This document shows positions 1-64,000 of a stretch of DNA of 64,000 nt, one piece after another (the first letter of the stretch is position 1; each line of letters starts with the position of its first letter). The stretch comes from Gemmatimonadaceae bacterium. Lineage in GTDB: Bacteria; Gemmatimonadota; Gemmatimonadetes; Gemmatimonadales; Gemmatimonadaceae. The translations under genes were made by a program, and so were the position numbers. The notes beneath the pieces were generated by a model that was not told where the DNA came from, made no database searches, and worked only from the letters and a program-made list of their open reading frames with translations. The stretch covers positions 124,001 to 188,000 of the forward strand of contig JAUQWM010000005.1 of the NCBI GenBank assembly GCA_030835125.1. Reading direction: 5' to 3'.

Positions 1-2
1 TG

Positions 3-632
3 GGGCCCGGCGCGGGACGCCTCCGGTCCGAGTGGACGAACGTCCTCACCGTCGGCGACTCGGCCGGGCGGCCGGTGCACCGGTGGGTCACGACCGGCCG
101 CCAGGTCACGGCCGCGGGTGATACGGTCCGCTGGGAACTGCGCCAGACCTACGACGCGATCACCCTCGCGCCGTACGGGATCGTCCGGACCTCCTCGAAC
201 GGCGTCGGACATGCGCTCCGGATCGACCGCGGGCGCATGACCGGAACCCGGCGGCCGGCGCCTAACGCTTCCGTCGAGCAGGTCGACCAGGCCATCGAGC
301 GACTCGGGTTCGTCGCCTCGGCGTCGGACCTGGTACCCGCCGCCGTGGGATTCCGCGCGGGACTCGTCATCAGCGTGCCAGTCTGGGGACCCAGCATGAG
401 GGCCGCGGAACAGCGCCTGTTCTCGGTGCTCGGCAAGGCCGACGTGGATGTCGAAGGGACGACGGTGAATGCCTGGAAGGTCGAGGAGCGGCGAGCCACC
501 GACCGGCAGTTGCTGGCCACCTGGTACCTGCTCGACAAGTCGCCCTACATGGTCTACGGCGAGGTGCCATTGCCGGATGGCTCGATCCAGCGGATGACCG
601 AGGTGGAAGTGGCGATGCCACCTGCCCGGTGA
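3..632 (+). CDS. Hypothetical protein, 5' end outside window (possibly DUF3108-like)
   Basis: The frame is open from the window edge to a TGA at 632. The translation upstream of the first internal start (GTG at 75) reads like normal protein, so the gene probably begins outside the window. The visible 209 residues are beta-rich and have no membrane segment. The C-terminal part, with a Trp-x-Leu stretch then a conserved PLPDGS turn, resembles the end of DUF3108-like envelope proteins that convert a sugar-phosphate-like tag pattern. That resemblance is weak, and the safe reading is a conserved hypothetical protein. A CGTTAGGC-type motif lies inside it at about 268. Confidence 0.6.
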   Translation, partial: GPGAGRLRSEWTNVLTVGDSAGRPVHRWVTTGRQVTAAGDTVRWELRQTYDAITLAPYGIVRTSSNGVGHALRIDRGRMTGTRRPAPNASVEQVDQAIERLGFVASASDLVPAAVGFRAGLVISVPVWGPSMRAAEQRLFSVLGKADVDVEGTTVNAWKVEERRATDRQLLATWYLLDKSPYMVYGEVPLPDGSIQRMTEVEVAMPPAR

Positions 633-834
633 CAGGCAGGCCAGCGAACCCCGGTCGTCCGGGCCGGGCGCAGGCGGCCTGGTGCGCTTCATGCGGCACG
701 GGTGCGTTGACGCGCTGAGTCCGTCGACAGCGAAGGGGCGGCAGCGAACCTAACGAACGGTGGCGCCCGCTCCGCCACCGTCATGGCCCCGCTTGTTACG
801 GAACGACGGTCGGCGCCCGAGTGTCTCTAGGCGC

Positions 835-2370
835 ATGACCGCTCATCCATCGCCCCAGACGGATCGCAGGCGCTCGCTATGGATGGCGAGCATGGACATG
901 CCCGCGTACCCGGCGCTCAGCGAAGACCTCCGGGTGGACGTGTGCATCGTCGGCGGCGGCATCTCGGGCCTCACGACCGCGTACATGCTGGTGCAGAGCG
1001 GGCGGTCCGTCGCCGTCATCGACGACGGCCAGCTCGGCGGCGGGATGACGGCGTTCACGACCGCCCACCTCACCTGTGTGCTCGACGAGCGCTACCACGA
1101 AATCGAGCGCCTGCGCGGCGAGGAGAACGCCCGGCTCGCGGCCGAGAGCCACCTGACCGCGATCAACCGCATCGAGACCATCATCGGCACCGAGGCCATC
1201 GCCTGCGACTTCGAGCGACTCAACGGCTACCTGTGCCTTGCTCCCGGGGATGACGTCGAGATCCTCGAACGCGAAGTCGCCGCCGCGCAGCGCGCCGGCA
1301 TCGACGCCAGCATCGTGCACCGGCCCCCGCATCCGTCGCCGGAGCCTGGTCCGTGCCTGCTCTTCCCGAACCAGGCGCAATTCCACCCGCTGAAGTACCT
1401 GGCGGGACTGGCGCGCGCCATCGAGCGCGATGGCGGCCGGCTGTTCACGATGACGCACGCCGAGCACCTCGAGGGCGGATCGCCCGCACGCGTCATGGCC
1501 GCGGGTCATGTGGTCACCGCCGACGTCATCGTGGTGGCCACCAACACGCCCGTCAACAACCTCGTGACGGTGCACGGCAAGCAGAGTGCGTGGATGACCT
1601 ACGCCGCGGGCTTCCGTGTCCCACCGGGCGCGCTGCCGCGCGCCCTGTTCTGGGACACCGGGCGTCCGTATCACTACGTCCGGGTCCATGCATCGTCGCT
1701 GGGGAACGGGTCCGGCGAGATCCTGATCGTTGGCGGCGAGGACCATCGCACGGGCCAGGAAGAGGACACCAACGAACGGCAAGCGCGGCTCGAGGCGTGG
1801 GCGCGCCAGCGCTTCCCGGTGATTGGCGAGCCGGAATACACCTGGGCGGGCCAGGTCATGCAGACCGCCGAAGGCCTGGCGTACATCGGGCGGAACCCGG
1901 GCGATCACGACAGCGTCTACATCGTCACCGGCGACTCCGGGACGGGACTGACGCACGGGACGATCGCCGGCATCCTCATCACGGACCTGGTGGAAGGTCG
2001 CGACAATCCATGGGAAGGACTCTATGACCCGTCGCGCAAGCTGCTGAAGGCGGTGGGCGGGTACGCCGCCGAGGCCGCCCGCAACACGTCGATGTACGTG
2101 GACTACATCACGCCAGGCGATGTCCGGACCGTGGAGGAGATCCCGATGGACAGCGGCGCGGTGGTCAACGAAGGACTGTCGCGCGTGGCCATCTATCGTG
2201 ACGAGTCCGGCGCGATCCACCGGCGATCGGCGGTCTGCACCCACCTGGGGTGCATCGTCCGGTGGAACCGGGCCGAGCGCACGTGGGACTGTCCCTGCCA
2301 TGGGTCGCGGTACGACCGCTTCGGCGTCGTGATCAACGGGCCGGCGAACCGCGACCTGGATCCCCGTTAG
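835..2370 (+). CDS. FAD-dependent oxidoreductase with C-terminal Rieske domain
   Basis: The protein has 511 residues and two domains. The N-terminal half is a DAO-type FAD fold: the dinucleotide motif IVGGGISGLTTAYML follows a short leader, and a second FAD contact (IVTGDSGTGLTHGTIAG) lies near residue 370. The last 80 residues are a Rieske [2Fe-2S] domain with CTHLGC and CPCHGSRYD, which supply two Cys and two His ligands. Proteins of this architecture oxidise small amines or unknown metabolites and pass electrons through the cluster; the substrate cannot be told here. The ATG at 835 is chosen because the upstream reading frame is Pro/Arg-rich and does not look like protein. It stands alone, followed by a hairpin terminator. 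Confidence 0.85.
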   Translation: MTAHPSPQTDRRRSLWMASMDMPAYPALSEDLRVDVCIVGGGISGLTTAYMLVQSGRSVAVIDDGQLGGGMTAFTTAHLTCVLDERYHEIERLRGEENARLAAESHLTAINRIETIIGTEAIACDFERLNGYLCLAPGDDVEILEREVAAAQRAGIDASIVHRPPHPSPEPGPCLLFPNQAQFHPLKYLAGLARAIERDGGRLFTMTHAEHLEGGSPARVMAAGHVVTADVIVVATNTPVNNLVTVHGKQSAWMTYAAGFRVPPGALPRALFWDTGRPYHYVRVHASSLGNGSGEILIVGGEDHRTGQEEDTNERQARLEAWARQRFPVIGEPEYTWAGQVMQTAEGLAYIGRNPGDHDSVYIVTGDSGTGLTHGTIAGILITDLVEGRDNPWEGLYDPSRKLLKAVGGYAAEAARNTSMYVDYITPGDVRTVEEIPMDSGAVVNEGLSRVAIYRDESGAIHRRSAVCTHLGCIVRWNRAERTWDCPCHGSRYDRFGVVINGPANRDLDPR

Positions 2371-2381
2371 GTGCATGCGAA

Positions 2382-2408
2382 ACGCGGGTGCCTGGTGGGC
2401 ACCCGCGT
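2382..2408 (+). terminator. Hairpin terminator after the Rieske oxidoreductase
   Basis: An 11-bp perfect stem (ACGCGGGTGCC with GGCACCCGCGT) and a 5-nt loop start 12 nt after the stop codon at 2370. There is no long T-run, which is common for terminators in very GC-rich genomes. The rest of 2409-2716 shows no gene I can support. Confidence 0.6.
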
Positions 2409-2716
2409 CCCGGAGACCCGGGCGATTGGCGGTCCGGAGGCCGGTGCGCCGGTCGAGCGGGAAGGTCGCGCAGGGGCAGGACGTCGCCGTGGTCGCGCCA
2501 TCAGCCCTGGTTGCGGGGACCAATGTTGCCTCGGCGATGCCGTCGCGACATTGCTCTGCCGGGCGATCCTCGCCATGCCCTGCGGGCAGTGGTGACCGGT
2601 CCCCGCCGGGGTCCGGGGAGGCCCCCGGGGGAGTGCCGCCAGGTATTCCCCGCGGGGAATGGCCTGCCGTCCGCGCGCGTCCTACCGTGAGGCGTCGCGA
2701 CCCGAGGAGCGCAGCC

Positions 2717-2929
2717 ATGCCGGCCACACGACGCGCGAAGACGAAGACGCGCAAGGGAACCCGCAAGTACGGGAAGTCCGCCTCGAAGACCGTCGCCAGC
2801 GCGATGCGCCGGCGCAAGCGCGGGACGCTGCGCAGCGGCAGTGGCGGCAAGGTCACGTCGCGGAAGCAGGCGATCGCGATCGGGTTGTCCGAAGCCCGCA
2901 GGAAGGGCGCGAAGGTCCCAAGACGTTAG
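2717..2929 (+). CDS. DUF6496-type small basic protein
   Basis: The protein has 70 residues and is very rich in Lys and Arg. It begins MPATRRAKTKTRKG and contains the GKVTSRKQAIAIGLSEARRKGAKVP stretch typical of DUF6496, a family of small histone-like proteins of unknown function. The start is the ATG at 2717, preceded by GAGGAG at about 7 nt. A longer open frame from 2375 is ignored because its upstream part is not protein-like. Its TAG stop overlaps the stop codon of the convergent gene by three bases. A nucleic-acid-binding role is inferred only from the charge. Confidence 0.75.
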   Translation: MPATRRAKTKTRKGTRKYGKSASKTVASAMRRRKRGTLRSGSGGKVTSRKQAIAIGLSEARRKGAKVPRR

Positions 2930-3117
2930 GCAGCGTCCCCGTCCGGGGCAGGCGCCCTCGACGGCGTTCCCGCGCGGCTTGGCGTGAACGAGGGCGGATC
3001 CGAGGCCGGGAAGGAATCGACGTCCGCCTGTTCGACGGGGTCATCGGGACGGGCGGGGGCGGGCTCGACCGGGACGGTGCGGTCCCGCCCGGGTCGGCGG
3101 GCCGGTTTCGGTGCCAT
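2926..3117 (-). CDS. Small Pro-rich protein with SFPASDPPS motif
   Basis: This 63-residue protein is unstructured by eye. It is rich in Pro, Arg and Asp and carries DSFPASDPPSFTP, a motif seen in many short uncharacterised proteins of stress-gene neighbourhoods. An AGGAGG Shine-Dalgarno 6 nt before the ATG at 3117 fixes the start; an ATG seven codons upstream lies on the wrong side of that site. The gene is convergent with the DUF6496 gene, and the two stop codons overlap (TTAG). Confidence 0.65.
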   Translation of the reverse strand: MAPKPARRPGRDRTVPVEPAPARPDDPVEQADVDSFPASDPPSFTPSRAGTPSRAPAPDGDAA

Positions 3118-3308
3118 GGCGATCCTCCTGCGTGACATGAGCCTAACGCGCCCGGTGGATGAGCCCGCCGCGGTCCGTGGATCATGCCCGCGCGAGATAG
3201 GGCAGAAGTGCCCCCGCGGCCACTGGCCCGCGCCGCCCGCAACACCTACTCTCCTGCTGCGGGACCGGACTTCCTGATTGCTTACCCTTGATGCGAAGGA
3301 GTGGCGCC

Positions 3309-3461
3309 ATGCTCTCGACCATCGCCCTGATCCTGATCGTGCTGTGGCTGCTCGGGATGGTCTCGGCCTACACGATGGGCGGCTTCATCCACATCCTGCT
3401 GGTGGTGGCGGTCATCGTGTTCCTGGTGAGGGTCATCCAGGGCCGCAGGCCGGTCGTGTGA
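3309..3461 (+). CDS. Lmo0937-family small membrane protein
   Basis: This 50-residue protein falls below common ORF length cut-offs. It starts MLSTIALILIVLWLLGMVSAYTMGGFIHILLVVAVIVFLVRVIQG and has two membrane helices (about 3-20 and 26-43) separated by the conserved YTMGGFIH turn, ending in a basic tail. This matches the Lmo0937/DUF5670 family of tiny inner-membrane proteins of unknown function, common in stress-induced loci. AAGGAG lies 7 nt before the ATG. Its neighbours are other small stress-type proteins. Confidence 0.85.
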   Translation: MLSTIALILIVLWLLGMVSAYTMGGFIHILLVVAVIVFLVRVIQGRRPVV

Positions 3462-3482
3462 CCCGGGGCGACGTGCCGGGCG

Positions 3483-3905
3483 TCAGGCCCGGTGCGTCGC
3501 CTGCTGCCGGGCGTCGCTTCGCGACGCGGCCAGCGGAGTGACCGCTCCGATACGGTCGAACATCACCCGCAGGAATTCGAGGTCCACCGGCTTCACGACG
3601 ACGTGGTCGAAGCCGGCCTCGCGCGCCAGGGCGTGATCCTGCTCGCGACCCCAGCCGGTGAGCGCGATGAGCAGGAGGTCGCGGCCCCAGGGCTGGCGCC
3701 GGACTTCGACGGCGAGTTCAAGACCCGTCATTCCGGGCATGCCGACGTCGACGAGCGCGACGTCAGGCAGCGACTCCTGCATCCGTTCGAGGGCGGCAGC
3801 CCCTGACGTCGCGCCGCAGCCCTCGTGACCGAAGTGCTCGAGGACGGACAGCAGGCTGTCGACGAGGTCGACGTTGTCGTCGACGATGAGGACGCGGAGT
3901 GGCAT
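3483..3905 (-). CDS. Single-domain response regulator (CheY-like)
   Basis: This 140-residue receiver has no output domain. The acid pocket is LIVDDN (residues 6-11), the phospho-acceptor is Asp53 in VALVDVGMPGMTG, followed by the Thr of ALTGWG and the Lys of VVVKPVD. It is transcribed away from the histidine kinase gene at 4174, with 268 nt between the starts, so the two could share control. It may be a phosphorelay partner of that kinase. The ATG at 3905 is chosen because the receiver begins at its second residue. Confidence 0.85.
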   Translation of the reverse strand: MPLRVLIVDDNVDLVDSLLSVLEHFGHEGCGATSGAAALERMQESLPDVALVDVGMPGMTGLELAVEVRRQPWGRDLLLIALTGWGREQDHALAREAGFDHVVVKPVDLEFLRVMFDRIGAVTPLAASRSDARQQATHRA

Positions 3906-4173
3906 CGGCGGGAGCGGGTGTGCGGGGTCCCGGAATCCGGTGGAACTCGCCCGCCCTGTATCTCTCCGTCCGCAGGCCCCAAAGTCAAGCGGAGCAGGGC
4001 ACGCATGCCGAACCCGGCGGCCGGATGTTGCCCAGAGAGGGTAGACGAAGTAGGCCCCAGGGTGGATGTTGGCGGACAGGCGGGTGATGTAGCGTACGAA
4101 GCCGGCATGGAGTCCGTATCTGGCGGCCTGAACGGGCCGCCATTTTTTCGGGTACATCCCGGCGCGCGTTCCC

Positions 4174-5268
4174 GTGTCCCAATCGTACTTTCGCATCGAG
4201 CTGCCCGTGGAGTCCCAGAGCGTCCCCGACGAACTGCCACACGAGGACCGCGAGCTGCACCGACTGCAGCGCGTGGCGATGCTGGGTACGCTCGCATCCG
4301 GGCTGGGGCACGACCTCCGGAACCTCGTGATGCCGGTCCTCCTTCGCCTGGATGTCGTATCGGCCTCCCCGGACCTGCCGGAGAAGGCCAGGAGTGACCT
4401 CGCGAGCATTCGCCAGAGCATCCTGCGGCTGCAACGCCTCGCCAGCGGGTTGCGCCTGCTCGCGTCGGACCCGTTCGACCAGCGTGGTGAGGCACAGCTG
4501 ACGTCGCTGCACGAATGGTGGCAGGACATGCAGCCCATCGTGATCGATGCGCTTCCCGGCAAGACGGTCATCGAGGTCCAGATCGCGCGCGACCTGCCGC
4601 CGGTGGCGGTGCCGCCGGCGACACTGGCCCAGATCCTCATCAACCTCGTGCTCAATTCGCGTCAGGCGATGGGGCAGGAGGCCGCGCCCCGCCTCTGGCT
4701 GCACGCGTCCGTGGCCAGGGACTGTGTCATCCTCGACATCCGCGACAACGGGGTCGGGATGGACGCGGAAACGCGCGCCCGCTGCTTCGAGCCGTACTTC
4801 ACCACCCGCGCGCGCGAATACGCAACCGGGCTCGGCCTGTCGACGGGGCGCGCACTCCTCGCGCGATATGGCGGTGACCTCACGCTCGGCGTCGAAGAAG
4901 CCGTTGGCACGACCTTCACGATTACGCTTCCCATCCGGGGCACGATGGCCGTGGGCGACCGGCGCGAACGCCGCCGCGTCCGCCTGCTGATCCAGGATCC
5001 GAGGCAGCTGGCGATGCTGAGGCTGCTGGTTCGTCATCGCGGGCTGGTGGAGTTGCCGGCGACCGAGGCAAGTCATGCCGACCTGACGATCTGCGACCCG
5101 GAGGCCCTGGCGGCCATCGTGAAGGCAGGGCAGGGAACGACGCGGAACGGGCAGGGGTCGAGCGGTGATATCATCGCCATCGGCACGCCGCCTGACGAAT
5201 CCGCGGAGCCGGCCGTCCGGTGGGTTGACCCTCGCGATTTCTCGGTGCTCGACGATGTACTCCACTGA
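4174..5268 (+). CDS. Soluble sensor histidine kinase
   Basis: The protein has 364 residues and no membrane segment. The H-box GLGHDLRN has its phosphorylatable His at 46. The N-box is QILINLVLNSRQAM (153-166), G1 is DIRDNGVGM, the F-box is FEPYFTT and G2 is GLGLST. After the ATPase domain, roughly residues 265-364 resemble a degenerate receiver without the acid triad. No input domain is visible, so the signal probably comes from a partner protein. The start is GTG. The gene overlaps the following receiver gene, indicating translational coupling. Confidence 0.85.
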   Translation: MSQSYFRIELPVESQSVPDELPHEDRELHRLQRVAMLGTLASGLGHDLRNLVMPVLLRLDVVSASPDLPEKARSDLASIRQSILRLQRLASGLRLLASDPFDQRGEAQLTSLHEWWQDMQPIVIDALPGKTVIEVQIARDLPPVAVPPATLAQILINLVLNSRQAMGQEAAPRLWLHASVARDCVILDIRDNGVGMDAETRARCFEPYFTTRAREYATGLGLSTGRALLARYGGDLTLGVEEAVGTTFTITLPIRGTMAVGDRRERRRVRLLIQDPRQLAMLRLLVRHRGLVELPATEASHADLTICDPEALAAIVKAGQGTTRNGQGSSGDIIAIGTPPDESAEPAVRWVDPRDFSVLDDVLH

Positions 5269-5728
5269 CATGGATCGTGGCCCCGATGCCGGAAAGCGTG
5301 CCGTCGTGGCGTCGGCGCACGTCCAGACGCCGGCGCCGTTCAGCGTGATGTGCATCGATGACAATGTCCAGCTGATCGACGCCCTGGAGCGGCGGCTTCA
5401 CCTCGAGCCGCAGTTCACCGGGTTGCACCGGGTGGACGACCTGTCCACCTCCGTGGATGTGGCGGCGCGATTGCGCCCGTCGGTCGTGCTCCTCGACATT
5501 GACCTGCCGGGTGGCATCGACGCGCTCGGCCTCCTCGACGAGATGATCCGCCGCGTGCCGGAGAGCCGGGTGCTGGTCTTCACCGGCTATCCGAGTGGGG
5601 AACTCGTCAGGCGGACGATGTCGCGCGGGGCCTGGGGATTCGTCTCGAAGGGCATCAGCGCCGACCGGCTCATCGCGTCGATCTGCCGTGTCGTCGAGGG
5701 GCAGGCGGTCATCGAGCTCGAGGACTAG
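5255..5728 (+). CDS. Response regulator receiver protein
   Basis: The protein is 157 residues long with one receiver domain starting near residue 30 (VMCIDDN), a phospho-acceptor Asp81 in VVLLDIDLPGG, Thr in VFTGYPS and Lys in FVSKGIS. No DNA-binding domain follows. Its start overlaps the kinase stop codon; an ATG at 5270, one base past that stop, is an equally good start. The pair forms a two-gene operon, and the protein is the obvious phosphoryl acceptor. The stop codon is shared, as palindromic CTAG, with the convergent DUF421 gene. Confidence 0.82.
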   Translation: MYSTDMDRGPDAGKRAVVASAHVQTPAPFSVMCIDDNVQLIDALERRLHLEPQFTGLHRVDDLSTSVDVAARLRPSVVLLDIDLPGGIDALGLLDEMIRRVPESRVLVFTGYPSGELVRRTMSRGAWGFVSKGISADRLIASICRVVEGQAVIELED

Positions 5729-6339
5729 TCCTTCGCGGCCCACGGGATCACGGAGATCCCCCCGGCACGCTCCAGCACGGCATACCGGACCTCCTCGAAC
5801 CTCGTCAGGCCCGCTTCCTTGCGGGCGGCCTCCATGATGTCGTCGCGGTCGACCCGCGCGCGCGCCGCGGCCTCCTCGTCGAGGATCCCCTCGCGCACCA
5901 GCACGGTCGGGATGTCATCGAGCCACCGGGACGCGATCCGTGAACGATCCTTGATGAAGCCCAGCAGCGCGTCGAGTCCCACCAGCGTCAGGACGATCAG
6001 GCCCGCATTCGTCAGGCTGTGATCCTCGCCAACGAGCGCCTGCTGCACCGCCTCGCTCAGGATGAGGAGGACAACGAGGTCGAAGGTGGTGAGCTGGGCG
6101 AGCGTCCGCTTCCCGGCGAGTCGCAGCGCGAACAGGACGAAGAAGTAGATGATCGCCGCGCGCAGCACCGTGGAGGAGACGGCGACCCCGGGGACCTGCC
6201 ACGCGAATGCACCCGCCACCAGGAGGGCGCCGATGAGCGCCCAGGCACCGCGTCGCAACCGTTGGAGGAGCCGGTCGAAGCTGGTGTCATCCCCGAACCG
6301 GGGAGGAGTGTCGTCGTCACCGGAGCGGTGCCTGGCCAT
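5725..6339 (-). CDS. DUF421 (YetF-like) membrane protein
   Basis: The protein has 204 residues. After a charged N-terminus come three hydrophobic segments (about 31-55, 58-75, 85-110) and then a soluble domain. Diagnostic sequences are RLAGKRTLAQLTTFDLVVLLILSEAVQQ and the later PTVLVREGILDEEAAARARVDRDDIMEAAR. This is the DUF421/YetF family of inner-membrane proteins of unknown function, often linked to stress or sporulation. The tail-to-tail arrangement with the receiver gene shares a CTAG at the stops. Confidence 0.85.
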   Translation of the reverse strand: MARHRSGDDDTPPRFGDDTSFDRLLQRLRRGAWALIGALLVAGAFAWQVPGVAVSSTVLRAAIIYFFVLFALRLAGKRTLAQLTTFDLVVLLILSEAVQQALVGEDHSLTNAGLIVLTLVGLDALLGFIKDRSRIASRWLDDIPTVLVREGILDEEAAARARVDRDDIMEAARKEAGLTRFEEVRYAVLERAGGISVIPWAAKD

Positions 6340-6423
6340 GGGCGGCTCGCGTGACTGGCGGCCGGCGCGCTCCGTGCCGGGCCTGTAACACCGGCACGGC
6401 GACGGAGCGTTCCGGCCGCGAGG

Positions 6424-7170
6424 TCAGCAGAGTTGCGAGTCGTCGAACCGGAACGACCGCAGTCGACCCGTGCCACTGCGTGTCAGCACGATGGTGTACG
6501 AACGGCCGGCCTCCAGCCCGACGTTGGGGATCGAGTGCAGGAGCCGGTTGCCGTCCTCGGTCCGGACCTCCAGCGTCCCGCGCCACGGCGGTAGCGTCGC
6601 GAAGCCCGCCTCGCTGGTGAAATTGACGCCGTCGAACAGGGTCTCGCCGCCGCGCCTGATCACGGCGATCTCGCCGATGCCGCGTGCGGCGTGAACCACC
6701 CGCACCCGGGCATTCGCGGAATCGGGCGCGATTTCGTCACGCAGGATGCGGGTCTCCCATCCCGTTGTTCCGCTGTCGCGCATGACCACGATCGTGTAGC
6801 GGAAGCCATCGGTGAGCATCTCGCGGTTCGTGGCCAGGGGCTCGAATGTCCCCGAGTCCGTGGTGCCGACCTGGAAGGTGACCCAGTTCCGGTCGATGGT
6901 TTCGTACGGGGTGACCGTGCCATACGCGGCGGTGGCGAGGGCATGGGCCTCATCTGCCCGGACGATCACGCGCCCGGCGTCAGGCACCGCGTTCACGACA
7001 CGCACCAGGGCGACGCCGCGCCGGTCGGCGGAGTCGCCGGACATGGACCGGGACACCTCGCCAGTGGAGGTCCGGGTGCTGACCTCTTCCCCGGTTTGTG
7101 CGTCACGGCAGGCGCTGGTGCCGAATGCGGCGATCACGAATGCGGCGGTCGCCAGGAGGTGCGTTCGCAT
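6424..7170 (-). CDS. DUF4397 lipoprotein
   Basis: The protein has 248 residues. A hydrophobic signal peptide ends in a lipobox-like FGTSAC, so residue 21 is the probable lipidated Cys. DUF4397 repeats follow, recognisable by ALVRVVNAVPDAGRVIV and ARVRVVHAARGIGEIAVI, each starting an Ig-like beta domain, and the end has RSYTIVLTRSG. Members are secreted or surface proteins of unknown function. A candidate small gene lies directly upstream (gap of one base), so the two may be cotranscribed. Confidence 0.8.
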   Translation of the reverse strand: MRTHLLATAAFVIAAFGTSACRDAQTGEEVSTRTSTGEVSRSMSGDSADRRGVALVRVVNAVPDAGRVIVRADEAHALATAAYGTVTPYETIDRNWVTFQVGTTDSGTFEPLATNREMLTDGFRYTIVVMRDSGTTGWETRILRDEIAPDSANARVRVVHAARGIGEIAVIRRGGETLFDGVNFTSEAGFATLPPWRGTLEVRTEDGNRLLHSIPNVGLEAGRSYTIVLTRSGTGRLRSFRFDDSQLC

Positions 7171-7171
7171 G

Positions 7172-7507
7172 TCACTTCTCCAGGTGCATCGGCGCGGGTG
7201 CGCTGGTGCGACGCCACGAGGACCGCACGGGGCGCGGGGTCATCACGCCACGCCGCAGGAGCGAGTCCACCCATGCCTCCACGCTGGCCCGGTCCCGTCG
7301 CCAGAGGCGCTGGAGCATGCCGACGAGCTGCTGCCGGTGACCGGCCGCCCGGATGATGTCGTTATGAAGGAGGATGCCGCGAAGCACCGAGAAACGGCCG
7401 CGCCATTCGTGCAAGGCGCCGGCGATGACGAGCAGGACCGGCCACGGGCCCGCCTGACGGCGTTGCCTGGCAGCTGCCGGCCACTGCATTGAAAGCATGG
7501 AGCCCAT
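7172..7507 (-). CDS. Hypothetical basic protein upstream of DUF4397 gene
   Basis: The protein has 111 residues if it starts at the ATG at 7507, which has a GGAG 10 nt upstream. It is Arg/Trp-rich with one moderately hydrophobic stretch (GPWPVLLVIAGALHEW) and no motif I recognise. Support comes from its tight spacing to the DUF4397 start and reasonable composition. It could be a spurious frame, since GC-rich DNA gives many. The stretch 7508-7670 holds nothing I can name. Confidence 0.4.
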   Translation of the reverse strand: MGSMLSMQWPAAARQRRQAGPWPVLLVIAGALHEWRGRFSVLRGILLHNDIIRAAGHRQQLVGMLQRLWRRDRASVEAWVDSLLRRGVMTPRPVRSSWRRTSAPAPMHLEK

Positions 7508-7670
7508 GGACGTGTTCTCCGCTTGAAGGCTCGCGCAAGGTGCGCGATGCCGCGGGGGCGTGCCATTTCCCACGAGTGGTGATTCTGGCTAGGCCGGTCG
7601 GGTAGGCCGCGATGCCGGGCGTGGCCGTTCGGTCTGCGCCCCACGGCACAAGGCAACGGTCGGCAACGGG

Positions 7671-7703
7671 ACGCCCCGGACACCGTACTGGTGCCCGGGG
7701 CGC
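7671..7703 (-). terminator. Hairpin terminator downstream of the BON gene
   Basis: A 14-bp stem with one A-C mismatch and one G-U type pair closes a 5-nt loop (GTACT). It sits 27 nt past the stop codon of the BON-domain gene on the minus strand. The right arm reads GGTGCCCGGGGCGC on the plus strand. Confidence 0.55.
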
Positions 7704-7729
7704 CGCTGCATAACGAGACCCTCGCGGAC

Positions 7730-8671
7730 TCAGCCGGCCGTCGTACCGCTCGACCCCGCCTTGCGGCTCCGCTCCTGCCCCTCGCCCGTCGAGTGCCCTT
7801 CGCGATCGGGAGCGCGCTTGACCTCGCGGTCTCCCTGCATGCCGGAGGACGAGCCCTCCGCGCGCTTCACCCGGACCTGGTTCTGGACCTCCGACACGCC
7901 GAAGACCTGCTCGGCAACGTCCTCGGCGAGTCGCTTGCTGCGGCGATCCTCCACCGTACCGGTGAGCGTGACCTCACCACCCTGCACCTTGACCTCGAGG
8001 TCACTGGCATCGATCGCCGGATGCCGGGCGAGCGCCTCATTCACTTCGTCGCGGATCCTTTCATCGGAGCGCTTCCAGCCCCTGGGACCCTTCCCCGCAT
8101 GGGACTGCGGTTCCGGCGATCCCGGCCGAGCGCTTCCACCCTGTGACCGGTACTGGCCCTGCGACTGCGTGCCGAACTCGTCGTACTGGGGCGACCAGCC
8201 ATCGGCCTGCCCGGAGCGAAAGCCGCCCCCATAGGGTGAGGTGCCGCGCTGGCCGAGTTCGCCCTGTTCCCCGCGGTTCAGGTTGCCGAACTGGCCCGGC
8301 TGGAACGACGTCTGGCCCGGGCGTTCGCTGTCCCAGGTGGATCGGCCGTACTCATCGACCTGGCCGTATGCATAACGATTCGATCGCTGGCCACCGGGCC
8401 GCTGGGAGCCCTGCATGCCCCGGTCGTCATGCTCATCCCACGATTCGCCGTACCCCGACGCACGGGCGGAGCGGCGGCCCTGCTCGTACTCGCCGGCCCC
8501 ACCCTCGCTTCCCCACGACCCACGTTCGTCCTCGCGGGCGCCGTACTCCCGGCCGGACATCCCTCCACGGCCCTCGTGCTCGTCGCGCCAGCGCTCGTCC
8601 GGTCCGCCGCGGCGCATGCCGCCGGCACGCGAACGGTCCCCTTCATCGTACGTGCGATTCCGTGACCACAT
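7730..8671 (-). CDS. BON-domain protein with long low-complexity N-terminus
   Basis: The protein has 313 residues. The first 200 are Gly/Arg/Ser/Tyr-rich, with repeated GREYG, RSNRYAYGQ and QPGQFGN elements, and are likely disordered. Residues about 205-275 are a BON domain: DERIRDEVNEALARHPAIDASDLEVKVQGGEVTLTGTVEDRRSKRLAEDVAEQVFGVSEVQNQVRV. BON domains bind phospholipid or other envelope components and occur in osmotic-stress proteins such as OsmY. No signal peptide is seen. An AGGGAGG site precedes the ATG. Confidence 0.8.
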   Translation of the reverse strand: MWSRNRTYDEGDRSRAGGMRRGGPDERWRDEHEGRGGMSGREYGAREDERGSWGSEGGAGEYEQGRRSARASGYGESWDEHDDRGMQGSQRPGGQRSNRYAYGQVDEYGRSTWDSERPGQTSFQPGQFGNLNRGEQGELGQRGTSPYGGGFRSGQADGWSPQYDEFGTQSQGQYRSQGGSARPGSPEPQSHAGKGPRGWKRSDERIRDEVNEALARHPAIDASDLEVKVQGGEVTLTGTVEDRRSKRLAEDVAEQVFGVSEVQNQVRVKRAEGSSSGMQGDREVKRAPDREGHSTGEGQERSRKAGSSGTTAG

Positions 8672-8828
8672 GATTCCCTCCCTGCTGCAGCGTGGCGGAG
8701 TACCCGCGACCGGGCGCAGCCCGGCGGGGCGCTCGCATGAGGCCCGAGGTTAGCCGTCGCCGGTTGGGAGGCGCAATTCAGCGCCGGTGATACATCGCCG
8801 TCCGCCCTGTGGGGCAGGAGCGGGGTCG

Positions 8829-9458
8829 TCAGAGCGGGCGCACCAGCCCGCGTCGAATCGCGATGGTGATGGCTTGCGTGCGGTCGCGCGCGCCCAGCTT
8901 CTGCAGGATCGCCTTTACGTGCGCCTTGACGGTGCCTTCGCTGACGAACAGGGTATTCGCGATCTCGAGGTTCGACTTTCCTTCGGCGACGCCACGCAGG
9001 ACCTCTTCCTGTCGCGGCGTGAGTGTCTCGGACGCCACGTGGTCGGCGAGCTTGGCGGCGATCTCGGGCGAGATCGCCTTCCGGCCCGCGTGCACTGCGC
9101 GGATGGTCTCGACGAGACGCGCCGAATCGACATCCTTCAGGAGGTAGCTCGAGGCGCCGGCGCGCAGGCCGCGGAAGACCTCCTCATCCGTATCGTACGT
9201 CGTCAGGAGAATGACCCGTGCATTCGGGTTCTCATCGCGCATCGCCTGGGTCAGCTGGACGCCGTCCATTGGTGTCATGCGCAGGTCGAGGATGGCGACG
9301 TCGGGCTTCAGTTCGCGGAACGCCTTCAGGCCGGCAGCGCCGTCTCCGGCCTGCGCCACCACCTCGAAGTCGTCGACCGCGTTGAGCACGGCAGCGAGTC
9401 CCTCGCGGAGGATCGTATGGTCGTCGACAAGTAGTATCTGGATCGGTTCTGCGGTCAT
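8829..9458 (-). CDS. NarL/FixJ-type response regulator
   Basis: The protein has 209 residues. The N-terminal receiver has ILLVDDH (8-14), phospho-acceptor Asp58 in VAILDLRM, TTYD and LLKDVD. The C-terminal LuxR-type helix-turn-helix (about 145-205) starts TLTPRQEEVLRGVAEGKSNLEIANTLFVSEGTVKAHVKAILQKLGARDRTQA. It is a DNA-binding transcriptional regulator controlled by phosphorylation. The ATG at 9458 is preferred over one 14 codons upstream because the receiver begins there. The divergent neighbour at 9582 is a kinase-like protein without an intact ATPase domain, so the cognate kinase may be elsewhere. Confidence 0.88.
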   Translation of the reverse strand: MTAEPIQILLVDDHTILREGLAAVLNAVDDFEVVAQAGDGAAGLKAFRELKPDVAILDLRMTPMDGVQLTQAMRDENPNARVILLTTYDTDEEVFRGLRAGASSYLLKDVDSARLVETIRAVHAGRKAISPEIAAKLADHVASETLTPRQEEVLRGVAEGKSNLEIANTLFVSEGTVKAHVKAILQKLGARDRTQAITIAIRRGLVRPL

Positions 9459-9581
9459 AGTCGTTGAGGGGGCACTCGCCCTCAGGGATGGCTGAAGCAC
9501 GGTGAACCTCTGGAACGAAAGGAAGCCTAGGGCAATGTCTTACGCTACGATCATCGCGCCAAACCCGCTGTGAGGTAAGTC

Positions 9582-10247
9582 GTGCCGAAACGAACCCAAC
9601 CGCTCGTCGCCAACATGGCCCCGGAAACCGCCGAACTCAACCATGCTGTCTTTACGGCGATCGCCCATGACCTGGGCGGTATCGCCGGAGCGCTCGATCT
9701 CCGTGCCTCGGCCCTGGCGCACATCATCCCGGAGGCGGATGGGTTGGCCCTCCACACCCTGTCGGACCAGGTCCGGCTCGCGAATCGCGGGGTGCGATTG
9801 GTGAGGGGTCCATCCGATGGGGGGGACCTGCTGATGCCGTCGCGTACCCAGTCGCTCGAGGAATGGTGGGCTCTCACCTCGGGTTTCACGAACGTGGTCC
9901 TGCCGCGCGGCGTGGGCGTCGAAGTCCGCTGGGACACGGTCCACCGGCTCAGCGCTCCGCGCGCAGCCTCGCTGACCTGGGTCTGGCTGGCGGCCTGCAA
10001 GGAACTGGTCGAGATCGGAATCGCGGTGCCGTGCACCGTCTCACTGCGGGGAGCCGGGCTCGGGGAGGACATCGTCCTCACCGCGGAGCTTCCGGGGGAC
10101 CGGGTCGTGCTGAAGAACGGGTCGCAACGGCAGTCCCGCTGGCGGCGGTACGCCGAGCAGGTGGCCGGGGGCCAGGGAATGTCGATGCAGGGCTGGAAGA
10201 AGGTCGACGACCTGACGCAGTGGCGTTGTGCCCTCGCCGCACAGTAG
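9582..10247 (+). CDS. Degenerate histidine-kinase-like protein
   Basis: The protein has 221 residues and is soluble. Residues 22-45 (AVFTAIAHDLGGIAGALDLRASAL) look like a kinase H-box helix with His29. A stretch containing SLEEWW, a hydrophobic helix and GVGVEVRW aligns by eye with the linker and start of the ATPase domain in the kinase at 4174 (SLHEWW, IDALPGKTVIEVQ). The N, G1, F and G2 boxes are missing, so it probably cannot bind ATP in the usual way. A phosphotransfer or dimerisation-only role is inferred. The start is GTG. It is divergent from the NarL regulator, with a 123-bp intergenic region. Confidence 0.6.
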   Translation: MPKRTQPLVANMAPETAELNHAVFTAIAHDLGGIAGALDLRASALAHIIPEADGLALHTLSDQVRLANRGVRLVRGPSDGGDLLMPSRTQSLEEWWALTSGFTNVVLPRGVGVEVRWDTVHRLSAPRAASLTWVWLAACKELVEIGIAVPCTVSLRGAGLGEDIVLTAELPGDRVVLKNGSQRQSRWRRYAEQVAGGQGMSMQGWKKVDDLTQWRCALAAQ

Positions 10248-10339
10248 CTGAACCGGCCCGATCCGGGTCGCCGCCCCTGACGGGTGTCTGCAGGTCACCC
10301 TGCCGCCGATCGCCAGGCGGTCCCTGAGTCCGGAGGTGC

Positions 10340-11590
10340 ATGATGTCCAGGCCTGGTTCGCTGCTCCCGTTGCTGTTCTTCGTGGCGTCCTGCGGCAATC
10401 CGGCGTCGCCCGATGGAGCGCCGGACGCCATCACCGAACTGCCGCGCCAGCTCTCGGCGACCGAGACGGAGATGATCGGGGCAGCGAACACCTTCGGCGT
10501 CTCGCTGCTCAAGGCGGTCAACACGTCGTTCGCCGACTCCAACGTCTTCCTGTCGCCCTTGAGCGCGTCGATGGCCCTGGGGCTCGCGATGAACGGTGCC
10601 GAAGGCACGACGTTCGAGGAGATGCGGTCGACGCTTGGCTTTGGTCCGCGCAGCCATGCGGAACTGAACGCGGCGTACCAGTCGCTCATCGCGTTGCTGC
10701 GCGGGCTGGACCCGAAGGTGGAGTTCCGGATCGCGAACGCCGTCTACTATGACGTCGTCGACCTGGCGACCGTGGAGCCGGTGTTTCTCGATGAGTCGCG
10801 CGAGTACTTCGATGCCGAGGTCCGCGGCATGGATTTCGGCGTTCAGGGCGCCGTCGACACGGTGAACGCGTGGGCCAGCCGGCAGACCAACGGGCGCATC
10901 CCGAGGGTACTCGACGAGATCCGACCCGAGATCGTGATGCTCCTGATGAACGCGATCTACTTCAAGGGCGACTGGCGGGCGGGCTTCAAGGCGGCCGAGA
11001 CGCGCAGCGAGCCGTTCACGACGCATACCGGGGCCCAGGTCACGGTTCCCCTCATGCACCGCGAGGGAGGCTTTCGCGCAGGGCGGATCGCCAACGCGGT
11101 GGTGGCCGAGCTGCCGTACGGCGGCGACGCGTACGCGATGACCATCCTGCTGCCTGACGAGGGGGTCGACGTCAATGCGTTCGTGGCGGGGCTCGGGCCG
11201 ACGGTGTTCGAGGACGCCGCGTCCTCCCTCGGCGACAGCAAGGTCGGCATCTACCTGCCGAAGTTCCGGCTGGCGTGGGAAGACACGCTGAACGACGAAC
11301 TGAAGTCGATGGGCATGCAGCAGGCCTTCAAGCCTGACGAGGCACACTTCACCCGGATCAGCGGCCCCCTGGGCGACCACCTGTACATCGACTTCGTCAA
11401 GCAGAAGGCGTTCGTGGACGTGAACGAGGTCGGCACCGAGGCCGCGGCGGTGACGGTGGTGGGCGTCGGGGTCACCTCGGCACCGGTGCCCGTGCGCATC
11501 GACCGTCCGTTCGTGTTCGCCATCCGCGAGCGGCTCTCCGGCACGATCCTGTTCCTGGGAAAGATCGTCGAGCCCAAGGCCGCCGGCTGA
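10340..11590 (+). CDS. Serpin-family protease inhibitor, lipoprotein
   Basis: The protein has 416 residues. The N-terminus LLPLLFFVASCGN is a lipoprotein signal. Serpin features follow in order: NVFLSPLSASMALGLAMNGAEGTTFEEM, VMLLMNAIYFKGDWRAGF, the hinge EVGTEAAAVTVVGVGV of the reactive-centre loop, and the C-terminal IDRPFVFAIRERLSGTILFLGKI. The small-residue hinge suggests an inhibitory serpin that traps serine or cysteine proteases by loop insertion. GGAGGTG lies just before two tandem ATGs. Bacterial serpins are sporadic, and the target is unknown. Confidence 0.92.
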   Translation: MMSRPGSLLPLLFFVASCGNPASPDGAPDAITELPRQLSATETEMIGAANTFGVSLLKAVNTSFADSNVFLSPLSASMALGLAMNGAEGTTFEEMRSTLGFGPRSHAELNAAYQSLIALLRGLDPKVEFRIANAVYYDVVDLATVEPVFLDESREYFDAEVRGMDFGVQGAVDTVNAWASRQTNGRIPRVLDEIRPEIVMLLMNAIYFKGDWRAGFKAAETRSEPFTTHTGAQVTVPLMHREGGFRAGRIANAVVAELPYGGDAYAMTILLPDEGVDVNAFVAGLGPTVFEDAASSLGDSKVGIYLPKFRLAWEDTLNDELKSMGMQQAFKPDEAHFTRISGPLGDHLYIDFVKQKAFVDVNEVGTEAAAVTVVGVGVTSAPVPVRIDRPFVFAIRERLSGTILFLGKIVEPKAAG

Positions 11591-11669
11591 CCCGGGAAGT
11601 CACCACGGCCACCGGCGCTGGTCCTTCGCGCCGATGGCCGATGGAAGCCTCGCGGCATGTCGCAACGCG

Positions 11670-12149
11670 TCAGGCCATCTTCGCCAGCAGGCGATCGAGG
11701 GCCGCGTAGCTCTCGTTGAGTCCCTGCTCCATGCCGGAGTGCAGCATGCCGTCGCGCTCCGCGTTCGAGAAGAAGAGCGACGTGTTCACGACGCGCGTGC
11801 GGCCGTCGCCGAGATCCTCGAACTCGGCCGTCTCGAGGACCACATACCCGGGCATGCCGTCCCATTCGAACGTCTGGACGAGGCGATCCTGCGGCGTCAC
11901 TTCGCGGAACCGGCCCTCGAAGCCATTGACTCCCTCGGGGGCGTGCTCGACAAACCTCCAGTGCCCGCCGCGCTCCAGCTCGAACCGTTCGATCACGACG
12001 TTGTTGCCGCGTCCCCACCACTGGGCCAGCAGCGTGGGCTCGGTGAAGGCGCGCCAGACGCGGTCGCGCGGGGCGTCGAAGGTGCGTTCGATACGGATTT
12101 CGCGCTCGGTCGGCGTGGTGACCTGCGCGGGAACCAGCGTGGTCTTCAT
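11670..12149 (-). CDS. SRPBCC/AHSA1 domain protein
   Basis: The protein has 159 residues and is a START-like domain of the activator-of-Hsp90-ATPase-1 type: RIERTFDAPRDRVWRAFTEPTLLAQWWG, GGHWRFV, GRFREVTPQDRLVQTFEW and the C-terminal amphipathic helix. Such proteins bind hydrophobic ligands; a true Hsp90 link is not implied. The ATG at 12149 is preferred over one at 12155 because it lies 8 nt rather than 2 nt from AGGAGG. It follows the ArsR gene directly, the usual regulator-SRPBCC pairing, so it is probably repressed by that protein. Confidence 0.88.
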   Translation of the reverse strand: MKTTLVPAQVTTPTEREIRIERTFDAPRDRVWRAFTEPTLLAQWWGRGNNVVIERFELERGGHWRFVEHAPEGVNGFEGRFREVTPQDRLVQTFEWDGMPGYVVLETAEFEDLGDGRTRVVNTSLFFSNAERDGMLHSGMEQGLNESYAALDRLLAKMA

Positions 12150-12151
12150 GA

Positions 12152-12484
12152 TCATTCCCTCCTGGTGCGCTCGAGGAACTCCCCGAGCCGGTGAAAGCGT
12201 CCTTCCAGCATCTCCTGGTAGTTCATGATCCAGCGCATCTCCTCGTCGAGGCGGCGGGGCCCGACCCGGCACGTCCTCACCCGACCGACCTTCTCGGTGG
12301 TGACCAGTCCGGCATCCTCGAGCACGTGCACGTGCTTCTTGATACCAGTGAGGGTCATGTCGAATGCCACCGCGAGGTCGCTGATCGAACAGTCGCCCTT
12401 GCCAAGGCGCTGGAGGATGCCGCGTCGGGTCGGGTCCGAAACGGCTGCGAACGTGAGGTCGAGGTGTGGAGAATACTGAACCAT
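12152..12484 (-). CDS. ArsR-family transcriptional regulator
   Basis: The protein has 110 residues with a winged helix: LTFAAVSDPTRRGILQRLGKGDCSISDLAVAFDMTLTGIKKHVHVLEDAGLVTTEKVGRVRTCRVGP. No Cys pair of the metal-sensing type is present, so it is likely not a metal sensor. It resembles the regulators usually found upstream of AHSA1 genes. A perfect 24-bp palindrome covers its start codon, which suggests autoregulation. The gene overlaps or abuts the SRPBCC start, forming a two-gene operon. Confidence 0.9.
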   Translation of the reverse strand: MVQYSPHLDLTFAAVSDPTRRGILQRLGKGDCSISDLAVAFDMTLTGIKKHVHVLEDAGLVTTEKVGRVRTCRVGPRRLDEEMRWIMNYQEMLEGRFHRLGEFLERTRRE

Positions 12485-12496
12485 ATGGTTCAGTAT
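12473..12496. promoter_or_regulatory. Perfect 24-bp palindrome over ArsR start codon
   Basis: Twelve base pairs on each side of the centre are perfectly symmetrical, with the core ACTGAACCATATGGTTCAGT. The CAT of the palindrome at 12482-12484 is the ArsR start codon on the minus strand. The size and symmetry fit an operator for the homodimeric ArsR product. Binding here would block transcription start or early elongation of arsR-AHSA1. Confidence 0.75.
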
Positions 12497-12540
12497 ATGC
12501 TTTCACCTCACGGCACGCAAGACCGGATCTGCCACCGCCG

Positions 12541-13795
12541 TCAGGGGCGTCGGTTCCCCTCGCGGAGGTCGGCAAGGCGGCGCTGCAGGAATCGCTGCTC
12601 GGGCGCCTGGCCGGCCAGCGTCAGCGCAACCTCATAGGACGCGACGGCATCGGCGGTGCGACCCAGCCGGCGGAGCAGGTCGGCGCGTGCCGAGTGTGCC
12701 AGGTGATACTCGGCCAGGTCGCCGCGGGCGAGGATGTCGTCGATGAGCCTGACACCGGCAGCAGGCCCATCGCGCATGGCCACCGCGACCGCGCGGTTCA
12801 ACTCGACCACCGGCGTCGGCGCCGTGCGCATCAGCACGTCGTACAGGCCGGTGATCTGCCGCCAGTCGGTCTGGCCGGCCTCCGGCGCCTCGGCATGGAT
12901 CGCCGCGATCGCCGCCTGCAGCGCATACGGTCCCACGCGCCCCGACGTCAACGCGCGCTCCACCAGGCGGCGTCCTTCCTCGATCTGGGCCCTGTTCCAC
13001 AGCGTGCGGTCCTGGTCGTCGAGCAGGACCAGGTCCCCATCGGGCGACACGCCGCGCGTCGTGCAGGAGCATCAGGGCCAGGAGGCCGATCACCTCGGGC
13101 TCGGCGAGCAGTCCCGCCAGCAGCCTGCCTAACGTGATCGCCTCGGCGGACAGGTCGTTCCGGAGGATGCCGCTGCCTGACGACGCCGAATAGCCTTCGT
13201 TGAAGACGAGGTAGACCACGTGCAGCACGCCCTCCAGGCGGGCGGGCAGGTCGGCCCGGGTCGGCACCTGGTACGGGATCCGCGCGTCGCGGATCTTGGC
13301 CTTGGCACGGACGATCCGCTGCGCGAGCGTGGGGGCCGGGGTCAGGAAGGCGCGCGCGATCTCTTCGGTCGTGAGGCCGCAGACCTCGCGCAGCGTGAGG
13401 GCGACCTGCGCGTCCCGGCCCAGCGCGGGATGGCAGCAGGTGAAGACCAGCCGCAGGCGATCGTCCTCGACCCGCTCATCGTCGTCCGGCTCCGCGGCAC
13501 CGGCACCCTCGGACAGCCGCTGCAGGACCGGCGCGAGCCTGGTGTCGAACGTCGCCCGGCGGCGCAGGCGATCAATCGCCCTGAACCGGCCCGTCGAGAC
13601 GAGCCAGGTGCGCGGATTGGCCGGCACGCCCTCCACGGGCCAGCGCTCCAGCGCCGTCGTGAACGCGTCCTGCATCGCCTCCTCGGCGAGGTCGAAGTCT
13701 CCAAGGAGCCGGATGAGCGTCGCGAGGATGCGGCGCGAGTCGGATCGATACAGTTCCTCGATCCGCCCGCGCGCGTCCCCGGACTCGACGCTCAC
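12541..13795 (-). pseudogene. ECF42-type sigma factor, frameshifted
   Basis: The first reading frame (from GTG at 13795) carries sigma regions 2 and 4 (LIRLLGDFDLAEEAMQDAFTTALERW; LTLREVCGLTTEEIARAFLTPAPTLAQRIVRAKAKIR) and the start of the DUF6596 region, ending in sense at LLALMLLHDARR near 13050. The rest of the family (SPDGDLVLLDDQDRTLWNRAQIEEG through the TPR-like tail QAPEQRFLQRRLADLR) continues in another frame to 12541. The break lies in a GC-repeat at about 13040-13060. It may be a real inactivation or a sequencing slip. The DGPF partner gene lies just upstream, as is typical for ECF42 loci. Confidence 0.82.
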
Positions 13796-13802
13796 GCGCC
13801 GA

Positions 13803-14159
13803 TCACCCCTGGTCGAACTCCATGACCGGGCGGATCTCCACCGATCCGTACCGCGCCGACGGAATCTTCGCCGCCACCTGGATGGCGTCGTTGAGGTCGC
13901 GGGCGTTGATCAGGTAGTAGCCGCCGAGCTGTTCCTTCGTCTCGGCAAAGGGCCCGTCGGTCGTGGACACCTTGCCATTGCGGATGCGGACCGTGGTGGC
14001 GGTGGCCACCGGCTGCAGCGCCTCGCCGCCAAGATGTTGGCCGCTCTGCTTGATGCCCTCGGCAAAGGCGAAGTACTCGCCAAACACGGCGTCCGCTTCG
14101 TCCTTGGGCATGGTCTCCCAGGCTTTCTCGTTGTCGTAGATCAGGCACAGGTAGCGCAT
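13803..14159 (-). CDS. YCII-related DGPF-domain protein
   Basis: The protein has 118 residues and starts MRYLCLIYDNEKAW. The signature is RIRNGKVSTTDGPFAETKEQLGGYYLINARDLNDAI, followed by SVEIRPV near the end. DGPF proteins are ferredoxin-like and are encoded next to ECF42 sigma factors, whose activity they are thought to modulate. GGGAG lies 8 nt before the ATG. It is upstream of, and seven bases from, the sigma gene, so they form one operon. Confidence 0.9.
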   Translation of the reverse strand: MRYLCLIYDNEKAWETMPKDEADAVFGEYFAFAEGIKQSGQHLGGEALQPVATATTVRIRNGKVSTTDGPFAETKEQLGGYYLINARDLNDAIQVAAKIPSARYGSVEIRPVMEFDQG

Positions 14160-14318
14160 GGTCGTTCTCCCAGGTGTGAGTGCAGTGGTCCCGCTGGACC
14201 CATTAGTCGAACGGACCCGGCGCAATTCGACACGGGATCTGGGAGAAGGAGAAACCGTATCGGGACGGGCCGTAACGACGGGGTCGCGGGCCGTGTCCCG
14301 ACGGCTGTCCGCCTGTCG

Positions 14319-15620
14319 TCAGTTGCCACCGAGGAGTTGCTGGATCATGCGATCCAGGGCCCGGGTGTTGGCGATCCAGCGGGTGACGATCACCAGGTCG
14401 TTCACCGGGTCCACGTAGATGATGTTGTTCCCGGCGCCGAGGTGGTAGAACGCCTGCTCGGGTGCGCTGGGCAGGGCGCGCCGGCCCGTGTTGAGGAAGT
14501 AGTTCATGAAGCCGTAGCCGGTGTTGACGCCGGGTGTGGTCGCCATGCGGATCCACTCCTCCGAAAGGAGCTGGCGGTCGCCCCATTTTCCCTTGCGGAG
14601 GGTGAGGTACCCGAAGCGCGCCATGTCGCGGGCGTTGATGATCATCCCACCGCCCCAGTGCGCGCCGCCCGACATCGACTGCACGAGCTGTCCGTCGAGG
14701 ACGACCCACGAGTTGTCGTAGCCGTACCAGCGCCAGGTATTGGAGGCGCCGATCGGATCCATGACGGACTCGCGCAGCACCTGGGGGAGCGGCCGGCGCC
14801 AGACCATCAGCGAGGCGAGGGCAAGGGCATTCACGCGCACATCATTGTAGGTGTAGACGGTGCCGGGTTCATTGCGGGGCCGGACCTTCCACTGCTCGAG
14901 GTCACCCCGCGGCCGGTCGGCCCAGTCGGGTTTTCCCCAGAGGGTGCCCTGCCAGTCGCTCGTCTGGCGGAGCATGTGGTCCCATGTGATCTTCGCGTTA
15001 TGCTCCGACGCGAACGGCTCGAGAAGCTCGAAGGCGTCATACGCGACGCCCTTCGTCGGCGGGGCCCCGGCCGCGGACGGTGGACCCATGACGCTCGCCG
15101 GCACGGGGGCGAGCGGCGCCGCCGCTGACGGCGCGCCCTTGAGCGCGAGCACCGGGGGCACGTACAGCCGCACCGGGTCCTTGAGGTCGCGGATCATCTT
15201 GCGGTCGTACGCCAGCCCGACCGTCGTGGAGACGAAGCTCTTCGTCACGCTGAAGGTGTTGTCGGGCCGGTCGGGATCGCCCCATTCGGCCACGACGTAC
15301 CCGCGCCGGATGATGAGCCCGGCGGCGGTGCCGCGCGTGCGGAACGGGCCCACGGCCTCGCCGTGCGGCTCCTGCCCGAACGACGTGAGGTGATTCGCGA
15401 GCAGGTCACGCGGGCTGGTCGGCTCGGCGGCGATCGCGAGTTTCACCGCCGAGTCCACGCCGGCCTGGGTGAGCCCGACCTGCGCGGGGGAACGCTTCTC
15501 CCACGTGCCCGGCGGTGGGTAGTAGGTCCCCTGTGCCGCTGCCACGCCCGCGAAGAGCAGTGAGGCGACGACGACGAACGTCGATGGGACGTGCCACGAG
15601 CGTGGAACGGACGCAGGCAT
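14319..15620 (-). CDS. Secreted serine hydrolase, class C beta-lactamase family
   Basis: The protein has 433 residues. The signal peptide STFVVVASLLFAGVAAAQG directs export. The catalytic SxxK is SVTKS in DNTFSVTKSFVSTTVGLAYD, the Tyr motif is YTYND, and HLGAG replaces the usual KTG/HxG near the end. These are the three active-site boxes of penicillin-binding-protein-like and esterase-like class C hydrolases. A Pro/Ala-rich insertion (about 170-200) separates the first two boxes. The substrate may be a peptide, ester or beta-lactam and cannot be decided. Confidence 0.88.
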   Translation of the reverse strand: MPASVPRSWHVPSTFVVVASLLFAGVAAAQGTYYPPPGTWEKRSPAQVGLTQAGVDSAVKLAIAAEPTSPRDLLANHLTSFGQEPHGEAVGPFRTRGTAAGLIIRRGYVVAEWGDPDRPDNTFSVTKSFVSTTVGLAYDRKMIRDLKDPVRLYVPPVLALKGAPSAAAPLAPVPASVMGPPSAAGAPPTKGVAYDAFELLEPFASEHNAKITWDHMLRQTSDWQGTLWGKPDWADRPRGDLEQWKVRPRNEPGTVYTYNDVRVNALALASLMVWRRPLPQVLRESVMDPIGASNTWRWYGYDNSWVVLDGQLVQSMSGGAHWGGGMIINARDMARFGYLTLRKGKWGDRQLLSEEWIRMATTPGVNTGYGFMNYFLNTGRRALPSAPEQAFYHLGAGNNIIYVDPVNDLVIVTRWIANTRALDRMIQQLLGGN

Positions 15621-15797
15621 TTGAGGACTCCGGGGGCAGGGATCGCGAAGTCAGCTACAGTGCCCGCCCGGAGGGAGGATCGCAAGCCACTGCCACGACG
15701 CTTGCCGCCGAGGCTGGGGCTGGTTCCCCCTGGTCCGGGGCCCGGGATGGTGGGTGGAGTCTGTTGCGTCCCGCCGGGAAGTGGTAGCGTAGCGAGC

Positions 15798-16811
15798 GTG
15801 TACGCCACCTGCCTGTACTGCCACGGCCACCTCGGCCGGAACGAGATGCTCCCGCGCTTCCCCGTGGGCAAGCGGCTCGCGTTCGACAGTGGCCGGGGCA
15901 GGCTGTGGGTGGTGTGCCGTCACTGCGCGCGGTGGAACCTCACGCCGGTCGAGGAGCGCTGGGACGCCATCGAGGAATGCGAGCGTCGCTACCGTCGCAC
16001 CCGCATCCGCGTGTCCACGGACAACATCGGGCTGGTCGAGCTGCCGGACGGGATGACGCTCATCCGCATCGGGAAGCCGTTGTGGCCGGAGTTCGCGGCG
16101 TGGCGGTATGGGCGTCGCTTTTCGCGCCGGCGGGTGAAGACCGGGCTGGCGGCCGGGTCGGTCGTGACCGGCGCCCTCGGCGCCACGTTAGGCGCCGTCG
16201 CGGCGGGGTTCGGCGGTGCCGCGTTCATTGCCGCGTACGCCGCCGGTCTCTGGGTCATGGACGAGGGCCACAAGCGGCGGCCGGTGACGACGTTCCGCTT
16301 CCGCGACCGGTGGTGCCACCTCACGCAGGACCACGCTGAGGCGACGCGGATCTTTTCCGATGGCGGCGGCGGGAAGTACGGGCTGGCGTTCCACCATGCG
16401 GCGGGCGTGGAACTGTTGCGCGGGCCCGAGGCCAGGCACGTCCTGGGGCGCGTGATCCCGACACTCAGCCCGTTCGGTGGTGACCGTCGCCAGGTGACCG
16501 GCGCCATCGAGTTGATCGACCGGGCCGGGAGCGCCGAGATGTGCATCCGCGACACGCTGGAGCATGCCGTGCATCGGAGCGGGTTCTTCACCGAGCTGCC
16601 GGTGCCGGCGCGCCTTGCGCTGGAGATGTCGCTGCAGGAAGACGGCGAGCGGCGTGCGCTGGATGGCGAACTGGTGGCGCTCGAGCGGGCGTGGCGCGAA
16701 GCGGAGCAGATCGCGGCGATCGCGGACAGTCTGCTGATGCCGGGTGATGTAATCGAGCGGATTTCCGGGATCCGGCGCGGTCAGCAGCGCCCGGCTTTTG
16801 TGTTCGGCTGA
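15798..16811 (+). CDS. Zinc-ribbon membrane protein of unknown function
   Basis: The protein has 337 residues with a GTG start, where the text becomes protein-like (VYATCLYCHGHLGRNE). Two CxxC pairs (CLYC, CRHC) form a zinc ribbon in the first 45 residues. A double-glycine, Ala-rich hairpin (TGLAAGSVVTGALGATLGAVAAGFGGAAFIAAYAAGLWV, about 118-156) is probably two membrane helices. The rest is soluble and ends in a helical tail. I do not recognise the family. A headless, tailless paralogue lies at 44411-45058. Codon TTA, rare in this DNA, occurs within CGTTAGGC at 16188. Confidence 0.75.
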   Translation: MYATCLYCHGHLGRNEMLPRFPVGKRLAFDSGRGRLWVVCRHCARWNLTPVEERWDAIEECERRYRRTRIRVSTDNIGLVELPDGMTLIRIGKPLWPEFAAWRYGRRFSRRRVKTGLAAGSVVTGALGATLGAVAAGFGGAAFIAAYAAGLWVMDEGHKRRPVTTFRFRDRWCHLTQDHAEATRIFSDGGGGKYGLAFHHAAGVELLRGPEARHVLGRVIPTLSPFGGDRRQVTGAIELIDRAGSAEMCIRDTLEHAVHRSGFFTELPVPARLALEMSLQEDGERRALDGELVALERAWREAEQIAAIADSLLMPGDVIERISGIRRGQQRPAFVFG

Positions 16812-17020
16812 GGGTCAGCCGGTCAGGGCCTCCCGCTGCTGGCGGTGAGTCTTCCCGGGCGACCGGCTGCATTCTGGGTGGGACCTGTCCGAAACGACGC
16901 GGAGGTCCTGGTGTGGTGGGGGAGGGGCGCTGAGACCAGGAACGGGCTATTCTGGACCGGTCCAGTCATTTCCCAGGTACCAGCCCAAGATCCGTTTGGC
17001 TTCCGGGACGGCATTTTCGC

Positions 17021-18151
17021 ATGTCCGCAAGAGTGCTTATCATTGGCTTAGCTTCAGCGACGGCTGTCGCCCAAGTGGGGTCGGCGCAGACGCCCATCCC
17101 AGAATGGCGATTGAGTGCGCAGCAGCTCGTCATAGACGGCACGATCTCGTCGCTGCACCGCGTACGCGGTGCTGCAATCCTCAGCGACGGCAAGATTGTC
17201 CTCGCCGACGCAGGCAACAATCGTCTGTTGCTCTACTCAGTCGATGGTGCCCAAATCCGAGTGTTGGGACGCGAAGGAACTGGGCCCGGGGACGTTCAGC
17301 TGATTTGGGACTTGGCGGTCCTCTCCGACACCATCCTCACTTACGACACGGGTCTTAGTCGCGTATCGCTCTGGACTCCCACAGACGGATTTGTGCGATC
17401 GACTTCGCTCGCGAGCATGCCCGGTCAGATGCTTGAACTCAGAGCCTTCGTTACTCCAAGTGAGTTCGTGGTAACCAGAAGAACTGCACGCGCTCAAACG
17501 AGCAAAGGTCTTTTCACTGATACGGTCTCTGTCCTGCGCTTCCATGCATCGCCTCAAGCGATATCTGAAATTGAGCGACGGGCGTGGGATCAGAGGTACT
17601 TCTACCCACAGGGAAACGGTGCAACCACGTACGTGACGCCGTTCCTTGGATCGGCGCATGTTGCGGTCGCGGGGCGTCATATCTTGACGGTGCCGCTGGC
17701 TGGAGCTGAGGTGGTGATCCGCGCGTTCGATGACGGAGACACCGCAGTGATCCAGCTTCCGGTAAGTCGGCGACCCTTCGACCGCACTCTGGTCAATGCG
17801 TACCGAGACTCTCTTCTTCGCCTGAGGCGTCAATCAACAGTGCCAATGCCAGGAGCTGAGCAACGTATTCACGATGTTTTCGGACCCGCTTTCCCGTTGC
17901 CGAGGCTCCGCCCCGTCATTGAGAACGCGAAAACAGTTGGCGCCGATGTGTGGCTCCGCACATTTGAGGGCACTGGCAGCGCAGTTGATTGGTACGTGAT
18001 CAATCCTTCAGCCAAGCGTCTGGTAGCCCGCCTTTCACTGCCAGCAAGTTGGCGTCTGCTTGGTGGAACAGGTGGCAAGGTCCTCATTCTGAAGCGCGAC
18101 GCAGATGGTGTGGAGTCAGTGTCTGTTCACGCAATTCTGAGAACGCCGTGA
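17021..18151 (+). CDS. Secreted six-bladed beta-propeller protein
   Basis: The protein has 376 residues. The signal peptide MSARVLIIGLASATAVAQVGSAQ is followed by NHL-like blades such as GAAILSDGKIVLADAGNNRLLLYSVDGAQIRVLGREGTGPGDVQ. This is the 6-bladed-propeller family that is expanded in this window (also 28597, 29772, 37943). Members are exported and of unknown ligand. Base composition looks lower in GC than that of the genes before it. An attC-like site starts 23 nt after its stop, so it may be an integron cassette. Confidence 0.75.
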   Translation: MSARVLIIGLASATAVAQVGSAQTPIPEWRLSAQQLVIDGTISSLHRVRGAAILSDGKIVLADAGNNRLLLYSVDGAQIRVLGREGTGPGDVQLIWDLAVLSDTILTYDTGLSRVSLWTPTDGFVRSTSLASMPGQMLELRAFVTPSEFVVTRRTARAQTSKGLFTDTVSVLRFHASPQAISEIERRAWDQRYFYPQGNGATTYVTPFLGSAHVAVAGRHILTVPLAGAEVVIRAFDDGDTAVIQLPVSRRPFDRTLVNAYRDSLLRLRRQSTVPMPGAEQRIHDVFGPAFPLPRLRPVIENAKTVGADVWLRTFEGTGSAVDWYVINPSAKRLVARLSLPASWRLLGGTGGKVLILKRDADGVESVSVHAILRTP

Positions 18152-18173
18152 CTGTGACAGCAACCGGCCGGAA

Positions 18174-18290
18174 GCCTAACGGGCGTTGCCGCAGACGGCG
18201 GAGCTATGTACGTGCGGAGGCGTTCGCTTGCGTTCACGTCCACCGCGCGGCTTTGTTGGATCCGTCGCAGCTGAACGCTATCCGTTAGGC
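18174..18290 (+). repeat. attC-like integron recombination site A
   Basis: This 117-bp element begins GCCTAAC (R''-like, 18174-18180) and ends GTTAGGC (R'-like, 18284-18290), which are exact reverse complements. Inner arms GCGTTG and GAACGC also pair. The layout matches integron attC sites (RYYYAAC ... GTTRRRY), and the element lies between two short genes. Copies of similar length and sequence occur at 27788, 28455 and 35972. Confidence 0.75.
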
Positions 18291-18327
18291 TGAACAGACA
18301 AGCGACCGAGAGCTTGCCATCGCACAC

Positions 18328-18759
18328 ATGAAGAAGCTGGCAGTCGTCTCAGTAAGCATCCTGGCCGGCGTGAACGCAGGCTACGCACAAGCGCGAGCCT
18401 GTGTAACGCCGACTCCGCTCGCGGTTGAACGAATCCGACCAGACGCCGGCGCGGTCACTGGGGTCGTCACCAATGCGGAAGGGTGCCCGCTAGCGGGAGG
18501 CGTCGTCTATGTTCTGCGTCGTCCGGGCGATGCGCGCGAGTTGAGGCTCGCCGCGAGCACTCTCGATTCGCTGGGTCGGTTCCGATTCGATAGTCTCCCA
18601 GCTGGTGATTTGTGGATTGCTGTGTTGGTCATCGAGTACCTGCAACAAGTGCATCAGCTCTACTCTGCGCCAAGCGCCGTCGATACCATGCTTGTGGTGT
18701 TGCGGCGCAGCCGGTTCAACCTGAGCCCGATCCGCGTCCCACCGCCCGAAGTGCCTTAG
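18328..18759 (+). CDS. Secreted carboxypeptidase-regulatory-like protein
   Basis: The protein has 143 residues with signal peptide MKKLAVVSVSILAGVNAGYAQA. The body has the pattern GAVTGVVTNAEGCPLAGGVVYVLRRPGDARELRLAASTLDSLGRFRFDSLPAGDLWIAV, a single Ig-like carboxypeptidase regulatory domain without a following receptor. It starts 38 nt after attC-like site A, as an integron cassette gene would. Its function is unknown. Confidence 0.7.
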   Translation: MKKLAVVSVSILAGVNAGYAQARACVTPTPLAVERIRPDAGAVTGVVTNAEGCPLAGGVVYVLRRPGDARELRLAASTLDSLGRFRFDSLPAGDLWIAVLVIEYLQQVHQLYSAPSAVDTMLVVLRRSRFNLSPIRVPPPEVP

Positions 18760-18777
18760 TCCAAAGCCCGTCAACCA

Positions 18778-19071
18778 TGTCCTCGACGCAGAATGCGTCC
18801 GCGCTGGCGAAGCGCTCGGTGTCGGTCCAGCTGGTACTCGGAAGCCGTCCTGGGGAGCGGGCAGGCCCTCCTCAGCGAGCCGCGACGTTCGTGGCTCTTC
18901 CTTGTCCTTGCTGCCGCCGCCGTTGTCGCGGTTGCGCTCTATGAGCGTCTGCGGAAAGACCATCCTCCTGGCGTTCCACGACAGTCACTCGTTGTCCCGA
19001 TGGCCCTGGCGGCCGCGAGCTGGGGAATCGCTGGCTTTGCGCTTACGGAATTGCGTCTCTGGTTGAGATAA
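18778..19071 (+). pseudogene. Small two-helix membrane protein, probably frameshifted
   Basis: The best N-terminus (MSSTQNASALAKRSVSVQLVLG from 18778) is in one frame. The continuation with two membrane helices (RRSWLFLVLAAAAVVAVALYERLR and SLVVPMALAAASWGIAGFAL) and the stop at 19071 are in the frame that opens at 18793. A single slip near 18835-18850 would join them. No family is recognised. It could instead be an intact gene with an unconventional start in the second frame. Confidence 0.35.
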
Positions 19072-19175
19072 GCGCCCGGGGAGCGACCGTCGATTGCGGG
19101 CTAACAGACTTGCTGCCGACAGGTGATGGCAGGGATATGCGTGACATCACAATGGTTTGAATCACACGAGGAGGA

Positions 19176-19706
19176 GTGGTGCAGCGATCGATGCTTGTAG
19201 GTATGACGGTGTGCCTCATCGCCCTGACCGGCGTGGTCGCGCCCGCCAAGGCACAGCGGCCCGACAGCACATCGCTTCGGCCGACCACAGTGATAGTGAA
19301 GATCGCCAACGACCCTACCCCTGACTACAACGGGACATACCGTGCCTCGGGCGTGTCCACGAAGTGCGGTCTGGCCGATTACGGCTTTCCGCACCGCCTC
19401 AATTCATTCGCGGTCATGTTTCCGGATGACACTACCACGATCGCGGTTACCTCGGTGAACTTTGACGCCGATACCCTCAAGAGCGGCACAACTGTCAACA
19501 GCTTCTACCTGTCGGTCGGGGTCCGCGTCGGCCAGCGTGGGACGCCCCCTGCATACGTCGTTCGGGCCAACCGACCACAGTTCAATGAGCCCGGAACGGC
19601 GACCCGCACCACGACACCGACGGGTTCCGACTCGCTGACGGTCACGGGGACTGCGACCAAGGGCACCAAGGTCGACGTAGAAATGACGCTCGTCTGTCAC
19701 CCGTAG
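19176..19706 (+). CDS. Secreted hypothetical protein
   Basis: The protein has 176 residues from the first GTG, although GTG at 19179 or ATG at 19191 fits the GAGGAG site better. The signal peptide runs to about VVAPAKAQ. The mature part is beta-rich, Thr-rich and has two Cys, one in STKCGL and one in the final LVCHP, that could form a disulfide. No family is recognised. Composition and setting are like the other secreted cassette-like genes of this stretch. Confidence 0.6.
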   Translation: MVQRSMLVGMTVCLIALTGVVAPAKAQRPDSTSLRPTTVIVKIANDPTPDYNGTYRASGVSTKCGLADYGFPHRLNSFAVMFPDDTTTIAVTSVNFDADTLKSGTTVNSFYLSVGVRVGQRGTPPAYVVRANRPQFNEPGTATRTTTPTGSDSLTVTGTATKGTKVDVEMTLVCHP

Positions 19707-20036
19707 GGGCCTGCCGCGGAAGGCGAGGGTCCGAAAAAACGGCGTCCTCCTTCTCTTCACCAAGGGACTGGCGCCGCATGCGATCCACGTCTTGTCCGAG
19801 ACGGTCCCTCAAAGACACGCCCTGCAGCAGCTTCCGACCGGGCGTGGTCAGAGCCGAGGTGTGGAGAGTCAGCCTGAGCGGGGCCCGTTCACGCGGAGGC
19901 GCGGGGACGCGGACGCGTTCTTACGATGGAAGCAGCCAGCCGCTAGGTTCTGCCGGCTGACGCGCGTTCCCCCCCAACGGAGTCCTCCCTCATGTTGCGC
20001 CCACCGCTCATTACCGGCGGCGTCGAGTAGGTCGCG
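19707..20036. other. Gene-free stretch before the protein kinase
   Basis: No convincing coding frame. It contains GGAGAGTCAGCCTGAGCGGG at about 19865, which recurs at about 24167, and probably the promoter of the kinase gene, but no clear -35/-10 pair was found. Confidence 0.4.
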
Positions 20037-22661
20037 ATGAACGGGACACCTCCGCGACTCGCCGCCGCCCTCGCCGGCCGGTACCGCATCGAACGTGCCC
20101 TCGGCGCCGGCGGGATGGCCACGGTCTACCTCGCCGCCGATCTCAAGCACGACCGCCGGGTCGCGATCAAGGTCCTGAAGCCCGAACTCGCGGCGGTGCT
20201 GGGCGCCGACCGCTTCGTGGTCGAGATCAAGACCACGGCGGCGATGAGCCATCCGCACATCCTGCCGTTGTTCGACTCGGGTGAGGCGGACGGGTTCCTG
20301 TTCTATGTCATGCCCTACGTCGAGGGCGAGACGATCCGCGAGAAGCTGAACCGCGAGACCCAGTGTGGCGTGGGCGAGGCGGTGCGGATCGCGCGGGAAG
20401 TGGCCGACGCGCTGGACTACGCCCATCGGCACGGCGTGATCCACCGGGACATCAAGCCCGAGAACATCCTGCTCCACGACGGGCGGGCGATGGTGATGGA
20501 CTTCGGCATCGCCCTCGCCGTCTCGGCCGCGGCCGGCGGCCGCATGACCGAGACCGGGCTGTCGTTAGGTACCCCGCACTACATGTCGCCGGAGCAGGCG
20601 ACGGCCGACAAGGCCATCACCGGGCGCTCCGACATCTACAGCCTGGCGAGTGTGCTCTACGAGATGCTCACCGGGGAGCCCCCGCACATGGGCACCTCGG
20701 CGCAGCAGATCATCATGAAGATCATCACCGAGCCGGTGCGGCCGGCCTCCGAGTTGCGCCGGGCGATCCCGCCTCACGTGGCGGCCGCGCTGGCACAGGC
20801 CCTCGAGAAGCTGCCGGCGGACCGGTTCGACAGTGCGAGAGCCTTCGCCGAGGCGCTGGCTGATCCGGCGTTTGCGGCCGGCTCACGCGGAGCCGATGCG
20901 GGCCCGGTGCTCTGGCGCCGGTGGTTGGGTGATCCTCGCTCCATCGCCACGATCGCGATTGGCGTGGCCGGGATCGTGCTGGCATCGACCATCGGGCGGC
21001 CCGCACGACAGGCGATTCCGACGGAGTACGACGTCAGCCTCCCCGACTCGGCCGGCATGATGACGCCGTCCCGGGACGTCGGTTTCGCCGTCTCGCCCGC
21101 CGGAGACTTCGTCGTGTACGAGACGGTGCGGCAGGGCCGGAGTGAGCTCTGGTATCGGTCGCTGCTCGACGCCATCGTCAGGCGGATCCCCGGCACCGAT
21201 GATGGGTCCCAGCCGGTGATCTCGCCCGACGGCACCCGCATCGCGTTCTTCCGCCCCGGAGACGGCGCATGGACCGTCGAAATGCTCCCGGTCGACGGCG
21301 GCACTTCGACAACGATCGGCCGCGGCACCGGCCTCATCCAGAAGCTGTTCTGGCCAACGGCGGGACGGATCCTGGTCCTCCAGGACAACGGCAGTGTCGC
21401 CCGCGAGCTCGATCCGGAGCGGGGACCGGTCTCGTCGGTCGGGATTCGGTACTGTGAGGACCAGGCGGCGATTCCGGGAGGAGACGGCCTGCTCTGTGGT
21501 GGGGGAGCGAACAAATGGGGCTACCGGGTCGCGATCGGTGACACCGCTTTCGAACAGCGGTTCTGGCGTGCGGAGGACAGGAACCGGGTGTTCGGTTCAT
21601 CGTTCCGAGTCGTCGATGGGCGCTATCTGACATACGTGTCCCTCAGCGGCGACCTGCTCGCGGCACCGGTGGACCTCGAGACCGGTCGCGTGGGTCGAGC
21701 CGTGCGGATGGCGAGCGGACTCGGACTCGCCGATTTCACCGGGACGGCGAGCTATGCGATCTCTGCGTCCGGTACCCTGGTGTACGCCCAGGGGGACAAC
21801 CAGTCGGTCGGGCACCTGGTTCACCTGGGCGATGCGGGAATCGACACGCCGCCACTCGGCAGGGAGGCGTTCCTCACCTTCGAGTACAGCCCCGACGGGC
21901 GTCGCCTCGCCGCGGTGGTCGAGGGGCTCGAGGGCATGGAGCTCCGGATCTATGACCTCCCGTCGGGCCGATACCGGACCTGGATCCGGCGGCCGACCCT
22001 CGTCAGTCCGCTCTGGAGTCCCGCGGGCGACCAGTTGCTCTTTGGCGACACCGACTCGCTCTTCCTCGGCTCGCCGGATCGGTCCGGCGCTCCGGAGTTC
22101 GTGGGGCACGTACCGGGAGGATTCCAACCGGTGCGGTGGATGTCCGACAATCGGGTCTACGGCCTCCGGTACCGTCCGAACTCCGCGCTCGTTATGCGCG
22201 TCGACGTCAGGCCCGTGACGGTCGACTCGCTCTTTTCTGACACCGGGTTCCCCTGGCCGTCGGCCGACGGACGGTGGATCGCCTACAGCAACAACGCCTA
22301 CACCGAGGCCTGGATCGAGCCTCTTCCGCGCGACGGCCGCCGGTTCGTGGCGGCTGCCGGGAATCTGGAAGACCTTCAGTGGCTGTCGGCGTTCGAACTC
22401 GGCGTGCCGATCACGGACGGACTTCGGACGCGGATGGAGCGAGTGACGGTCGAACCCACGGCGAATCCGCCGGTGCGCAACCGGGGCCGGTGGGCCGACG
22501 CACCCGAGTTTCGCGACACGAACGGGCCGTCGTTCGCGGTGGCGCCGAGTGGAGGGGTGATCTACCTGCGGGGTGCCGCCGACCGGCCGGCCCCCTACCT
22601 CCGCGTGTCGCCGGGGTGGGTGGAGCGGATGAAGAGGCTGGTGGACGAGGCCAACCGCTGA
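20037..22661 (+). CDS. Ser/Thr protein kinase with C-terminal WD40-like propeller
   Basis: The protein has 874 residues. Kinase domain (about 14-275): glycine loop LGAGGMATVY, catalytic Lys45 in VAIKVLK, HRDIKPEN with Asp138, DFG at 155-157, and the activation segment SLGTPHYMSPEQ. A single hydrophobic segment (about 300-320, SIATIAIGVAGIVLASTIG) separates it from a large beta-propeller with PD40/TolB-like repeats (VISPDGTRIAFF, FEYSPDGRRLAAV, WSPAGDQLLFG, WPSADGRWIAY). The topology suggests a cytoplasmic kinase with an external sensor. Start ATG at 20037. This architecture is typical of Gemmatimonadota and Acidobacteriota. Confidence 0.92.
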   Translation: MNGTPPRLAAALAGRYRIERALGAGGMATVYLAADLKHDRRVAIKVLKPELAAVLGADRFVVEIKTTAAMSHPHILPLFDSGEADGFLFYVMPYVEGETIREKLNRETQCGVGEAVRIAREVADALDYAHRHGVIHRDIKPENILLHDGRAMVMDFGIALAVSAAAGGRMTETGLSLGTPHYMSPEQATADKAITGRSDIYSLASVLYEMLTGEPPHMGTSAQQIIMKIITEPVRPASELRRAIPPHVAAALAQALEKLPADRFDSARAFAEALADPAFAAGSRGADAGPVLWRRWLGDPRSIATIAIGVAGIVLASTIGRPARQAIPTEYDVSLPDSAGMMTPSRDVGFAVSPAGDFVVYETVRQGRSELWYRSLLDAIVRRIPGTDDGSQPVISPDGTRIAFFRPGDGAWTVEMLPVDGGTSTTIGRGTGLIQKLFWPTAGRILVLQDNGSVARELDPERGPVSSVGIRYCEDQAAIPGGDGLLCGGGANKWGYRVAIGDTAFEQRFWRAEDRNRVFGSSFRVVDGRYLTYVSLSGDLLAAPVDLETGRVGRAVRMASGLGLADFTGTASYAISASGTLVYAQGDNQSVGHLVHLGDAGIDTPPLGREAFLTFEYSPDGRRLAAVVEGLEGMELRIYDLPSGRYRTWIRRPTLVSPLWSPAGDQLLFGDTDSLFLGSPDRSGAPEFVGHVPGGFQPVRWMSDNRVYGLRYRPNSALVMRVDVRPVTVDSLFSDTGFPWPSADGRWIAYSNNAYTEAWIEPLPRDGRRFVAAAGNLEDLQWLSAFELGVPITDGLRTRMERVTVEPTANPPVRNRGRWADAPEFRDTNGPSFAVAPSGGVIYLRGAADRPAPYLRVSPGWVERMKRLVDEANR

Positions 22662-22683
22662 TCCACCGAGACATGGTCGCCCT

Positions 22684-23781
22684 CTACTTGGTCCAGATCA
22701 GGACCACTCCGCAGCTGCCGTTCATCGGCTGAAACTCCGGCGGTGCCCCGGTGCCTCGCGGGTAGATCTCCATCGCGGCAACGGAACTTGGCACCACCAT
22801 TTCATTCACGAAGTCGTCGGGACCACTCCCGAACCTTCCAACAATTCTCACGCGGTCCAGATACACCGTCATGACGCATCGAAACACGCGCGCCACCGAC
22901 TGATTGATGGGAGGGGGACCAATCGGAACACAGGTTGGATCCGGCTCCGTGCGAGGTTTGCACGGTGCACCCACGAGAAGGTCTTTCCTGGGGTCCTGGA
23001 TATTCCGCTTCAGGAAGACCGCCGGGCGACCTTCAGCCATCTGCGTTATCTGGTGTGGTTTGCGAAACTCGAAATCCTCCGGCGTCATGAAGTAGCCGTG
23101 GTTCACGCCGCGTTCGGCATCCCGCATGCGCCGATAGAACCCGTGCAGGTCAAGCGACACGAAGGCGGCACGGCCGGTGATCCGTTGCTCCGGCAGCGAG
23201 GTGGCAAACGCCGTCATGCGCACCCGGATCGCGGTATCCGGAGCCGCTGTGATCTTCAGTTCTTCCGGTGAAAACCCGATGCGCCTGACGAGTAACGAGA
23301 ACCGCCCGGTGGGCGATGGCATCGTGAACCGGCCCGAGTCATCCGCGATGAAGCGCCGCCCGCCATTGAGCTGAATGCTGGCGTACGAGAGCGGCGCGCC
23401 CTCGGTGTCGGTGACGCGACCGCGGAGGATCCGATCCGACGGATTGACCTCGGGAGGCGCGCTCGCTTCGCTGACGAGCCTGAACTCTCGACTGACTCCA
23501 CCACGGCGCGGCAATGTCACCGCGCCAGAATCCTCTCGGTAACCCGCCGCGCGCATCGTGAAGACCAGCATCGAGCCCGGCGTTCCCGAGAGCGCGAACG
23601 CACCCGCAGAGTCGGTCCGAACCGAGTAGCCGATTCTGGTGAGGGTGACCGTCACACTGGCGACCCCGTCGCCACTATCGTTCACGACCTTGCCTCGTAG
23701 CACTGTCGCCTGACCGGAAGCGGCAATCGGTGTGCACAGGGCAGCGATGGCGAGAAGGACCCTCAGGCCGGCAGAAGCCAT
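22684..23781 (-). CDS. Secreted protein with two carboxypeptidase-regulatory domains
   Basis: The protein has 365 residues. The start is the ATG at 23781, 7 nt from a GGAGG; an ATG six codons upstream lacks that. The signal peptide ends at about IAASGQA. Two Ig-like domains follow (LRGKVVNDSGDGVASVTVTL; LRGRVTDTEGAPLSYASIQLNGGRRFIADDSGRFTMP), then a region resembling a degenerate TonB plug that ends EIYPRGTGAPPEFQPMNGSCGVVLIWTK. There is no beta-barrel. It may be a surface or partner protein of an outer-membrane receptor. Convergent with the kinase gene. Confidence 0.8.
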   Translation of the reverse strand: MASAGLRVLLAIAALCTPIAASGQATVLRGKVVNDSGDGVASVTVTLTRIGYSVRTDSAGAFALSGTPGSMLVFTMRAAGYREDSGAVTLPRRGGVSREFRLVSEASAPPEVNPSDRILRGRVTDTEGAPLSYASIQLNGGRRFIADDSGRFTMPSPTGRFSLLVRRIGFSPEELKITAAPDTAIRVRMTAFATSLPEQRITGRAAFVSLDLHGFYRRMRDAERGVNHGYFMTPEDFEFRKPHQITQMAEGRPAVFLKRNIQDPRKDLLVGAPCKPRTEPDPTCVPIGPPPINQSVARVFRCVMTVYLDRVRIVGRFGSGPDDFVNEMVVPSSVAAMEIYPRGTGAPPEFQPMNGSCGVVLIWTK

Positions 23782-23899
23782 CCACAACCTCCGAATCAAG
23801 CCCTGGCGCAGATTCGCGAACCGGCGAGGCTACACCCCTGCAGCGGTCGAGTTCCCCAGCCCTGGAACAGGTCCGCCGTCGCCGCTCGCGGTTTCCGCC

Positions 23900-24180
23900 C
23901 GGCGTGGTTAGACCTGCGTTTCGCGGTCGGGCTCGGTCTCGCGTACGCTGTCGCCGCCTTTGCCGTGAACGCCGTGTTCGACCTCAACTACGGCTACTTC
24001 GGTCGGGCGACTCTGGCCCGGCCGACGCTCCTCGACGTGCTTGGTCCGTGGCCATTGCGCGTCCCGTTGATGGTGCTCCTGGGTGCGGTGGCCATGACGC
24101 TGTTCCAGGTCCCTTGGGTGGCGATGAATCGGAGAGGACGGCGTCGCGCGGAGGCGCCGAGTCGCGGAGAGTCAGCCTGA
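23900..24180 (+). pseudogene. 5'-truncated TIGR02206/YwaF-like membrane protein
   Basis: The frame ending at 24180 reads WLDLRFAVGLGLAYAVAAFAVNAVFDLNYGYFGRATLARPTLLDVLGPWPLRVPLM and then a hydrophobic segment. This matches the C-terminal third of TIGR02206 (YwaF-like) multi-pass membrane proteins, with its NYGYF and LGPWP motifs. The preceding four or so helices and any start codon are missing, so it is a remnant. The region downstream to 24354 holds nothing clear. Confidence 0.65.
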
Positions 24181-24358
24181 GCGGGATGAACGCTGGGCCT
24201 CCCGGAGAAAAGCGACCGCTACGCCCAGATCTTCCGCGGAGGTGCGGTCCCCGGCGGCAATTGACGTTCGTCCGCAGCAGAATGCCACGCGTTAGCCGGC
24301 AACAGGCATCTCGCACGAATATGGCCTGGCAAGACGTCGCGTCCCTCCGTCCTCTTGA

Positions 24359-24411
24359 CATTCGGGAGAAGTGCTGCAAACATTCCTCCAGTCATTCGGG
24401 AGGAAGCGCTG
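24359..24411 (+). promoter_or_regulatory. Direct repeats at the PadR promoter and ribosome site
   Basis: CATTCGGGAGAAGTGCTG (24359-24376) recurs as CATTCGGGAGGAAGCGCTG (24393-24411). The second copy contains the ribosome-binding site and runs into the GTG start. A TTGACA at 24355-24360 could be a -35 element. TTCCTCC at 24383 is complementary to GGAGGAA at 24399 and could mask the ribosome site. These may be operators for the PadR repressor. Confidence 0.45.
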
Positions 24412-24752
24412 TGGCCAAGCCGACGACCAGTGAACAGGTCCTGCAGGGCACCCTCGATCTGCTCATCCTCAAGACCCTCTCACTGACGCCTATGCACGGG
24501 TGGGGACTCACCCACCGCATCGAGCAGCTTTCCCAGCACGCCCTTCAGGTTGGCCAAGGCTCGATCTATCCGGCGCTGGTCCGGCTGGAGCAGCGTGGCT
24601 GGATCGGCACGGAGTGGCGCGTCACGGAGAACAACCGGCGCGCGAAGTACTACCGGCTCACCGCCGCCGGACGCCGCGCGCTCGGCCAGGAGATCGCGTC
24701 CTGGAGCCGCTTCGTCGATGCCGTCGGCCTCGTCCTCGCCGCGGACAGTTGA
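24411..24752 (+). CDS. PadR-family transcriptional regulator
   Basis: The protein has 113 residues: SEQVLQGTLDLLILKTLSLTPMHGWGLTHRIEQLSQHALQVGQGSIYPALVRLEQRGWIGTEWRVTENNRRAKYYRLTAAGRRAL. This is a PadR winged helix with the classic GSIYPALxRLExxGW signature. Start GTG at 24411 with GGGAGGAAG upstream. It is four bases from an ADOP-type permease gene, the usual pairing in Acidobacteriota and Gemmatimonadota, and probably represses that operon. Confidence 0.92.
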   Translation: MAKPTTSEQVLQGTLDLLILKTLSLTPMHGWGLTHRIEQLSQHALQVGQGSIYPALVRLEQRGWIGTEWRVTENNRRAKYYRLTAAGRRALGQEIASWSRFVDAVGLVLAADS

Positions 24753-24755
24753 CCG

Positions 24756-27443
24756 ATGACGGGTTACGTGCGTGCCGCACTCGCCCGCATCCGCGAACTG
24801 TTCCGCCGCCGCTCGCGCGTTGCCGCCGAGCGCGATGAGGAATTGCGCTTTCACGTGGAGATGGAGGCCGCGGAGAACGTCCGCCGCGGCATGAGCCCGG
24901 CCGATGCGCACCGCGCCGCCGTGCTCCGCTTCGGCGGCATGCAGCGCTTCCGTGAGGCCACGAACGACGCCCGCGGCGTCGTCGCGCTCGACAACCTCGC
25001 TCGCGACATACGGTTCGCCTTCCGCCGGCTGCACCGTGCCCCGGCGTTCGCCGCCGGAGTCATCACCACCATTGGCATTGGGATCGGAGCCGCGGTCGGC
25101 ATCGGCACCATCGTGTACGGCGTTCTCCTCCGCGACCTCCCGTACGACAGGCCCGACCAGCTCGTGCGCGTCGGCTTCGTCACGGAGGGAATCGGCGGGC
25201 CTGGCGACCTCCAGTCGCCGGCCACGTACTTCCACTTCGCGAAGAGCGCGCGCTCCTTCACGGAGCTGGGTGCATACTCGACCAGCGACGCGTTCGCCAT
25301 CACGGACGGCGACTCCCCCGAGCGGGTGACGGCCGCGCTGATGACGCCGAGCACGTTCACGCTGCTTGGCGCGCGCCCGCTGCTCGGCAAGCTGTTCCAG
25401 CCGGGCGATACGTCGTGGTACGGTGAGCGCCTCCTTCCGATTCTCATTTCCGAGAACCTCTGGCGCCGCCGCTATGGTGCGGATCCCGGCATCATCGGGC
25501 GTCGCATCGACATCGACCACGGGGAACGCGAGGTCGTCGGCGTGCTCCCCCGTTCCTTCCGCTTCCCGTCGCCGTCGATCGACATCTTCTATCCCGCGCC
25601 CGTACCGGTCAGACGCCCCGGCATCGCCCCGCGGTACCTCACGGTGATCGGCCGCCTGCGAGACGGCGTCAGTGCAACCGGTGCCGCAGCCGATCTGAAC
25701 GCGCTGATTCCGCGCCTCCCGGAACGGTTCCCGGCCATCACCGTCGAGATGCTGCGGGAGACCAACGCCCGCGCAACCGTCGAGTCGCTCCAGAGCGCCA
25801 CCGTGGCTCCGGTGCGCTCGCAACTCAGGCTGCTCGGTGTGCTCGTCGCCATCGTGCTGCTCATCGCGACGACCAACATCGTCAATCTCTTCCTGCTCCG
25901 GGCCGAGCGAGCCGGCCACGAGTTCGCCATTGCGCTCTCGCTTGGCGCCACCCGCGCGACGCTCGCGCAGCGCTTCATCGTGGAAGGGGTCATGCTCGGC
26001 CTGGCGTCGTGCGGCATTGCGCTTCCCGCGACGGCGCTGGCGCTGTCCACGAAGTTCGGCTTCACCGAAGGCGATATCCCGCGGCTGGGCGAGGTCTCGT
26101 TCGCATGGCCGACGGTCGCGCTCGTGCTGGCGAGCGCAACGGCCATCGGTGGCGCGGTCGGACTCATCGGGCTGGCGCGCACGGGGAAGGCGGGGACGTT
26201 CGACCGGCTTCGCGCGTCGCGCACCGCGTCGAGCCCTGCCTGGCGGCGCGTGCAAGGCGGACTCGTGGCCGCACAGGTGGCGTTCGCCCTCGTTCTGCTG
26301 GTCGCGGCGGGTCTGCTTGGCCGCAGCTTCTGGAACCTCCGGAACGCCGAGATCGGTTTCGATCCCGCGAACCGGATGATGGCCCAGGTGTCGCTCCCGT
26401 GGAGCGGCTACACGTCCTACGGAGCCGTCGCCGCATTCCACGCGAAGGTACTCGATCGGCTTGCCGCGCTGCCTGGCGTCACGTCCGTCGGCGCCGCATC
26501 GGAGCTTCCGCTGACCGGTCACGGCGCGCCGCTTCTCAGGGAAGTCCGGGCCGCCGTCGAGGGCGGACGGGAGGGCGTGACGGCGGCGAGCAATATGGCG
26601 ACCGAAGAGTATTTCCGTACGATGGGGATTCCGCTGCTCGCCGGGCGCACTTTCCGCGCCGGCGACCTGCGGGGCACGCCGGCGGTCGTCGTGAGCGAAC
26701 GCGTCGCGCGGCGCCTGTTCGGAACGGCGTCGGCTCTCGGCCGGCGCATCGTGCTGGATGCCGATGCGCCGGCGGCGTTCACGATCGTCGGGGTGGTCGG
26801 CGACGTGCAGTGGGCGCGCATCGAGGACGGCGACGTACCCATGGTGTACTTTCCGCTCCTGCGCGACGGCGACGGGATTCCGGCCGACAGCACGCCCGTC
26901 TATCGGCCGACGGATGCCCAGTACGTCGTCCAGGGAACCGAGCTGCCCACCGCCGCGACGATCCGGCGGGTCGTGACGGAGATCGACCAACGCGTGCCGG
27001 CGTCGAACATCCGCACGCTCGGCTTCGTCGTGGACACGGCGACGGCTCGCGTGCGGCTCACGATGCTGCTCATCGGGGTCGCGGGCGCCGCCGCGCTTCT
27101 CCTCGGAGTGATCGGCGTGTACACCGTGGTCGCCTACGCCGCGAACGGGCGCATGCGGGAGTTCGGCATCCGCCTCGCGCTCGGCGCCGCACCGGCGCGC
27201 GTGGGCGGCATGGTGCTCGTCGACGGCGCCAGGCTCGTCGCGATCGGCACGTTCGCCGGCCTCGCCGCAGCGCTCGGCGCCACGCAGTTCCTGCGCGCCC
27301 TGCTGTATGAGGTGGCACCCACCAGCCTCGCGGAGTTCGGGGCCGCGACGGCACTCCTGGTGGTGGTCACGCTCTGCGCCACGCTTCTACCCGCGCACCG
27401 TGCGGCGCGCACGCATCCCGCGGTGGTGCTCCGCGGCGAGTAG
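24756..27443 (+). CDS. ADOP-type ABC transporter permease (MacB/FtsX-like)
   Basis: The protein has 895 residues. The N-terminal charged region AAERDEELRFHVEMEAAENVRRGMSPADAHRAAVLRFGG is the hallmark of acidobacterial duplicated orphan permeases. It is followed by two MacB-like periplasmic domains and FtsX domains, with helices near 100-125, 370-395, 405-425, 455-475, 505-525 and three at the C-terminus (about 770-890). No ATPase gene is next to it, as is usual for ADOPs. Start ATG at 24756, four bases after PadR. A long antisense frame (24480-26990) is a GC shadow. Confidence 0.92.
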   Translation: MTGYVRAALARIRELFRRRSRVAAERDEELRFHVEMEAAENVRRGMSPADAHRAAVLRFGGMQRFREATNDARGVVALDNLARDIRFAFRRLHRAPAFAAGVITTIGIGIGAAVGIGTIVYGVLLRDLPYDRPDQLVRVGFVTEGIGGPGDLQSPATYFHFAKSARSFTELGAYSTSDAFAITDGDSPERVTAALMTPSTFTLLGARPLLGKLFQPGDTSWYGERLLPILISENLWRRRYGADPGIIGRRIDIDHGEREVVGVLPRSFRFPSPSIDIFYPAPVPVRRPGIAPRYLTVIGRLRDGVSATGAAADLNALIPRLPERFPAITVEMLRETNARATVESLQSATVAPVRSQLRLLGVLVAIVLLIATTNIVNLFLLRAERAGHEFAIALSLGATRATLAQRFIVEGVMLGLASCGIALPATALALSTKFGFTEGDIPRLGEVSFAWPTVALVLASATAIGGAVGLIGLARTGKAGTFDRLRASRTASSPAWRRVQGGLVAAQVAFALVLLVAAGLLGRSFWNLRNAEIGFDPANRMMAQVSLPWSGYTSYGAVAAFHAKVLDRLAALPGVTSVGAASELPLTGHGAPLLREVRAAVEGGREGVTAASNMATEEYFRTMGIPLLAGRTFRAGDLRGTPAVVVSERVARRLFGTASALGRRIVLDADAPAAFTIVGVVGDVQWARIEDGDVPMVYFPLLRDGDGIPADSTPVYRPTDAQYVVQGTELPTAATIRRVVTEIDQRVPASNIRTLGFVVDTATARVRLTMLLIGVAGAAALLLGVIGVYTVVAYAANGRMREFGIRLALGAAPARVGGMVLVDGARLVAIGTFAGLAAALGATQFLRALLYEVAPTSLAEFGAATALLVVVTLCATLLPAHRAARTHPAVVLRGE

Positions 27444-27787
27444 CCAGATCCGACAAGACTCCAGTTCTGCGACTTGGCCGCGCGCCCGCGGCTGCTCGTC
27501 CTCGCGGCGCACAACTGAACGGTTGTGACCACGTGCTTTCGGACTGTCGCATGAGCTTCCTTGGTGTTCATTGGCGGACGTCCCCTCCGGCAGGCAAGCA
27601 CCCCGACTCAGCGTGCGCAATGCGGCGTGGAACCGTCTCGTACCGTAGACGATCCAGCGCATTGACGTCATAAGGCGATTCTGCGATCGTGCGCTTCGGC
27701 TCCGCTGCCCGAGGCGGAGTCATATTGGTACACAAGAGGATGCGCTCCTCAGTTACTCCAGTCGCTCGACCACCTGACTCGCGCCGC
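27444..27787. other. Stretch without a supportable gene
   Basis: No protein-like frame of convincing quality. A minus-strand frame (27568-27801, 77 codons) has a TTG start and no known motif. The stretch runs into attC-like site B and may be the remains of a cassette. Confidence 0.35.
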
Positions 27788-27903
27788 GCCTGATAGGCCA
27801 AGGTGTGGATTGCCGCCGCGGCCAGCAGTCGTATCTTGGAGAACGTGTCGCCGTACGCGGCGGCTCTGTTTGATCGATCGTAGCTGGACGCTATCCGTCA
27901 GGA
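27788..27903 (+). repeat. attC-like integron recombination site B
   Basis: This 116-bp element starts GCCTGAT and ends GTCAGGA (27897-27903). The right half (GTAGCTGGACGCTATCCG) closely matches site A. The left box is nearly the complement of the right box. A gene starts 62 nt after it. Confidence 0.6.
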
Positions 27904-27964
27904 TAGCGCAGCAGAATCCGAGACCACCGCTCCAAGCGCCTCGCTATCCACAAACCTTGCCGCC

Positions 27965-28441
27965 ATGCCGTTGAGTCAATCTCGTCGACTGCAAGCGAAC
28001 CCAGTGCAGACCTGCCTGGCATTGTGCGTTTTCGTGGTGATCGTCGCAGGTTGTTCATCTGCTTCAAGTCAGCCGCAGCCTGTCCTCGTCGGTGCCATGG
28101 ACTATGCGTTTGACGCGCCCGATAGCCTTCCAGCCGGTGAAGTGGCGTTCGGGTTGGAGAACCGAGGAACGGTTGCTCACGAACTCATTGTGGTAGGTCT
28201 ACGGCCCGAAGCGGATGTGGCCGAGATTCTCCGGCGTGATCGTGCCGACTCAACGTGGCGCCATCTCCGAGACGCACCGAGCGGTATCCTGACCGCGGAT
28301 TCCGGAGTGCGCACCCCCGGATCGCTCCTGGTCAATCTCGAACGCGGCAAGCGGTACCTCCTGCTCTGCAACTTCCAGGATTCCGACAGCGCGTTGACGC
28401 ACCTGCATCTTGGCATGTTTCGGGTTGTGAGCGCGCGCTGA
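27965..28441 (+). CDS. Cupredoxin-like lipoprotein
   Basis: The protein has 158 residues. The N-terminus LALCVFVVIVAGCSS is a lipoprotein signal with a lipobox. The mature part follows the plastocyanin-like pattern: PAGEVAFGLENRGTVAHELIVVGL, later GKRYLLLCNFQDSDSALTHLHLGMFRVV. His in AHEL, Cys in LLCNF, a His of HLHL and Met of LGMF stand in the order of type 1 copper ligands, although the Cys-His spacing is longer than usual. Its function is inferred as copper or electron carrier, or a copper-less relative. It lies between attC-like sites B and C, as a complete cassette would. Confidence 0.65.
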   Translation: MPLSQSRRLQANPVQTCLALCVFVVIVAGCSSASSQPQPVLVGAMDYAFDAPDSLPAGEVAFGLENRGTVAHELIVVGLRPEADVAEILRRDRADSTWRHLRDAPSGILTADSGVRTPGSLLVNLERGKRYLLLCNFQDSDSALTHLHLGMFRVVSAR

Positions 28442-28454
28442 CCGTGCGAGCGCT

Positions 28455-28570
28455 ACTTTACAGGCGTTACAGCAGGCGGCGGAGCCAGGGAGCGCGCCGA
28501 GGCACTGGCTTTGCTCGACACCGCGGCGCGATTGTATCTGGTCGCCGCAACTGAACGCTGTCCGTTACGC
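28455..28570 (+). repeat. attC-like integron recombination site C
   Basis: Element of about 116 bp, ending GTTACGC (28564-28570). The right end CAACTGAACGCTGTCC and the left CAGGCGGCGGAGC match site A. The left box is degenerate (ACTTTAC); an alternative left box CGCTGAC at 28436 overlaps the stop codon of the cupredoxin gene. The next gene begins 26 nt later. Confidence 0.6.
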
Positions 28571-28596
28571 TGTCGCATTGGCTGGAGGCACGCGCC

Positions 28597-29748
28597 ATGA
28601 ATCGACTGGACAAACTGGCGATCTTGCTCCTGCTGTCGAGCGGAGCATTCCTCGGGTGGCGACACCCCGAGCAAGCGCTCGAATGGACGACGACGCGAGA
28701 CAGCACCGGATTTCGGCCGATCCGAGGAGTTCAGGCTGCTTGCACCACGTGCATCTCGCTCAAGGAGATCGCCGTGCTTGGCAGAGATACGATCCAAGGA
28801 GAGCTGGAGGACCGGGGCACCATACAGAACGTCGTCAGGGATCCACAAGGGCGGTACTGGGCGGGCCAGCGAACGACCATCAAGGTGTTTGCGGCGGACG
28901 GCAGGTACCTGCGCTCTGTCGGGCGGAGTGGCCAGGGACCGATGGAATTCGCATTCGCGCAACCGGTTCATGCAGACGCGACAGGTATTCACGTTGTAGA
29001 TCCGCGGCTCGGCCGAGAAACAGTCATCGGCAATGATTTCAGCCATCGTTCCGATCGGACTTTGCCGGTCGCGTTCGATGGAGTAGCACAGGTTCCAGGT
29101 GCGGGGCATCGCTACGTCATAGCCAAGTGGGCAACGGGCGGTAGGGGTAAGGCACTTCCCCTGCACTTGATGTCAGGTTCGGAGACTCTGGCGAGTTTCG
29201 GATTGCGGGCACAGTCGCCCGAGGTCGAAACCGTTCGCGGGATTTCCGGAAGAGTCATCAACGTTGGCCCGACCTCTCATGTCTTTTCCTCGCAAACCGA
29301 TTCCTACGAAATCGAGGCTTGGACGCTCGAGGGCGACCGCGTTGCCGGGTTCAGGCTTGCGACCCTGAACACCGAACCCGTGGGCCGGGGTGGGCTGATC
29401 ACCGCCGACAATCCTTTCCGGAACTCGGTTCGTGACATCGCCGCCTTCGATTCACGTTACTTGTGGGTGATAACGTGGCATCGGCGATCCAACTGGCGTG
29501 ACTTCATGGTTGAGCGCAGTTCGCGAGATCTCGGGACCTACCTGGAGCCGAAGGATGGCATCCTGTCGCCTGTGTTCCGCAGTCGCATTGACTTGCTGGA
29601 TCTGAACACCTCATCCGTGGTTGCTTCGACGTGGCAGGATGGCATGCTGCTGCGATTCATTGAGCCCCGGCTCGTTCTGAAGCTGGACTACAACGACGCC
29701 GGTGCGCCGATACTGAGAGTGTTCGAGGCAAATGTTCAGCGTCGCTGA
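28597..29748 (+). CDS. Six-bladed beta-propeller protein
   Basis: The protein has 383 residues. An N-terminal hydrophobic helix (LAILLLLSSGAFLGW) is an export signal or anchor, followed by a CTTC pair and propeller blades: NVVRDPQGRYWAGQRTTIKVFAADGRYLRSVGRSGQGPMEF. It belongs to the same propeller group as 17021, 29772 and 37943, with the recurring GRxGxGPGEF-type turn. It starts 26 nt after attC-like site C. Its ligand and role are unknown. Confidence 0.72.
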   Translation: MNRLDKLAILLLLSSGAFLGWRHPEQALEWTTTRDSTGFRPIRGVQAACTTCISLKEIAVLGRDTIQGELEDRGTIQNVVRDPQGRYWAGQRTTIKVFAADGRYLRSVGRSGQGPMEFAFAQPVHADATGIHVVDPRLGRETVIGNDFSHRSDRTLPVAFDGVAQVPGAGHRYVIAKWATGGRGKALPLHLMSGSETLASFGLRAQSPEVETVRGISGRVINVGPTSHVFSSQTDSYEIEAWTLEGDRVAGFRLATLNTEPVGRGGLITADNPFRNSVRDIAAFDSRYLWVITWHRRSNWRDFMVERSSRDLGTYLEPKDGILSPVFRSRIDLLDLNTSSVVASTWQDGMLLRFIEPRLVLKLDYNDAGAPILRVFEANVQRR

Positions 29749-29771
29749 TCTCTGGAGGGCAACGACGTAAG

Positions 29772-30950
29772 GTGCGACTCCTTGTGATGTTGAGCGCTCT
29801 GCTCGCTTGCCGGTCCGACGCACGCGCGACCATGCGTACGGAGTTCGACACGCTCCCCAGCGGAGTTGTGGTGGCACGCACCATGGGGGCCACCGCCGGC
29901 AGAGCACCGGGCTGGAGCCTCGAGCCGGTGGCGACTATCGGGTCGGCCGAGGGAGCTGACGCGTTCCTGTTCGGGCGAGTGGCGGCGGTGGCGGTCGGAA
30001 TCGACAACCAGATCCATGTCCTCGAGGCGCAGGCGCGCGAGGTGCGCGTGTTCGACCTCAACGGAAAGCACGTGCGCACCATTGGCGGGCCCGGAGGCGG
30101 GCCGGGGGAGTTGACATTCCCGGTCGGCATGACCGTGGACCCCAGTGGTCAGGTGTGGGTGTCCGATGAGGGGGCAGGGAAGTACATCGTGTACGCGCCG
30201 GACGGATCGCTGACACGAGAGTATCGACGCCCGTTTCCTTGGGTGCCCTTGCTGCGAGGCGGGCCGCGTGTGTCGCGAGACAGCAGCCTCCTGGACTTCG
30301 GTCAGCTTGGTGGCCGGCGAGTGGCCGTGCGAATGCTGGTCGACAGCGTGTTGCTGCCAACCGATACCATCATCCTTCCGGCATACGATCCGCCGATGTT
30401 CGGTAGGCAACTGAAGTCGGGAGAGCGAATCGGAGCGTTCGTGCCCTTCGGCGCGCAACAGGTGACCGCGATTGGGCCCTCAGGTGAGATCTGGACCGGA
30501 GTCGGGGCGAGTACGTATCGGCTCGCTCGACTTCGGGGAGAGGGTGACACGGTGAGGGTGATCGAGATGGACGTCTCACGAGCGGCGCTCACAAGCCAGG
30601 AGCGAGCCACCGTCGATAGCGCGGCCGCGGCAGCGGCGGGGAAAGGATACGCTGCACGGCCAGAGGATATGCCTGCGTACCATCCCTATTTCGAGGACGT
30701 CGTGATCGATGATCGCGGGAACCTTTGGGTGCGCCGGGCGGACCCGGGTGTCCGCCAGAAGGGGTCAGGCTCGCGCCCGGCTTTGTTCGACATCTTCGCC
30801 GAAGACGGCGCATACACGGGAACACTCGCGGCGCCTGTCGAGGCAGACCCCGCTCCTTCCGTGGGGAAAGGACTTCTGGTCGGAGTCCGAGCTGACAGCA
30901 CCGGCGCGCCAGTGGTTGAGGTGTATCGGCTACTGTTCACGAAGCGATAG
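29772..30950 (+). CDS. Six-bladed beta-propeller lipoprotein
   Basis: The protein has 392 residues with a GTG start. The short signal MRLLVMLSALLACRS ends in a lipobox LLAC. Blades include NQIHVLEAQAREVRVFDLNGKHVRTIGGPGGGPGELTFPVGMTVDPSGQVWVSDEGAGKYIVYAPDG and VVIDDRGNLWVRR. It resembles the NHL/6-bladed group. It begins 23 nt after the stop of the related gene at 28597, so the two are probably cotranscribed. Its function is unknown. Confidence 0.78.
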   Translation: MRLLVMLSALLACRSDARATMRTEFDTLPSGVVVARTMGATAGRAPGWSLEPVATIGSAEGADAFLFGRVAAVAVGIDNQIHVLEAQAREVRVFDLNGKHVRTIGGPGGGPGELTFPVGMTVDPSGQVWVSDEGAGKYIVYAPDGSLTREYRRPFPWVPLLRGGPRVSRDSSLLDFGQLGGRRVAVRMLVDSVLLPTDTIILPAYDPPMFGRQLKSGERIGAFVPFGAQQVTAIGPSGEIWTGVGASTYRLARLRGEGDTVRVIEMDVSRAALTSQERATVDSAAAAAAGKGYAARPEDMPAYHPYFEDVVIDDRGNLWVRRADPGVRQKGSGSRPALFDIFAEDGAYTGTLAAPVEADPAPSVGKGLLVGVRADSTGAPVVEVYRLLFTKR

Positions 30951-31150
30951 AGACCCGTTGTTCGTTCGAAGGTGGCGGAAGAGTGTCTCGACCCATGATC
31001 CGATGATCCTCATTTCCGGCGTTGATGAAATTCCAGGTCGCGACGCGACGGCGCGTTGCACGTCATGGCTGATTCCGTAACCGTCAGGTTCCCGTATTCA
31101 GCGACTGAGCACGCAGCCGCTGTGTCGGGCGGGAGCCCGAGACGCGCACG

Positions 31151-31387
31151 TTCGGCCGTGACGGATTCACGCCAACGGCGCACTGGTCACCGCCGATACC
31201 GTGGGCGCATGTGGACCAGGTCGTGGAGACGGAGAACTTCCTGCTGATCTACGCCTCGACGGATGGTCCCTTCTACGTACCCAGGCACGCACTCTCGCCC
31301 ACCGAGCGCAGTCAGTTGGACGCCTTGCTGCGCGAGGCATTTCACTCGCGTCCAAAGCAATTGGTGCTGCTTCCGCGCGCAACTTGA
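31151..31387 (+). pseudogene. C-terminal remnant of a YcxB-like protein
   Basis: The frame FGRDGFTPTAHWSPPIPWAHVDQVVETENFLLIYASTDGPFYVPRHALSPTERSQLDALLREAF matches the C-terminal YcxB-like domain, which has the IxWxxVxxVxET motif and the PKRAF-type strand. The membrane part and start codon are absent, and 30951-31150 holds no continuation. The TGA stop lies within a box (ACTTGAC) that resembles the left end of attC-like site F. Confidence 0.55.
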
Positions 31388-31460
31388 CAGGCGTTGCGCG
31401 ACCAGGCGCGCTCCATCAGCAGCGTCGCCCAGACGAAATGAACGCCGCCGCGCCGGTGCA
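31382..31460 (+). repeat. Partial attC-like site D
   Basis: It starts ACTTGACAGGCGTTGCGCGA, similar to the left ends of sites C and E, and has an ATGAACGC inner box at about 31438. No right-hand GTTRRRY box follows, so it is a half site or decayed. The following stretch to 31581 holds nothing clear. Confidence 0.3.
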
Positions 31461-31581
31461 GGGCGAGGATGATGGCATCCAGGCGAGGCTCGTGGGTGTG
31501 TGACTTAGTTCACTAGATCACCACCATACGCTGGCGCCCGCCTGCGGTTTCAGGTCTTCCCGCTACCGACTCGGGGTCGGG

Positions 31582-32346
31582 TCACATCGCGGCGCGACGG
31601 CGGCGGAAGTGCGCGGCAAGGGTGAGGAGACCCGTCGCAACCACCAATCCCCACCAGAGGGCCGCGCTGGAGAGCAGCGTCGACGCCGGGACGATGCCCA
31701 TGTCGAAGCGCGAGGGCATCCCATTGAGTGCATCGGGGCCCGGCAGGTGCCGTAGAAGTCCGCGCATCGCGAACACGTCGCGAAGCGCCGTCGGGACACC
31801 CAGGGTCGCCGCGATCGTCATGGCGAGGGTGGGTGGCAGCATCGCCCAGAGCAGTGGCGCCCGCCTCTTCACTCCCGACACCACGAGGAGCCAGGCATAC
31901 ATCGGCGCCTGCCACAGCACGGTGGCGAGCATCTCGGTGGCGGCCCACCCGGGGCTCACGAGTCGCGCGTCGGGAGTGGCGCTCCCACTGGCGATCAACC
32001 CCCGCGCCAGCAGTTGCGAGAGCCACATGAGGGCCAGGATGATCGCGGGCACGACCGCCAGCGCCACCAACGCCTTCGACAGCACCACGACCCGATCCGA
32101 GACCGGCACCGACTTCCAGAACAGGATGCTTCGGTCGCGCCGCTCGCCATGCAGCGCCTCGCTGCAATACACGAACGCGATGACCGTTCCACCGAGAAGC
32201 AACGTGCGCAGCAGGTATCCCACAATTTCCGCGTGGCCTTGCGCCACGAAGATGCCCATCAGCGCGAGCCCGCCCGCCAGCGGCGCGACGTAGACCCAGC
32301 GATGCTCCCACAGCTCCCGCCGGACGCACCAGGCCAGTGCCTTCAC
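31582..32346 (-). CDS. ABC-2-type transporter permease
   Basis: The protein has 254 residues and six hydrophobic segments (starting at about 18, 48, 92, 140, 165 and 228). The N-terminus ALAWCVRRELWEHRWVYVAPLAG and the loop SEALHGERRDRSILFWKSVPVSDRVVVLSKALVAL are typical of ABC-2 permeases encoded with YtrB-like ATPases. It overlaps the upstream ATPase gene by four bases. It is the third gene of a GntR-ATPase-permease operon. The substrate is unknown; relatives respond to envelope stress or cell-wall antibiotics. Confidence 0.88.
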   Translation of the reverse strand: MKALAWCVRRELWEHRWVYVAPLAGGLALMGIFVAQGHAEIVGYLLRTLLLGGTVIAFVYCSEALHGERRDRSILFWKSVPVSDRVVVLSKALVALAVVPAIILALMWLSQLLARGLIASGSATPDARLVSPGWAATEMLATVLWQAPMYAWLLVVSGVKRRAPLLWAMLPPTLAMTIAATLGVPTALRDVFAMRGLLRHLPGPDALNGMPSRFDMGIVPASTLLSSAALWWGLVVATGLLTLAAHFRRRRAAM

Positions 32347-33212
32347 GCCACCTGCCCCGCAGGTTGTTCGAGCTCGAGCAGCACGGTACAGACGGTCGCG
32401 AGGCTCGGGGTCCGAAGGGTACCCAGCAGGTTGATCCGGTCCACGTCGCCGCCGTCGAACAGCAGCGTCGACCCGCCGAGCGTCGGGCGTTCGTGCAGTG
32501 GGTCCATGGTGCGTGCGACATCGAGGTGATCGGGATGCACCGCCACCTCGATGAACCGGGCCTGGAGATCATCCATGGAGCACGACAGGATGGGCCGACC
32601 TTCCTGCAGTACGACGACGTGGGTGAGGATGTGCTGCACCTCGTCCAGCTCGTGCGTCGCGATCACCAGCGTCCGGCTCTCTTCCTCCGCCCGGGCGAGC
32701 AGCGCGTCGAAGAATCGCTTGCGGGCCAGCACGTCGAGGCCGAGCGTCGGTTCATCCAGGACCGTCAGCCTGGCATCGACGCTCATCGCGAGGGCGAGCT
32801 GCAGCTGCGCGACGAGACCCTTCGAGAGTGACTCGATCCGGTCGCCGCCCCGAAGGCCGTTGCGTGCGAGGAAGGCGTCTGCCTTCGCGCGCTCGAAGGC
32901 CGGTTGGACCGCGGCCATGTAGTCCACCGCCTGCGCAACGCGGATCCACCTCGGCATCGACGAGACGTCGGTCACGAACGACACGTTCCGCATCAGCCGC
33001 GCCCGAGCATGCCACGGGTCGAGGCCCAGCACGCGGAGTTCGCCCTCGACCGGTACGAGTCCCAGCAGCGCCTGGAGGAGTGTCGACTTCCCGGCCCCGT
33101 TGGGACCGATCACGCCGAGGACCCGGCCCTCCCCGATGCTCAAGTCCACGCCATCCAGGGCGACGCGGTCACGAAAGCGCTTTCGAAGGCCGCGTGCCTC
33201 GATGCATGCCAT
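32343..33212 (-). CDS. ABC transporter ATP-binding protein
   Basis: The protein has 289 residues. Walker A is GPNGAGKS, the signature region is ESLSKGLVAQLQLALAM (LSKGL instead of LSGGQ), Walker B is LTVLDEPTLGLD and the switch is ATHEL. The C-terminal 70 residues form the extension seen in YtrB-like ATPases. It lies three bases after the GntR gene and overlaps the permease gene, so the three form one operon with the permease as its membrane partner. Confidence 0.92.
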   Translation of the reverse strand: MACIEARGLRKRFRDRVALDGVDLSIGEGRVLGVIGPNGAGKSTLLQALLGLVPVEGELRVLGLDPWHARARLMRNVSFVTDVSSMPRWIRVAQAVDYMAAVQPAFERAKADAFLARNGLRGGDRIESLSKGLVAQLQLALAMSVDARLTVLDEPTLGLDVLARKRFFDALLARAEEESRTLVIATHELDEVQHILTHVVVLQEGRPILSCSMDDLQARFIEVAVHPDHLDVARTMDPLHERPTLGGSTLLFDGGDVDRINLLGTLRTPSLATVCTVLLELEQPAGQVA

Positions 33213-33215
33213 CGA

Positions 33216-33602
33216 TCAGCGGGTCCTGGCCTTGGTGCGTGCGGTGCGCGGCGGCGCGGCAGGAAACAGGTCCGCGGCGCCCAATCCCATGCGGTGGATG
33301 CGGGCGCGGATGCGCGGCCACTCCTCCTGAAGGAAGCGCCTCCGCTCGTCCTTGAGGAGTCGCTCGCGGGCGCCGGGGTTCACGAAGAGCCCGATGCCCC
33401 GCCGGTTCTCGACGAGGCCCTCCTCCGCCAGCTCCTGGTATGCCTTGAGCACGGTCAACGGGTTGATCCGGTACTCGGCGGCGACCGTACGCGCGGACGG
33501 GATCGCCTCCCCCTCGCCCAGGGCGTTGTCGAGGATCAGCGCGACGATGCGGTCGCGCAGCTGTCGGTAGATCGGCTGGTCGTCGGTCAGCTTGGGGTGC
33601 AT
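33216..33602 (-). CDS. GntR-family regulator, YtrA subfamily
   Basis: The protein has 128 residues. The winged helix is QPIYRQLRDRIVALILDNALGEGEAIPSARTVAAEYRINPLTVLKAYQELAEEGLVENRRGIGLFV. It has only a short helical tail and no ligand-binding domain, which defines the YtrA type that controls linked ABC transporters. It heads the operon with the ATPase and permease and probably represses it. A candidate operator lies upstream. Confidence 0.9.
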   Translation of the reverse strand: MHPKLTDDQPIYRQLRDRIVALILDNALGEGEAIPSARTVAAEYRINPLTVLKAYQELAEEGLVENRRGIGLFVNPGARERLLKDERRRFLQEEWPRIRARIHRMGLGAADLFPAAPPRTARTKARTR

Positions 33603-33638
33603 GGCCGGAATGTAACTTCGGGCGCTTCCCGGCCGTAA

Positions 33639-33660
33639 GTGATATACTTGGCTACATCAC
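33639..33660. promoter_or_regulatory. Candidate operator upstream of the GntR operon
   Basis: GTGAT (33639-33643) and ATCAC (33656-33660) form an inverted repeat with 12 bases between. The AT-rich spacer (atacttgg) stands out from its surroundings. It lies 37 nt before the GntR start codon on the minus strand, a suitable position for autoregulation. Confidence 0.35.
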
Positions 33661-33772
33661 CAACACACCGACCGCCCGCCATGCCCGTGACGACCGAGCA
33701 ACGCACCTGTGCCCGCATCGCCACGCTCGCGCGTAGCAGCCACTCACTCACTCACTCCTGTCGACTCCAACC

Positions 33773-35224
33773 ATGCCCCGCACCCATTTCCTCGTCGTTG
33801 CCCTGCTCCTGGCCGGCGTCTCGCGAGTTGCCGACGCACAGGCGGAGCAGTGCCGTGCGCGCGTCACTCCCATCACCCCGGCTGCGGCCCTGAGTGGCTC
33901 GGTGCAGGCGCTGGGACTCGCCGACGCCGAGGGGCGCATTCGCGTCGGCTCGGCATCCGACGTCACGTTCATGGACTACCAGTCGGACCGTCAGTATCCG
34001 CCGTACCTCTGGTCGGGATCTGAGGGCGTGACCGCCTTCGCCTGGCCTGCGGGCCTGACGCGCTTCGAGCGCTCAGGCGGCTTCGCCATCGTCACCGACT
34101 CGTTGCGGCACGCGGTCGTCTCGCCGAGAGGATCACAGGTCGTCCCGTCGCGCACGCCGAACCTGCTCGACGAGCGCGCGATCGATCCGTGGGCGGTGCT
34201 CGCCGATTGGCGTGGTGCATCCGGCGTGGCGACGGATGGTGAATGCCTCTACCGCGACTTCTGGCGCCTCGTGCTCTCCCGGCCGAGCGGTGCCTCGCGA
34301 GACCGGTTGTTCCTCGATGCCCGATCGCTCATGCCGGTGAAGCTCGAGCGGCGTGAGGCGCACCCGCTGTGGGGCGACGTGCGGGCGGAGTACATCTGGT
34401 CGATCTGGATGCCGGTAGCCGGCACGTCCGCGCTGGCGCCGCGATTCGCGTTCCGCATGGCCGACGGCGAGGTGCAGCATCAGCGGCAGGTGCCGCGATA
34501 TGCGTTTGCTCGACCGGACACGACGATCGACATGGGCATTCCCGCCTCTGCGGGACCGTTGATGCAGGCCACCCTCCCCGTCGAAACCGTGCGCGTGGCC
34601 GAGAACACCTTCCTTCTGCGCTCGCAGTCCTACACGAACGTCGTGACCCTGCAGGCCGACACGGTATGGATCCTGGACGCCCAGGTGGGGGAGGAGCGCG
34701 CACGACAGGATTCCGCCTGGGTGGGGCGCCTGTTCCCGGGCCGCCATCCGGTGGTCGTGGTCGTCACCGACCTGGCGCACCCGCACATCTCCGGCGTCCG
34801 GTTCTGGGTCGCGAGCGGCGCCACGGTGATCTCGCACGCGCTGTCGCGAGGATTCCTCGACCGCGTTGCGTCTCGTCGCTGGACGCTGGCGCCGGACAAG
34901 CTCGAGCTGACTCGGCGGGCGCGACTGCGATACGTCGGTGTGACAGACGGCGAGACGAGGGCCGGTGGCCGCGTCCAGTTGATACCGATCGGCGGTGTCG
35001 CGAGTGAGGGCGCGCTGATGGTGTACCTCCCCGGCCAGCGCTTCCTGTATGCGGGCGACTTCATCCAGCAAGGCTCGGCGTCGAGCTTCACCGTCGTCTA
35101 TGCCCGCGAGGTGCTCGCCGCGGTGCGACGCGCTGGCCTCACGCCAGCGTCGTTCGCGGCCATGCACGTCGCACTAACCGCCTGGAGCGACCTCGCCCGA
35201 TTCGGCGCCACGCCAACACCCTGA
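33773..35224 (+). CDS. Secreted metallo-beta-lactamase-fold-like protein
   Basis: The protein has 483 residues with a signal peptide to about ADAQA. The C-terminal 200 residues have the outline of an MBL fold: NTFLLRSQSYTNVVTLQADTVWILDAQVGEE, VVVVTDLAHPHISGVRFWVASGATVISHAL, RFLYAGDFI and AMHVALTAW. The usual HxHxDH motif has become DLAHPHISG, so metal binding may be altered. The N-terminal 270 residues match no family I know. A hydrolase function is inferred only weakly. Confidence 0.6.
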   Translation: MPRTHFLVVALLLAGVSRVADAQAEQCRARVTPITPAAALSGSVQALGLADAEGRIRVGSASDVTFMDYQSDRQYPPYLWSGSEGVTAFAWPAGLTRFERSGGFAIVTDSLRHAVVSPRGSQVVPSRTPNLLDERAIDPWAVLADWRGASGVATDGECLYRDFWRLVLSRPSGASRDRLFLDARSLMPVKLERREAHPLWGDVRAEYIWSIWMPVAGTSALAPRFAFRMADGEVQHQRQVPRYAFARPDTTIDMGIPASAGPLMQATLPVETVRVAENTFLLRSQSYTNVVTLQADTVWILDAQVGEERARQDSAWVGRLFPGRHPVVVVVTDLAHPHISGVRFWVASGATVISHALSRGFLDRVASRRWTLAPDKLELTRRARLRYVGVTDGETRAGGRVQLIPIGGVASEGALMVYLPGQRFLYAGDFIQQGSASSFTVVYAREVLAAVRRAGLTPASFAAMHVALTAWSDLARFGATPTP

Positions 35225-35412
35225 CGGTCTCGCCTTCACCGCCAAGTCGACATGATGCGCTACGTGCCCCTCGCAGCCGGGGGTCCTGCTGACGGCCCTG
35301 TTGTTCATGCTCGTCATCGGCTGGCGGGATGCCGGTGGCTCACGCCGCCACGCGCTCTTGTTGCGTCTGCCGCAGCTTGCCGCCATCCATCTGGTGCTGC
35401 GTCCGCGCGCAA

Positions 35413-35487
35413 GCTTGCAGGCGTTGCGCGAGCAGGCGTCGGTGTGCTCTGATTGATCGTCTGCAGTAGAACCGCTGTCTGTTACAT
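35413..35487 (+). repeat. Short attC-like site E
   Basis: Element of about 75 bp between the MBL-like gene and the DUF5990 gene, beginning near AGCTTGCAGGCGTTGCGCGA and ending CTGTCTGTTACAT (R'-like box 35481-35487). The right end (CTGCAGTAGAACCGCTGTC) resembles site A. The left box does not pair well, and the element is shorter than the others. Confidence 0.4.
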
Positions 35488-35977
35488 GGCCCGCATTCAA
35501 CCAATGCCTCTCTCTTCGAAGCGTGCATCGACCGCGGAAACTCTGGTGCCATTGCGAATTACGGTGGTCCGTCCGCTGCCGGGCGTCACGCTCAAGCTGC
35601 AGCGCGGGGCGAAAGACTGTGTACCTCCGTCGCTGCGCTCTCCAGACTCCGTGTCGTTCGATTTCGAACTCAGGCTCAAGGACGAGGGGGCCAGTGCGGG
35701 AGCGCTGCGTTGGCTCGGCGAGCATGCCCAGGGTTCCCCCGCCGATCGCTTCGTGTACGTGAACGTCGGGCGACGGGCCGGACAGACGGACACTGCGTGG
35801 GACCGGCGTGCGAAGGTCAAGCTGGCTGGCATCACCCGAGCGCAAGTGCGCGCGGTCCTCGGAGCGGTCGGGAGCCGTATCGAGGCCCGCTTTCAGGGGG
35901 CGGGGCGCGACGGGGGACCGAGCTGTGGAACGGTGCCGTTGCTCGCGGGCTGGGTCGTGATCCCGGCGGCCACCTGA
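35486..35977 (+). CDS. DUF5990 family protein
   Basis: The protein has 163 residues from the ATG at 35486; an ATG at 35504 is also possible. DUF5990 features: VPLRITVVRPLPGVTLKLQRG, FVYVNVGRRAGQTDTAWDRRAKVKLAGITRAQV and EARFQGAGRDGGPSCGTVPLLAGW. The family is soluble, widespread and of unknown function. The gene begins at the right edge of attC-like site E and its TGA lies in the left box of site F, so it has the structure of a complete gene cassette. Confidence 0.82.
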   Translation: MARIQPMPLSSKRASTAETLVPLRITVVRPLPGVTLKLQRGAKDCVPPSLRSPDSVSFDFELRLKDEGASAGALRWLGEHAQGSPADRFVYVNVGRRAGQTDTAWDRRAKVKLAGITRAQVRAVLGAVGSRIEARFQGAGRDGGPSCGTVPLLAGWVVIPAAT

Positions 35978-36088
35978 CAGGGGTTGGTCGCTGACGCCGG
36001 AGCTATGGTACGCGCCGGGGCACTCGCTTCGCTCGTGTCTACCGCGCGCAGTGCAGGTCCGTCGCAGTGAGAAACCTGTCCGTCAGGC
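35972..36088 (+). repeat. attC-like integron recombination site F
   Basis: This 117-bp element has the same length as site A. Left box ACCTGAC (35972-35978) contains the DUF5990 stop codon. Right box GTCAGGC (36082-36088) complements six of its seven bases, a paired change from the GCCTAAC/GTTAGGC of site A. The middle (GCCGGAGCTATG, ACCGCGCG, GTCCGTCGCAG) matches site A. Confidence 0.72.
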
Positions 36089-36147
36089 CGACGCAGCCAA
36101 CGTGCTGACCATTCCCGGGCGCTTGGGGCACTGGTCTCCTTCATCTC

Positions 36148-36819
36148 ATGGAGCAGCAAATGGCTGATCCTGTCACGCCGCTGTACTTCAGGCTCGTGAT
36201 CCGTCTCCTGCGCCCGTTTCCCGACTTCGACTTCGGCTTCATCAAACCGGTGCGCGCGCGTGCTGCCGCGCTCCTCGAGCTGACCGAGCGGGCGCGGGTC
36301 CTCGACGTTGGCTGCGGACCCGGGGGAAGTTTCCCGTTTCTGCGCGCCGCCGTCGGCGAAACCGGGGAGGTCGTCGGTGTGGAAATCAGTCCTGACGTCG
36401 CGGTGAATGCCAATCACCGCATCGCCCACCATGGCTGGCGCAATGTTCGCGTGCTCACGGCCCCCGCACAGACCGTCGCGCTCACGGGACTGTACGATGG
36501 GCTCCACATGTTTGGCGCGCCCGATGTGTATGCCGCGGAATCCGCACTCTCCAACCTGCTACCCCGTCTGCGCCCGGGCGCGCGCGTCGTCTTTTTCGGG
36601 GCGAAGACGTCGACACGCCCGCAAGGTTGGCTGCTCAACCCGCTGCTGCGGCGTCTGTTCCCGAAACTCACGTTCGAGTCGACACCGCTCCCAGACGCTG
36701 CTCCGTGGGCGGTTCTCGCGCCGAGGCTGGCTGCGTTCGAGGTCCGCGAATACTTCTTCGGTTGGATGTTTCTAGCGTGCGGAACGTACCCAGGTCCTGC
36801 GAGTGTTTCGGCGGCCTGA
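36148..36819 (+). CDS. SAM-dependent class I methyltransferase
   Basis: The protein has 223 residues. Motif I is RVLDVGCGPGGSFPFL, followed by VVGVEISPDV (motif II acidic residue), and NLLPRLRPGARVVFFGAKT near the substrate side. The start is ATG at 36148 or 36160. The substrate is unknown. The gene lies between two matching boxes: GTCAGGC at 36082 before it and GCCTGAC at 36814 containing its stop codon, exactly what an integrated cassette should show. Confidence 0.82.
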   Translation: MEQQMADPVTPLYFRLVIRLLRPFPDFDFGFIKPVRARAAALLELTERARVLDVGCGPGGSFPFLRAAVGETGEVVGVEISPDVAVNANHRIAHHGWRNVRVLTAPAQTVALTGLYDGLHMFGAPDVYAAESALSNLLPRLRPGARVVFFGAKTSTRPQGWLLNPLLRRLFPKLTFESTPLPDAAPWAVLAPRLAAFEVREYFFGWMFLACGTYPGPASVSAA

Positions 36820-37056
36820 CCGACGCTGCAGTTGTCGACGGAGCCGTAGTGCGCGCTCAGCATGACGGGAGCGCGAGCCTGGGGCTGTAGTAGGCCCCTC
36901 ACAGACTGCCTTGTCGCGCAGGGCCAACCGCGCGAAGTTTCTGTCATGGCACTGCTCGGCTGGGACGAGGTTCGCCGAAGGAATCGGCCGTAGTCTGCGG
37001 AAGCGGCTGCGCCGCTCCGGTCACCTTCGACTGCAGGTCAAACCTACCCGTTAGCT
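36814..37056 (+). repeat. Long attC-like region G
   Basis: It begins GCCTGAC (with the methyltransferase stop) and ends ACCCGTTAGCT (R'-like box 37050-37056). At 243 bp it is longer than ordinary attC sites, so it may hold inserted DNA. Its right box GTTAGCT is the exact complement of AGCTAAC at 37361, the end of the next gene. Confidence 0.45.
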
Positions 37057-37084
37057 GGCCAATCGAGGCTTCGAGCGTACGACC

Positions 37085-37366
37085 ATGGCATCCAAGTGGC
37101 TCACCACGTACGCGCGCCATCACCGGGCCATCGAGTGGTTGTTTCTGGCTGTGTTCCTGGCGCTGTTCGCGTATTGCGTGGCCGACTGGCGAGGGTGGCT
37201 TCCGTTCGAGCGCGGCTTCCAGCCCCTACGCATGGTGTTTCTGAGCGGAGCACTCCTCACGCAGGCGATCGCGACGCTCGTTCGGCCGCGCTCTGTGGGC
37301 TTATCTTATGCTCTGCTTGGCGTGTCAGTGCTGTTGCTCGCCAGAACGTTCTTCGTTGCCAGCTAA
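37085..37366 (+). CDS. Small three-helix membrane protein
   Basis: The protein has 93 residues with three hydrophobic segments (about 18-35, 48-64, 72-90): IEWLFLAVFLALFAYCVADW, RMVFLSGALLTQAIATLV, GLSYALLGVSVLLLARTFFV. No family is recognised. It starts 29 nt after the GTTAGCT box and its TAA stop lies in AGCTAAC, so it is a minimal cassette. Confidence 0.65.
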   Translation: MASKWLTTYARHHRAIEWLFLAVFLALFAYCVADWRGWLPFERGFQPLRMVFLSGALLTQAIATLVRPRSVGLSYALLGVSVLLLARTFFVAS

Positions 37367-37398
37367 CGGGCCTTGCCGCTGCAACCTATCCGCCGGGT
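37361..37398 (+). repeat. Shortened attC-like site H
   Basis: It starts AGCTAACGGGCCTTGCCGCT, much like the left end of site A, and ends near GCAACCTATCCGCCGGG, like its right end with a decayed box. The middle of the element is missing, which suggests an internal deletion. Confidence 0.4.
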
Positions 37399-37426
37399 GG
37401 TCCTACAAGTCGCGAGCATGGTCCAC

Positions 37427-37927
37427 ATGAAACGTGCACTAGTGAACGCCCTCGCCGTGGTCGGCGCCCTGACGCTGCTTGGTTCAGTCCTCGCGCAAAT
37501 CCCGGAATGGGCCTACGAAGGGGCGACAGGGATTGTCATGGGGCCCAACGATTCGCCCGCGGCCAAGGTTCCGGTCTTTCTGAACCGTGGCGATGGCATG
37601 ATTGAGCGATTCCTCACCGACTCCATTGGACGGTTCTCGCTTCCGATCGAATATGCAAACCTGGAGCGAGCGGTCTGGCTGATCTGCGTGCCCGGGGGCA
37701 TCCCCGCTGTGGGACATCGCGAGCGCGGCACCGTTGGCCCGGTGACGTACGGATACTCGACGCTCCCCCCTGGTTCACTGTGGCCAGCGCATGCATTCGG
37801 GTGGAATGGTCCCATTCCTAGGGGATGCGCCGCGGACTCGACGTACCGGTGGCGCTTTCCGCCCGAAGCAGGCAAGCCACCGCTCGCCGCGACGGCGATC
37901 GAGCCGGACTGGGACAGCTACCGGTAG
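37427..37927 (+). CDS. Secreted protein with carboxypeptidase-regulatory-like fold
   Basis: The protein has 166 residues from the ATG at 37427, just after site H. Signal peptide MKRALVNALAVVGALTLLGSVLAQ. The sequence ATGIVMGPNDSPAAKVPVFLNRGDGMIERFLTDSIGRFSLPIEYANLERAVWLICVPGG has the spacing of a single Ig-like regulatory domain. Two Cys in the mature part could pair. Its function is unknown. It is followed by a propeller gene 15 bases later, so they may be cotranscribed. Confidence 0.62.
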   Translation: MKRALVNALAVVGALTLLGSVLAQIPEWAYEGATGIVMGPNDSPAAKVPVFLNRGDGMIERFLTDSIGRFSLPIEYANLERAVWLICVPGGIPAVGHRERGTVGPVTYGYSTLPPGSLWPAHAFGWNGPIPRGCAADSTYRWRFPPEAGKPPLAATAIEPDWDSYR

Positions 37928-37942
37928 TGGTGACGGCCACCG

Positions 37943-39010
37943 ATGCGTTCTCGCGCGCTGATTCTCGCCTTCATGGTCAGTCAGTCGACGGCCTGGGCCC
38001 AGGCACCCCGGCAGCTTGCGCTCAAACCGCCAGAAGCACGGCTCCCGGAAGAGTTCACCAACCTGACGTCACTGCGTGAACTGTCGGATGGGCGTGTTCT
38101 CGTCACGGACCGAAAGGATGGCCGGCTGGCGATTGTCGACTTCAGGACTGGTGCCGTCAGGTCGCTGAGTCGCAAGGGAAGTGGACCTGGAGAGTTTCTC
38201 GACCTGGGACCCGTCATGACGCTCCCCGCGGATTCCAGCATCGTCGTCGACATCGGAAACACGCGATGGCTGATCCTGGTCGGGGATAGCGTTACGGCAA
38301 CAGTCCCGTCCGATCACCCCGCGATACGGGGCGTCACGCACTGGATTCCTTTCGGCGCCGATCGCTCGGGCAACCTGCTCTCGATCCGGTTCGGACCGGC
38401 GAGGACGGATTCCGTCGACCTGACACGCGTCGCCCGATCAACGGGCCGCGTCGCCGTCATCGGAGCGCTGCGGTACGGCGTGCCCACCCGGGGAATCAAC
38501 CGTCCGACCGCTGGCCCCGAAGGCGCAATGCGAGTGACGCGACCGCCGTTCAACATCCGCGAGGAGCAGCCGCTTCTGTTTGAAGACGGTTGGGTTGCCG
38601 TGGCTCGCTACGAGCCGTACCGCGTCGACTGGATGTCACCAACGGGTCAGATCCGGCGAGGGGCGCCGCTGCCTGGCCGGCCACTCCCGATGAGCGCCCG
38701 CGAACGTGACGCCTACATCGCCCGGCACCGTGGGTACGCGTCGGCTCGGGAGTGGCCAGTGCACGTGCCACCGTTCGACAAGTCCTTTCCGCTGCTCGCG
38801 TCCCCCGAGGGGTGGCTCGTCATCCCGCGCGTTGCATCGGCTGACTATCCGAACCCGCGTTATGATGTCGTCGATCGATCCGGTGCGCTCCGCGGCGAGC
38901 TCCGGTTGCCGGGTGGGGCTCGCCTGCTCGCCTTTGGTAAACAGAGTGCGTATGTGGTGATCACCGATAGCGATGGGATCGAACGACTGCAGCGACATCC
39001 CTGGCCGTAA
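37943..39010 (+). CDS. Secreted six-bladed beta-propeller protein
   Basis: The protein has 355 residues. Signal peptide ALILAFMVSQSTAWAQ. Blades include SLRELSDGRVLVTDRKDGRLAIVDFRTGAVRSLSRKGSGPGEFLDLGPVMTLPADSSIVVDIGN, with the GSGPGEF turn shared with the other propellers here, and the end PNPRYDVVDRSGALRGELRLPGGARLLAFG. It is the fourth member of this group in the window. The ligand is unknown. Confidence 0.78.
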   Translation: MRSRALILAFMVSQSTAWAQAPRQLALKPPEARLPEEFTNLTSLRELSDGRVLVTDRKDGRLAIVDFRTGAVRSLSRKGSGPGEFLDLGPVMTLPADSSIVVDIGNTRWLILVGDSVTATVPSDHPAIRGVTHWIPFGADRSGNLLSIRFGPARTDSVDLTRVARSTGRVAVIGALRYGVPTRGINRPTAGPEGAMRVTRPPFNIREEQPLLFEDGWVAVARYEPYRVDWMSPTGQIRRGAPLPGRPLPMSARERDAYIARHRGYASAREWPVHVPPFDKSFPLLASPEGWLVIPRVASADYPNPRYDVVDRSGALRGELRLPGGARLLAFGKQSAYVVITDSDGIERLQRHPWP

Positions 39011-39046
39011 AGTCATCTGACAAACACCCTGTCGAGGTCATCGTGT

Positions 39047-39559
39047 ATGCGTCGAACGCTCGTCTGTTCCATCGGCCTGGTCCTCAGTGCTCACGCCCTG
39101 CCGGCACAGACGCTCCCGCCCGACTCACTGTTCGACCGGCTCGTTGGCCGCTGGGTACTGCGCGGCACGATCGCGCGCCAGCAGACGACGCATGACGTGA
39201 CGTTCGAATGGATGCTCGGTCGCAGCTATGTCCAGATGCACGAGGTATCCCGCGAGCGGGCCCCGAATGGCTCGCCGGCCTATGAGGCAGTGGTGATCTT
39301 CGCGCGCGATCCACGGACGGGCGAGTATGCCTGCCTGTGGATGGACAACACCGGGGCCAATGCATTCGATCCCGCCGGGATCGGTCGTGGCAGTGTGGCC
39401 GGCGACTCGGTTCCGTTCCTCTTCCGCTACACTGCGACCACCGGCTTCCACACCACGTTCGTATACAGCCGTGCCGCAGACTCATGGCAATGGCACATGG
39501 ACAACGACAGCGCCGGCGTGCGACGGCCTTTCGCTCGCGTGACGCTGACCCGTCGCTAG
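39047..39559 (+). CDS. Secreted DUF1579-like or lipocalin-like protein
   Basis: The protein has 170 residues with signal peptide to LPAQT. The mature part starts DSLFDRLVGRWVLRGTIARQQTTHDVTFEWMLGRSYVQMHEVSRE and continues with alternating beta strands (YEAVVIFARDPRTGEYACLWMDNTG; FRYTATTGFHTTFVY). This is the pattern of DUF1579/THAP4-like ten-stranded barrels, which bind hydrophobic ligands. The assignment is by pattern only. Confidence 0.65.
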   Translation: MRRTLVCSIGLVLSAHALPAQTLPPDSLFDRLVGRWVLRGTIARQQTTHDVTFEWMLGRSYVQMHEVSRERAPNGSPAYEAVVIFARDPRTGEYACLWMDNTGANAFDPAGIGRGSVAGDSVPFLFRYTATTGFHTTFVYSRAADSWQWHMDNDSAGVRRPFARVTLTRR

Positions 39560-39601
39560 GCGGCTTGGGGGTCACGCCGAGAGCCCGCCCCTCGACCCGC
39601 T

Positions 39602-40276
39602 CTACTGCGGTCGGGCGTCGGAGCGCTGAACGAGTTCGGCCGGCGCCTGTTCGGTGAGCAGCTTCGTCACGAAGCGCTGGTTCTCGGAGATCCGCTCCAC
39701 CTCGAGCGCGATCGCGTCGACGGCGTCCTTGAGCTCGTGCGGATTCCCGGCGGGTCCGGCCGCGGCGATTTTGTGGTGCAGTCGAGCCGAGGCGCGATTC
39801 CACGCCCAGCGCCAGGCGAGCACGCCGAGCAGGACGAGCCCGACGCCACCGCCGACCATCATCCGCTGGTAGTCGACCCGCATCGCGTCCTGGGCCTGCG
39901 CAACGGTCTGGGCGATGAGTCCCTGGTTCAGGAGGCTGCTCGCGAGATCGGCGGGTGCGGCAGGGGCCGTCGCTTCCGCCGTGGTGACCCCGTTGGCGAG
40001 CGCCTTGGAGACGGCATCGTCGGCGGCGAGCTTCTCGCGCTCGATGCGCACCACGCGGTCGCCCAAGGACTTGATGCGACTGTCCAGCTCGGCGATCACG
40101 GTGGCCGGTGCCTGGTTCACGACCGCATTGTGGCGCTCGCCCATGAGGGAGTTGCGCTGATCGGAGAGCTGCTCGAGCTGTGAGCGGAGCTCTTCGCGCT
40201 GGAGCGACACTGCGCGCAGCTCGGCTTCGGTTCGGGGCACCGGGGGGGTGCCTGCGGTCGTTCCTTGAGGAGCCAT
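39602..40276 (-). CDS. Coiled-coil protein with one membrane helix
   Basis: The protein has 224 residues from the ATG at 40276. Residues 13-85 form a long heptad-type coiled coil (EAELRAVSLQREELRSQLEQLSDQRNSLMGERHNAVV ... IAELDSRIKSLGDRVVRIEREKLAAD). A hydrophobic helix follows (about 142-160, MMVGGGVGLVLLGVLAWRW), and a cytoplasmic helical tail. It is similar to small uncharacterised proteins of Gemmatimonadota. Its function is unknown. Confidence 0.7.
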   Translation of the reverse strand: MAPQGTTAGTPPVPRTEAELRAVSLQREELRSQLEQLSDQRNSLMGERHNAVVNQAPATVIAELDSRIKSLGDRVVRIEREKLAADDAVSKALANGVTTAEATAPAAPADLASSLLNQGLIAQTVAQAQDAMRVDYQRMMVGGGVGLVLLGVLAWRWAWNRASARLHHKIAAAGPAGNPHELKDAVDAIALEVERISENQRFVTKLLTEQAPAELVQRSDARPQ

Positions 40277-40493
40277 GCGATAACTACGACTCACCGCCGG
40301 CGAGGTGTCAAGAGCCGGCGGGCCGGGCCTCATCGGAGCAAACCACGACTGGTCCCACTTCCAATCGTGGCGACGGGGCGCGTTCTTGACCTGTCGATTG
40401 CGGGCGACCTGGCTCGACGCGCTCATGGGTGGCTACGACATCGCAGTCATGGCGCGGGCCCTCCAGCTGACCTCCTCCGGTCCACGGTGAACC

Positions 40494-40889
40494 ATGACTT
40501 CCATCATCCATTCGCAAATCACGGACATCCCGCACAGCGCGACGACGACAGGCTTCGACCTGCCGGGGTTTCGCATCGTCGAGTGCCTGGGTGTGGTGCG
40601 GGGCGTGGTCGTTCGGTCACGATCGGTGGTCGGCACGATCGGCGCCGGGCTGCAGACGCTGATCGGCGGGAATATCTCGCTCTTCACGGAGCTTGCGGAA
40701 CGAACCCGCCAACAGGCCTTCGATACGATGCTGCATCAGGCCGACCTGGCCGGCGCTGATGCCGTGATCGGCGTTCGCTACGACGCGAATGAGCTGATGA
40801 AAGGCGTGACCGAAGTACTCTGCTATGGGACGGCGGTGCGGGTGAAGCCGCTGGACGACGGTGCTGCGGGGGCTGATCCAGGTCGTTGA
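40494..40889 (+). CDS. YbjQ/DUF74 family protein
   Basis: The protein has 131 residues: FRIVECLGVVRGVVVRSRSVVGTIGAGLQTLIGGNISLFTELAERTRQQAFDTMLHQADLAGADAVIGVRYDANELMKGVTEVLCYGTAVRV. This is the pentameric YbjQ family, sometimes named heavy-metal-binding, of unknown function. Length and motifs are complete. The GGNISLFTEL and ADAVIGVRYD motifs are intact. Confidence 0.92.
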   Translation: MTSIIHSQITDIPHSATTTGFDLPGFRIVECLGVVRGVVVRSRSVVGTIGAGLQTLIGGNISLFTELAERTRQQAFDTMLHQADLAGADAVIGVRYDANELMKGVTEVLCYGTAVRVKPLDDGAAGADPGR

Positions 40890-40966
40890 GTCCTCACTCC
40901 AGCAACGTCACCGGAGTGTCATTGCCCGGGGACAGTGTTGGTAGCGCTGAGGCACCAGCCGTTCCC

Positions 40967-42343
40967 TCACCGCGCGACGGCTGGTGAGATGTTCTGGTTC
41001 AACCGGAAGAGGTTGGTCGGATCGTACGTCGCCTTGATCCTCGACAGGCGATCCCAGGTCGTGGCGGGATAGGCTGAGCGAATGCGTTCCGGGCCATCGT
41101 CGGTGAGGAAGCCCACGTACGCGCCGTCGTCACGCGGTTGCAGCGCGTGTGACAGCTCCTGCACCCAGGCGCGTCGCACCTCGCGCTCGGCGTCCCCCTG
41201 GTAGAACGCCGCCACATTCACCAGCATCGGCTTGGTTCGATGGGCGAACGCTGTCGCGTCGGCGGGCACGCGCGCCATCGCTCCACCGAGCGCCCGGAGC
41301 TGTGCCACGCGCATGGGGGCATCCCCCGTCGACAGATGTTCGTGGATCGTCCTCGCCGCCGGCAGGTCGATCCCGTTCACGAACATCGTTTTCGCGACCG
41401 CGGTCGGGCGATAGTTGGGGTCTTCGGGCGGATACATCGCCTTGTACGGACCCGGCTTGACCATGTCGGCAATGGGAGTCGCCAGTGCGCGGAACGGGGC
41501 CAGGGCGCGCGTCGCCGCTTCGTCATCGCCAGCGAAGGCGATGAAGGCGAGAATGACGAGACGGCCCTGAACGTCGGTGGGGATGAACGGTGCCGGCGGT
41601 GCGGGCATCACGTTGCCGATCGCCGACAGTTCCTCGGGTGCCGACAGCGACGCGGCGGCGAACCCGGCAATCGTCTCGGGCGTGGCGGGCAGGATCAGGA
41701 TGCCACCGGTGAAGTGCGGCAACGGGTGGAGACGGAACTGGAAGCGCGTCACGACGCCGAAGTTGCCGCCCCCGCCTCGAATCGCCCAGAAGAGGTCCGG
41801 CTCGTGCTGCGCGTCCACCCGCAGGATCCGTCCGTCCGCCGTCACCAGTTCGGCGGCCAGGACCGCGTCGATGGTCATGCCGAAGCGGCGAACGAGGAAC
41901 CCGATCCCGCCACCTAACGTGATGCCGCCGACACCGACCGAGCCGGCGTCGCCGAAGCCGATGACGAGGCCATGGTGCGACAGCGCCTCGGTGACCTGGA
42001 GGGCGGTCGCGCCGGTGTCGATCCACGCGGTGCGGGCGGCGATGTCCACCTCGATCTTCGACAGGTCACGCAGGTCGATCACGAGTCCGCCCTCGGTGGT
42101 GCTGTGGCCGGCCACGCTGTGCCCGCCGCTTCGCACCGCGAGCTCCAGGCCTTCCTTCCGCGCGATCGCTATCACGCGCCGGACATCGTCGGCAGTCGCG
42201 ACCCGCACGATGGCCGACGGATGCCGGTCGATGCCGCCATAGAAGACGGCGCGCGTCCTGTCGTAGGCGGGATCGCCGGGGGTGACGACCTGGCCGGCGA
42301 CCCCTGCCAGCGAGGTCAGCGAGGGGGGCAGGAATGTCGACAT
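40967..42343 (-). CDS. BBE-type FAD-linked oxidoreductase
   Basis: The protein has 458 residues. The FAD-binding half carries PSAIVRVATADDVRRVIAIARKEGLELAVRSGGHSVAGHSTTEGGLVIDL, with the His of SGGHS as probable covalent flavin site, and GVGGITLGGGIGFLVRRFGMTID, where the second Cys link of bicovalent enzymes is absent. The C-terminus YDPTNLFRLNQNISP is the berberine-bridge signature. It oxidises an alcohol or sugar-type substrate that cannot be named. The start is ATG at 42343; the longer open frame is not protein-like. Confidence 0.9.
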   Translation of the reverse strand: MSTFLPPSLTSLAGVAGQVVTPGDPAYDRTRAVFYGGIDRHPSAIVRVATADDVRRVIAIARKEGLELAVRSGGHSVAGHSTTEGGLVIDLRDLSKIEVDIAARTAWIDTGATALQVTEALSHHGLVIGFGDAGSVGVGGITLGGGIGFLVRRFGMTIDAVLAAELVTADGRILRVDAQHEPDLFWAIRGGGGNFGVVTRFQFRLHPLPHFTGGILILPATPETIAGFAAASLSAPEELSAIGNVMPAPPAPFIPTDVQGRLVILAFIAFAGDDEAATRALAPFRALATPIADMVKPGPYKAMYPPEDPNYRPTAVAKTMFVNGIDLPAARTIHEHLSTGDAPMRVAQLRALGGAMARVPADATAFAHRTKPMLVNVAAFYQGDAEREVRRAWVQELSHALQPRDDGAYVGFLTDDGPERIRSAYPATTWDRLSRIKATYDPTNLFRLNQNISPAVAR

Positions 42344-42669
42344 GAGGGATGTCCGGTGTGTGTTTGGGTTTCTAATACGTCGAACCGGGTCAGCGCAAAT
42401 CGACAGGCGTGATGAGTCGTGGATCCTGCCGGTCGGCGCCGGCACAACACCGAGGCGCCATGGTCCGGCTGGGCTCGTCGGGATCCTTGATCGGCTCCAT
42501 ACCAGCTCGCCGCGGGGAGCAGCGAGTTCACTTGAACGGAGGCCCCATGTCCTCGCGCGCCTCATGGTCGCGACCGCAGGCGCGTCGACATCAACGGCTG
42601 ACGATGCAGCAAGGGCTACCGGCGCAAGTGTATCGCGCCGGTGGCCGTCGAACGCACGAGACGTCGTGC
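42344..42669. other. Gene-free stretch between two minus-strand genes
   Basis: No coding frame that I trust. It should contain the promoter of the FAD oxidase and the end of the beta-helix transcript. A short hairpin (GGCGC ... GCGCC at about 42620) could act as terminator. Confidence 0.35.
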
Positions 42670-44133
42670 TCAGGGCACTATCGTCACCGGAACGTTGCTG
42701 CCGGTGGTCGGTCCGGCGGTGTTCCCGTTGAGCGTCACGGCCGTCAGCGTCAGGGAGCCAATGCCCGGTGCCTGCTGGTCTGCGCGGATGCCCGCACCGC
42801 CGTTGTTCGAGGCACTCGACGCGGTCACAGTCGCGGTCAGGTTGCCGGCATCGGACCCATCGAGCCTGTTCTCGTCGAAGTCGATTCCGTGGTCGGCGTT
42901 ACCGATGGACGTCGCGTTCCTGATGTCGGAGACCAGGTTGCCCACGGCGTCTTCGCGGATGCTGATCCCCCCGATGACGTTCAGCGATGTCTCGACGTTG
43001 ACGATGGTCGTCCGCAGTTCCCCGGCGCCCTTCTCCCGGATCTTGAGTCCCGCGTCGCCGCCGTCGGCGCCATTGCCGTTGGCCTTGATGCCGACCATCG
43101 TCGAGACCAGGTCTCCGCCGCCGGCAAAGTCGTCATCCTCCTCATAGTCGATCCCTTCCTCGCGATTTCCGTTCGCCTCGACGAGCGTCAGGTCCACTCG
43201 CAGGTCGCCGGCGTTGTTCTCGTTGAAATCGAGGCCTTCCTCGTAGTTGTCGTTCGCGGCGGTCAGGACGAGGCGCCCGATGATGCTGCCGGCGTCCGCC
43301 TCATCGATGTCGAAGCCGTCATCGAGGTCGGCGGGGTCGAACTGTCCGTTCCGCTCGAACCGGGTCCCGAACACGTTGACGCGGACATCGCCTTCGCCGC
43401 GCTCGTCGAGCTCCACGCCGTCGGCCCCGTTGTCCTCGGAACGCACCATGCTCAAGGTGAGGGTGAGGTTGCCGGCGCCGCCCTCGTTCACGCGCAGGCC
43501 ATCGCGATCCGAGACACTGAAGCCGTTCCCGGCAAAGCGCGTGGCGATCGCGGTGACTTCGACCGAAGCGGCCGATCCCGCGGGATCAGGCTGGACGTCG
43601 TCCTGGGTCGACGGGTCCTCCTGGTCATTCACGAGGACGCCGTGCCCGCGATTCCCGATGATCTCCACGTTGGTCAGGGAGACACGAATGGTGCCCGTTG
43701 CCGAAGGGGGCACCTCCACGGCGATGCCTTCACCGGGTGCATTGCGCACGACGATGTTGCTGACCCTGAGGTCCCCGCCCCCGGTGGCCTGGAAGGCGGT
43801 ACCGCCGGCACCGGCGCCGTCGATGGTCGCCCGCTTGCCGTCGATCGACAGGTCCTGGGACCCGGTGAAGACCACGCCGCTGGCCAGGTACACGGTTCCG
43901 ACGCCAGGACGGAACACGACGTGACGGATCCAGGGGTTGCTGTTCGCCTGCTCGACGGCGCGCCGGAATGAACCATGGCCCGCATTGTTGGCGTTGGTCA
44001 CGAGCACCGTCCCGGCAACGACCAAATTCGCATCCGGTGCGGACAGGTCGAGCTTCGCGTCGGGGGCGACGGGGGTGGCATCGGAACAGGCCATCGCCAG
44101 CATGGCGGTCAGAACGGTGGCAACTCGCTTCAC
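42670..44133 (-). CDS. Beta-helix lipoprotein with acidic repeats
   Basis: The protein has 487 residues with a GTG start at 44133 and GGAGAG upstream. The signal VATVLTAMLAMACSD ends in a lipobox. The front third is like a right-handed beta-helix of the CSLREA/pectate-lyase type (VLVTNANNAGHGSFRRAVEQAN). From about residue 205 come nine repeats of about 28 residues with the pattern DG(L/V/I)x(V/I/L)DExxxGDLxVxLxxxxxxxN. The acidic turn in each repeat could bind calcium. It is probably a surface-exposed adhesin or matrix protein; this is inference. Confidence 0.75.
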   Translation of the reverse strand: MKRVATVLTAMLAMACSDATPVAPDAKLDLSAPDANLVVAGTVLVTNANNAGHGSFRRAVEQANSNPWIRHVVFRPGVGTVYLASGVVFTGSQDLSIDGKRATIDGAGAGGTAFQATGGGDLRVSNIVVRNAPGEGIAVEVPPSATGTIRVSLTNVEIIGNRGHGVLVNDQEDPSTQDDVQPDPAGSAASVEVTAIATRFAGNGFSVSDRDGLRVNEGGAGNLTLTLSMVRSEDNGADGVELDERGEGDVRVNVFGTRFERNGQFDPADLDDGFDIDEADAGSIIGRLVLTAANDNYEEGLDFNENNAGDLRVDLTLVEANGNREEGIDYEEDDDFAGGGDLVSTMVGIKANGNGADGGDAGLKIREKGAGELRTTIVNVETSLNVIGGISIREDAVGNLVSDIRNATSIGNADHGIDFDENRLDGSDAGNLTATVTASSASNNGGAGIRADQQAPGIGSLTLTAVTLNGNTAGPTTGSNVPVTIVP

Positions 44134-44260
44134 GGGACTCTCCAGGGTGGGGGCGGTCGTGGATCGGCAGGATCTCCGACCTCCCGAGTGGGAAGGATGA
44201 CGAAGCTGGGAGTCCCTCCATGCAACGGCGTCACGCGGGAGTAACAGTCGTGACTCGCCC

Positions 44261-44410
44261 TCAGCCCGGGATCGCTGACGACCCCACCTCGTGGAGTTCC
44301 CGCAGGCGCCGTTGCAGGAATCGTTGCTCGGGTGCCTGGCTGGCCAGCGCCAGGGCACGATCGTAGGCCTCGATCGCTTCCGCGGCGCGACCCAGCCGGC
44401 GGAGCAGGTA
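44261..44410 (-). pseudogene. C-terminal remnant of an ECF42 sigma factor
   Basis: The frame to the stop at 44261 reads YLLRRLGRAAEAIEAYDRALALASQAPEQRFLQRRLRELHEV, the tail of the sigma factor at 12541 (LLRRLGRTADAVASYEVALTLAGQAPEQRFLQRRLADLRE). Nucleotide similarity is close up to GACCCAGCCGGCGGAGCAGGT (44388-44408) and then stops dead. The rest of the gene is missing. Confidence 0.75.
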
Positions 44411-45058
44411 AACATCGGCCTCGTCGAGCTGCCGGAGGGCGTCACCCTCATTCGCATCGGCAGGCCGCTGTGGCCCGAGTTCGCGGCGTGGCGCTATGGG
44501 CGCCGCTTCTCGCGGCGCCGGGTGAAGACGGGGTTGGCCGCGGGCACCATCATCACCGGCGCGCTGGGCGCGGCGGCTGGCGCGGTGGCGGCGGGGTTCG
44601 GCGGGATCGCTTTCGTCGCCGCCTATGCCGCCGGCCTCTGGATCATGGACGAGGGACCGAAGCGCCGTCCCGTGGCCGCGTTCAATTACCGCGACCGGTT
44701 CTACTACCTGACCCAGGACGACGCCGAGGCGACCCGCGTCTTCGAGGACGGCCGCTCTTCGTTCGGGCTCGCCTTCCACCATGCCGGCGGGGTGCAGCTG
44801 TTGCGAGGCCCCGATGTGCTGCGCGTGCTGGGCCGCGTGATCCCCTCGCTCAGCCCGTTCGGCGGCAACCGCCAGGAAGTGGTCGGCGCGATCGAGGTGA
44901 TCGACCGCGCCGGCAGCGCCAACGTGTGCATCAACGAGACGCTGACACGCGCCACTCGTCAGGCAGGGTTTCTTACCGAGTTGCCGGTGGAGACGCGGCT
45001 GGCGCTCGAGATGTCGCTTCAGGAGCAGGGTGAGCGGACGGCGCTCGACGGCGAGATG
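44411..45058 (+). pseudogene. Truncated paralogue of the zinc-ribbon membrane gene
   Basis: From AACATCGG at 44411 the DNA encodes NIGLVELPEGVTLIRIGRPLWPEFAAWRYGRRFSRRRVKTGLAAG through LALEMSLQEQGERTALDGEM, about 80% identical to residues 75-290 of the gene at 15798. The zinc ribbon (first 74 residues) and the last 45 residues are lost. It is joined at its left to the sigma remnant and at its right to the accessory island. A fused reading frame (44291-45256) is open but lacks a credible start. Confidence 0.75.
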
Positions 45059-45540
45059 ACTGTCCGAACTATGGAGTCACGCATTGCGTTGATCGCGCGA
45101 TCCAACACTTCGAGCGCCTCCATCGCACGGTCAAGATATGGCTCGTCACGACGCGGATCGCCGGATTGTCTCATGATCGCTTCGGCCATTGCACTCCCAA
45201 GCTCGGGCCCGGCCTTTTCCACCCCTGCAAGCTCGGGGCCTAACTCCGGAGCGTAGAGATGAACGAGCATACGTAACCGTGCCCACGGAACTGCAGGCCC
45301 ACGGTTCTGCGAGCGCGTTCCGGTCCGGACTGCAAAGATCGTTTCTCCAATGCCGGATCCGTAAGCTTCTCGCACTTGCTCGAGTGCCTCATAGATGGCC
45401 TCGAGCCGACGTCGCGCTGCCTCCCAGGACTCCCACGCTCTCTCACGACGAAAGGCAAGCCGAGCCCTTAGAGATTCCACCAAGCCGCCTACGAGCACGC
45501 CGCCTAGCGCCGCTGAAGCTCCAATCCAAGCAGGATCCAC
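45019..45540 (-). CDS. Hypothetical membrane-anchored protein
   Basis: The protein has 173 residues with a GTG start at 45540; a longer frame from 45645 runs into attC-like site I. The N-terminus DPAWIGASAALGGVLVGGLVESLRARLAFRRERAWESWEAARRRLEAIYEALEQV has one membrane helix and then a coiled coil, a layout common in plasmid and phage hypothetical proteins. Its last 13 residues are encoded by the antisense of the neighbouring pseudogene, so the natural C-terminus was probably replaced at the junction. Confidence 0.5.
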   Translation of the reverse strand: MDPAWIGASAALGGVLVGGLVESLRARLAFRRERAWESWEAARRRLEAIYEALEQVREAYGSGIGETIFAVRTGTRSQNRGPAVPWARLRMLVHLYAPELGPELAGVEKAGPELGSAMAEAIMRQSGDPRRDEPYLDRAMEALEVLDRAINAMRDSIVRTVISPSSAVRSPCS

Positions 45541-45584
45541 AACAGGTCGGGGTGTAAAGGTCAGACTAAACGGATACAGTCCAG

Positions 45585-45679
45585 CGGCGGTGCATCCGGT
45601 AACATCGGGCGGGGACACGAGCGCAGCGAGTGCCTTCTCGCGCATGGTTGATCTCCGCCAGCTGCAACCACTGTTAGGC
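45585..45679 (+). repeat. Possible attC-like site I
   Basis: It ends CAACCACTGTTAGGC with an exact GTTAGGC box (45673-45679). The inner CTCCGCCAGCTGCAACCAC resembles the right half of site A, and GAGCGCAGCGAGTGCC recalls the middle of site F. The left end is not clear. Confidence 0.35.
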
Positions 45680-45688
45680 AGCGCGGCA

Positions 45689-46141
45689 TCACCATGCGTC
45701 GTGGGGCTTCAGGAGGCGACATGAGTACTCCTTCGGACCAACTTTCACAGCGAATGTCTCGGATACAATGTGCCACTTGCCTGCCGGATCGCCAGAGCCA
45801 TGGTTGGCACCCATGCAGGAACACTCGCACAGCACACCCACAGCATTCCAGCAAGCCGGCGCGCACTTCTCGGTAACGCTAAAGGGCTGGATAACCCAAA
45901 CGGCGCCAAAGCGGTCAAGGAGTCGTCGAATAGTGTCTTCAAACCACGCCTTCGGGATGTCCCAGGCCAAATGATCTGGGAGCCACTTTGGCTTGGTCCG
46001 ACGGTCGTTCCGAAGCCAATCTCGGTTGCTCTTGGCGAAGGGGAGGCGAACCAAGAGTGGTCGAATTCTTCCTTCGCGAAGCACGACTGGCAGAGTCCTT
46101 TGCTTCCAGACGCGATCGAGACGAGGGTCAGTGCCAGACAC
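45689..46141 (-). CDS. Conserved Cys-rich hypothetical protein
   Basis: The protein has 150 residues. The core RPLLVRLPFAKSNRDWLRNDRRTKPKWLPDHLAWDIPKAWFEDTIRRLLDRFGAVWVIQPFSVTEKCAPACWNAVGVLCECSCMGANHGSG looks like a conserved family. It has five Cys in the EKCAPACW and CECSCMGANHG motifs, which suggests a metal or nucleic-acid site. I recall similar hypothetical proteins from mobile regions but cannot name the family. It starts just past attC-like site I, in reverse orientation. Confidence 0.6.
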   Translation of the reverse strand: MSGTDPRLDRVWKQRTLPVVLREGRIRPLLVRLPFAKSNRDWLRNDRRTKPKWLPDHLAWDIPKAWFEDTIRRLLDRFGAVWVIQPFSVTEKCAPACWNAVGVLCECSCMGANHGSGDPAGKWHIVSETFAVKVGPKEYSCRLLKPHDAW

Positions 46142-46627
46142 TGGATGCGTGCGTGAGCGCGTCGGGGATTCGTAAGGGAGATTGGACTTCTCAGTGACAA
46201 CCTACTCGCCGCGTTCCTGGATAAACCGGTAGAACTGAACGGCGGTATTCGTTGTTACCGCTCAGCATGATCGGGCAGTGCCGCAACCGACGCAAGCGCG
46301 ATCCCAGGTAGCAGACCGCCGACAGGACTGGGGAGGGTAGGTCCTTAGCGACTGACTGAAGCACCCCCAGCCTACCAGCGAACGGCCGACACACAAGGCA
46401 CAATTCTCATTCGCGACGCCGCCCTCACCAGCCCGAATGGGCTAACCGCCGTCGCGCGGTCACTCGCAAACACCGTTGCCAAATATGGCCTGACTCCCAG
46501 CCCGGTCCGACGGATGAATCGCGACGAGTACCGCACGCCACTGATTTCCACGTTGGACTCGACATCCGTTGAGCAGAGCGGCTGCGCCTCCTCCGCGCCA
46601 CCGCGTCTCGCGTGAGAAGCTTTGCAC
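46142..46627. other. Gene-poor left part of the island
   Basis: No coding frame has protein-like composition. GGCTAACCGCC at about 46439 is similar to an attC left box. The minus-strand frames here (46191-46403, 46425-46706) show no motif. Confidence 0.35.
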
Positions 46628-46760
46628 GGAACCCGCCGTCAGGGACCAAGACCGCAATTCGTAAGCCTGACGACCCCTGACGACCATCCGCCATCCCCGC
46701 TGGCAACCGCCACTCTGGCGGAGGCGACCAGTCGGTCCGATCTTCTCGCCATGACCGGAC
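46628..46760 (+). repeat. Left 133-bp imperfect direct repeat of the defence locus
   Basis: It aligns without net gaps to 52337-52469 (offset 5709). Shared blocks are CCCGCCG, GACGACCCC/GAGGACCCC, ACGACCATCCG, CACTCTGGCGGA, CCGATCTTC and CGCCATGACCGG. The ATG at 46751 corresponds to the start codon of the AAA gene at 52460, but the frame ends after seven codons. This is a leftover of the same 5' leader. Confidence 0.75.
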
Positions 46761-46807
46761 AGGAGGCGAGCCGTTGAATCGTCACGGCGTTCGGTATACC
46801 TAACGCA

Positions 46808-48613
46808 ATGAAGAATCCACAACCAGATCCGGAGCCACCACCTCCGACGACGGCGTCGCCGCCGTCGGTTCCGGCGATCTACGAGCTCACGATTACTCGG
46901 TTCCGAGGGATCAGTGCGCTCACTTGGCAGCCGGCCAAGGGTGTCAACCTCGTTCTCGGTGGCGGCGACGTCGGCAAGAGCACAATCCTCGACGCGATTG
47001 GTCTGCTCCTCAGTCCAACCAACGCGGCGAACCTGTCGGACACGGACTACTACCTTCGTGACGTCGTCGCCGAGTTCGCGATCGAGGCAGTCGTGTCCTT
47101 GCCCTTGGCGGGCAAGGTCAATCAGCAGGTCAAGCCGTCGTGGCCATGGGTGTGGAACGGCAGCGCGGCCATCGTCCCCAGTATCGAAGGCGACGGACCA
47201 TCGACCTCAGAAGCCGTCTACCGCGTGCGCGTTCGCGGAACTGCCGACCTCGAACTCGCATTCGAAATCGTTCAGCCTGACGGCGCCGCGGATCACTTCT
47301 CCGTTGGCTTACGTCGATCCATCGGGCTCGTGCGACTTAGCGGCGATGATCGGAGTGACCGCGATCTTCGACTCGTGCAGGGCTCGGCCCTCGACCGTCT
47401 TCTGTCCGACAAGGCGCTCCGGTCTCGAATCGCGAGCGAGCTGGCGAAGACCGATGTCCACGAGCGGCTCGCGCCTGAGGCGAAGGCGGCCCTGGAGAAC
47501 CTGGACAAGACGTTCGCGAAACAGGGCTTGCCGAGTGGCCTAGATGTGTCGATCACTGGTGGACCCGGAGTATCTGTCGCGTCGTTGATCGGTCTACGCG
47601 CAACTAGGGCCGGTAAATACCTGCCCCTCGTAAGTTGGGGGGCTGGCACTCGCCGTCTCGCATCGCTGACGATCGCGGAGCAGAATCAAGGCGATCACCC
47701 CGTCATGCTTATCGATGAGATAGAGCGTGGCCTCGAACCCTACCGGCAACGGATGTTGCTCGCAAAGCTCCAGTCGGGAAGTTCGCAGGCATTCGTCACT
47801 ACGCACAGTCCGGCTGCCATCTCGGCCGCGTCCGAAGCGGCGCTCTGGTACGTTGACCACAACCAGAGGGTAGGACGACTTGCGGCTGCGAAGATCGCGA
47901 AGCACCGGTCGAAGGACCCGGACATGTTTCTCGCGCGTGTCGCGATTGTTTGTGAGGGCATCACGGAGGTGGGATTCGTGACGGCTCTACTCGAAGCGAC
48001 CCTCGGCTCGTCACTGCACCACCATGGCGTTCATGTCAGCGATGGCGGCGGAAACGACACGACGCTCGATCTCCTGGAGGCGTTGGCTGACGCGGGGATA
48101 CTCTTCGGGGGCTTTGCCGACGACGAGGGCAGGCATCCCGACCGGTGGCGGGCGGTGATGGCGGCGCACGGCGCGCTGCTCTTTCGGTGGGCCACCGGGT
48201 GCATCGAGGAGAACATTCTCCGTGCCGTCGGCGATGACCAACTGGAGGCCTTTCTGGTCGATCCCGATGGGGACGAGACGGGCACCCGGTTGCGGACCCT
48301 CGCTGATCGCATGAACATGGGCGACGAGAAGGGGTTTGCCGCCCTCCGTGACAGAGCAGGGGCTCGGTTTCGGGACTTTATCGTTGCTGCAGCAACCGGC
48401 GCGGTACCCGATGGAATAGAGGATCGCGATGCAAAGAAGACGCACAAGGCACACGCGCGCTGCTGGTTCAAGAACAACGAGGGCGGTCGCGAACTCGCGA
48501 GGAAGACGTTTCAGCTCGGGTGCTGGTCGGCGGTGAAGGGAGAGTTGCTTCCATTCTGCAACGCGGTACGAAGAGTTGTGGGGCTTGGCGATGTGCCGGA
48601 CGTGCAGCTGTGA
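46808..48613 (+). CDS. OLD-family ATPase with TOPRIM nuclease domain (GajA-like)
   Basis: The protein has 601 residues. The ABC-type ATPase half has Walker A GGGDVGKST (51-59), a signature-like SWGAGTRRLASL (277-287), Walker B PVMLIDEIERGLEP (298-311) and TTHSP. The TOPRIM half has VAIVCEGITEVGF with probable catalytic Glu383, and FADDEG (436-441). Such OLD nucleases cut DNA and are controlled by nucleotides. The gene overlaps a UvrD-like helicase gene by GTGA, the GajA-GajB layout of the Gabija anti-phage system. The Walker A sequence is unusual (GGGDVGKS instead of GxNxxGKS). The ATG at 46808 follows CCTAACGCA. Confidence 0.85.
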   Translation: MKNPQPDPEPPPPTTASPPSVPAIYELTITRFRGISALTWQPAKGVNLVLGGGDVGKSTILDAIGLLLSPTNAANLSDTDYYLRDVVAEFAIEAVVSLPLAGKVNQQVKPSWPWVWNGSAAIVPSIEGDGPSTSEAVYRVRVRGTADLELAFEIVQPDGAADHFSVGLRRSIGLVRLSGDDRSDRDLRLVQGSALDRLLSDKALRSRIASELAKTDVHERLAPEAKAALENLDKTFAKQGLPSGLDVSITGGPGVSVASLIGLRATRAGKYLPLVSWGAGTRRLASLTIAEQNQGDHPVMLIDEIERGLEPYRQRMLLAKLQSGSSQAFVTTHSPAAISAASEAALWYVDHNQRVGRLAAAKIAKHRSKDPDMFLARVAIVCEGITEVGFVTALLEATLGSSLHHHGVHVSDGGGNDTTLDLLEALADAGILFGGFADDEGRHPDRWRAVMAAHGALLFRWATGCIEENILRAVGDDQLEAFLVDPDGDETGTRLRTLADRMNMGDEKGFAALRDRAGARFRDFIVAAATGAVPDGIEDRDAKKTHKAHARCWFKNNEGGRELARKTFQLGCWSAVKGELLPFCNAVRRVVGLGDVPDVQL

Positions 48614-50130
48614 GCGATGACAGCGTCCGTGCTGCGCTCAGATCCGCATACTCACTTGTAGTCGTGGAGGCTCCAGCCGGTTGCGGCAAGACGCATCAGG
48701 GTGCGGACTACGCCCGTGAACTTGTGGATGGCGTCGGCCACGGCCGACCGCTGATCCTGACGCACACACACGCAGCATGTTCGGTATTCGCCGAACGTAC
48801 CAAGGGGGCGGGCACCAAAGTGGAGATTCGTACCATCGACAGCGTCATCGCCAACGTCGCGGCCGCATATCATGTCGGACTTGGTATTCCGGCGGACACC
48901 GCGTCATGGGTCCGCCAGCAGGAAGATGGATACGCGATGCTGGCGCAGAAGGTGGCGCTGTTGCTGACGCGATACCCGATGATCGCGTCGGCGCTGGCGT
49001 GCCGCTATCCGGTCGTGATATGCGACGAGCATCAAGATTCAAGCGGAGACCAGCACGCGATCGTGATGGCGATGCTCGAAGCGGGTGCGAGGCTTCGCGT
49101 CTTCGCCGATCCGATGCAGTCGATCTTTCGGGACAAGTCCGTTACAGGCTCCAAACCGCCGTGGGACTGGACCGCGCTCCAGGCCAGGGCCCAAGTCAGT
49201 GACGAGCTCGATTTGCCGCACCGGTGGAAAGACGGCTGTCCGGATCTGGGCACATGGTCGCTCGCGGCGCGCCGCAGCCTTTTGAACGACCAGCCCATCG
49301 ACCTCCGAACAGGCGTGCCATCGAGCGTTGCTGTGGTCGTGGCCGAGAATCAAGCCCAAAAGAATCTCGAATACGCCCTGTCGAAGAGTGCTCGCAAGCC
49401 CATGGATCAGTTCGTGGAGCGCGACGCTTCGCTTCTGGTCCTCACGCGTCACAACCAAACGGCGAAGTCGTTGCGCGCCTTCTTCGGGCGCCGAGTTCTG
49501 CTGTGGGAGGGGCATACGAGGTCAGCGTTGGAGGGCCTCGTGGACCGCATAAGCTCCGCCAGAGGAAACAGCGCCGGGCTTGCCGAAGCGGTCGTCTCGT
49601 TCATGGGCGATGTTGGGAAGGGCTTTAGCCCGTCCGCATTCGGTGATGCGTTCGTGCAAGAGGCTACGGAGGGCTGCACGAGGATCCGAAAGGGAAAGCC
49701 AGCGACGATTCAATGTCTGGCACGGTATATCGTTGACGATCCAAGCCACTATGGCGTCGCCAGGTGTCTTGCGCGCATCGACGAGCTGAGGAAGTCGGAC
49801 GCGGCGTTCGCTGCCGTCGAGATTGACCACGCCAGCGAGTTTCGCGACGCCATCCGGCTGGGAGATCACGAGAATACGGATGAGGGGCTGGCCCAGATCA
49901 CGCACCATCGGACATACTCACGGCCTCTACCACCGAGGAAGGCGATCAGCACCATCCACAAGGCCAAGGGACTTGAGTGTGACAGCGTAATCGTGATGCC
50001 CTGCGATGCGAAGACGTTTCCCGGCAACCGCGAGGCCCGGTGCCTTCTCTATGTCGCCCTCAGTCGCGCGAAGAAGCGGTTGATGCTCGTAGTGTCACGC
50101 CAGAAGCCGAGCCCGTTGTTCCTTATGTAG
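48610..50130 (+). CDS. UvrD/Rep-like superfamily 1 helicase (GajB-like)
   Basis: The protein has 506 residues from a GTG whose last two bases overlap the previous stop. Motif I is APAGCGKT (21-28), Ia THTHAA, II VVICDEHQDSS (135-145), III LRVFADPMQSIF; the later motifs include ISTIHKAKGLECDSVIVMPCD and LLYVALSRAKKRLMLVVS. It lacks the 2B insertions of full UvrD and is the size of GajB (about 500). In Gabija the helicase partner activates or loads the OLD nuclease. The overlap with that gene implies coupled translation and a joint complex. Confidence 0.88.
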   Translation: MSDDSVRAALRSAYSLVVVEAPAGCGKTHQGADYARELVDGVGHGRPLILTHTHAACSVFAERTKGAGTKVEIRTIDSVIANVAAAYHVGLGIPADTASWVRQQEDGYAMLAQKVALLLTRYPMIASALACRYPVVICDEHQDSSGDQHAIVMAMLEAGARLRVFADPMQSIFRDKSVTGSKPPWDWTALQARAQVSDELDLPHRWKDGCPDLGTWSLAARRSLLNDQPIDLRTGVPSSVAVVVAENQAQKNLEYALSKSARKPMDQFVERDASLLVLTRHNQTAKSLRAFFGRRVLLWEGHTRSALEGLVDRISSARGNSAGLAEAVVSFMGDVGKGFSPSAFGDAFVQEATEGCTRIRKGKPATIQCLARYIVDDPSHYGVARCLARIDELRKSDAAFAAVEIDHASEFRDAIRLGDHENTDEGLAQITHHRTYSRPLPPRKAISTIHKAKGLECDSVIVMPCDAKTFPGNREARCLLYVALSRAKKRLMLVVSRQKPSPLFLM

Positions 50131-50165
50131 GTTGGAGGTCAACCCCATTAGCCCTTCGGAGTATT

Positions 50166-51092
50166 ATGGCAAAGTACGTCCTCACCCGCTATGCGTTGGG
50201 CGAGCACCCGCGGCTGACCCTGAACGTCGATGAATACACAGCAATCAGACGCGCCCGTGACAGCCTTGGTGAGGCGCTCGCGATCGAAGAACGCCTCGAG
50301 CTCGTGTTGCGCAACGCAGAGGAATTCGAGTGCGATCTCCTCGCAGCCTCACTGAGAGCGGCTTTTTACAGCGATGGGCGTGGTTGGCACTCGGCAATAG
50401 GCACATTGCAGGAGTTGTCGCGCCGAGTCCTTAATGTGCTCACGACCACGAAAGCGTATGTTGATCAGATGCACGGTGCCATGAGCACTCTTTATGGCGA
50501 TGGATCCGAAAGAGAGGCGGTCAAAACTGCATTCAGTAAAGAGTATGACACGGTGTTGGGCTATCGGACCTGCGAGGCGCTTCGCAATCATGCACAACAC
50601 GCCGGCGAGTCAATCCATGGATTGAACTCGCGTTTCGCTTGGCGAGATAGGCCAACAGGTTCTCGGGTCCGCGTGCATCATATGGTTGTGACGCTTGATT
50701 CTGCCCGCCTTCTCGCAAGTGATGCGTTCAAGCGGACCGTAGCCAACGAATTGGTTGCCGCCGGTGAGACGCACGACCTCGTAATGTTTCTACGTCAATA
50801 CATCAGCTGCCTCGGTCGAGTCCACGTCGCTGTCAGGCAGCTAATGCGGAAGGATCTGGAAGCGTGGGATGCGCTTATCGAGGAAGAAATGCAACGCTTC
50901 TTGCGAGAACCTAGCGCTCAGGGCGACACGACGGGTCTCGCTGCGCTTCAGCACGATGATAAGGATGTGGTCGTCGAGGTAGTTCAGGTCTTCGCGAAGC
51001 CTACCGAGCGTCGCAAAGCTCTCGCGGCGCGGAATGTTAACCCACACCAGCTGGATTCAATCGTGATAACCAGCGAAAACAACCCGCCCTAA
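50166..51092 (+). CDS. Unrecognised protein with RX4H (HEPN-like) motif
   Basis: The protein has 308 residues from the ATG at 50166, 35 nt after the helicase gene in the same direction. It is mostly helical. YRTCEALRNHAQHAGESIHGL contains R140-NHAQ-H145, an RX4H pattern typical of HEPN ribonucleases, flanked by two long predicted helices (about 90-135 and 195-240). No other motif is recognised. By position it is a third gene of the defence operon; a toxin-like RNase effector or a regulator are both possible. The C-terminal 60 residues look flexible. Confidence 0.7.
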   Translation: MAKYVLTRYALGEHPRLTLNVDEYTAIRRARDSLGEALAIEERLELVLRNAEEFECDLLAASLRAAFYSDGRGWHSAIGTLQELSRRVLNVLTTTKAYVDQMHGAMSTLYGDGSEREAVKTAFSKEYDTVLGYRTCEALRNHAQHAGESIHGLNSRFAWRDRPTGSRVRVHHMVVTLDSARLLASDAFKRTVANELVAAGETHDLVMFLRQYISCLGRVHVAVRQLMRKDLEAWDALIEEEMQRFLREPSAQGDTTGLAALQHDDKDVVVEVVQVFAKPTERRKALAARNVNPHQLDSIVITSENNPP

Positions 51093-51219
51093 CATCAGAC
51101 GTATTGGGTCAGGACCCTGCGTTACCGCGTCTTCGCGCCTAGAAAGGCGTTTGCGTCGCCTTCCAGCGTCGCTCGGCTAGAAGGGCCAGAAGCAGCGATG
51201 GGTGCTCCTACCCACCTTA

Positions 51220-52314
51220 CTACGGTGACCGCGCTCCTGTCCTTAGGAGTTCAATGGTGAAGTCCAAGCTCGCACTCGCGTCCCGTTCTTCATTTGCAAT
51301 CACGCTCGGATCGGCGGTGCTCGGCCAGACCGGAGAATGCGATAGCTCACCCAGCCTCGTGGCTGCCAATTCAACAAGGAACCCGTCCTTCGTGCGCCGC
51401 AGAACCTGCCCGAGTACTGCCGCCGTAGCTCCCGACAGAAGATCGGCGACTTGCAGCTGCGGCACGGAATGAGAGTCCGCAAAGCGGACTCCGGTTGCCA
51501 GAATTGGAAGGGTCCAGTTGCGGCCAGCGCCCTTGAACTCGCGGCTAGGCTTCGCGAACGACATCAGCCTTTCGAGGACTTCTTGGTGATGTTCGATCGG
51601 CTTTGAGCGGTCGTGAACGATCTCGAACGAGACCTGAAGCGTGTGAGTCCACTGTGCTGCCAGATCGATAAAGGTGGGCACTGCCGGGTCGATGGCAACG
51701 GGGTCGAAGGGTGCGATTGCCTCGGTGACGATGGCCTGGGTAGCGGCCAACATCCCCAACGTGCTGCGAAAGTCTGCGTCTCGGCTCGTATCCCGAAGCC
51801 TCTCGACCTGCGCGTAGAATGACGCAATTGCCTCGGCCGATGGCCGGCGCACAAGCGCAACAAATCGTCGCTGCAGCTCGGCGAACTCGGCGGCCCCGCA
51901 GAACACTGGCGTGACTACGTGGATCAGGTTCGCGAGTGCAAGGTTGGCGCCGCGATCGTACAGGTTGATGCCGTTTCTGTAGGCAAGCGGCTCGATGAGC
52001 AGGTCAACGATCTTTGTCGTGACTAAGAAGGACTTGTGATAGACGCCAAGCTTGACGAGTTCATCGGAGATCCGCTCGTCGTTGAAAAATGCCAAGAGCT
52101 TGCGTCTCCCGGCCGACGATCCGCGCAGCGCGGAGAACTTCGCCTCGATTGCTCCCGTTCGCGCGGTATGAGCCAACAACCCTCGTGCCGTGTCGTCATC
52201 GACATGCACGGCAGCGAGCACGAACACCGGCTGGGCGGGGTCAAGTAGGTTCTGACCGGTGTTCCCAGTCTCGTCGAAGGCGACGAGATCCAACACCGAA
52301 AGCGGGGAAGGCAT
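51220..52314 (-). CDS. DUF3800 domain protein
   Basis: The protein has 364 residues. The N-terminus VLDLVAFDETGNTGQNLL has the DExGN motif (Asp14, Glu15) and the C-terminal VRFADSHSVPQLQVADLLSGATAAVLGQ has the conserved SxxxQxADLL motif. Together they define DUF3800, an RNase H-like fold whose acidic residues suggest a nuclease. Members are frequent in defence islands and prophages. It converges on the RX4H gene with 127 nt between. Start ATG at 52314. Its role in the defence locus is inferred from position. Confidence 0.78.
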   Translation of the reverse strand: MPSPLSVLDLVAFDETGNTGQNLLDPAQPVFVLAAVHVDDDTARGLLAHTARTGAIEAKFSALRGSSAGRRKLLAFFNDERISDELVKLGVYHKSFLVTTKIVDLLIEPLAYRNGINLYDRGANLALANLIHVVTPVFCGAAEFAELQRRFVALVRRPSAEAIASFYAQVERLRDTSRDADFRSTLGMLAATQAIVTEAIAPFDPVAIDPAVPTFIDLAAQWTHTLQVSFEIVHDRSKPIEHHQEVLERLMSFAKPSREFKGAGRNWTLPILATGVRFADSHSVPQLQVADLLSGATAAVLGQVLRRTKDGFLVELAATRLGELSHSPVWPSTADPSVIANEERDASASLDFTIELLRTGARSP

Positions 52315-52336
52315 ACGCCGAATGGTAGCTCCTCAA

Positions 52337-52469
52337 GGGACCCGCCGCCCTGACCAGGACCACAATTGGTAAGCCGGAGGACCCCTAACGACCATCCGGC
52401 CTCCTCCCTGCCCATCCGGCACTCTGGCGGACACCAACAGTAGGCCCGATCTTCCCGCCATGACCGGGC
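52337..52469 (+). repeat. Right 133-bp imperfect direct repeat of the defence locus
   Basis: This is the partner of 46628-46760, with the same length, orientation and about three of four bases equal by eye. It contains the leader and first codons of the AAA gene (ATG at 52460). The four defence-like genes lie entirely between the two copies. Confidence 0.75.
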
Positions 52470-53086
52470 CCAACTCGTGGCTCCCCCTCCCCCTGGTGGG
52501 ACGGCAACAGGAACTGACCGTCATCCGGCGCGCCCTCGGTGCTGCGGCCAAGGGTGACGCCGGTGCCGTCGTGATCGCGGGTGGCCAGGGCGTCGGCAAG
52601 ACCCGACTCCTCGAAGCCGTCCTCGCCGAAGCCACGGAACGCGGCTTCATCATCGCCCACGGGACGGCCTCCCAGACCGACGCCGACGTGCCGTACGCGA
52701 TCCTGGGCGAGGCGTTCACGCCCGTGGTCCGCTCGCTCGACAGCGCCACGCTCAACAAGCTCGCGGGCGGGGCTGCGGCCGACCTGGCGCGGGTGGTGCC
52801 GGGCTTCGACGCGAATCCCGCCAGCGCGCGCCTGACGCCCGAGGCGCCGGACGACCTCACCATGCGCGTGCGCTGGCACTTCATGCAGTGGGTGGAGCGG
52901 CTGGCGGCGTGGCAACCCCTGGTGCTGGTCATCGACAACGCCCACTGGGCCGACCCCTCCTCAGTGGGACTGGTGCAGTTCATCCTGCGGCACGCGCCGC
53001 GCGCGCGGCTGCTCGTCCTGGCGGCGCACAACCCCACCGAATCGGCCGTCGGCGCACCGTTCGGCAACCGTTCTTGCTGCTGCTGA
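52460..53086 (+). pseudogene. Truncated AAA/LuxR-type ATPase gene
   Basis: The protein has 208 residues. It begins like large AAA regulators: LPLPLVGRQQELTVIRRALGAAAKGDAGAVVIAGGQGVGKTRLLEAVLAEA (Walker A GGQGVGKT), VPYAILGEAF, and Walker B LVLVIDNAHWADPSSVGLVQFILRHAP. Full proteins of this type have 800-1100 residues with TPRs and often a LuxR helix-turn-helix. Here homology ends at AVGAPFGNR, followed by SCCC and a stop, so about three quarters of the gene is missing. The breakpoint at about 53070 is the right edge of a rearrangement. Confidence 0.75.
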
Positions 53087-53108
53087 CTCCATGACCAGGT
53101 GACCACGA

Positions 53109-54395
53109 ATGACCTGCCGAAGGGGGCTTGTTCTAGAGGGCGGCGGCGCAAAAGGAGCATACGCCTTTGGTTGGCTGATGGAGTTTGCAGCCCGCGGATT
53201 GCGATTCGACGCCGTCGCCGGGTCGTCTGTGGGCACCCTGAACGCGCTGCTGTGGGCAAGCGGACAGATCGAAGCAGGTGAGGAGGTGTGGCGTACGATC
53301 TCTGAAGAGACCACCCTCGCCGTCCGACGGCCGAAGTGGTTGTGGTCGATCCTTGCCCTACCGTTCGCCTTACACCGCCTGCTCGCAGAGCGCGTATCAA
53401 ATCTGAGTGACAACGTCACCCGCACCTATATAGCGTTGGGTGTCGCGGCGACGACGGCAATGCCGGTCTTGTGGGCAGCGACCGAGGTGCCGAAACGAGT
53501 GGTCCTGCGAGCCGCAGTCCTCGTACATCCTCCGACTGGCTTCGGTGAGGGGTTCGCCAACACTTTGTTGTTCATTCAATGGGCGCTAATCCTCTGTGGT
53601 GGATTCTTTACGCTGCTCGCGACCGTGTTTCCTGGAGACGTCGGAGGACTGATCCGGTTTTCCTGGCGCTCGTCCACGCCTCTTCGACGAACGATAGAGA
53701 GGATCCTTGCGAACCAACGACTTGCAGTCCCCACATTCGCCACGGTCGCCCAGTACCGCGAAGTGTCTGAGCCAGGACAATTACGCTTCCTGCGAGGAAG
53801 GGCTGCACCAAGCGGATTCTGGACGGGGCGCGACCGCTATGTGCCTGCCTACCTGCCGCTCCACGAAATGACCGAAGATCGGGTGGCCGCCTTTGCATTG
53901 GCCAGTGCCTCTCTGCCGTATGGCATTACGCTCCCGGTTCCTGACGGTGACCGCCTCCTTGTCGACGGCGGCGTGGTGGACAATTCTCCGACGCTCCCGT
54001 TGATAGACAAAGAACAGTGCCAACTCATTGTTGTCATCAAGCTCAGACAAGTCCCAGGGTCTACCGCTCAGCGATATGCGGACACGTACCAGCGGTTGAA
54101 GCGCCTGATGATTGCGGCCGAACTCACGCCCAGTGAGGCTAGTCGCATGAACACTTTGAAGAGCGACGAACCGAGCACATGGCCTGAGTTTCTCACGATC
54201 ATGCCTTCGCGCCCCCTGGGGTCGCTCCTGTCTGCGGGCGGTGAGGATGTCCGACGGTCATCTGCCTTCAGGGAGTTTCGAGCGATGCTGAGATTCGACC
54301 CTGGGTATGTGCACAGGCTGATCGCGCTCGGCCGTTCTGACGCTGCCGGACAGCCCGAAGAGTTCTGGCGTCGCCTTTCCGATCAAGCGGACTAA
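53109..54395 (+). CDS. Patatin-like phospholipase with inserted membrane hairpin
   Basis: The protein has 428 residues. The patatin core has oxyanion loop GGGAKG (11-16), nucleophile Ser40 in GSSVG, and catalytic Asp286 in DGGVVDNSP. Two hydrophobic segments (105-124 and 150-174) are inserted between the nucleophile and the dyad Asp; they look like a membrane hairpin. The enzyme would deacylate membrane lipids. Patatins are known effectors in anti-phage systems (for example CapV in CBASS), and this one lies next to the Gabija-like locus, but no sensor gene is adjacent. GC content looks below that of the chromosome. Confidence 0.85.
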   Translation: MTCRRGLVLEGGGAKGAYAFGWLMEFAARGLRFDAVAGSSVGTLNALLWASGQIEAGEEVWRTISEETTLAVRRPKWLWSILALPFALHRLLAERVSNLSDNVTRTYIALGVAATTAMPVLWAATEVPKRVVLRAAVLVHPPTGFGEGFANTLLFIQWALILCGGFFTLLATVFPGDVGGLIRFSWRSSTPLRRTIERILANQRLAVPTFATVAQYREVSEPGQLRFLRGRAAPSGFWTGRDRYVPAYLPLHEMTEDRVAAFALASASLPYGITLPVPDGDRLLVDGGVVDNSPTLPLIDKEQCQLIVVIKLRQVPGSTAQRYADTYQRLKRLMIAAELTPSEASRMNTLKSDEPSTWPEFLTIMPSRPLGSLLSAGGEDVRRSSAFREFRAMLRFDPGYVHRLIALGRSDAAGQPEEFWRRLSDQAD

Positions 54396-54712
54396 CTCAG
54401 CAACAGGACAGACGCAGTTGGTCAACGGGTCTCCCCATGGATGTGCCTCGGCGCTCCTCGGCGGACTCGGCGTCCCCGGCGTTGTGCTTTGGGAAGATGC
54501 GGTGGAGCGCCGCGTCTGGAAGCTGCTCGAGTTCCTTGCGCGCGGATCGGAGCCCGTCGACTCGAATCCTCGTTCGCTCGCGACCGATCCTGCCGACGGC
54601 CGCCGAGGTGGCGGGATTCTCCCCGACTTCCCGCGTAGCTCCTTGACCAGCCCAACCGGGCGGTCTGGGACTGGACGCAGGCCACCGTGGCATGGCTGGG
54701 GAGGAGAACCCG
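54396..54712. other. Stretch without a clear gene at the island's right edge
   Basis: It contains CTCGGCGCTCCTCGGCGGAC and similar low-complexity CGG-rich runs of the type common in intergenic DNA. No coding frame stands out. Confidence 0.35.
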
Positions 54713-54925
54713 ATGCAGAACCGAATTGCCCTGACGCTCGGCCGCCTGGCACCGGCCATGCCCTCGGCTGCCCTGATCGCATGCTCAGGATCCGACGGCG
54801 GGACGATTGAGCCTCCTCCCCCGCCTCCCGTGGTCACCATCACCGTCACACCGGCACAGGCCAGCCTGGACACGCTGCAGGAGACGGTGCAACTGTCCGT
54901 CACCGTGCAGAACGCCTCGGTATGA
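54713..54925 (+). pseudogene. Truncated lipoprotein with partial BIG2 domain
   Basis: The protein has 70 residues from the ATG at 54713, with GGAGGAG upstream. The signal ends in LIACSGS (lipobox), then a Pro-rich linker, then VVTITVTPAQASLDTLQETVQLSVTVQNASV, the first two strands of a bacterial Ig-like (BIG2) domain. A stop codon cuts the domain in the middle. Full relatives have several Ig domains, so it is a remnant with an intact start. Confidence 0.65.
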
Positions 54926-55003
54926 CGCGAGGGGCACCTTCCCGGATCACGCTCGGGAGGACTCAGGGTGCCGTCGCCCGGCGTTCTCGTTCGGGTGACC
55001 CCG

Positions 55004-55876
55004 TCAGCGCATGTCGCCTGACGCGGAGCCGCGGGTGATGCTGGCTTCCGATACCTCGCCCACCAGGAAGTAGCCGAGCGGAAAGCGGGCGGGGTCCGTG
55101 AGGTTCGAGATGTTCCCGCGGATGCTTGCCGGCGGCACGGCGAAGGGTGAGCCGTCGGCGCTGACCTGGTCGGAGAACGCGAAGTAATACCGGTACATGC
55201 GTTCCGAGAGGCCGACCTGACGCATGAGCACCGTGCTGCCCGGCGGGATGTCGATCCCTTCGTAGGGCTGGAAGCCGGAAATCGTCAGGCCGTCCACGGC
55301 GTCGTCCATCGCCACCATGCGGTACTTGAAGGTCGAGTCCGGGCCGAGCACTCGCACGCCGTCGATGAACTGGTCCCAGAGGTAGAAGTTGCCCAGCCCG
55401 GGTGGATCGACGAGGTCGATCGTTGCGCGGACCCCGTCGGTGCCGGAGAAGCGTCCGGGTTTCGGTGCTTCCAGGTAGAGGGAATCGATCGGCGCCACCG
55501 ATTGGGCCGTCTCCGTCGATTCGTAGGCCTGGCCGTCCCAGTCGATCTCGAGCCGGTATGTCGTGCCAGTGCGAACGGTGAGCTGGTCGGTCGTGTACCG
55601 TCCCGGGGCACTCTCGATGAACGTCACGGTCACGCCGGCGTCGTCCGTCACGCGAACGATCGCCCCGGTCGCCGGCGGTGCCGCCGCCTCGCTGAAGTAC
55701 GGCGCGGTCGTGGAAAGCAGGATCGATTGCGTGCCGTTCACGCGCCCGATGACACGCTCGAGCCGAGCCTCGACGACCAGGCGGCGCGGACCCTCCGGCA
55801 CCTCGAGTCCGACGACGCGTTCGCACGCAGTGAGACCCACGAGCAGGGGCAGGGCGCGGAGGAGGGCGCGCATCAC
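55004..55876 (-). CDS. DUF4249 lipoprotein
   Basis: The protein has 290 residues. The signal LLRALPLLVGLTACERV ends in a lipobox. The mature part follows DUF4249: RRLVVEARLERVIGRVNGTQSILLSTTAPYF, GAIVRVTDDAGVTVTFIE, TGTTYRLEIDWDGQAYESTETAQSVAPIDSLYLE, and the end GNISNLTDPARFPLGYFLVGEVSEAS. In Bacteroidota and relatives such lipoproteins are encoded after a TonB receptor, as here: its ATG overlaps the receptor stop codon. It is probably a surface partner of that receptor. Confidence 0.88.
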   Translation of the reverse strand: MMRALLRALPLLVGLTACERVVGLEVPEGPRRLVVEARLERVIGRVNGTQSILLSTTAPYFSEAAAPPATGAIVRVTDDAGVTVTFIESAPGRYTTDQLTVRTGTTYRLEIDWDGQAYESTETAQSVAPIDSLYLEAPKPGRFSGTDGVRATIDLVDPPGLGNFYLWDQFIDGVRVLGPDSTFKYRMVAMDDAVDGLTISGFQPYEGIDIPPGSTVLMRQVGLSERMYRYYFAFSDQVSADGSPFAVPPASIRGNISNLTDPARFPLGYFLVGEVSEASITRGSASGDMR

Positions 55877-58275
55877 CAGAACCGCCGCGTGTAACTGATG
55901 CTCGGCACAAATCCGAACACCGACAGCTGGACCGCCTCGGTGCGAAGCGGGTTCTCCGTCGATTGACGGAACGACATCGACTGGGCGTTGAAGCGGTTGT
56001 AGGCGTTGAAGACGCCGATCTGGAGTTCACTGCGATCCCCGCTCCGCGTCAGGCTCAGGTCGAGCCGGTGATACGCAGGCAGGCGATTCGCGTTCCTCGC
56101 CCCGTATTCGGGGACGACATAGTCGTCGATGACGTATCGCGAGACCGGATAGGTGACCGGCAGGCCGGTGGCGAAGCTGAACGTCGAGCCGAAGGTCCAG
56201 CGGGCGTTGAGCGGCTTCACGGCCACGACCGAGAGGTCGTGCGTCTTGTCGGTCGGCGACGGAAACCACGCCCCGTCATTGATGCCGGCGCCGGGTGCGG
56301 CGACGAACCGCTGCTCGGTCCGGCCGAGGGTGTAGCTCACCCAACCGTACCAATCGCCGGTGTGCTTCCGGAGCAGGAGCTCGAGACCGTACGAACGTCC
56401 ACTCCCCTGAAGGAGCGCCGTCTCGATGCGCGGGTTGAGGATGACATCGGAGCCGTCGACGAAGTCCAGGACGTTGTACGCACGCTTGACGTACGTCTCG
56501 GCGGAGAACTCGTAGCCGCCGTTGGCGAAGGTCGCGGCATAGCCGAGCGCCACCTGGTCGGCGCGCTGCGGCTTCACCCACGGACCCGCCGGCTCCCAGA
56601 CGTCGAGCGGCGTGGGGTTGTTGGTACGCGAGGCGAGCAGCAGGTACTGCCGGGTGTGTGCATAGCTCGCCTTGAGGCTGCTGGTCGGCGTCAGGGACAC
56701 CCGCAGTGAGGCGCGGGGCTCGAGGCCACCGAAGCTGGCGATCGTTCCGTCGCGCCGGGCGCTGTCGGTGACCACGCCGGGCTCGTACCGGGACAGGGAC
56801 GGGTTGTACGAGACCGCCTGCCCGCCCTCGTACTGGTACACCGTGGCCGGACCACGGCGCGCGTACGACGAATAGCGCAGGCCGTAGCGCAGGGAGACGC
56901 GATCGCCGAGGTCGAACACGTGGCTGGCGTGCCAGGCGGCGGAGAGTGTCTGGCGCGGGTCGATCCGCACCGGCCTGAGCTTCGTGGTATCGACCGGCAC
57001 GAAGTCCCCGGGACGGATGGATTGCCGTGCGACCTCGACGCCAAACTCCACCACGTTGCGTTCCGACAGGTGCCAGGCTTCGTCCAGCCTCAGCTCGTGA
57101 CTCGTTATGCGCGACCGCCAGTCGACCCGTCCATCCAGGGCGGTGAATCCCAGCAGGTAGTCGTACGTGCCGGCGGTATACGAGAGCTTGGAGAACAGCC
57201 GTTCCCGGACGATCTGGTTCCAGCGCAGTGTCGCGGAACGGTTTCCCCATCCGGCGGCGAACTCGCGCGACGGGCTGAACAGGTCACGCCCGAGGTACGC
57301 CGACGCCATGAGCGTGCCGTTCTCACCGGCCTTCACGTTCATCTTGGCGTTGAGGTCGTAGAAGTAGGCGCGGGCATCCCGGAGCGCCGTGTCGGGAGCG
57401 AAGACGAGGAACACGTCGGCGTACGAGCGTCGTCCCGCGACGAGGAAGGACCCACGGTCTCCGAGCGGGCCTTCGGCCAGGACGCGGCTGGCGAGGAGAC
57501 CGATCGAGGCGGTCGCACCGAAGTCGCTGGCGTTTCCTTCCCGCTGTCGCACGTCGAGGACCGATGACAACCGACCGCCGAACCGGGCCGGGATGGCGCC
57601 CTTGTGGAGCGTCATGTCGGCCACGGCGTCCGCGTTGAATACCGAGAGGAACCCCAGGACGTGCGCCGGATTGTAGATCGTCGCCTCGTCGAGCAGGATC
57701 AGGTTCTGGTCACTGGTGCCGCCCCGGACGCTGAATGCGGTCGAGAAATCCGAGGACCGCGAGACTCCCGGCAGCAGCGTGATGCTGCGCAGGGGGTCCA
57801 CTTCACCCAGCGCCGACGGGGTCTGCCTCACGGTCGCGAGGTCGAGCCGGGCGATGCTCATGTCCGCGGACCGGGGATCGATGTCACGCTGCTCCTGCTC
57901 CACGCTCACCTGGACGTTCCGCAGGGCCACGGGTTGCGACACCAGGGTCACGTCCCAGGTGCGCGACGCGGTGAGGTCGATGGTGGTATCCAGTGGTGCG
58001 TAGCCGATGGCGCGCACCCGAAGTCGGTGGGACCCGGGCGCCAGAGACAGGAAGTAGAAACCGTCGGTGTTGCTGCGCGAGCGCACCGAGTCGGCGTCGG
58101 CGGACACGGTGGCGTACCGGATGACCTCGCGACTCTCCGCGTCACGGACGTAGCCGCTGAGTTGCATGCGGGGGTTGGCCGCCACCTGTCCCGGCAAGGG
58201 GCTCACGCAGAGGGCGAGCACGATGACGCCGGCAACGCCTGCCATGGCGCGTCTCACTGGCGCGCGTTCGATCAA
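55873..58275 (-). CDS. TonB-dependent outer-membrane receptor
   Basis: The protein has 800 residues. It has a signal peptide, then a carboxypeptidase-regulatory domain (MQLSGYVRDAESREVIRYATVSADADSVRSRSNTDGFYFLSLAPGSHRLRVRAIGY), a plug (SIARLDLATVRQTPSALGEVDPLRSITLLPGVSRSSDFSTAFSVRGGTSDQNLILLDEATIYNPAHVLGFLSVFNADAVADMTLHKGAIPARFGGRLSSVLDV) and a beta-barrel ending in YTRRFW with a terminal aromatic. No clear TonB box was seen. It imports a substrate that cannot be named, with the downstream DUF4249 lipoprotein as partner. Confidence 0.92.
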   Translation of the reverse strand: MIERAPVRRAMAGVAGVIVLALCVSPLPGQVAANPRMQLSGYVRDAESREVIRYATVSADADSVRSRSNTDGFYFLSLAPGSHRLRVRAIGYAPLDTTIDLTASRTWDVTLVSQPVALRNVQVSVEQEQRDIDPRSADMSIARLDLATVRQTPSALGEVDPLRSITLLPGVSRSSDFSTAFSVRGGTSDQNLILLDEATIYNPAHVLGFLSVFNADAVADMTLHKGAIPARFGGRLSSVLDVRQREGNASDFGATASIGLLASRVLAEGPLGDRGSFLVAGRRSYADVFLVFAPDTALRDARAYFYDLNAKMNVKAGENGTLMASAYLGRDLFSPSREFAAGWGNRSATLRWNQIVRERLFSKLSYTAGTYDYLLGFTALDGRVDWRSRITSHELRLDEAWHLSERNVVEFGVEVARQSIRPGDFVPVDTTKLRPVRIDPRQTLSAAWHASHVFDLGDRVSLRYGLRYSSYARRGPATVYQYEGGQAVSYNPSLSRYEPGVVTDSARRDGTIASFGGLEPRASLRVSLTPTSSLKASYAHTRQYLLLASRTNNPTPLDVWEPAGPWVKPQRADQVALGYAATFANGGYEFSAETYVKRAYNVLDFVDGSDVILNPRIETALLQGSGRSYGLELLLRKHTGDWYGWVSYTLGRTEQRFVAAPGAGINDGAWFPSPTDKTHDLSVVAVKPLNARWTFGSTFSFATGLPVTYPVSRYVIDDYVVPEYGARNANRLPAYHRLDLSLTRSGDRSELQIGVFNAYNRFNAQSMSFRQSTENPLRTEAVQLSVFGFVPSISYTRRFW

Positions 58276-58426
58276 TTCGTCAACGGGATGTGGTAGGTCG
58301 GGTGCGGGCGTGCGTTGGTGCGGCTGCGCCCGTCACCCGGGCGGAACCCGGGAGCCGAATGGTAACACGACGCCGCACGACTCAGCAGCGCGTTGCGTTC
58401 CCCGGGCACCGCTGGCGTGGCGGCGC

Positions 58427-58750
58427 CTACTCCTTCGTGTAGAGGCCTTGCGAGAGGAGAACGGACATGGTCTCGCCGTCCTCGTTGAAGTGCACCTCGT
58501 CAACGGCCAGCGATGGCGACGGCTTCGGTCCCTTGCGGGCGGCGGCTTCAGCGAACAGGACTGCGGCGTAATCGAGCACCGATTCCCGCGGTCCGACGAG
58601 CCGGGTGGCCGTCTCGTAGCAGGTGCGGAGGGGGACGTAGGCAACCTCGATCTCGGATCGCGCCGACTCGCGCGGCCGACGGCGCTGTATCTGCGCGGTC
58701 ACGGCCTCAACGGTGAGGACCGTGTTGTCCTTCTCGGTGTTGGCTGGCAT
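58427..58750 (-). CDS. Hypothetical protein
   Basis: The protein has 107 residues from the ATG at 58750, which lies 8 nt from AGGA; an ATG at 58756 is only 2 nt away. It is soluble. TVLTVEAVTAQIQRRRPRESARSEIEVAYVPLRTCYETATRLVGPRESVLDYAAVLFAEAAA is mostly helical and the end EVHFNEDGETMSVLLSQGLYTKE is polar. No family is recognised. Confidence 0.6.
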   Translation of the reverse strand: MPANTEKDNTVLTVEAVTAQIQRRRPRESARSEIEVAYVPLRTCYETATRLVGPRESVLDYAAVLFAEAAARKGPKPSPSLAVDEVHFNEDGETMSVLLSQGLYTKE

Positions 58751-58968
58751 CGTCATTTTCCTGTGTGATCCGGTCGATGGACCGGAGTCGCGCGATGTGG
58801 CGCGCCTGTACCTCAAGGACGCCACGCCGGGGGCCGCGGATCGTCGGGAGTTTCCGGAATGTTTGTCAGGGGTTCGCGAATGCACGGCCACATCGCGAGC
58901 CGCCACCTTCCGCGGGCGAAACGGCGCCCCGGTTTGTGTCCCATCCGGGGCGCCCGGTCGTCAGGAGC

Positions 58969-60375
58969 ATGATGAACCTCGACACGCATTCCTTCCCGAA
59001 TGACCCCAATCGACCACGCGGGCGTCCGCGCGTCGTGATCATCGGCGGCGGGTTCGGCGGTGTCTCGGCGGCCAAGGCGCTCGCCGGGGCGCCCTTGGAC
59101 ATCACGCTCATCGACCGCACGAACCATCACCTCTTCCAGCCGCTGCTGTACCAGGTGGCGAGCGCCGTGCTGCCGTCCAGCGACATCACGCGCCCGATCC
59201 GGCGTATGCTGCGCGGCCAGGCCAATGTGCGGGTACTGCTCGGCACGGTGGTGGGGATCGATCCCGCGCAGCGCGTGGTGCAGGTGGACGGGGGGGCCGA
59301 ATCCCGGCATCCCTACGACTACCTGATCGTGTCGGCGGGTCTGGTCCATGACTACTTCGGCCATGACGAGTGGGCGCGCCTGGCACCGGGGCTCAAGAGC
59401 GTCGCGGACGCGGAGGAGATCCGCCGCCGGTTCCTGCTGGCGTTCGAGGAGGCCGAGCGCACGCCGGACATCGACGCGCATAACGAGTTCCTGACCTTCG
59501 TCGTGATCGGCGGCGGCGCCACGGGGGTCGAGCTGGCGGGCATCCTTCCGGCGACCGCGCGCGCAGCCATGCGCGACGACTTCCGCCGGGTCGACGTGGC
59601 CGACACGCGCGTCATCCTGCTGGAAGGCGGGCCGCGCATCCTGCCCGCGTTCAACCCCGTGCTGTCGCAGAAGGCCGAGCTGTATCTCGGCGGGCTTGGC
59701 GTGGAGGTGCGCACCAACACGAAGGTCACGCGCGTGGAACCGGACGCGGTCTGGGCCGGCGGTGAACGCATCGCGACGCGCAACGTGTTCTGGGCGGCCG
59801 GCATGCGGGCCTCACCGCTCGGGGCGATGCTCGGCGTGCCGTTGAACGGACGCGGCCAGGTGCTGGTGGAACCGGACCTGACGATCCCCGGGCATCCCGA
59901 GGTCTACGTGATCGGCGACCTGGCCGCGCTGCGCTGGGACGAGACGCGGTGGATCCCGCAACTGGCGCCGTTCGCCAACCAGGCGGGCCGGTGGTCGGCG
60001 GCCAACATCGTCCGCACCATCGAGGGACGTTCGCGCGAGCCGTTCCGGTACTTCGACAAGGGGATGCTGGCCACGGTGGGGCGCCACAAGGCGGTGGGAG
60101 AACTGCGCGGCGTGCGGTTCAGCGGGTATGTGGCGTGGTGGGCCTGGTTGCTGATCCACATTCTGTACCTGGCGGGCTTCCGCAACCGGCTCAGCGTGAT
60201 GCTGGAGTGGTTGTGGGGGTACTTCACGATGGACCACGGTTCACGCCTGATCACGTCACCAGTCCCGGTGACCGAGGACAGCGCGGCGGCGGTTCCGCTG
60301 GCCAGCGCGGGCGAGCCGGCGTCACTCCGGTCGAGCGAGCGGACACGACTCCGGCGCGAGTCCCTGCCGAAGTAG
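58969..60375 (+). CDS. Type II NADH dehydrogenase (NDH-2-like)
   Basis: The protein has 468 residues. Two dinucleotide motifs are VVIIGGGFGGVSAAKAL (FAD) and FVVIGGGATGVELAG (NADH). Other landmarks are NHHLFQPLLYQVASAVLPSSDITRPIRRML, GDLAAL near the FAD, the quinone-side LAPFANQAGRW, and the C-terminal GYVAWWAWLLIHILYLAGFRNRLSVMLEWLWGYF amphipathic and membrane-associated helices. It oxidises NADH and reduces quinone without proton pumping. The second ATG (58972) fits the AGGAG slightly better. Confidence 0.92.
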   Translation: MMNLDTHSFPNDPNRPRGRPRVVIIGGGFGGVSAAKALAGAPLDITLIDRTNHHLFQPLLYQVASAVLPSSDITRPIRRMLRGQANVRVLLGTVVGIDPAQRVVQVDGGAESRHPYDYLIVSAGLVHDYFGHDEWARLAPGLKSVADAEEIRRRFLLAFEEAERTPDIDAHNEFLTFVVIGGGATGVELAGILPATARAAMRDDFRRVDVADTRVILLEGGPRILPAFNPVLSQKAELYLGGLGVEVRTNTKVTRVEPDAVWAGGERIATRNVFWAAGMRASPLGAMLGVPLNGRGQVLVEPDLTIPGHPEVYVIGDLAALRWDETRWIPQLAPFANQAGRWSAANIVRTIEGRSREPFRYFDKGMLATVGRHKAVGELRGVRFSGYVAWWAWLLIHILYLAGFRNRLSVMLEWLWGYFTMDHGSRLITSPVPVTEDSAAAVPLASAGEPASLRSSERTRLRRESLPK

Positions 60376-60393
60376 TGCTGTCCTGAAACGAGA

Positions 60394-60422
60394 GCGGGGC
60401 CGCGGAATCTCCGCGGCCCCGC
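60394..60422 (+). terminator. Hairpin terminator after the NADH dehydrogenase gene
   Basis: A perfect 13-bp stem (GCGGGGCCGCGGA with TCCGCGGCCCCGC) and an ATC loop start 18 nt after the stop codon. The convergent gene at 60461 ends on the other side, so it may serve both directions. Confidence 0.8.
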
Positions 60423-60460
60423 CTCGATGTGTTCACGCCGTCACGTGGCGCGCCGGCTGG

Positions 60461-60766
60461 TTATGCCGATGCTTCGGTCGCTTCGGCCGCGTCGGTGACT
60501 GGCGGCTTGGCACCGCTTCCGGGCGGACGGCCGCGGTTGCGCTGCACAGGCGGCTCGGCCAGGCGGGCCAGGCGATGCTTGTAGAAGCTGATCACGCGCG
60601 GACGGACGGAGTTCTTGGTGTCGCCCTTCTCGGCGCGGAAGGGTGCGTAGTTCTGCTGGTCGCCGGAGACGGTGAACCACCACCACGCTTCCCCACTTCC
60701 TGCCGGCATGCGGACCTGGCAACGGTACGTCTTGTCGCCGTCCGCGAACTCAAACGCCTCGATCAT
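60461..60766 (-). CDS. Small protein with AT-hook-like tail
   Basis: The protein has 101 residues: MIEAFEFADGDKTYRCQVRMPAGSGEAWWWFTVSGDQQNYAPFRAEKGDTKNSVRPRVISFYKHRLARL, a compact beta-type domain, followed by NRGRPPGSGAKPP, which resembles an AT-hook. The family is unnamed to me but the sequence looks conserved rather than random. DNA binding is only suggested. It converges on the NADH dehydrogenase gene at the terminator. Confidence 0.65.
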   Translation of the reverse strand: MIEAFEFADGDKTYRCQVRMPAGSGEAWWWFTVSGDQQNYAPFRAEKGDTKNSVRPRVISFYKHRLARLAEPPVQRNRGRPPGSGAKPPVTDAAEATEASA

Positions 60767-60856
60767 CTGACCCCTCTTCGCGGGTGAACCTCAATCTAAC
60801 CGGTTCGACCCCCTTTCTGACCCCCAAAAGGGACGAAAAACGGGGGGTTGCGGATT

Positions 60857-60927
60857 GGAGGGTCGGGGGTCGAGGCTCGAGGCTCGAGGTTTCAGGCTCG
60901 AGCCTCAAGCCTCGACCCTCAACCCTC
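60857..60927. repeat. Long imperfect inverted repeat
   Basis: About 30 bases on each side, made of GGAGGGTCGGGGGTCGAGGC then tandem CTCGAGG units, mirrored by GCCTCGACCCTCAACCCTCC, with a short loop near GTTTCAG. It lies between divergent genes at 60766 and 61013. It could be a mobile MITE-like or REP-like element or a strong structured leader. No coding frame. Confidence 0.65.
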
Positions 60928-61012
60928 CATCTTGACCCCATGCCCCCGGAGGGGAAACGTAACTGCGCGGCAGACAGTCGGGCCGCGCGTCCCGTCACAG
61001 CAAGAGGTCCTG

Positions 61013-64000
61013 ATGCGGTCTCCACTCACGGCCATTGCGGCGCTGTTGTTCGCCGCCGCGACCCTCCATGCCCAGTCCACGCCAGGCGGGACGGCCGGAT
61101 TCTACCGGTTTCCGGCCATCCACGACCAGACGGTGGTGTTCGCGGCGGAGGGGGACCTGTGGTCGGTTCCCATCGCCGGCGGGCTGGCGCGACGCCTGAC
61201 GAGTCACGCGGCCGAGGAGACGAATCCCGCCATTTCGCCGGATGGCGCGACGCTGGCGTTCACGGGGCGATACGAGGGAGCGGCGGCGCTCTATACCATG
61301 CCCGTGTCCGGCGGCACGCCGGTGCGACGCACCTACGACGGTGACGCCGCGAATGCCACGACCTGGACGCCGGACGGAAAGCTCGTCTACACGACGGTGA
61401 ATTACGCCGGCATCCCCAAGCCGGGGATGGTCCAGCTCGACTTGCGGAACGGGACCCGCACCCTCGTTCCCCTCGCCGGCGCGTCGGAAGGCACGTACGA
61501 CGCGAGCGGGCGCACGCTGTACTTCGTCCGTCCGGCCTTCCACAACAACGTGACCAAGCGGTACACGGGCGGCACGGCGCGCGACATCTGGAAGTACGTC
61601 GCCGGCGCCCCGGAGGCGGTCGAGCTGACGGGTGACTACAACGGCGAGAGCCACTCGCCCATGTGGTGGAGCGGTCGCGTGTACTTCGTGAGCGATCGCG
61701 ATGGCACCATGAACCTGTGGTCGATGAACGAGGACGGCGGCGACAAGCGCCAGCTCACGCGGCACGCGGGATGGGATGTGCGCAGCCCGGAACTCGACCG
61801 CGGTCGCATCGTCTACCAGCTCGGCGCGGACCTCTGGCTCTACGACGTGGCGACGTCGCAGTCGCGGATGATCCCGATCCTGCTGGCGTCGGACCTCGAC
61901 CAGTTGCGCGAGAACTGGGTGACCAACCCGATGGACTACCTGTCGTCGGCACACCTCTCACCGGAAGGGGACCGGGTGGCGCTCACGTCGCGCGGGCGCG
62001 TCTTCGTGGCGCCGGTGAAGACGGGCCGCTTCGTGCGGGCGACCAGGAAGGACAGCGTGCGGTACCGCGACGTCGGCTTCATGCCCGACGGCAAGTCGCT
62101 GATCGGGCTGACGGACGAAACGGGGGAGCTGGAGTTCGCGAAGATCCCGGCCAACGGGATCGGCGCCGAGGAGGCGCTGACGAGCGGAGGCAACATCCTG
62201 CGCTTCCGCGGCATCCCATCTCCCGATGGCGCCTGGCTGGCGTGGGACGACAACAATCGCGACCTGTGGGTGATGAACCTGTCGACGAAGGCCGTGCGCA
62301 AGGTTTCGGAGAATCGCGAGGGCATCGGCTCCCTGGCCTGGTCGCCGGATGGGCGCTGGCTCGCCTATGTCATGTCAGCGGCGAACTCGTTCCAGCAGAT
62401 CAAGATCTTCAGCGTGGAGTCGGGCCGCAGCGTGGCGCTCACGACGGATCGCACGAACAGCCATGCGCCGGCCTGGGACCCGAAGGGCGAGTTCATCTAC
62501 TTCCTGTCCGACCGGAACCTGCAGACGCTGGTGGGCGCGCCGTGGGGAAACCGCCGGCCCGAACCCTACTTCGACAAGGAGATCGAGATCTACCAGGTCG
62601 CGCTCCGCACCGGGCTCCGTTCGCCGTTCCAGCCTGACGACGAACTGCGTCCCGCGACGCCGGCACCGGCGCGGCCGGACACGTCCGCCGTCGCGCGGCA
62701 GGTCCGCATCGACCTCGAGGGCCTCCCGCTGCGGATCCGGCGCGTTCCCGTTGCGTCTGGCAACTATGGCTGGCTTTCCGTGAACGGCGAGGCGCTCTTC
62801 TTCACGTCGACCGCGTCGGGTGCGGGCGCGGCCACCGACCTGGTGTCGTTCAAGCTGACCAACGAGAAGCAGGAGCCGGTGGTCGTGGTGGACGCCATCC
62901 GGAGCGCGGAAATGTCCGCGAACGGGAAGAAGCTGCTGATCGCGAAGGGGACGGCCCTGCACGTGATCGACGCGAAGCCGGCGAAGGTCGCGAACGTCAA
63001 CGACGCGCGCGTGGACCTGGCCGGGTGGACCTTCCCGATCAACGTGCGCGACGACTTCCGGCAGATCTTCGTGGATGCCTGGCGACTGGAGCGCGACTGG
63101 TTCTACGACCCGAACCTGCACGGCGTGGACTACAAGGCGACGCTCGCCAGGTACCTGCCGCTGGTGGCGCGCATAACGACGCGCGCCGAACTCAGCGACC
63201 TGGTGGGCTGGGCCGTCGGCGAGCTGTCGGCGCTCCACACGTCGGTCGGTGGCGGGGACCTGCGACGGGGCGAGGACAACATCCCCGTGGCGTCACTGGG
63301 CGCGCGGACGTTCCGTGACCCGACGCGGGGCGGCTACCGGATCGACTACATCTACCAGACGGATCCCGACTACCCGGCGCAGCGTTCGCCACTGGCCGAC
63401 CCGGAGCTCGGCATCAAGGCCGGCGACGTGATCACCGCGGTGAACGGGACGCGCACGCTGGATGCGGTGGACATCGGCGAGCTGCTGCGGCACCAGGTCG
63501 GCAGGCAGGTGCTCATCACCGTCGCCGATGGCGAGAACTCCCGTGACGTGGTCGTGACACCGATCGGGAATGAAAGCGCGCTGCGATACGCAGATTGGGA
63601 GTACACGCGCCGGCTGGCGACCGAGACGAAGGGTGACGGGAGGATCGGATACGTCCACCTGCGGGCGATGGGCGGCGGTGACATCAACCAGTTCTATCGC
63701 GAATTCACGCCGGTGTTCAACCGCCAGGGTCTCATCCTCGACATGCGGCAGAACCGCGGCGGCAACATCGACAGCTGGGTGCTGGAGATGCTGATGCGGA
63801 AGCCGTGGATGTACTGGCAGGATCGGGTCGGCGAGCCGTACTGGAACATGCAGGGTGCCTTCCGTGGCCACATGGTGATGCTGGTCGATCATGAAACGGC
63901 CTCGGATGGCGAGGCCGTGGCCGATGGATTCCGGCGACTCGGGCTGGGGGTGGTCATCGGCGTGCGGACGTGGGGCGGCGAGATCTGGCTCAGCTCCGCC
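61013..64000 (+). CDS. Tricorn-like S41 protease, 3' end outside window
   Basis: 996 codons are visible without a stop. Signal peptide AIAALLFAAATLHAQS. Two propeller regions follow (GFYRFPAIHDQTVVFAAEGDLWSVPIAGGLARRLTSHAAEETNPAISPDG; then SPDGAWLAWDD, WSPDGRWLAYV), then a C1 helical domain (WRLERDWFYDPNLHGVDYKA) with the catalytic His in ELSALHTSVGGG. A PDZ domain has LGIKAGDVITAVNGTRT, and the S41 core has LILDMRQNRGGNID and ETASDGEAVADGFRRLGLG with the catalytic Ser. The catalytic Glu lies beyond the window. It is probably a periplasmic peptide-degrading protease. Start ATG at 61013. Confidence 0.92.
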   Translation, partial: MRSPLTAIAALLFAAATLHAQSTPGGTAGFYRFPAIHDQTVVFAAEGDLWSVPIAGGLARRLTSHAAEETNPAISPDGATLAFTGRYEGAAALYTMPVSGGTPVRRTYDGDAANATTWTPDGKLVYTTVNYAGIPKPGMVQLDLRNGTRTLVPLAGASEGTYDASGRTLYFVRPAFHNNVTKRYTGGTARDIWKYVAGAPEAVELTGDYNGESHSPMWWSGRVYFVSDRDGTMNLWSMNEDGGDKRQLTRHAGWDVRSPELDRGRIVYQLGADLWLYDVATSQSRMIPILLASDLDQLRENWVTNPMDYLSSAHLSPEGDRVALTSRGRVFVAPVKTGRFVRATRKDSVRYRDVGFMPDGKSLIGLTDETGELEFAKIPANGIGAEEALTSGGNILRFRGIPSPDGAWLAWDDNNRDLWVMNLSTKAVRKVSENREGIGSLAWSPDGRWLAYVMSAANSFQQIKIFSVESGRSVALTTDRTNSHAPAWDPKGEFIYFLSDRNLQTLVGAPWGNRRPEPYFDKEIEIYQVALRTGLRSPFQPDDELRPATPAPARPDTSAVARQVRIDLEGLPLRIRRVPVASGNYGWLSVNGEALFFTSTASGAGAATDLVSFKLTNEKQEPVVVVDAIRSAEMSANGKKLLIAKGTALHVIDAKPAKVANVNDARVDLAGWTFPINVRDDFRQIFVDAWRLERDWFYDPNLHGVDYKATLARYLPLVARITTRAELSDLVGWAVGELSALHTSVGGGDLRRGEDNIPVASLGARTFRDPTRGGYRIDYIYQTDPDYPAQRSPLADPELGIKAGDVITAVNGTRTLDAVDIGELLRHQVGRQVLITVADGENSRDVVVTPIGNESALRYADWEYTRRLATETKGDGRIGYVHLRAMGGGDINQFYREFTPVFNRQGLILDMRQNRGGNIDSWVLEMLMRKPWMYWQDRVGEPYWNMQGAFRGHMVMLVDHETASDGEAVADGFRRLGLGVVIGVRTWGGEIWLSSA

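Follow-up and report, generated by a model that had tools for sequence, protein, structure and literature searches.

A methyltransferase gene that is very probably an ageing integron cassette in a Gemmatimonadaceae genome

Introduction

Is a gene that lies between two short, exactly complementary boxes a cassette of an integron, a system with which bacteria collect genes, or could the boxes have arisen by chance? This question is raised by a gene on the forward strand (36148..36819) of the stretch of DNA that we analyzed, hereafter the window, which comprises 64,000 nucleotides of a Gemmatimonadaceae bacterium (C26:124001-188000 in a 4.48-Mb draft genome). A first-pass annotation had reported that GTCAGGC precedes this gene and that its perfect complement, GCCTGAC, contains the stop codon, and had argued that integration of a cassette predicts such a match while random repeats do not. 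Both observations are accurate: the boxes lie at 36082-36088 and 36814-36820, and the second includes the TGA (36817-36819) of the open reading frame (ORF) 36148-36819. In a passage of PMC8618304, Gemmatimonadota are named among the phyla that have integrons.

The argument depends on how the cassette would have been integrated. In the mechanism proposed here, it would have been captured in circular form, with the bottom strand of its attC folded. Judging from the boundaries, the integrase would have cut at the R' box and joined R' to an existing site; the 5' edge would thus carry part of the cassette's own R' box, and the 3' end the complementary R'' box. The rule to be tested is that, in an integrated cassette, the 5' edge pairs with the R'' box found at the 3' end of that cassette, and not with the R'' box that shares its attC.

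Results

Complementary boxes around the gene

The pairing is longer than the 7 nt originally noted, extending over 9 nt between GTCAGGCCG (36082-36090) and CGGCCTGAC (36812-36820). From the sequence and the box pairing, the 5' cassette edge would consist of the R' box GTCAGGC followed by CG, and the R'' box GCCTGAC, with its TGA stop, is preceded by two more matching bases. GTCAGGC occurs 33 times in the window, counting both strands, versus 14.3 expected. We scanned all 53 scored ORFs of the window for inverted matches of the stop region to the 100 nt upstream of the start. Inverted pairs of at least 7 nt were found for nine of these ORFs, and pairs of at least 9 nt for two, namely the methyltransferase gene and one non-cassette gene.

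Among 2756 mismatched gene pairs from the window, 12.7% have a pair of at least 7 nt and 0.76% a pair of at least 9 nt. Because 12.7% of mismatched pairs match as well, chance could account for the 7-mer pair by itself, and the assertion that random repeats do not produce such a match carries little weight at this length. The first-pass annotation had itself suggested looking for the same boxes around non-cassette genes, and this comparison leaves the 7-mer pair a weak argument, with 9-nt pairs being rarer. The assertion holds for the 9-nt pair at attC-defined positions: among R'' boxes other than its own, just 1 of 20 in the genome and 1 of 302 in relatives match the 5' edge at all nine positions. 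At positions that are fixed independently by attC homology, the 9-nt pair is beyond chance.

The non-cassette gene that also has a 9-nt inverted pair (24756-27443) appears by eye to be ABC-permease-like, and is a caution against relying on box matching alone.

The left attC site

The GTCAGGC box ends a 117-nt attC (35972..36088, forward strand; hereafter the left attC), in which R'' and L'' of an upstream cassette carrying a DUF5990 gene are joined to the R' box of the methyltransferase cassette (36082-36088). This assignment is based on covariance models, BLAST matches and a consensus hairpin. The site scores 77.3 bits with model R1, which was built from 15 attC sites, and 98.4 bits with R2, which was built from 7. 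Because the left attC was among the training sites of both models, it is the BLAST match that provides independent support. The site matches C63:5288-5417 at 77% over 130 bp (E = 7.9e-17), and further matches are to C26:69401-69478 (85%) and C63:1284-1402 (77%). The left attC also aligns with the attC family of the genome's own integron array.

A consensus fold of seven short-type sites, including the left attC, gives the attC hairpin, with R''/R' and L''/L' paired and with changes on both sides in 9 of 35 pairs. Single-sequence folds of the attC sites are no more stable than shuffled sequences (the left attC has a z-score of -0.12, which is not significant), and the case for a bottom-strand hairpin with paired R and L boxes therefore rests on the alignment consensus. 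Judged from these sequence comparisons, the box at 36082 is the R' box of a real attC from the genome's own integron family.

Complementarity of a cassette's own ends

In relatives, the own ends of 202 cassettes match on average at 6.46 of nine positions beyond the core, versus 4.13 +/- 0.08 when shuffled, and the highest mean among 2000 shuffles was 4.39. The corresponding value for boxes of the same integrated attC is 4.40, versus 4.05 shuffled. The relatives' sites leave out seven own-genome matches and one cut-off match from a list of 161, as well as the 39 weakest matches and one edge match from a list of 189.

For the genome itself, we used 24 unpicked cassettes, defined by consecutive R1 sites with gaps of 100-2400 bp. 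Their mean is 5.25 of nine, versus 4.37 +/- 0.22, with one of 5000 shuffles as high; it is lower than the mean of 21 hand-picked cassettes. The methyltransferase cassette scores eight of nine in this set, and its 5' edge agrees with its own R'' box at nine of nine positions when the core is included. The 202 cassettes of relatives and the 24 of this genome thus bear out the proposal that a cassette's own attC supplies its 5' edge. At another locus (L034 9394-9480), 11 of 12 positions of R'' GCGCTGGCTGAC agree with R' GTTAGCCAGCGC, which lies in the same attC, whereas the cassette's own 5' edge shows no such agreement.

The right-hand attC and the neighboring cassettes

The attC that should follow the methyltransferase gene (36814..37056, forward strand) is recognizable only at its two ends, an R''-L'' half at 36814-~36856 and an L'-R' half at ~37028-37056, with unrelated sequence between them. 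In short BLAST alignments (E = 0.04-0.27), these halves are 70-76% and 78-85% like attC ends, respectively. The covariance scores are weak (R1, 17 bits, E = 0.2; R2, 7.5 bits). We read this region, on its similarity to attC ends, as a disrupted and badly decayed site, whose disruption would have followed integration. The attC boundaries would place the methyltransferase cassette at 36083..37050 (forward strand), starting at the G^T point of the 5' edge and ending on the G in the GTT of the cassette that follows.

That next cassette (body at 37050..37367, forward strand, GTTAGCTGGC ... GCCAGCTAAC) has the canonical core, contains a 93-aa ORF (37085-37366), and its own ends match at eight of nine positions beyond the core. 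Its attC (37361..37397, forward strand) appears from BLAST to have lost the terminal structure, such that R''-L'' is fused to L'-R'; the sequence is 90-94% identical to both attC halves over 17-20 nt (E = 0.14-0.37).

Upstream, the DUF5990 cassette body (35481..35978, forward strand; Pfam DUF5990, 4.3e-28) runs from R' GTTACAT to R'' CACCTGAC. The ORF was called at 35453-35977, and by eye an in-cassette ATG is present at 35486 or 35504. An attC-like site (35365-35487, forward strand) with an R1 score of 21.8 bits precedes the cassette. Three positions distinguish the R'' box of this cassette from the cassette's own 5' edge, and at each of them R'' agrees with the methyltransferase R' box, which lies in the same hairpin (35971-36088). 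Templated correction of the former box by the latter is possible, and we do not claim it because, in relatives, boxes of the same attC match scarcely better than when shuffled. A segment of 67 bp at the start of the DUF5990 gene (35507-35573) is 91% identical to C16:153392-153458 on another contig of the genome.

The integron of the genome

An intact integron integrase is encoded in the same genome, near the end of contig C46 (TIGR02249, 388 bits versus a cut-off of 265). Contigs C46 and C63 overlap at their ends, and together they read integrase, attI, a first cassette (GTTATGCGGC...GCCGCATAAC) and then a cassette array (C63:1 to ~28,500). The attC sites of this array are ~116 nt long, with a CACTCGCTTCGCTCGTG hairpin, or ~131 nt long. 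In total, a covariance search of the genome gave 34 attC sites with E<=0.1. Stray sites that are distant from the integrase occur on contigs C59, C25 and C29, and at C26:69403.

In the window, a tblastn search with the integrase gave no match below E = 2, and we found no integrase-like ORF. The window contains attC sites on the forward strand at 27772..27903 (R' GTCAGGA; R1, 63 bits) and 28455..28570 (R' GTTACGC; R1, 71.3 bits), in addition to those at 35365 (weak) and 35972. A passage of PMC8618304 uses the term CALIN for a cluster of attC sites that lacks an integron integrase, and the several sites of the window fit this description. The present case differs in that an attI-like sequence lies 19 kb upstream, and in that the sites were called by covariance models, not by IntegronFinder.

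This attI-like sequence (16946..16996, forward strand), identified by BLAST-type identity, has no adjoining integrase. It is identical at 39 of 52 positions to the attI region beside the integrase (E = 0.013), and is followed by a cassette whose 5' edge is at 16994 and whose own ends match at eight of nine positions. The cassette has a 376-aa ORF and ends in a well-preserved attC, GCCTAAC...GTTAGGC (18174..18290, forward strand; R1, 108.7 bits, with the site in the training sets of R1 and R2). This arrangement (16946-18290) suggests the head of a second integron, translocated or left as a remnant. A further attC lies on the opposite strand (45564..45679; R2, 59.5 bits). Near it, the ORF at 46808-48613 has AAA_21 and OLD-like TOPRIM domains and possibly encodes an OLD-family nuclease.

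Among 99 genomes of the same bacterial family, 53 contain attC sites of this family and 56 contain integron integrases above the cut-off. Near-identical sites occur in tandem, 269 bp apart, at two loci (L117 8116-9017, in G081, and L143 17892-18524), and are likely duplicated mini-cassettes. At a separate locus (L008 4031-5190), coordinates indicate a shared order in six relatives.

The methyltransferase

The 223-aa product has matches to Pfam Methyltransf_25/31 and PCMT. Its AlphaFold2 model (mean pLDDT 77) resembles in Foldseek the class I SAM-dependent methyltransferases 3dh0 and 8ys9, the latter being a phosphatidylethanolamine N-methyltransferase. The domains and the predicted fold are thus shared with these enzymes, whereas identity to the structures listed, these two included, is only 13-22%. 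The model and the domain matches identify the product as a predicted class I SAM methyltransferase. Among the 25 NCBIfam families listed, the protein reached no cut-off. A later in-frame ATG at 36160 is preceded by GGAG, as seen by eye. A partial PADLOC match to mads_2 (positions 278-405 of 492) was read as the common SAM-binding domain and not as a defence system.

We found no ortholog in 30 relatives, of which 15 have weak matches of 28-40%. A search of genome contigs yielded 26 loci, four of them with 54-60% identity in the best segment. Homologs occur in records labelled Saprospiraceae (53%), Propionibacteriaceae (58%) and Chloracidobacterium (55%). No attC was seen by eye beside the four closest homologs in the stretches read. 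Viral contigs gave no match to the gene, and plasmids gave three weak archaeal matches. The first-pass annotation had proposed searching other arrays for this gene with these ends, and no such copy turned up in the 30 relatives, genome contigs, viral contigs or plasmids. The lack of an ortholog in the 30 relatives and the sporadic homologs of 53-58% in three other groups are consistent with horizontal arrival of the gene. When the DNA of 33700-42600 was compared to 40 relatives, the only match over the methyltransferase gene was one of 58 bp at 80% (G036). Because no match spanned the region, an empty site was not found in these 40 relatives.

The GTC/GAC core

The core triplets of the methyltransferase cassette are GTC (36082) and GAC (36818-36820), not GTT and AAC. 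Passages of earlier papers limit the conserved attC sequence to AAC and GTT (PMC2727003), call the GTT triplet absolutely conserved (PMC10609294), give the core triplet as GNT for IntI1 (PMC10127599) and give the R' consensus as GTTRRRY (PMC3053210). Among the papers listed by a non-exhaustive literature search, none was on GTC cores.

GTC is the commonest non-GTT core in this genome, present in the R' boxes of 9 of 37 listed sites, versus 3 of 302 in relatives (Fisher 1.5e-7, a comparison that is confounded, since the genome's own sites include much weaker and older ones). The list of 37 leaves out overlapping or opposite-strand duplicates and the weakest matches. In the C63 array, the sites closest to attI are GTT. 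Among the distal R' boxes of this array, 7 of 11 have a changed third core base (C in 6), versus 3 of 22 for the first two bases taken together (p = 0.006). GTC in R' and GAC in R'' pile up in distal and orphan sites (L034 5412-18813; 27903 and 36088 in the window). A change from TAAC to TGAC in an R'' box preserves the stop codon, as TAA becomes TGA.

Discussion

We conclude that the methyltransferase gene is very probably an integron cassette in an old, scattered, CALIN-like region of a genome whose intact integron lies elsewhere. The left box is the R' of an own-family attC, and the own-end rule holds. The reading is strong because the evidence for it is independent, comprising an intact integrase, a cassette array, and a left attC in the array's family. 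The claim that the gene is an integrated cassette is therefore supported. Several points count against it: the right attC is barely recognizable, the core is GTC/GAC, no attC was seen by eye at the four closest homologs in the stretches read, both covariance models were trained on sets that included the left attC, and its single-sequence fold does not stand out from shuffles.

The gene might instead be an ordinary chromosomal gene with a fortuitous inverted pair of 7-9 nt, in which case the left attC would belong only to the DUF5990 cassette. The weak right attC, the 9-nt pair at a non-cassette gene and the rates of such pairs in mismatched genes are what this explanation would lead one to expect. 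It would leave to coincidence that the left box coincides exactly with the R' position of an attC, that the sequence after the right box resembles R''-L'' starts, that the next cassette starts 230 nt later with canonical, matched ends, and that nine of nine matches are so rare among unrelated R'' boxes. We consider it very improbable. It is scarcely credible that the boxes are terminal inverted repeats of a small transposon or MITE. Inverted boxes do occur on both sides of one gene, but they are just 9 nt long, their flanks are attC family sequence, and own-end pairing obeys the integron rule over hundreds of cassettes.

A different question is how the unusual core arose within a cassette. The cassette could have been captured with its GTC/GAC core by an integrase that accepts GTC. 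The agreement of its own ends at nine of nine positions, core included, fits this idea, as do the frequency of GTC in the genome and the concentration of changes on the third base of distal sites. A relative (G015; locus L126) also has a GTC/GAC cassette with well-matched ends between GTT/AAC neighbors (edge at ~14410, R'' at ~14850), ~21 kb from that genome's integrase (C2:197401-198363). However, GTC sites are mostly distal or orphan, where other core changes are also found, and are rare in relatives. Moreover, among the 24 cassettes of this genome, GTC edges are not linked to GAC own boxes (4 of 8 versus 7 of 16, no more than expected), and in the passages cited above the triplet is conserved or, for IntI1, GNT. 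We therefore regard a working GTC core as unlikely, and doubt that the methyltransferase and G015 cassettes reflect an integron lineage in which both were captured and integrated through a second GTC/GAC core. Ageing with a preferred T-to-C change is the best and simplest account: after integration, the core would have shifted from GTT/AAC to GTC/GAC, with the boxes still pairing and the gene still ending in a stop codon (TAA to TGA).

The methyltransferase cassette is thus genuine but ageing, ordinary in kind and well supported. It shares with cassettes of sedentary chromosomal integrons its single gene, a genome-wide attC hairpin family, own-end complementarity, an R'' box that includes the stop codon and an integrase in the same genome. 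It differs in its GTC/GAC core, its degenerate right attC and its lack of attachment to the integrase. Given its worn sites and unusual core, the cassette has probably lost its mobility.

As a methyltransferase cassette, the gene is ordinary; the wider result is that the pattern seen in the first-pass annotation has been turned into a tested rule. The locus also raises the question of whether sites with a GTC/GAC core still work or are worn relics. If GTC/GAC did serve as a second core, the supposedly invariant third T of the crossover triplet would be dispensable for this integrase. Even where an array is worn, the boundaries of its cassettes are marked by the complementarity of their own ends, which can delimit cassettes that attC finders lose.

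Follow-up and report, generated by a model that had tools for sequence, protein, structure and literature searches.

Two overlapping genes lie on the forward strand of a 64,000-nucleotide stretch of a Gemmatimonadaceae genome, hereafter the window. The gajA-like gene (46808..48613) encodes 601 amino acids and the gajB-like gene (48610..50130) encodes a UvrD-like SF1 helicase of 506 amino acids; both are intact. They share the four nucleotides GTGA at 48610-48613, which contain the GTG start of gajB and the TGA stop of gajA. An earlier note, made from the sequence letters, had proposed a Gabija-like pair at this position, and its coordinates, reading frames, protein sizes, and overlap all proved exact. 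The GajB start is consistent with homologues, and GajA begins with a proline-rich tail of ∼22 residues, found elsewhere in the alignment only in the closest relative. The gajAB stretch has a GC content of 0.611, compared with 0.671 and 0.673 in its surroundings.

The pair is followed by a third gene on the forward strand (gene 3, 50166..51092), which begins 35 nt past the gajB stop and encodes 308 amino acids with an invariant LRNHxQH motif, and by a convergent gene on the reverse strand (51220..52314) for a 364-amino-acid DUF3800 protein (Pfam PF12686, E = 7e-8). We place both outside core Gabija, gene 3 as an accessory. All four genes are flanked by a 141-nt imperfect direct repeat on the forward strand, the left (46618..46758) and right (52327..52467) copies of which are ∼80% identical and the only two detected genome-wide. 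The arrangement suggests a cassette that was inserted or recombined. A recent target-site duplication as the source of the repeat was rejected on account of the low identity of the copies, and no empty site was found in relatives because the neighboring genes are themselves sporadic. A short AAA_16 ORF (208 amino acids, 52460-53086), apparently a truncated regulator ATPase, has its start within the right copy. Adjoining the cassette is a patatin-like phospholipase gene (53109-54395, PF01734) with weak resemblance to CBASS effectors, and this gene is absent from the 117 other genomes of the family that were searched.

We compared both proteins with profile libraries, including PADLOC, which the earlier note had named as a check. 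The best PADLOC models were GajA for the first protein (PDLC04168; E = 1.3e-72, residues 23-569) and GajB for the second (PDLC04173; E = 1.1e-58, residues 16-498), in each case near full length. Existing PADLOC models already cover this branch. In Pfam, AAA_21, AAA_15, and OLD-like_TOPRIM scored above the cut-off in GajA, and UvrD_C, UvrD_C_2, and UvrD-helicase matched GajB. NCBIfam yielded only subthreshold RecF, PtuA, and UvrD-type matches for the two proteins, with the RecF model reaching 46 bits against GajA for a cut-off of 172 bits. The resulting layout of GajA comprises an ABC ATPase (residues ∼23-350), a TOPRIM domain (∼374-460), and a C-terminal helical domain (∼466-590). The OLD-type order of ABC ATPase and then TOPRIM is present by Pfam and by full-length fold match, as the earlier note had read it.

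An AlphaFold2 model of GajA, built from 43 sequences (pLDDT, 86.5), found its best structural match in the Class 1 OLD of Thermus scotoductus (TsOLD, 6P74; E = 4.9e-18), followed by Bacillus cereus GajA (8sm3_A; E = 2.5e-17), both over ∼620 to 650 alignment columns. The OLD nuclease of retron Eco8 was also among the full-length matches, whereas Rad50 and SMC aligned over ∼370 to 470 columns and covered the ATPase half only. TM-scores were modest (0.4 to 0.5) and rmsd values large, as expected where domains differ in orientation. The C-terminal domain, a feature absent from Class 1 OLD proteins, is predicted to form seven helices at residues 466-590 in a confident part of the model. The GajB model (pLDDT, 91.4) matched Rep, UvrD, and PcrA best, with GajB of B. 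cereus lower (8sm3_B; E = 2.6e-12).

Sequence searches separate the pair widely from the B. cereus prototype, in line with the distant branch suggested earlier. With window GajA alone, phmmer did not reach B. cereus GajA in the PDB at E ≤ 1; a 9-sequence profile reached it weakly (E = 0.006) and the 43-sequence profile clearly (E = 2.4e-11), and we therefore regard the protein as a distant but still recognizable member. Since a profile of the TOPRIM domain alone failed to recover GajA from the PDB, the matching of residues to B. cereus GajA relies on their spacing and on the predicted fold. Likewise, sequence similarity between the TOPRIM half and solved OLD proteins is at noise level, and its support comes from fold and spaced residues only.

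Conservation of key residues was counted over 43 sequences for GajA and 42 for GajB. The GajA Walker A motif GGGDVGKS (residues 51-58; 46958..46981) has its GGG, G56, K57, and T59 invariant in 43/43. GGG had been built into the search pattern, and its constancy across the GTDB set therefore partly reflects how those sequences were chosen; the same four elements are also constant in all nine members of a second alignment (A2) comprising the window protein and eight relatives found without that pattern. The earlier note was right that the loop departs from GxNxxGKS, but this is no defect, since the general P-loop rule GxxxxGK[ST] still holds. Gabija-like pairs from two separate sources, G143 (L049, 6195-9420) and a viral contig (L163, 4312-7457), have the P-loop GxGDSTKS, in which Thr replaces the Gly before Lys. 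Walker B D303-E304 (47714..47719) and H333 are invariant in GajA (both 43/43).

Within the TOPRIM domain, the acids E383 and E387 (47954..47968) are invariant (43/43), and D438-D439-E440 (48119..48127) forms a DxE version of DxD, with D438 in 43/43 and position 440 occupied by E in 39, D in 3, and T in 1 of the 43 sequences; E383 and the DDE triplet are as the earlier note had described them. A candidate metal-B ligand is E467 (48206..48208), which opens the helical domain, is conserved in 42/43, and lies in a modeled helix (466-473); no other acid between E440 and K555 is close to invariant. K555 (48470..48472), within an invariant WFK (43/43), is a candidate catalytic lysine.

We then compared these residues with those published for B. 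cereus GajA (E379, E383, D432, D434, D511, D513, and K541; PMC10822852) and BpOLD (E400, E404, D455, D457, T506, E508, and K562; PMC6755086). The +4 spacing of E383 and E387 equals that of GajA E379/E383 and BpOLD E400/E404 (PMC10822852, PMC6755086), and the first three acids are spaced +4 and +51 both here and in BpOLD. From its place in the model, E467 probably corresponds to BpOLD E508, with Cys in the window protein at the position of Thr506, and by position K555 likely corresponds to GajA K541 and BpOLD K562. Of the two-metal set E, E, DxD, (T)xE, and K, E383, E387, and D438 are conserved, as are the putative equivalents E467 and K555; DxD is mostly replaced by DxE among the 43 sequences, and Thr by Cys in the window protein. 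The next conserved acid follows DxE after 27 residues, versus 51 in BpOLD and 77 to 79 in B. cereus GajA.

B. cereus VD045 Gabija (PDB 8SM3, 8J4T, and 8JQB) has the same two-gene order and similar protein sizes, with an ABC ATPase plus TOPRIM nuclease followed by an SF1A helicase with DEXQD. Its GajA has catalytic E, E, and D similarly spaced and a terminal lysine, and it matches the window GajA model over its whole length, although structural alignment gives only ∼15% identity. BpOLD and XccOLD resemble the window pair in having TOPRIM followed by a helical domain, a helicase gene directly downstream, and two-metal residues largely kept; the sequence match to the XccOLD CTR is weak (E = 0.43), and the helical domain is ∼125 amino acids here versus ∼73 in BpOLD. 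Unlike B. cereus GajA, the window protein has a GGG[DN]xGK[ST] P-loop and DxE in place of DxD. As read from alignment and model, these two features, together with a short TOPRIM core and a long helical domain, are the marks of the branch.

All SF1 motifs inspected in GajB were intact, bearing out the earlier description of a complete helicase. Walker A (APAGCGKT, residues 21-28; 48670..48693) has A21, G24, G26, K27, and T28 invariant in 42/42, and in the DEHQD box (residues 139-143; 49024..49038) D, E, Q, and D are invariant (42/42) and H nearly so (41/42). The helicase box had been thought to differ from that of B. cereus GajB. The letters do differ, with DEHQDSS here (residues 139-145) and DEYQDSD there, but the sequence does not fall outside the GajB pattern, as DEXQD is the box defined for GajB (PMC10781630) and the window protein fits it.

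Among 395 genomes of the phylum, there is one close copy, in another member of the same family (G047), with proteins 84% and 82% identical. Two further genomes (G040 and G143) contain weaker matches (32 to 34% identical), and the remainder have partial ATPase matches or none. Nine plasmid relatives share 47 to 59% identity, several of them on conjugative plasmids. A genome scan with the single window protein gave nothing usable; a profile scan of GTDB genomes recovered 77 loci, mainly from Pseudomonadota, with some from Verrucomicrobiota, Acidobacteriota, and Planctomycetota. No match was found in the annotated phages searched. In the tree, the window protein pairs with that of G047 and then joins a supported group with Rhizobiales, beta-proteobacteria, one Verrucomicrobium, and one member of the Acidobacteriota, which suggests horizontal transfer.

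Loci with a full-length GajA almost always have GajB adjacent to it. In the 48 loci where both ends are clear, the genes overlap by 4 nt in 38, by 8 nt in 5, and by 1 nt in 3, and are separated by a short gap in 2. Comparison with the 84%-identical copy gave dN/dS values of 0.124 for gajA and 0.141 for gajB, so selection maintains both genes. Several copies on plasmids are disrupted: gajB is split in L038 (11719-13235), gajA is frameshifted in L044 (7836-9740), both genes are damaged in L046 (7995-11260), and gajB is cut short in L040 (10577-11449) beside a Tn3-type transposase, suggesting frequent loss of the pair. The resemblance to GajA and GajB is not due to chance, given the significant PADLOC and Pfam matches, the near-invariant key residues, the kept pair and overlap, and dN/dS of 0.12 to 0.14.

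The relatives often have defense genes in their neighborhood, which we report as a qualitative statement rather than a measured enrichment. Plasmid relatives adjoin AbiEii with an anti-phage dCTP deaminase, Shedu, or a restriction endonuclease, and the copy in G047 adjoins a type III methylase/restriction pair. The 163 near neighbors in the GTDB loci include retron reverse transcriptases with PRTase or protease partners, as well as Vsr, HsdR, N6 methylases, DpnII-MboI, AbiEii, and phage integrases, amid ordinary genes. Homologous pairs do, then, occur in defense islands, the opposite of which the earlier note would have taken as evidence against its reading. Co-occurrence with other defense genes, type I and III restriction-modification included, is found in relatives but is not evident at the window copy, and PADLOC detected no other clear defense system in the window. 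Strong matches there to single members of multigene models (PD-T4-6, mad6, and a kinase) were read as a generic Ser/Thr kinase and not as a defense system.

Searches of Pfam, NCBIfam, and PADLOC assigned gene 3 to no family. LRNHxQH is kept in all of its relatives, which form an unnamed family of ∼300 amino acids, and contains R-x4-H, the form found in HEPN ribonucleases. From this motif the family may be HEPN-like, and it is a candidate defense or toxin accessory gene. Relatives follow HsdR in G045 and G061, a layout also seen in G224, and in viral contigs they sit between a portal-like and a protease-like tailed-phage gene (names read from sequence, not profiled). Loci of the family include those in L136 (6568-7740), L137 (6375-7427), L164 (6001-6894), and L166 (90-671).

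Taken together, the pair is very probably a Gabija anti-phage system (Class 2 OLD plus UvrD) of a divergent branch, and the Gabija membership proposed earlier is supported by the best PADLOC matches, the Pfam matches, and the OLD and GajA folds, by the conserved catalytic residues and gene overlap, by the defense genes near relatives, by the low GC and patchy occurrence of the pair, and by its dN/dS; phage protection is expected by analogy. A Class 2 OLD beside a UvrD-like helicase is Gabija by definition (PMC10568477), which argues against treating the pair as a separate OLD plus UvrD defense system, built from Gabija parts with a different trigger or cut and deserving its own name. The distance from the B. 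cereus prototype, the DxE, the short spacing to the next conserved acid, and the long helical domain would fit such a system; however, GajA and GajB remain the best-fitting PADLOC models, and gene order, sizes, and overlap agree, so we consider it very unlikely. The idea of a functionally distinct Gabija type is highly improbable; here the rearranged nuclease (DxE, short TOPRIM core, and enlarged helical domain) would recognize or cut a different substrate, with the HEPN-like gene 3 protein as a backup effector in this genome.

The case for a three-gene system, in which the GajAB complex would set off the product of gene 3 (50166-51092) as a HEPN ribonuclease effector, draws on the gene's strand and 35-nt distance from gajB, on the invariant R-N-x3-H, and on a relative that follows gajAB in Lysobacter arseniciresistens (L088, 11291-12181). 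However, no further locus in the scanned set of gajAB relatives carries gene 3, and the G047 copy, 84% identical, lacks it; other relatives of gene 3 lie beside HsdR or in phage structural operons, and a Pfam HEPN profile search gave no match. We therefore rejected gene 3 as a core component, and an effector role of this kind is extremely unlikely. Least probable, to the point of being negligible, is a RecF/SbcC/RecN-like DNA repair ATPase next to a housekeeping helicase with no role in defense. Taken by itself, the ATPase half does resemble RecF, Rad50, and SMC, but it is followed by a TOPRIM with conserved catalytic residues, the structures matched over the full length are those of OLD, GajA, and the retron Eco8 OLD nuclease, and the pair is sporadic, occurs on conjugative plasmids, and adjoins defense genes. 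The TOPRIM architecture and island context refute this assignment, and profiles and folds alike assign the first protein to OLD/GajA instead of RecF/SbcC, the placement that would have counted against the earlier note.

Read as Gabija, the pair would consist of a UvrD-like helicase and an OLD-family nuclease that combines a two-metal TOPRIM with an ABC ATPase. By analogy with studied systems, GajA tetramers would bind GajB to form one ring-shaped complex (PMC10781630, PMC10822852, PMC8136825), in which the ATPase would restrain the nuclease and control access to it. Invading DNA would be nicked, cut, or kept from circularizing, and the target may be linear phage DNA in the absence of RecBCD-type repair enzymes; complex formation, target DNA, and phage protection are all carried over from those systems. 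The mechanism of Gabija is disputed between nucleotide-gated nicking (PMC8136825) and blocked circularization of linear DNA (PMC12407980), the latter proposed in a 2025 Pseudomonas study for linear DNA without RecBCD (PMC12407980). In the window genome, a single large ORF gave a borderline match to PDDEXK_1, and there are several UvrD-type helicases, so a RecB/AddA-like enzyme may be present. A literature search found no report of a member of this branch tested against phage.

Gabija is among the commonest bacterial defenses against viruses. The pair is an ordinary addition to this well-known family and leaves the picture of Gabija unchanged. It confirms that Gabija reaches a distant branch present in Pseudomonadota, Verrucomicrobiota, Acidobacteriota, and Planctomycetota as well as in the phylum of the window, and the branch offers natural variants of the nuclease active site (DxE, and Cys for Thr) for probing the two-metal site.
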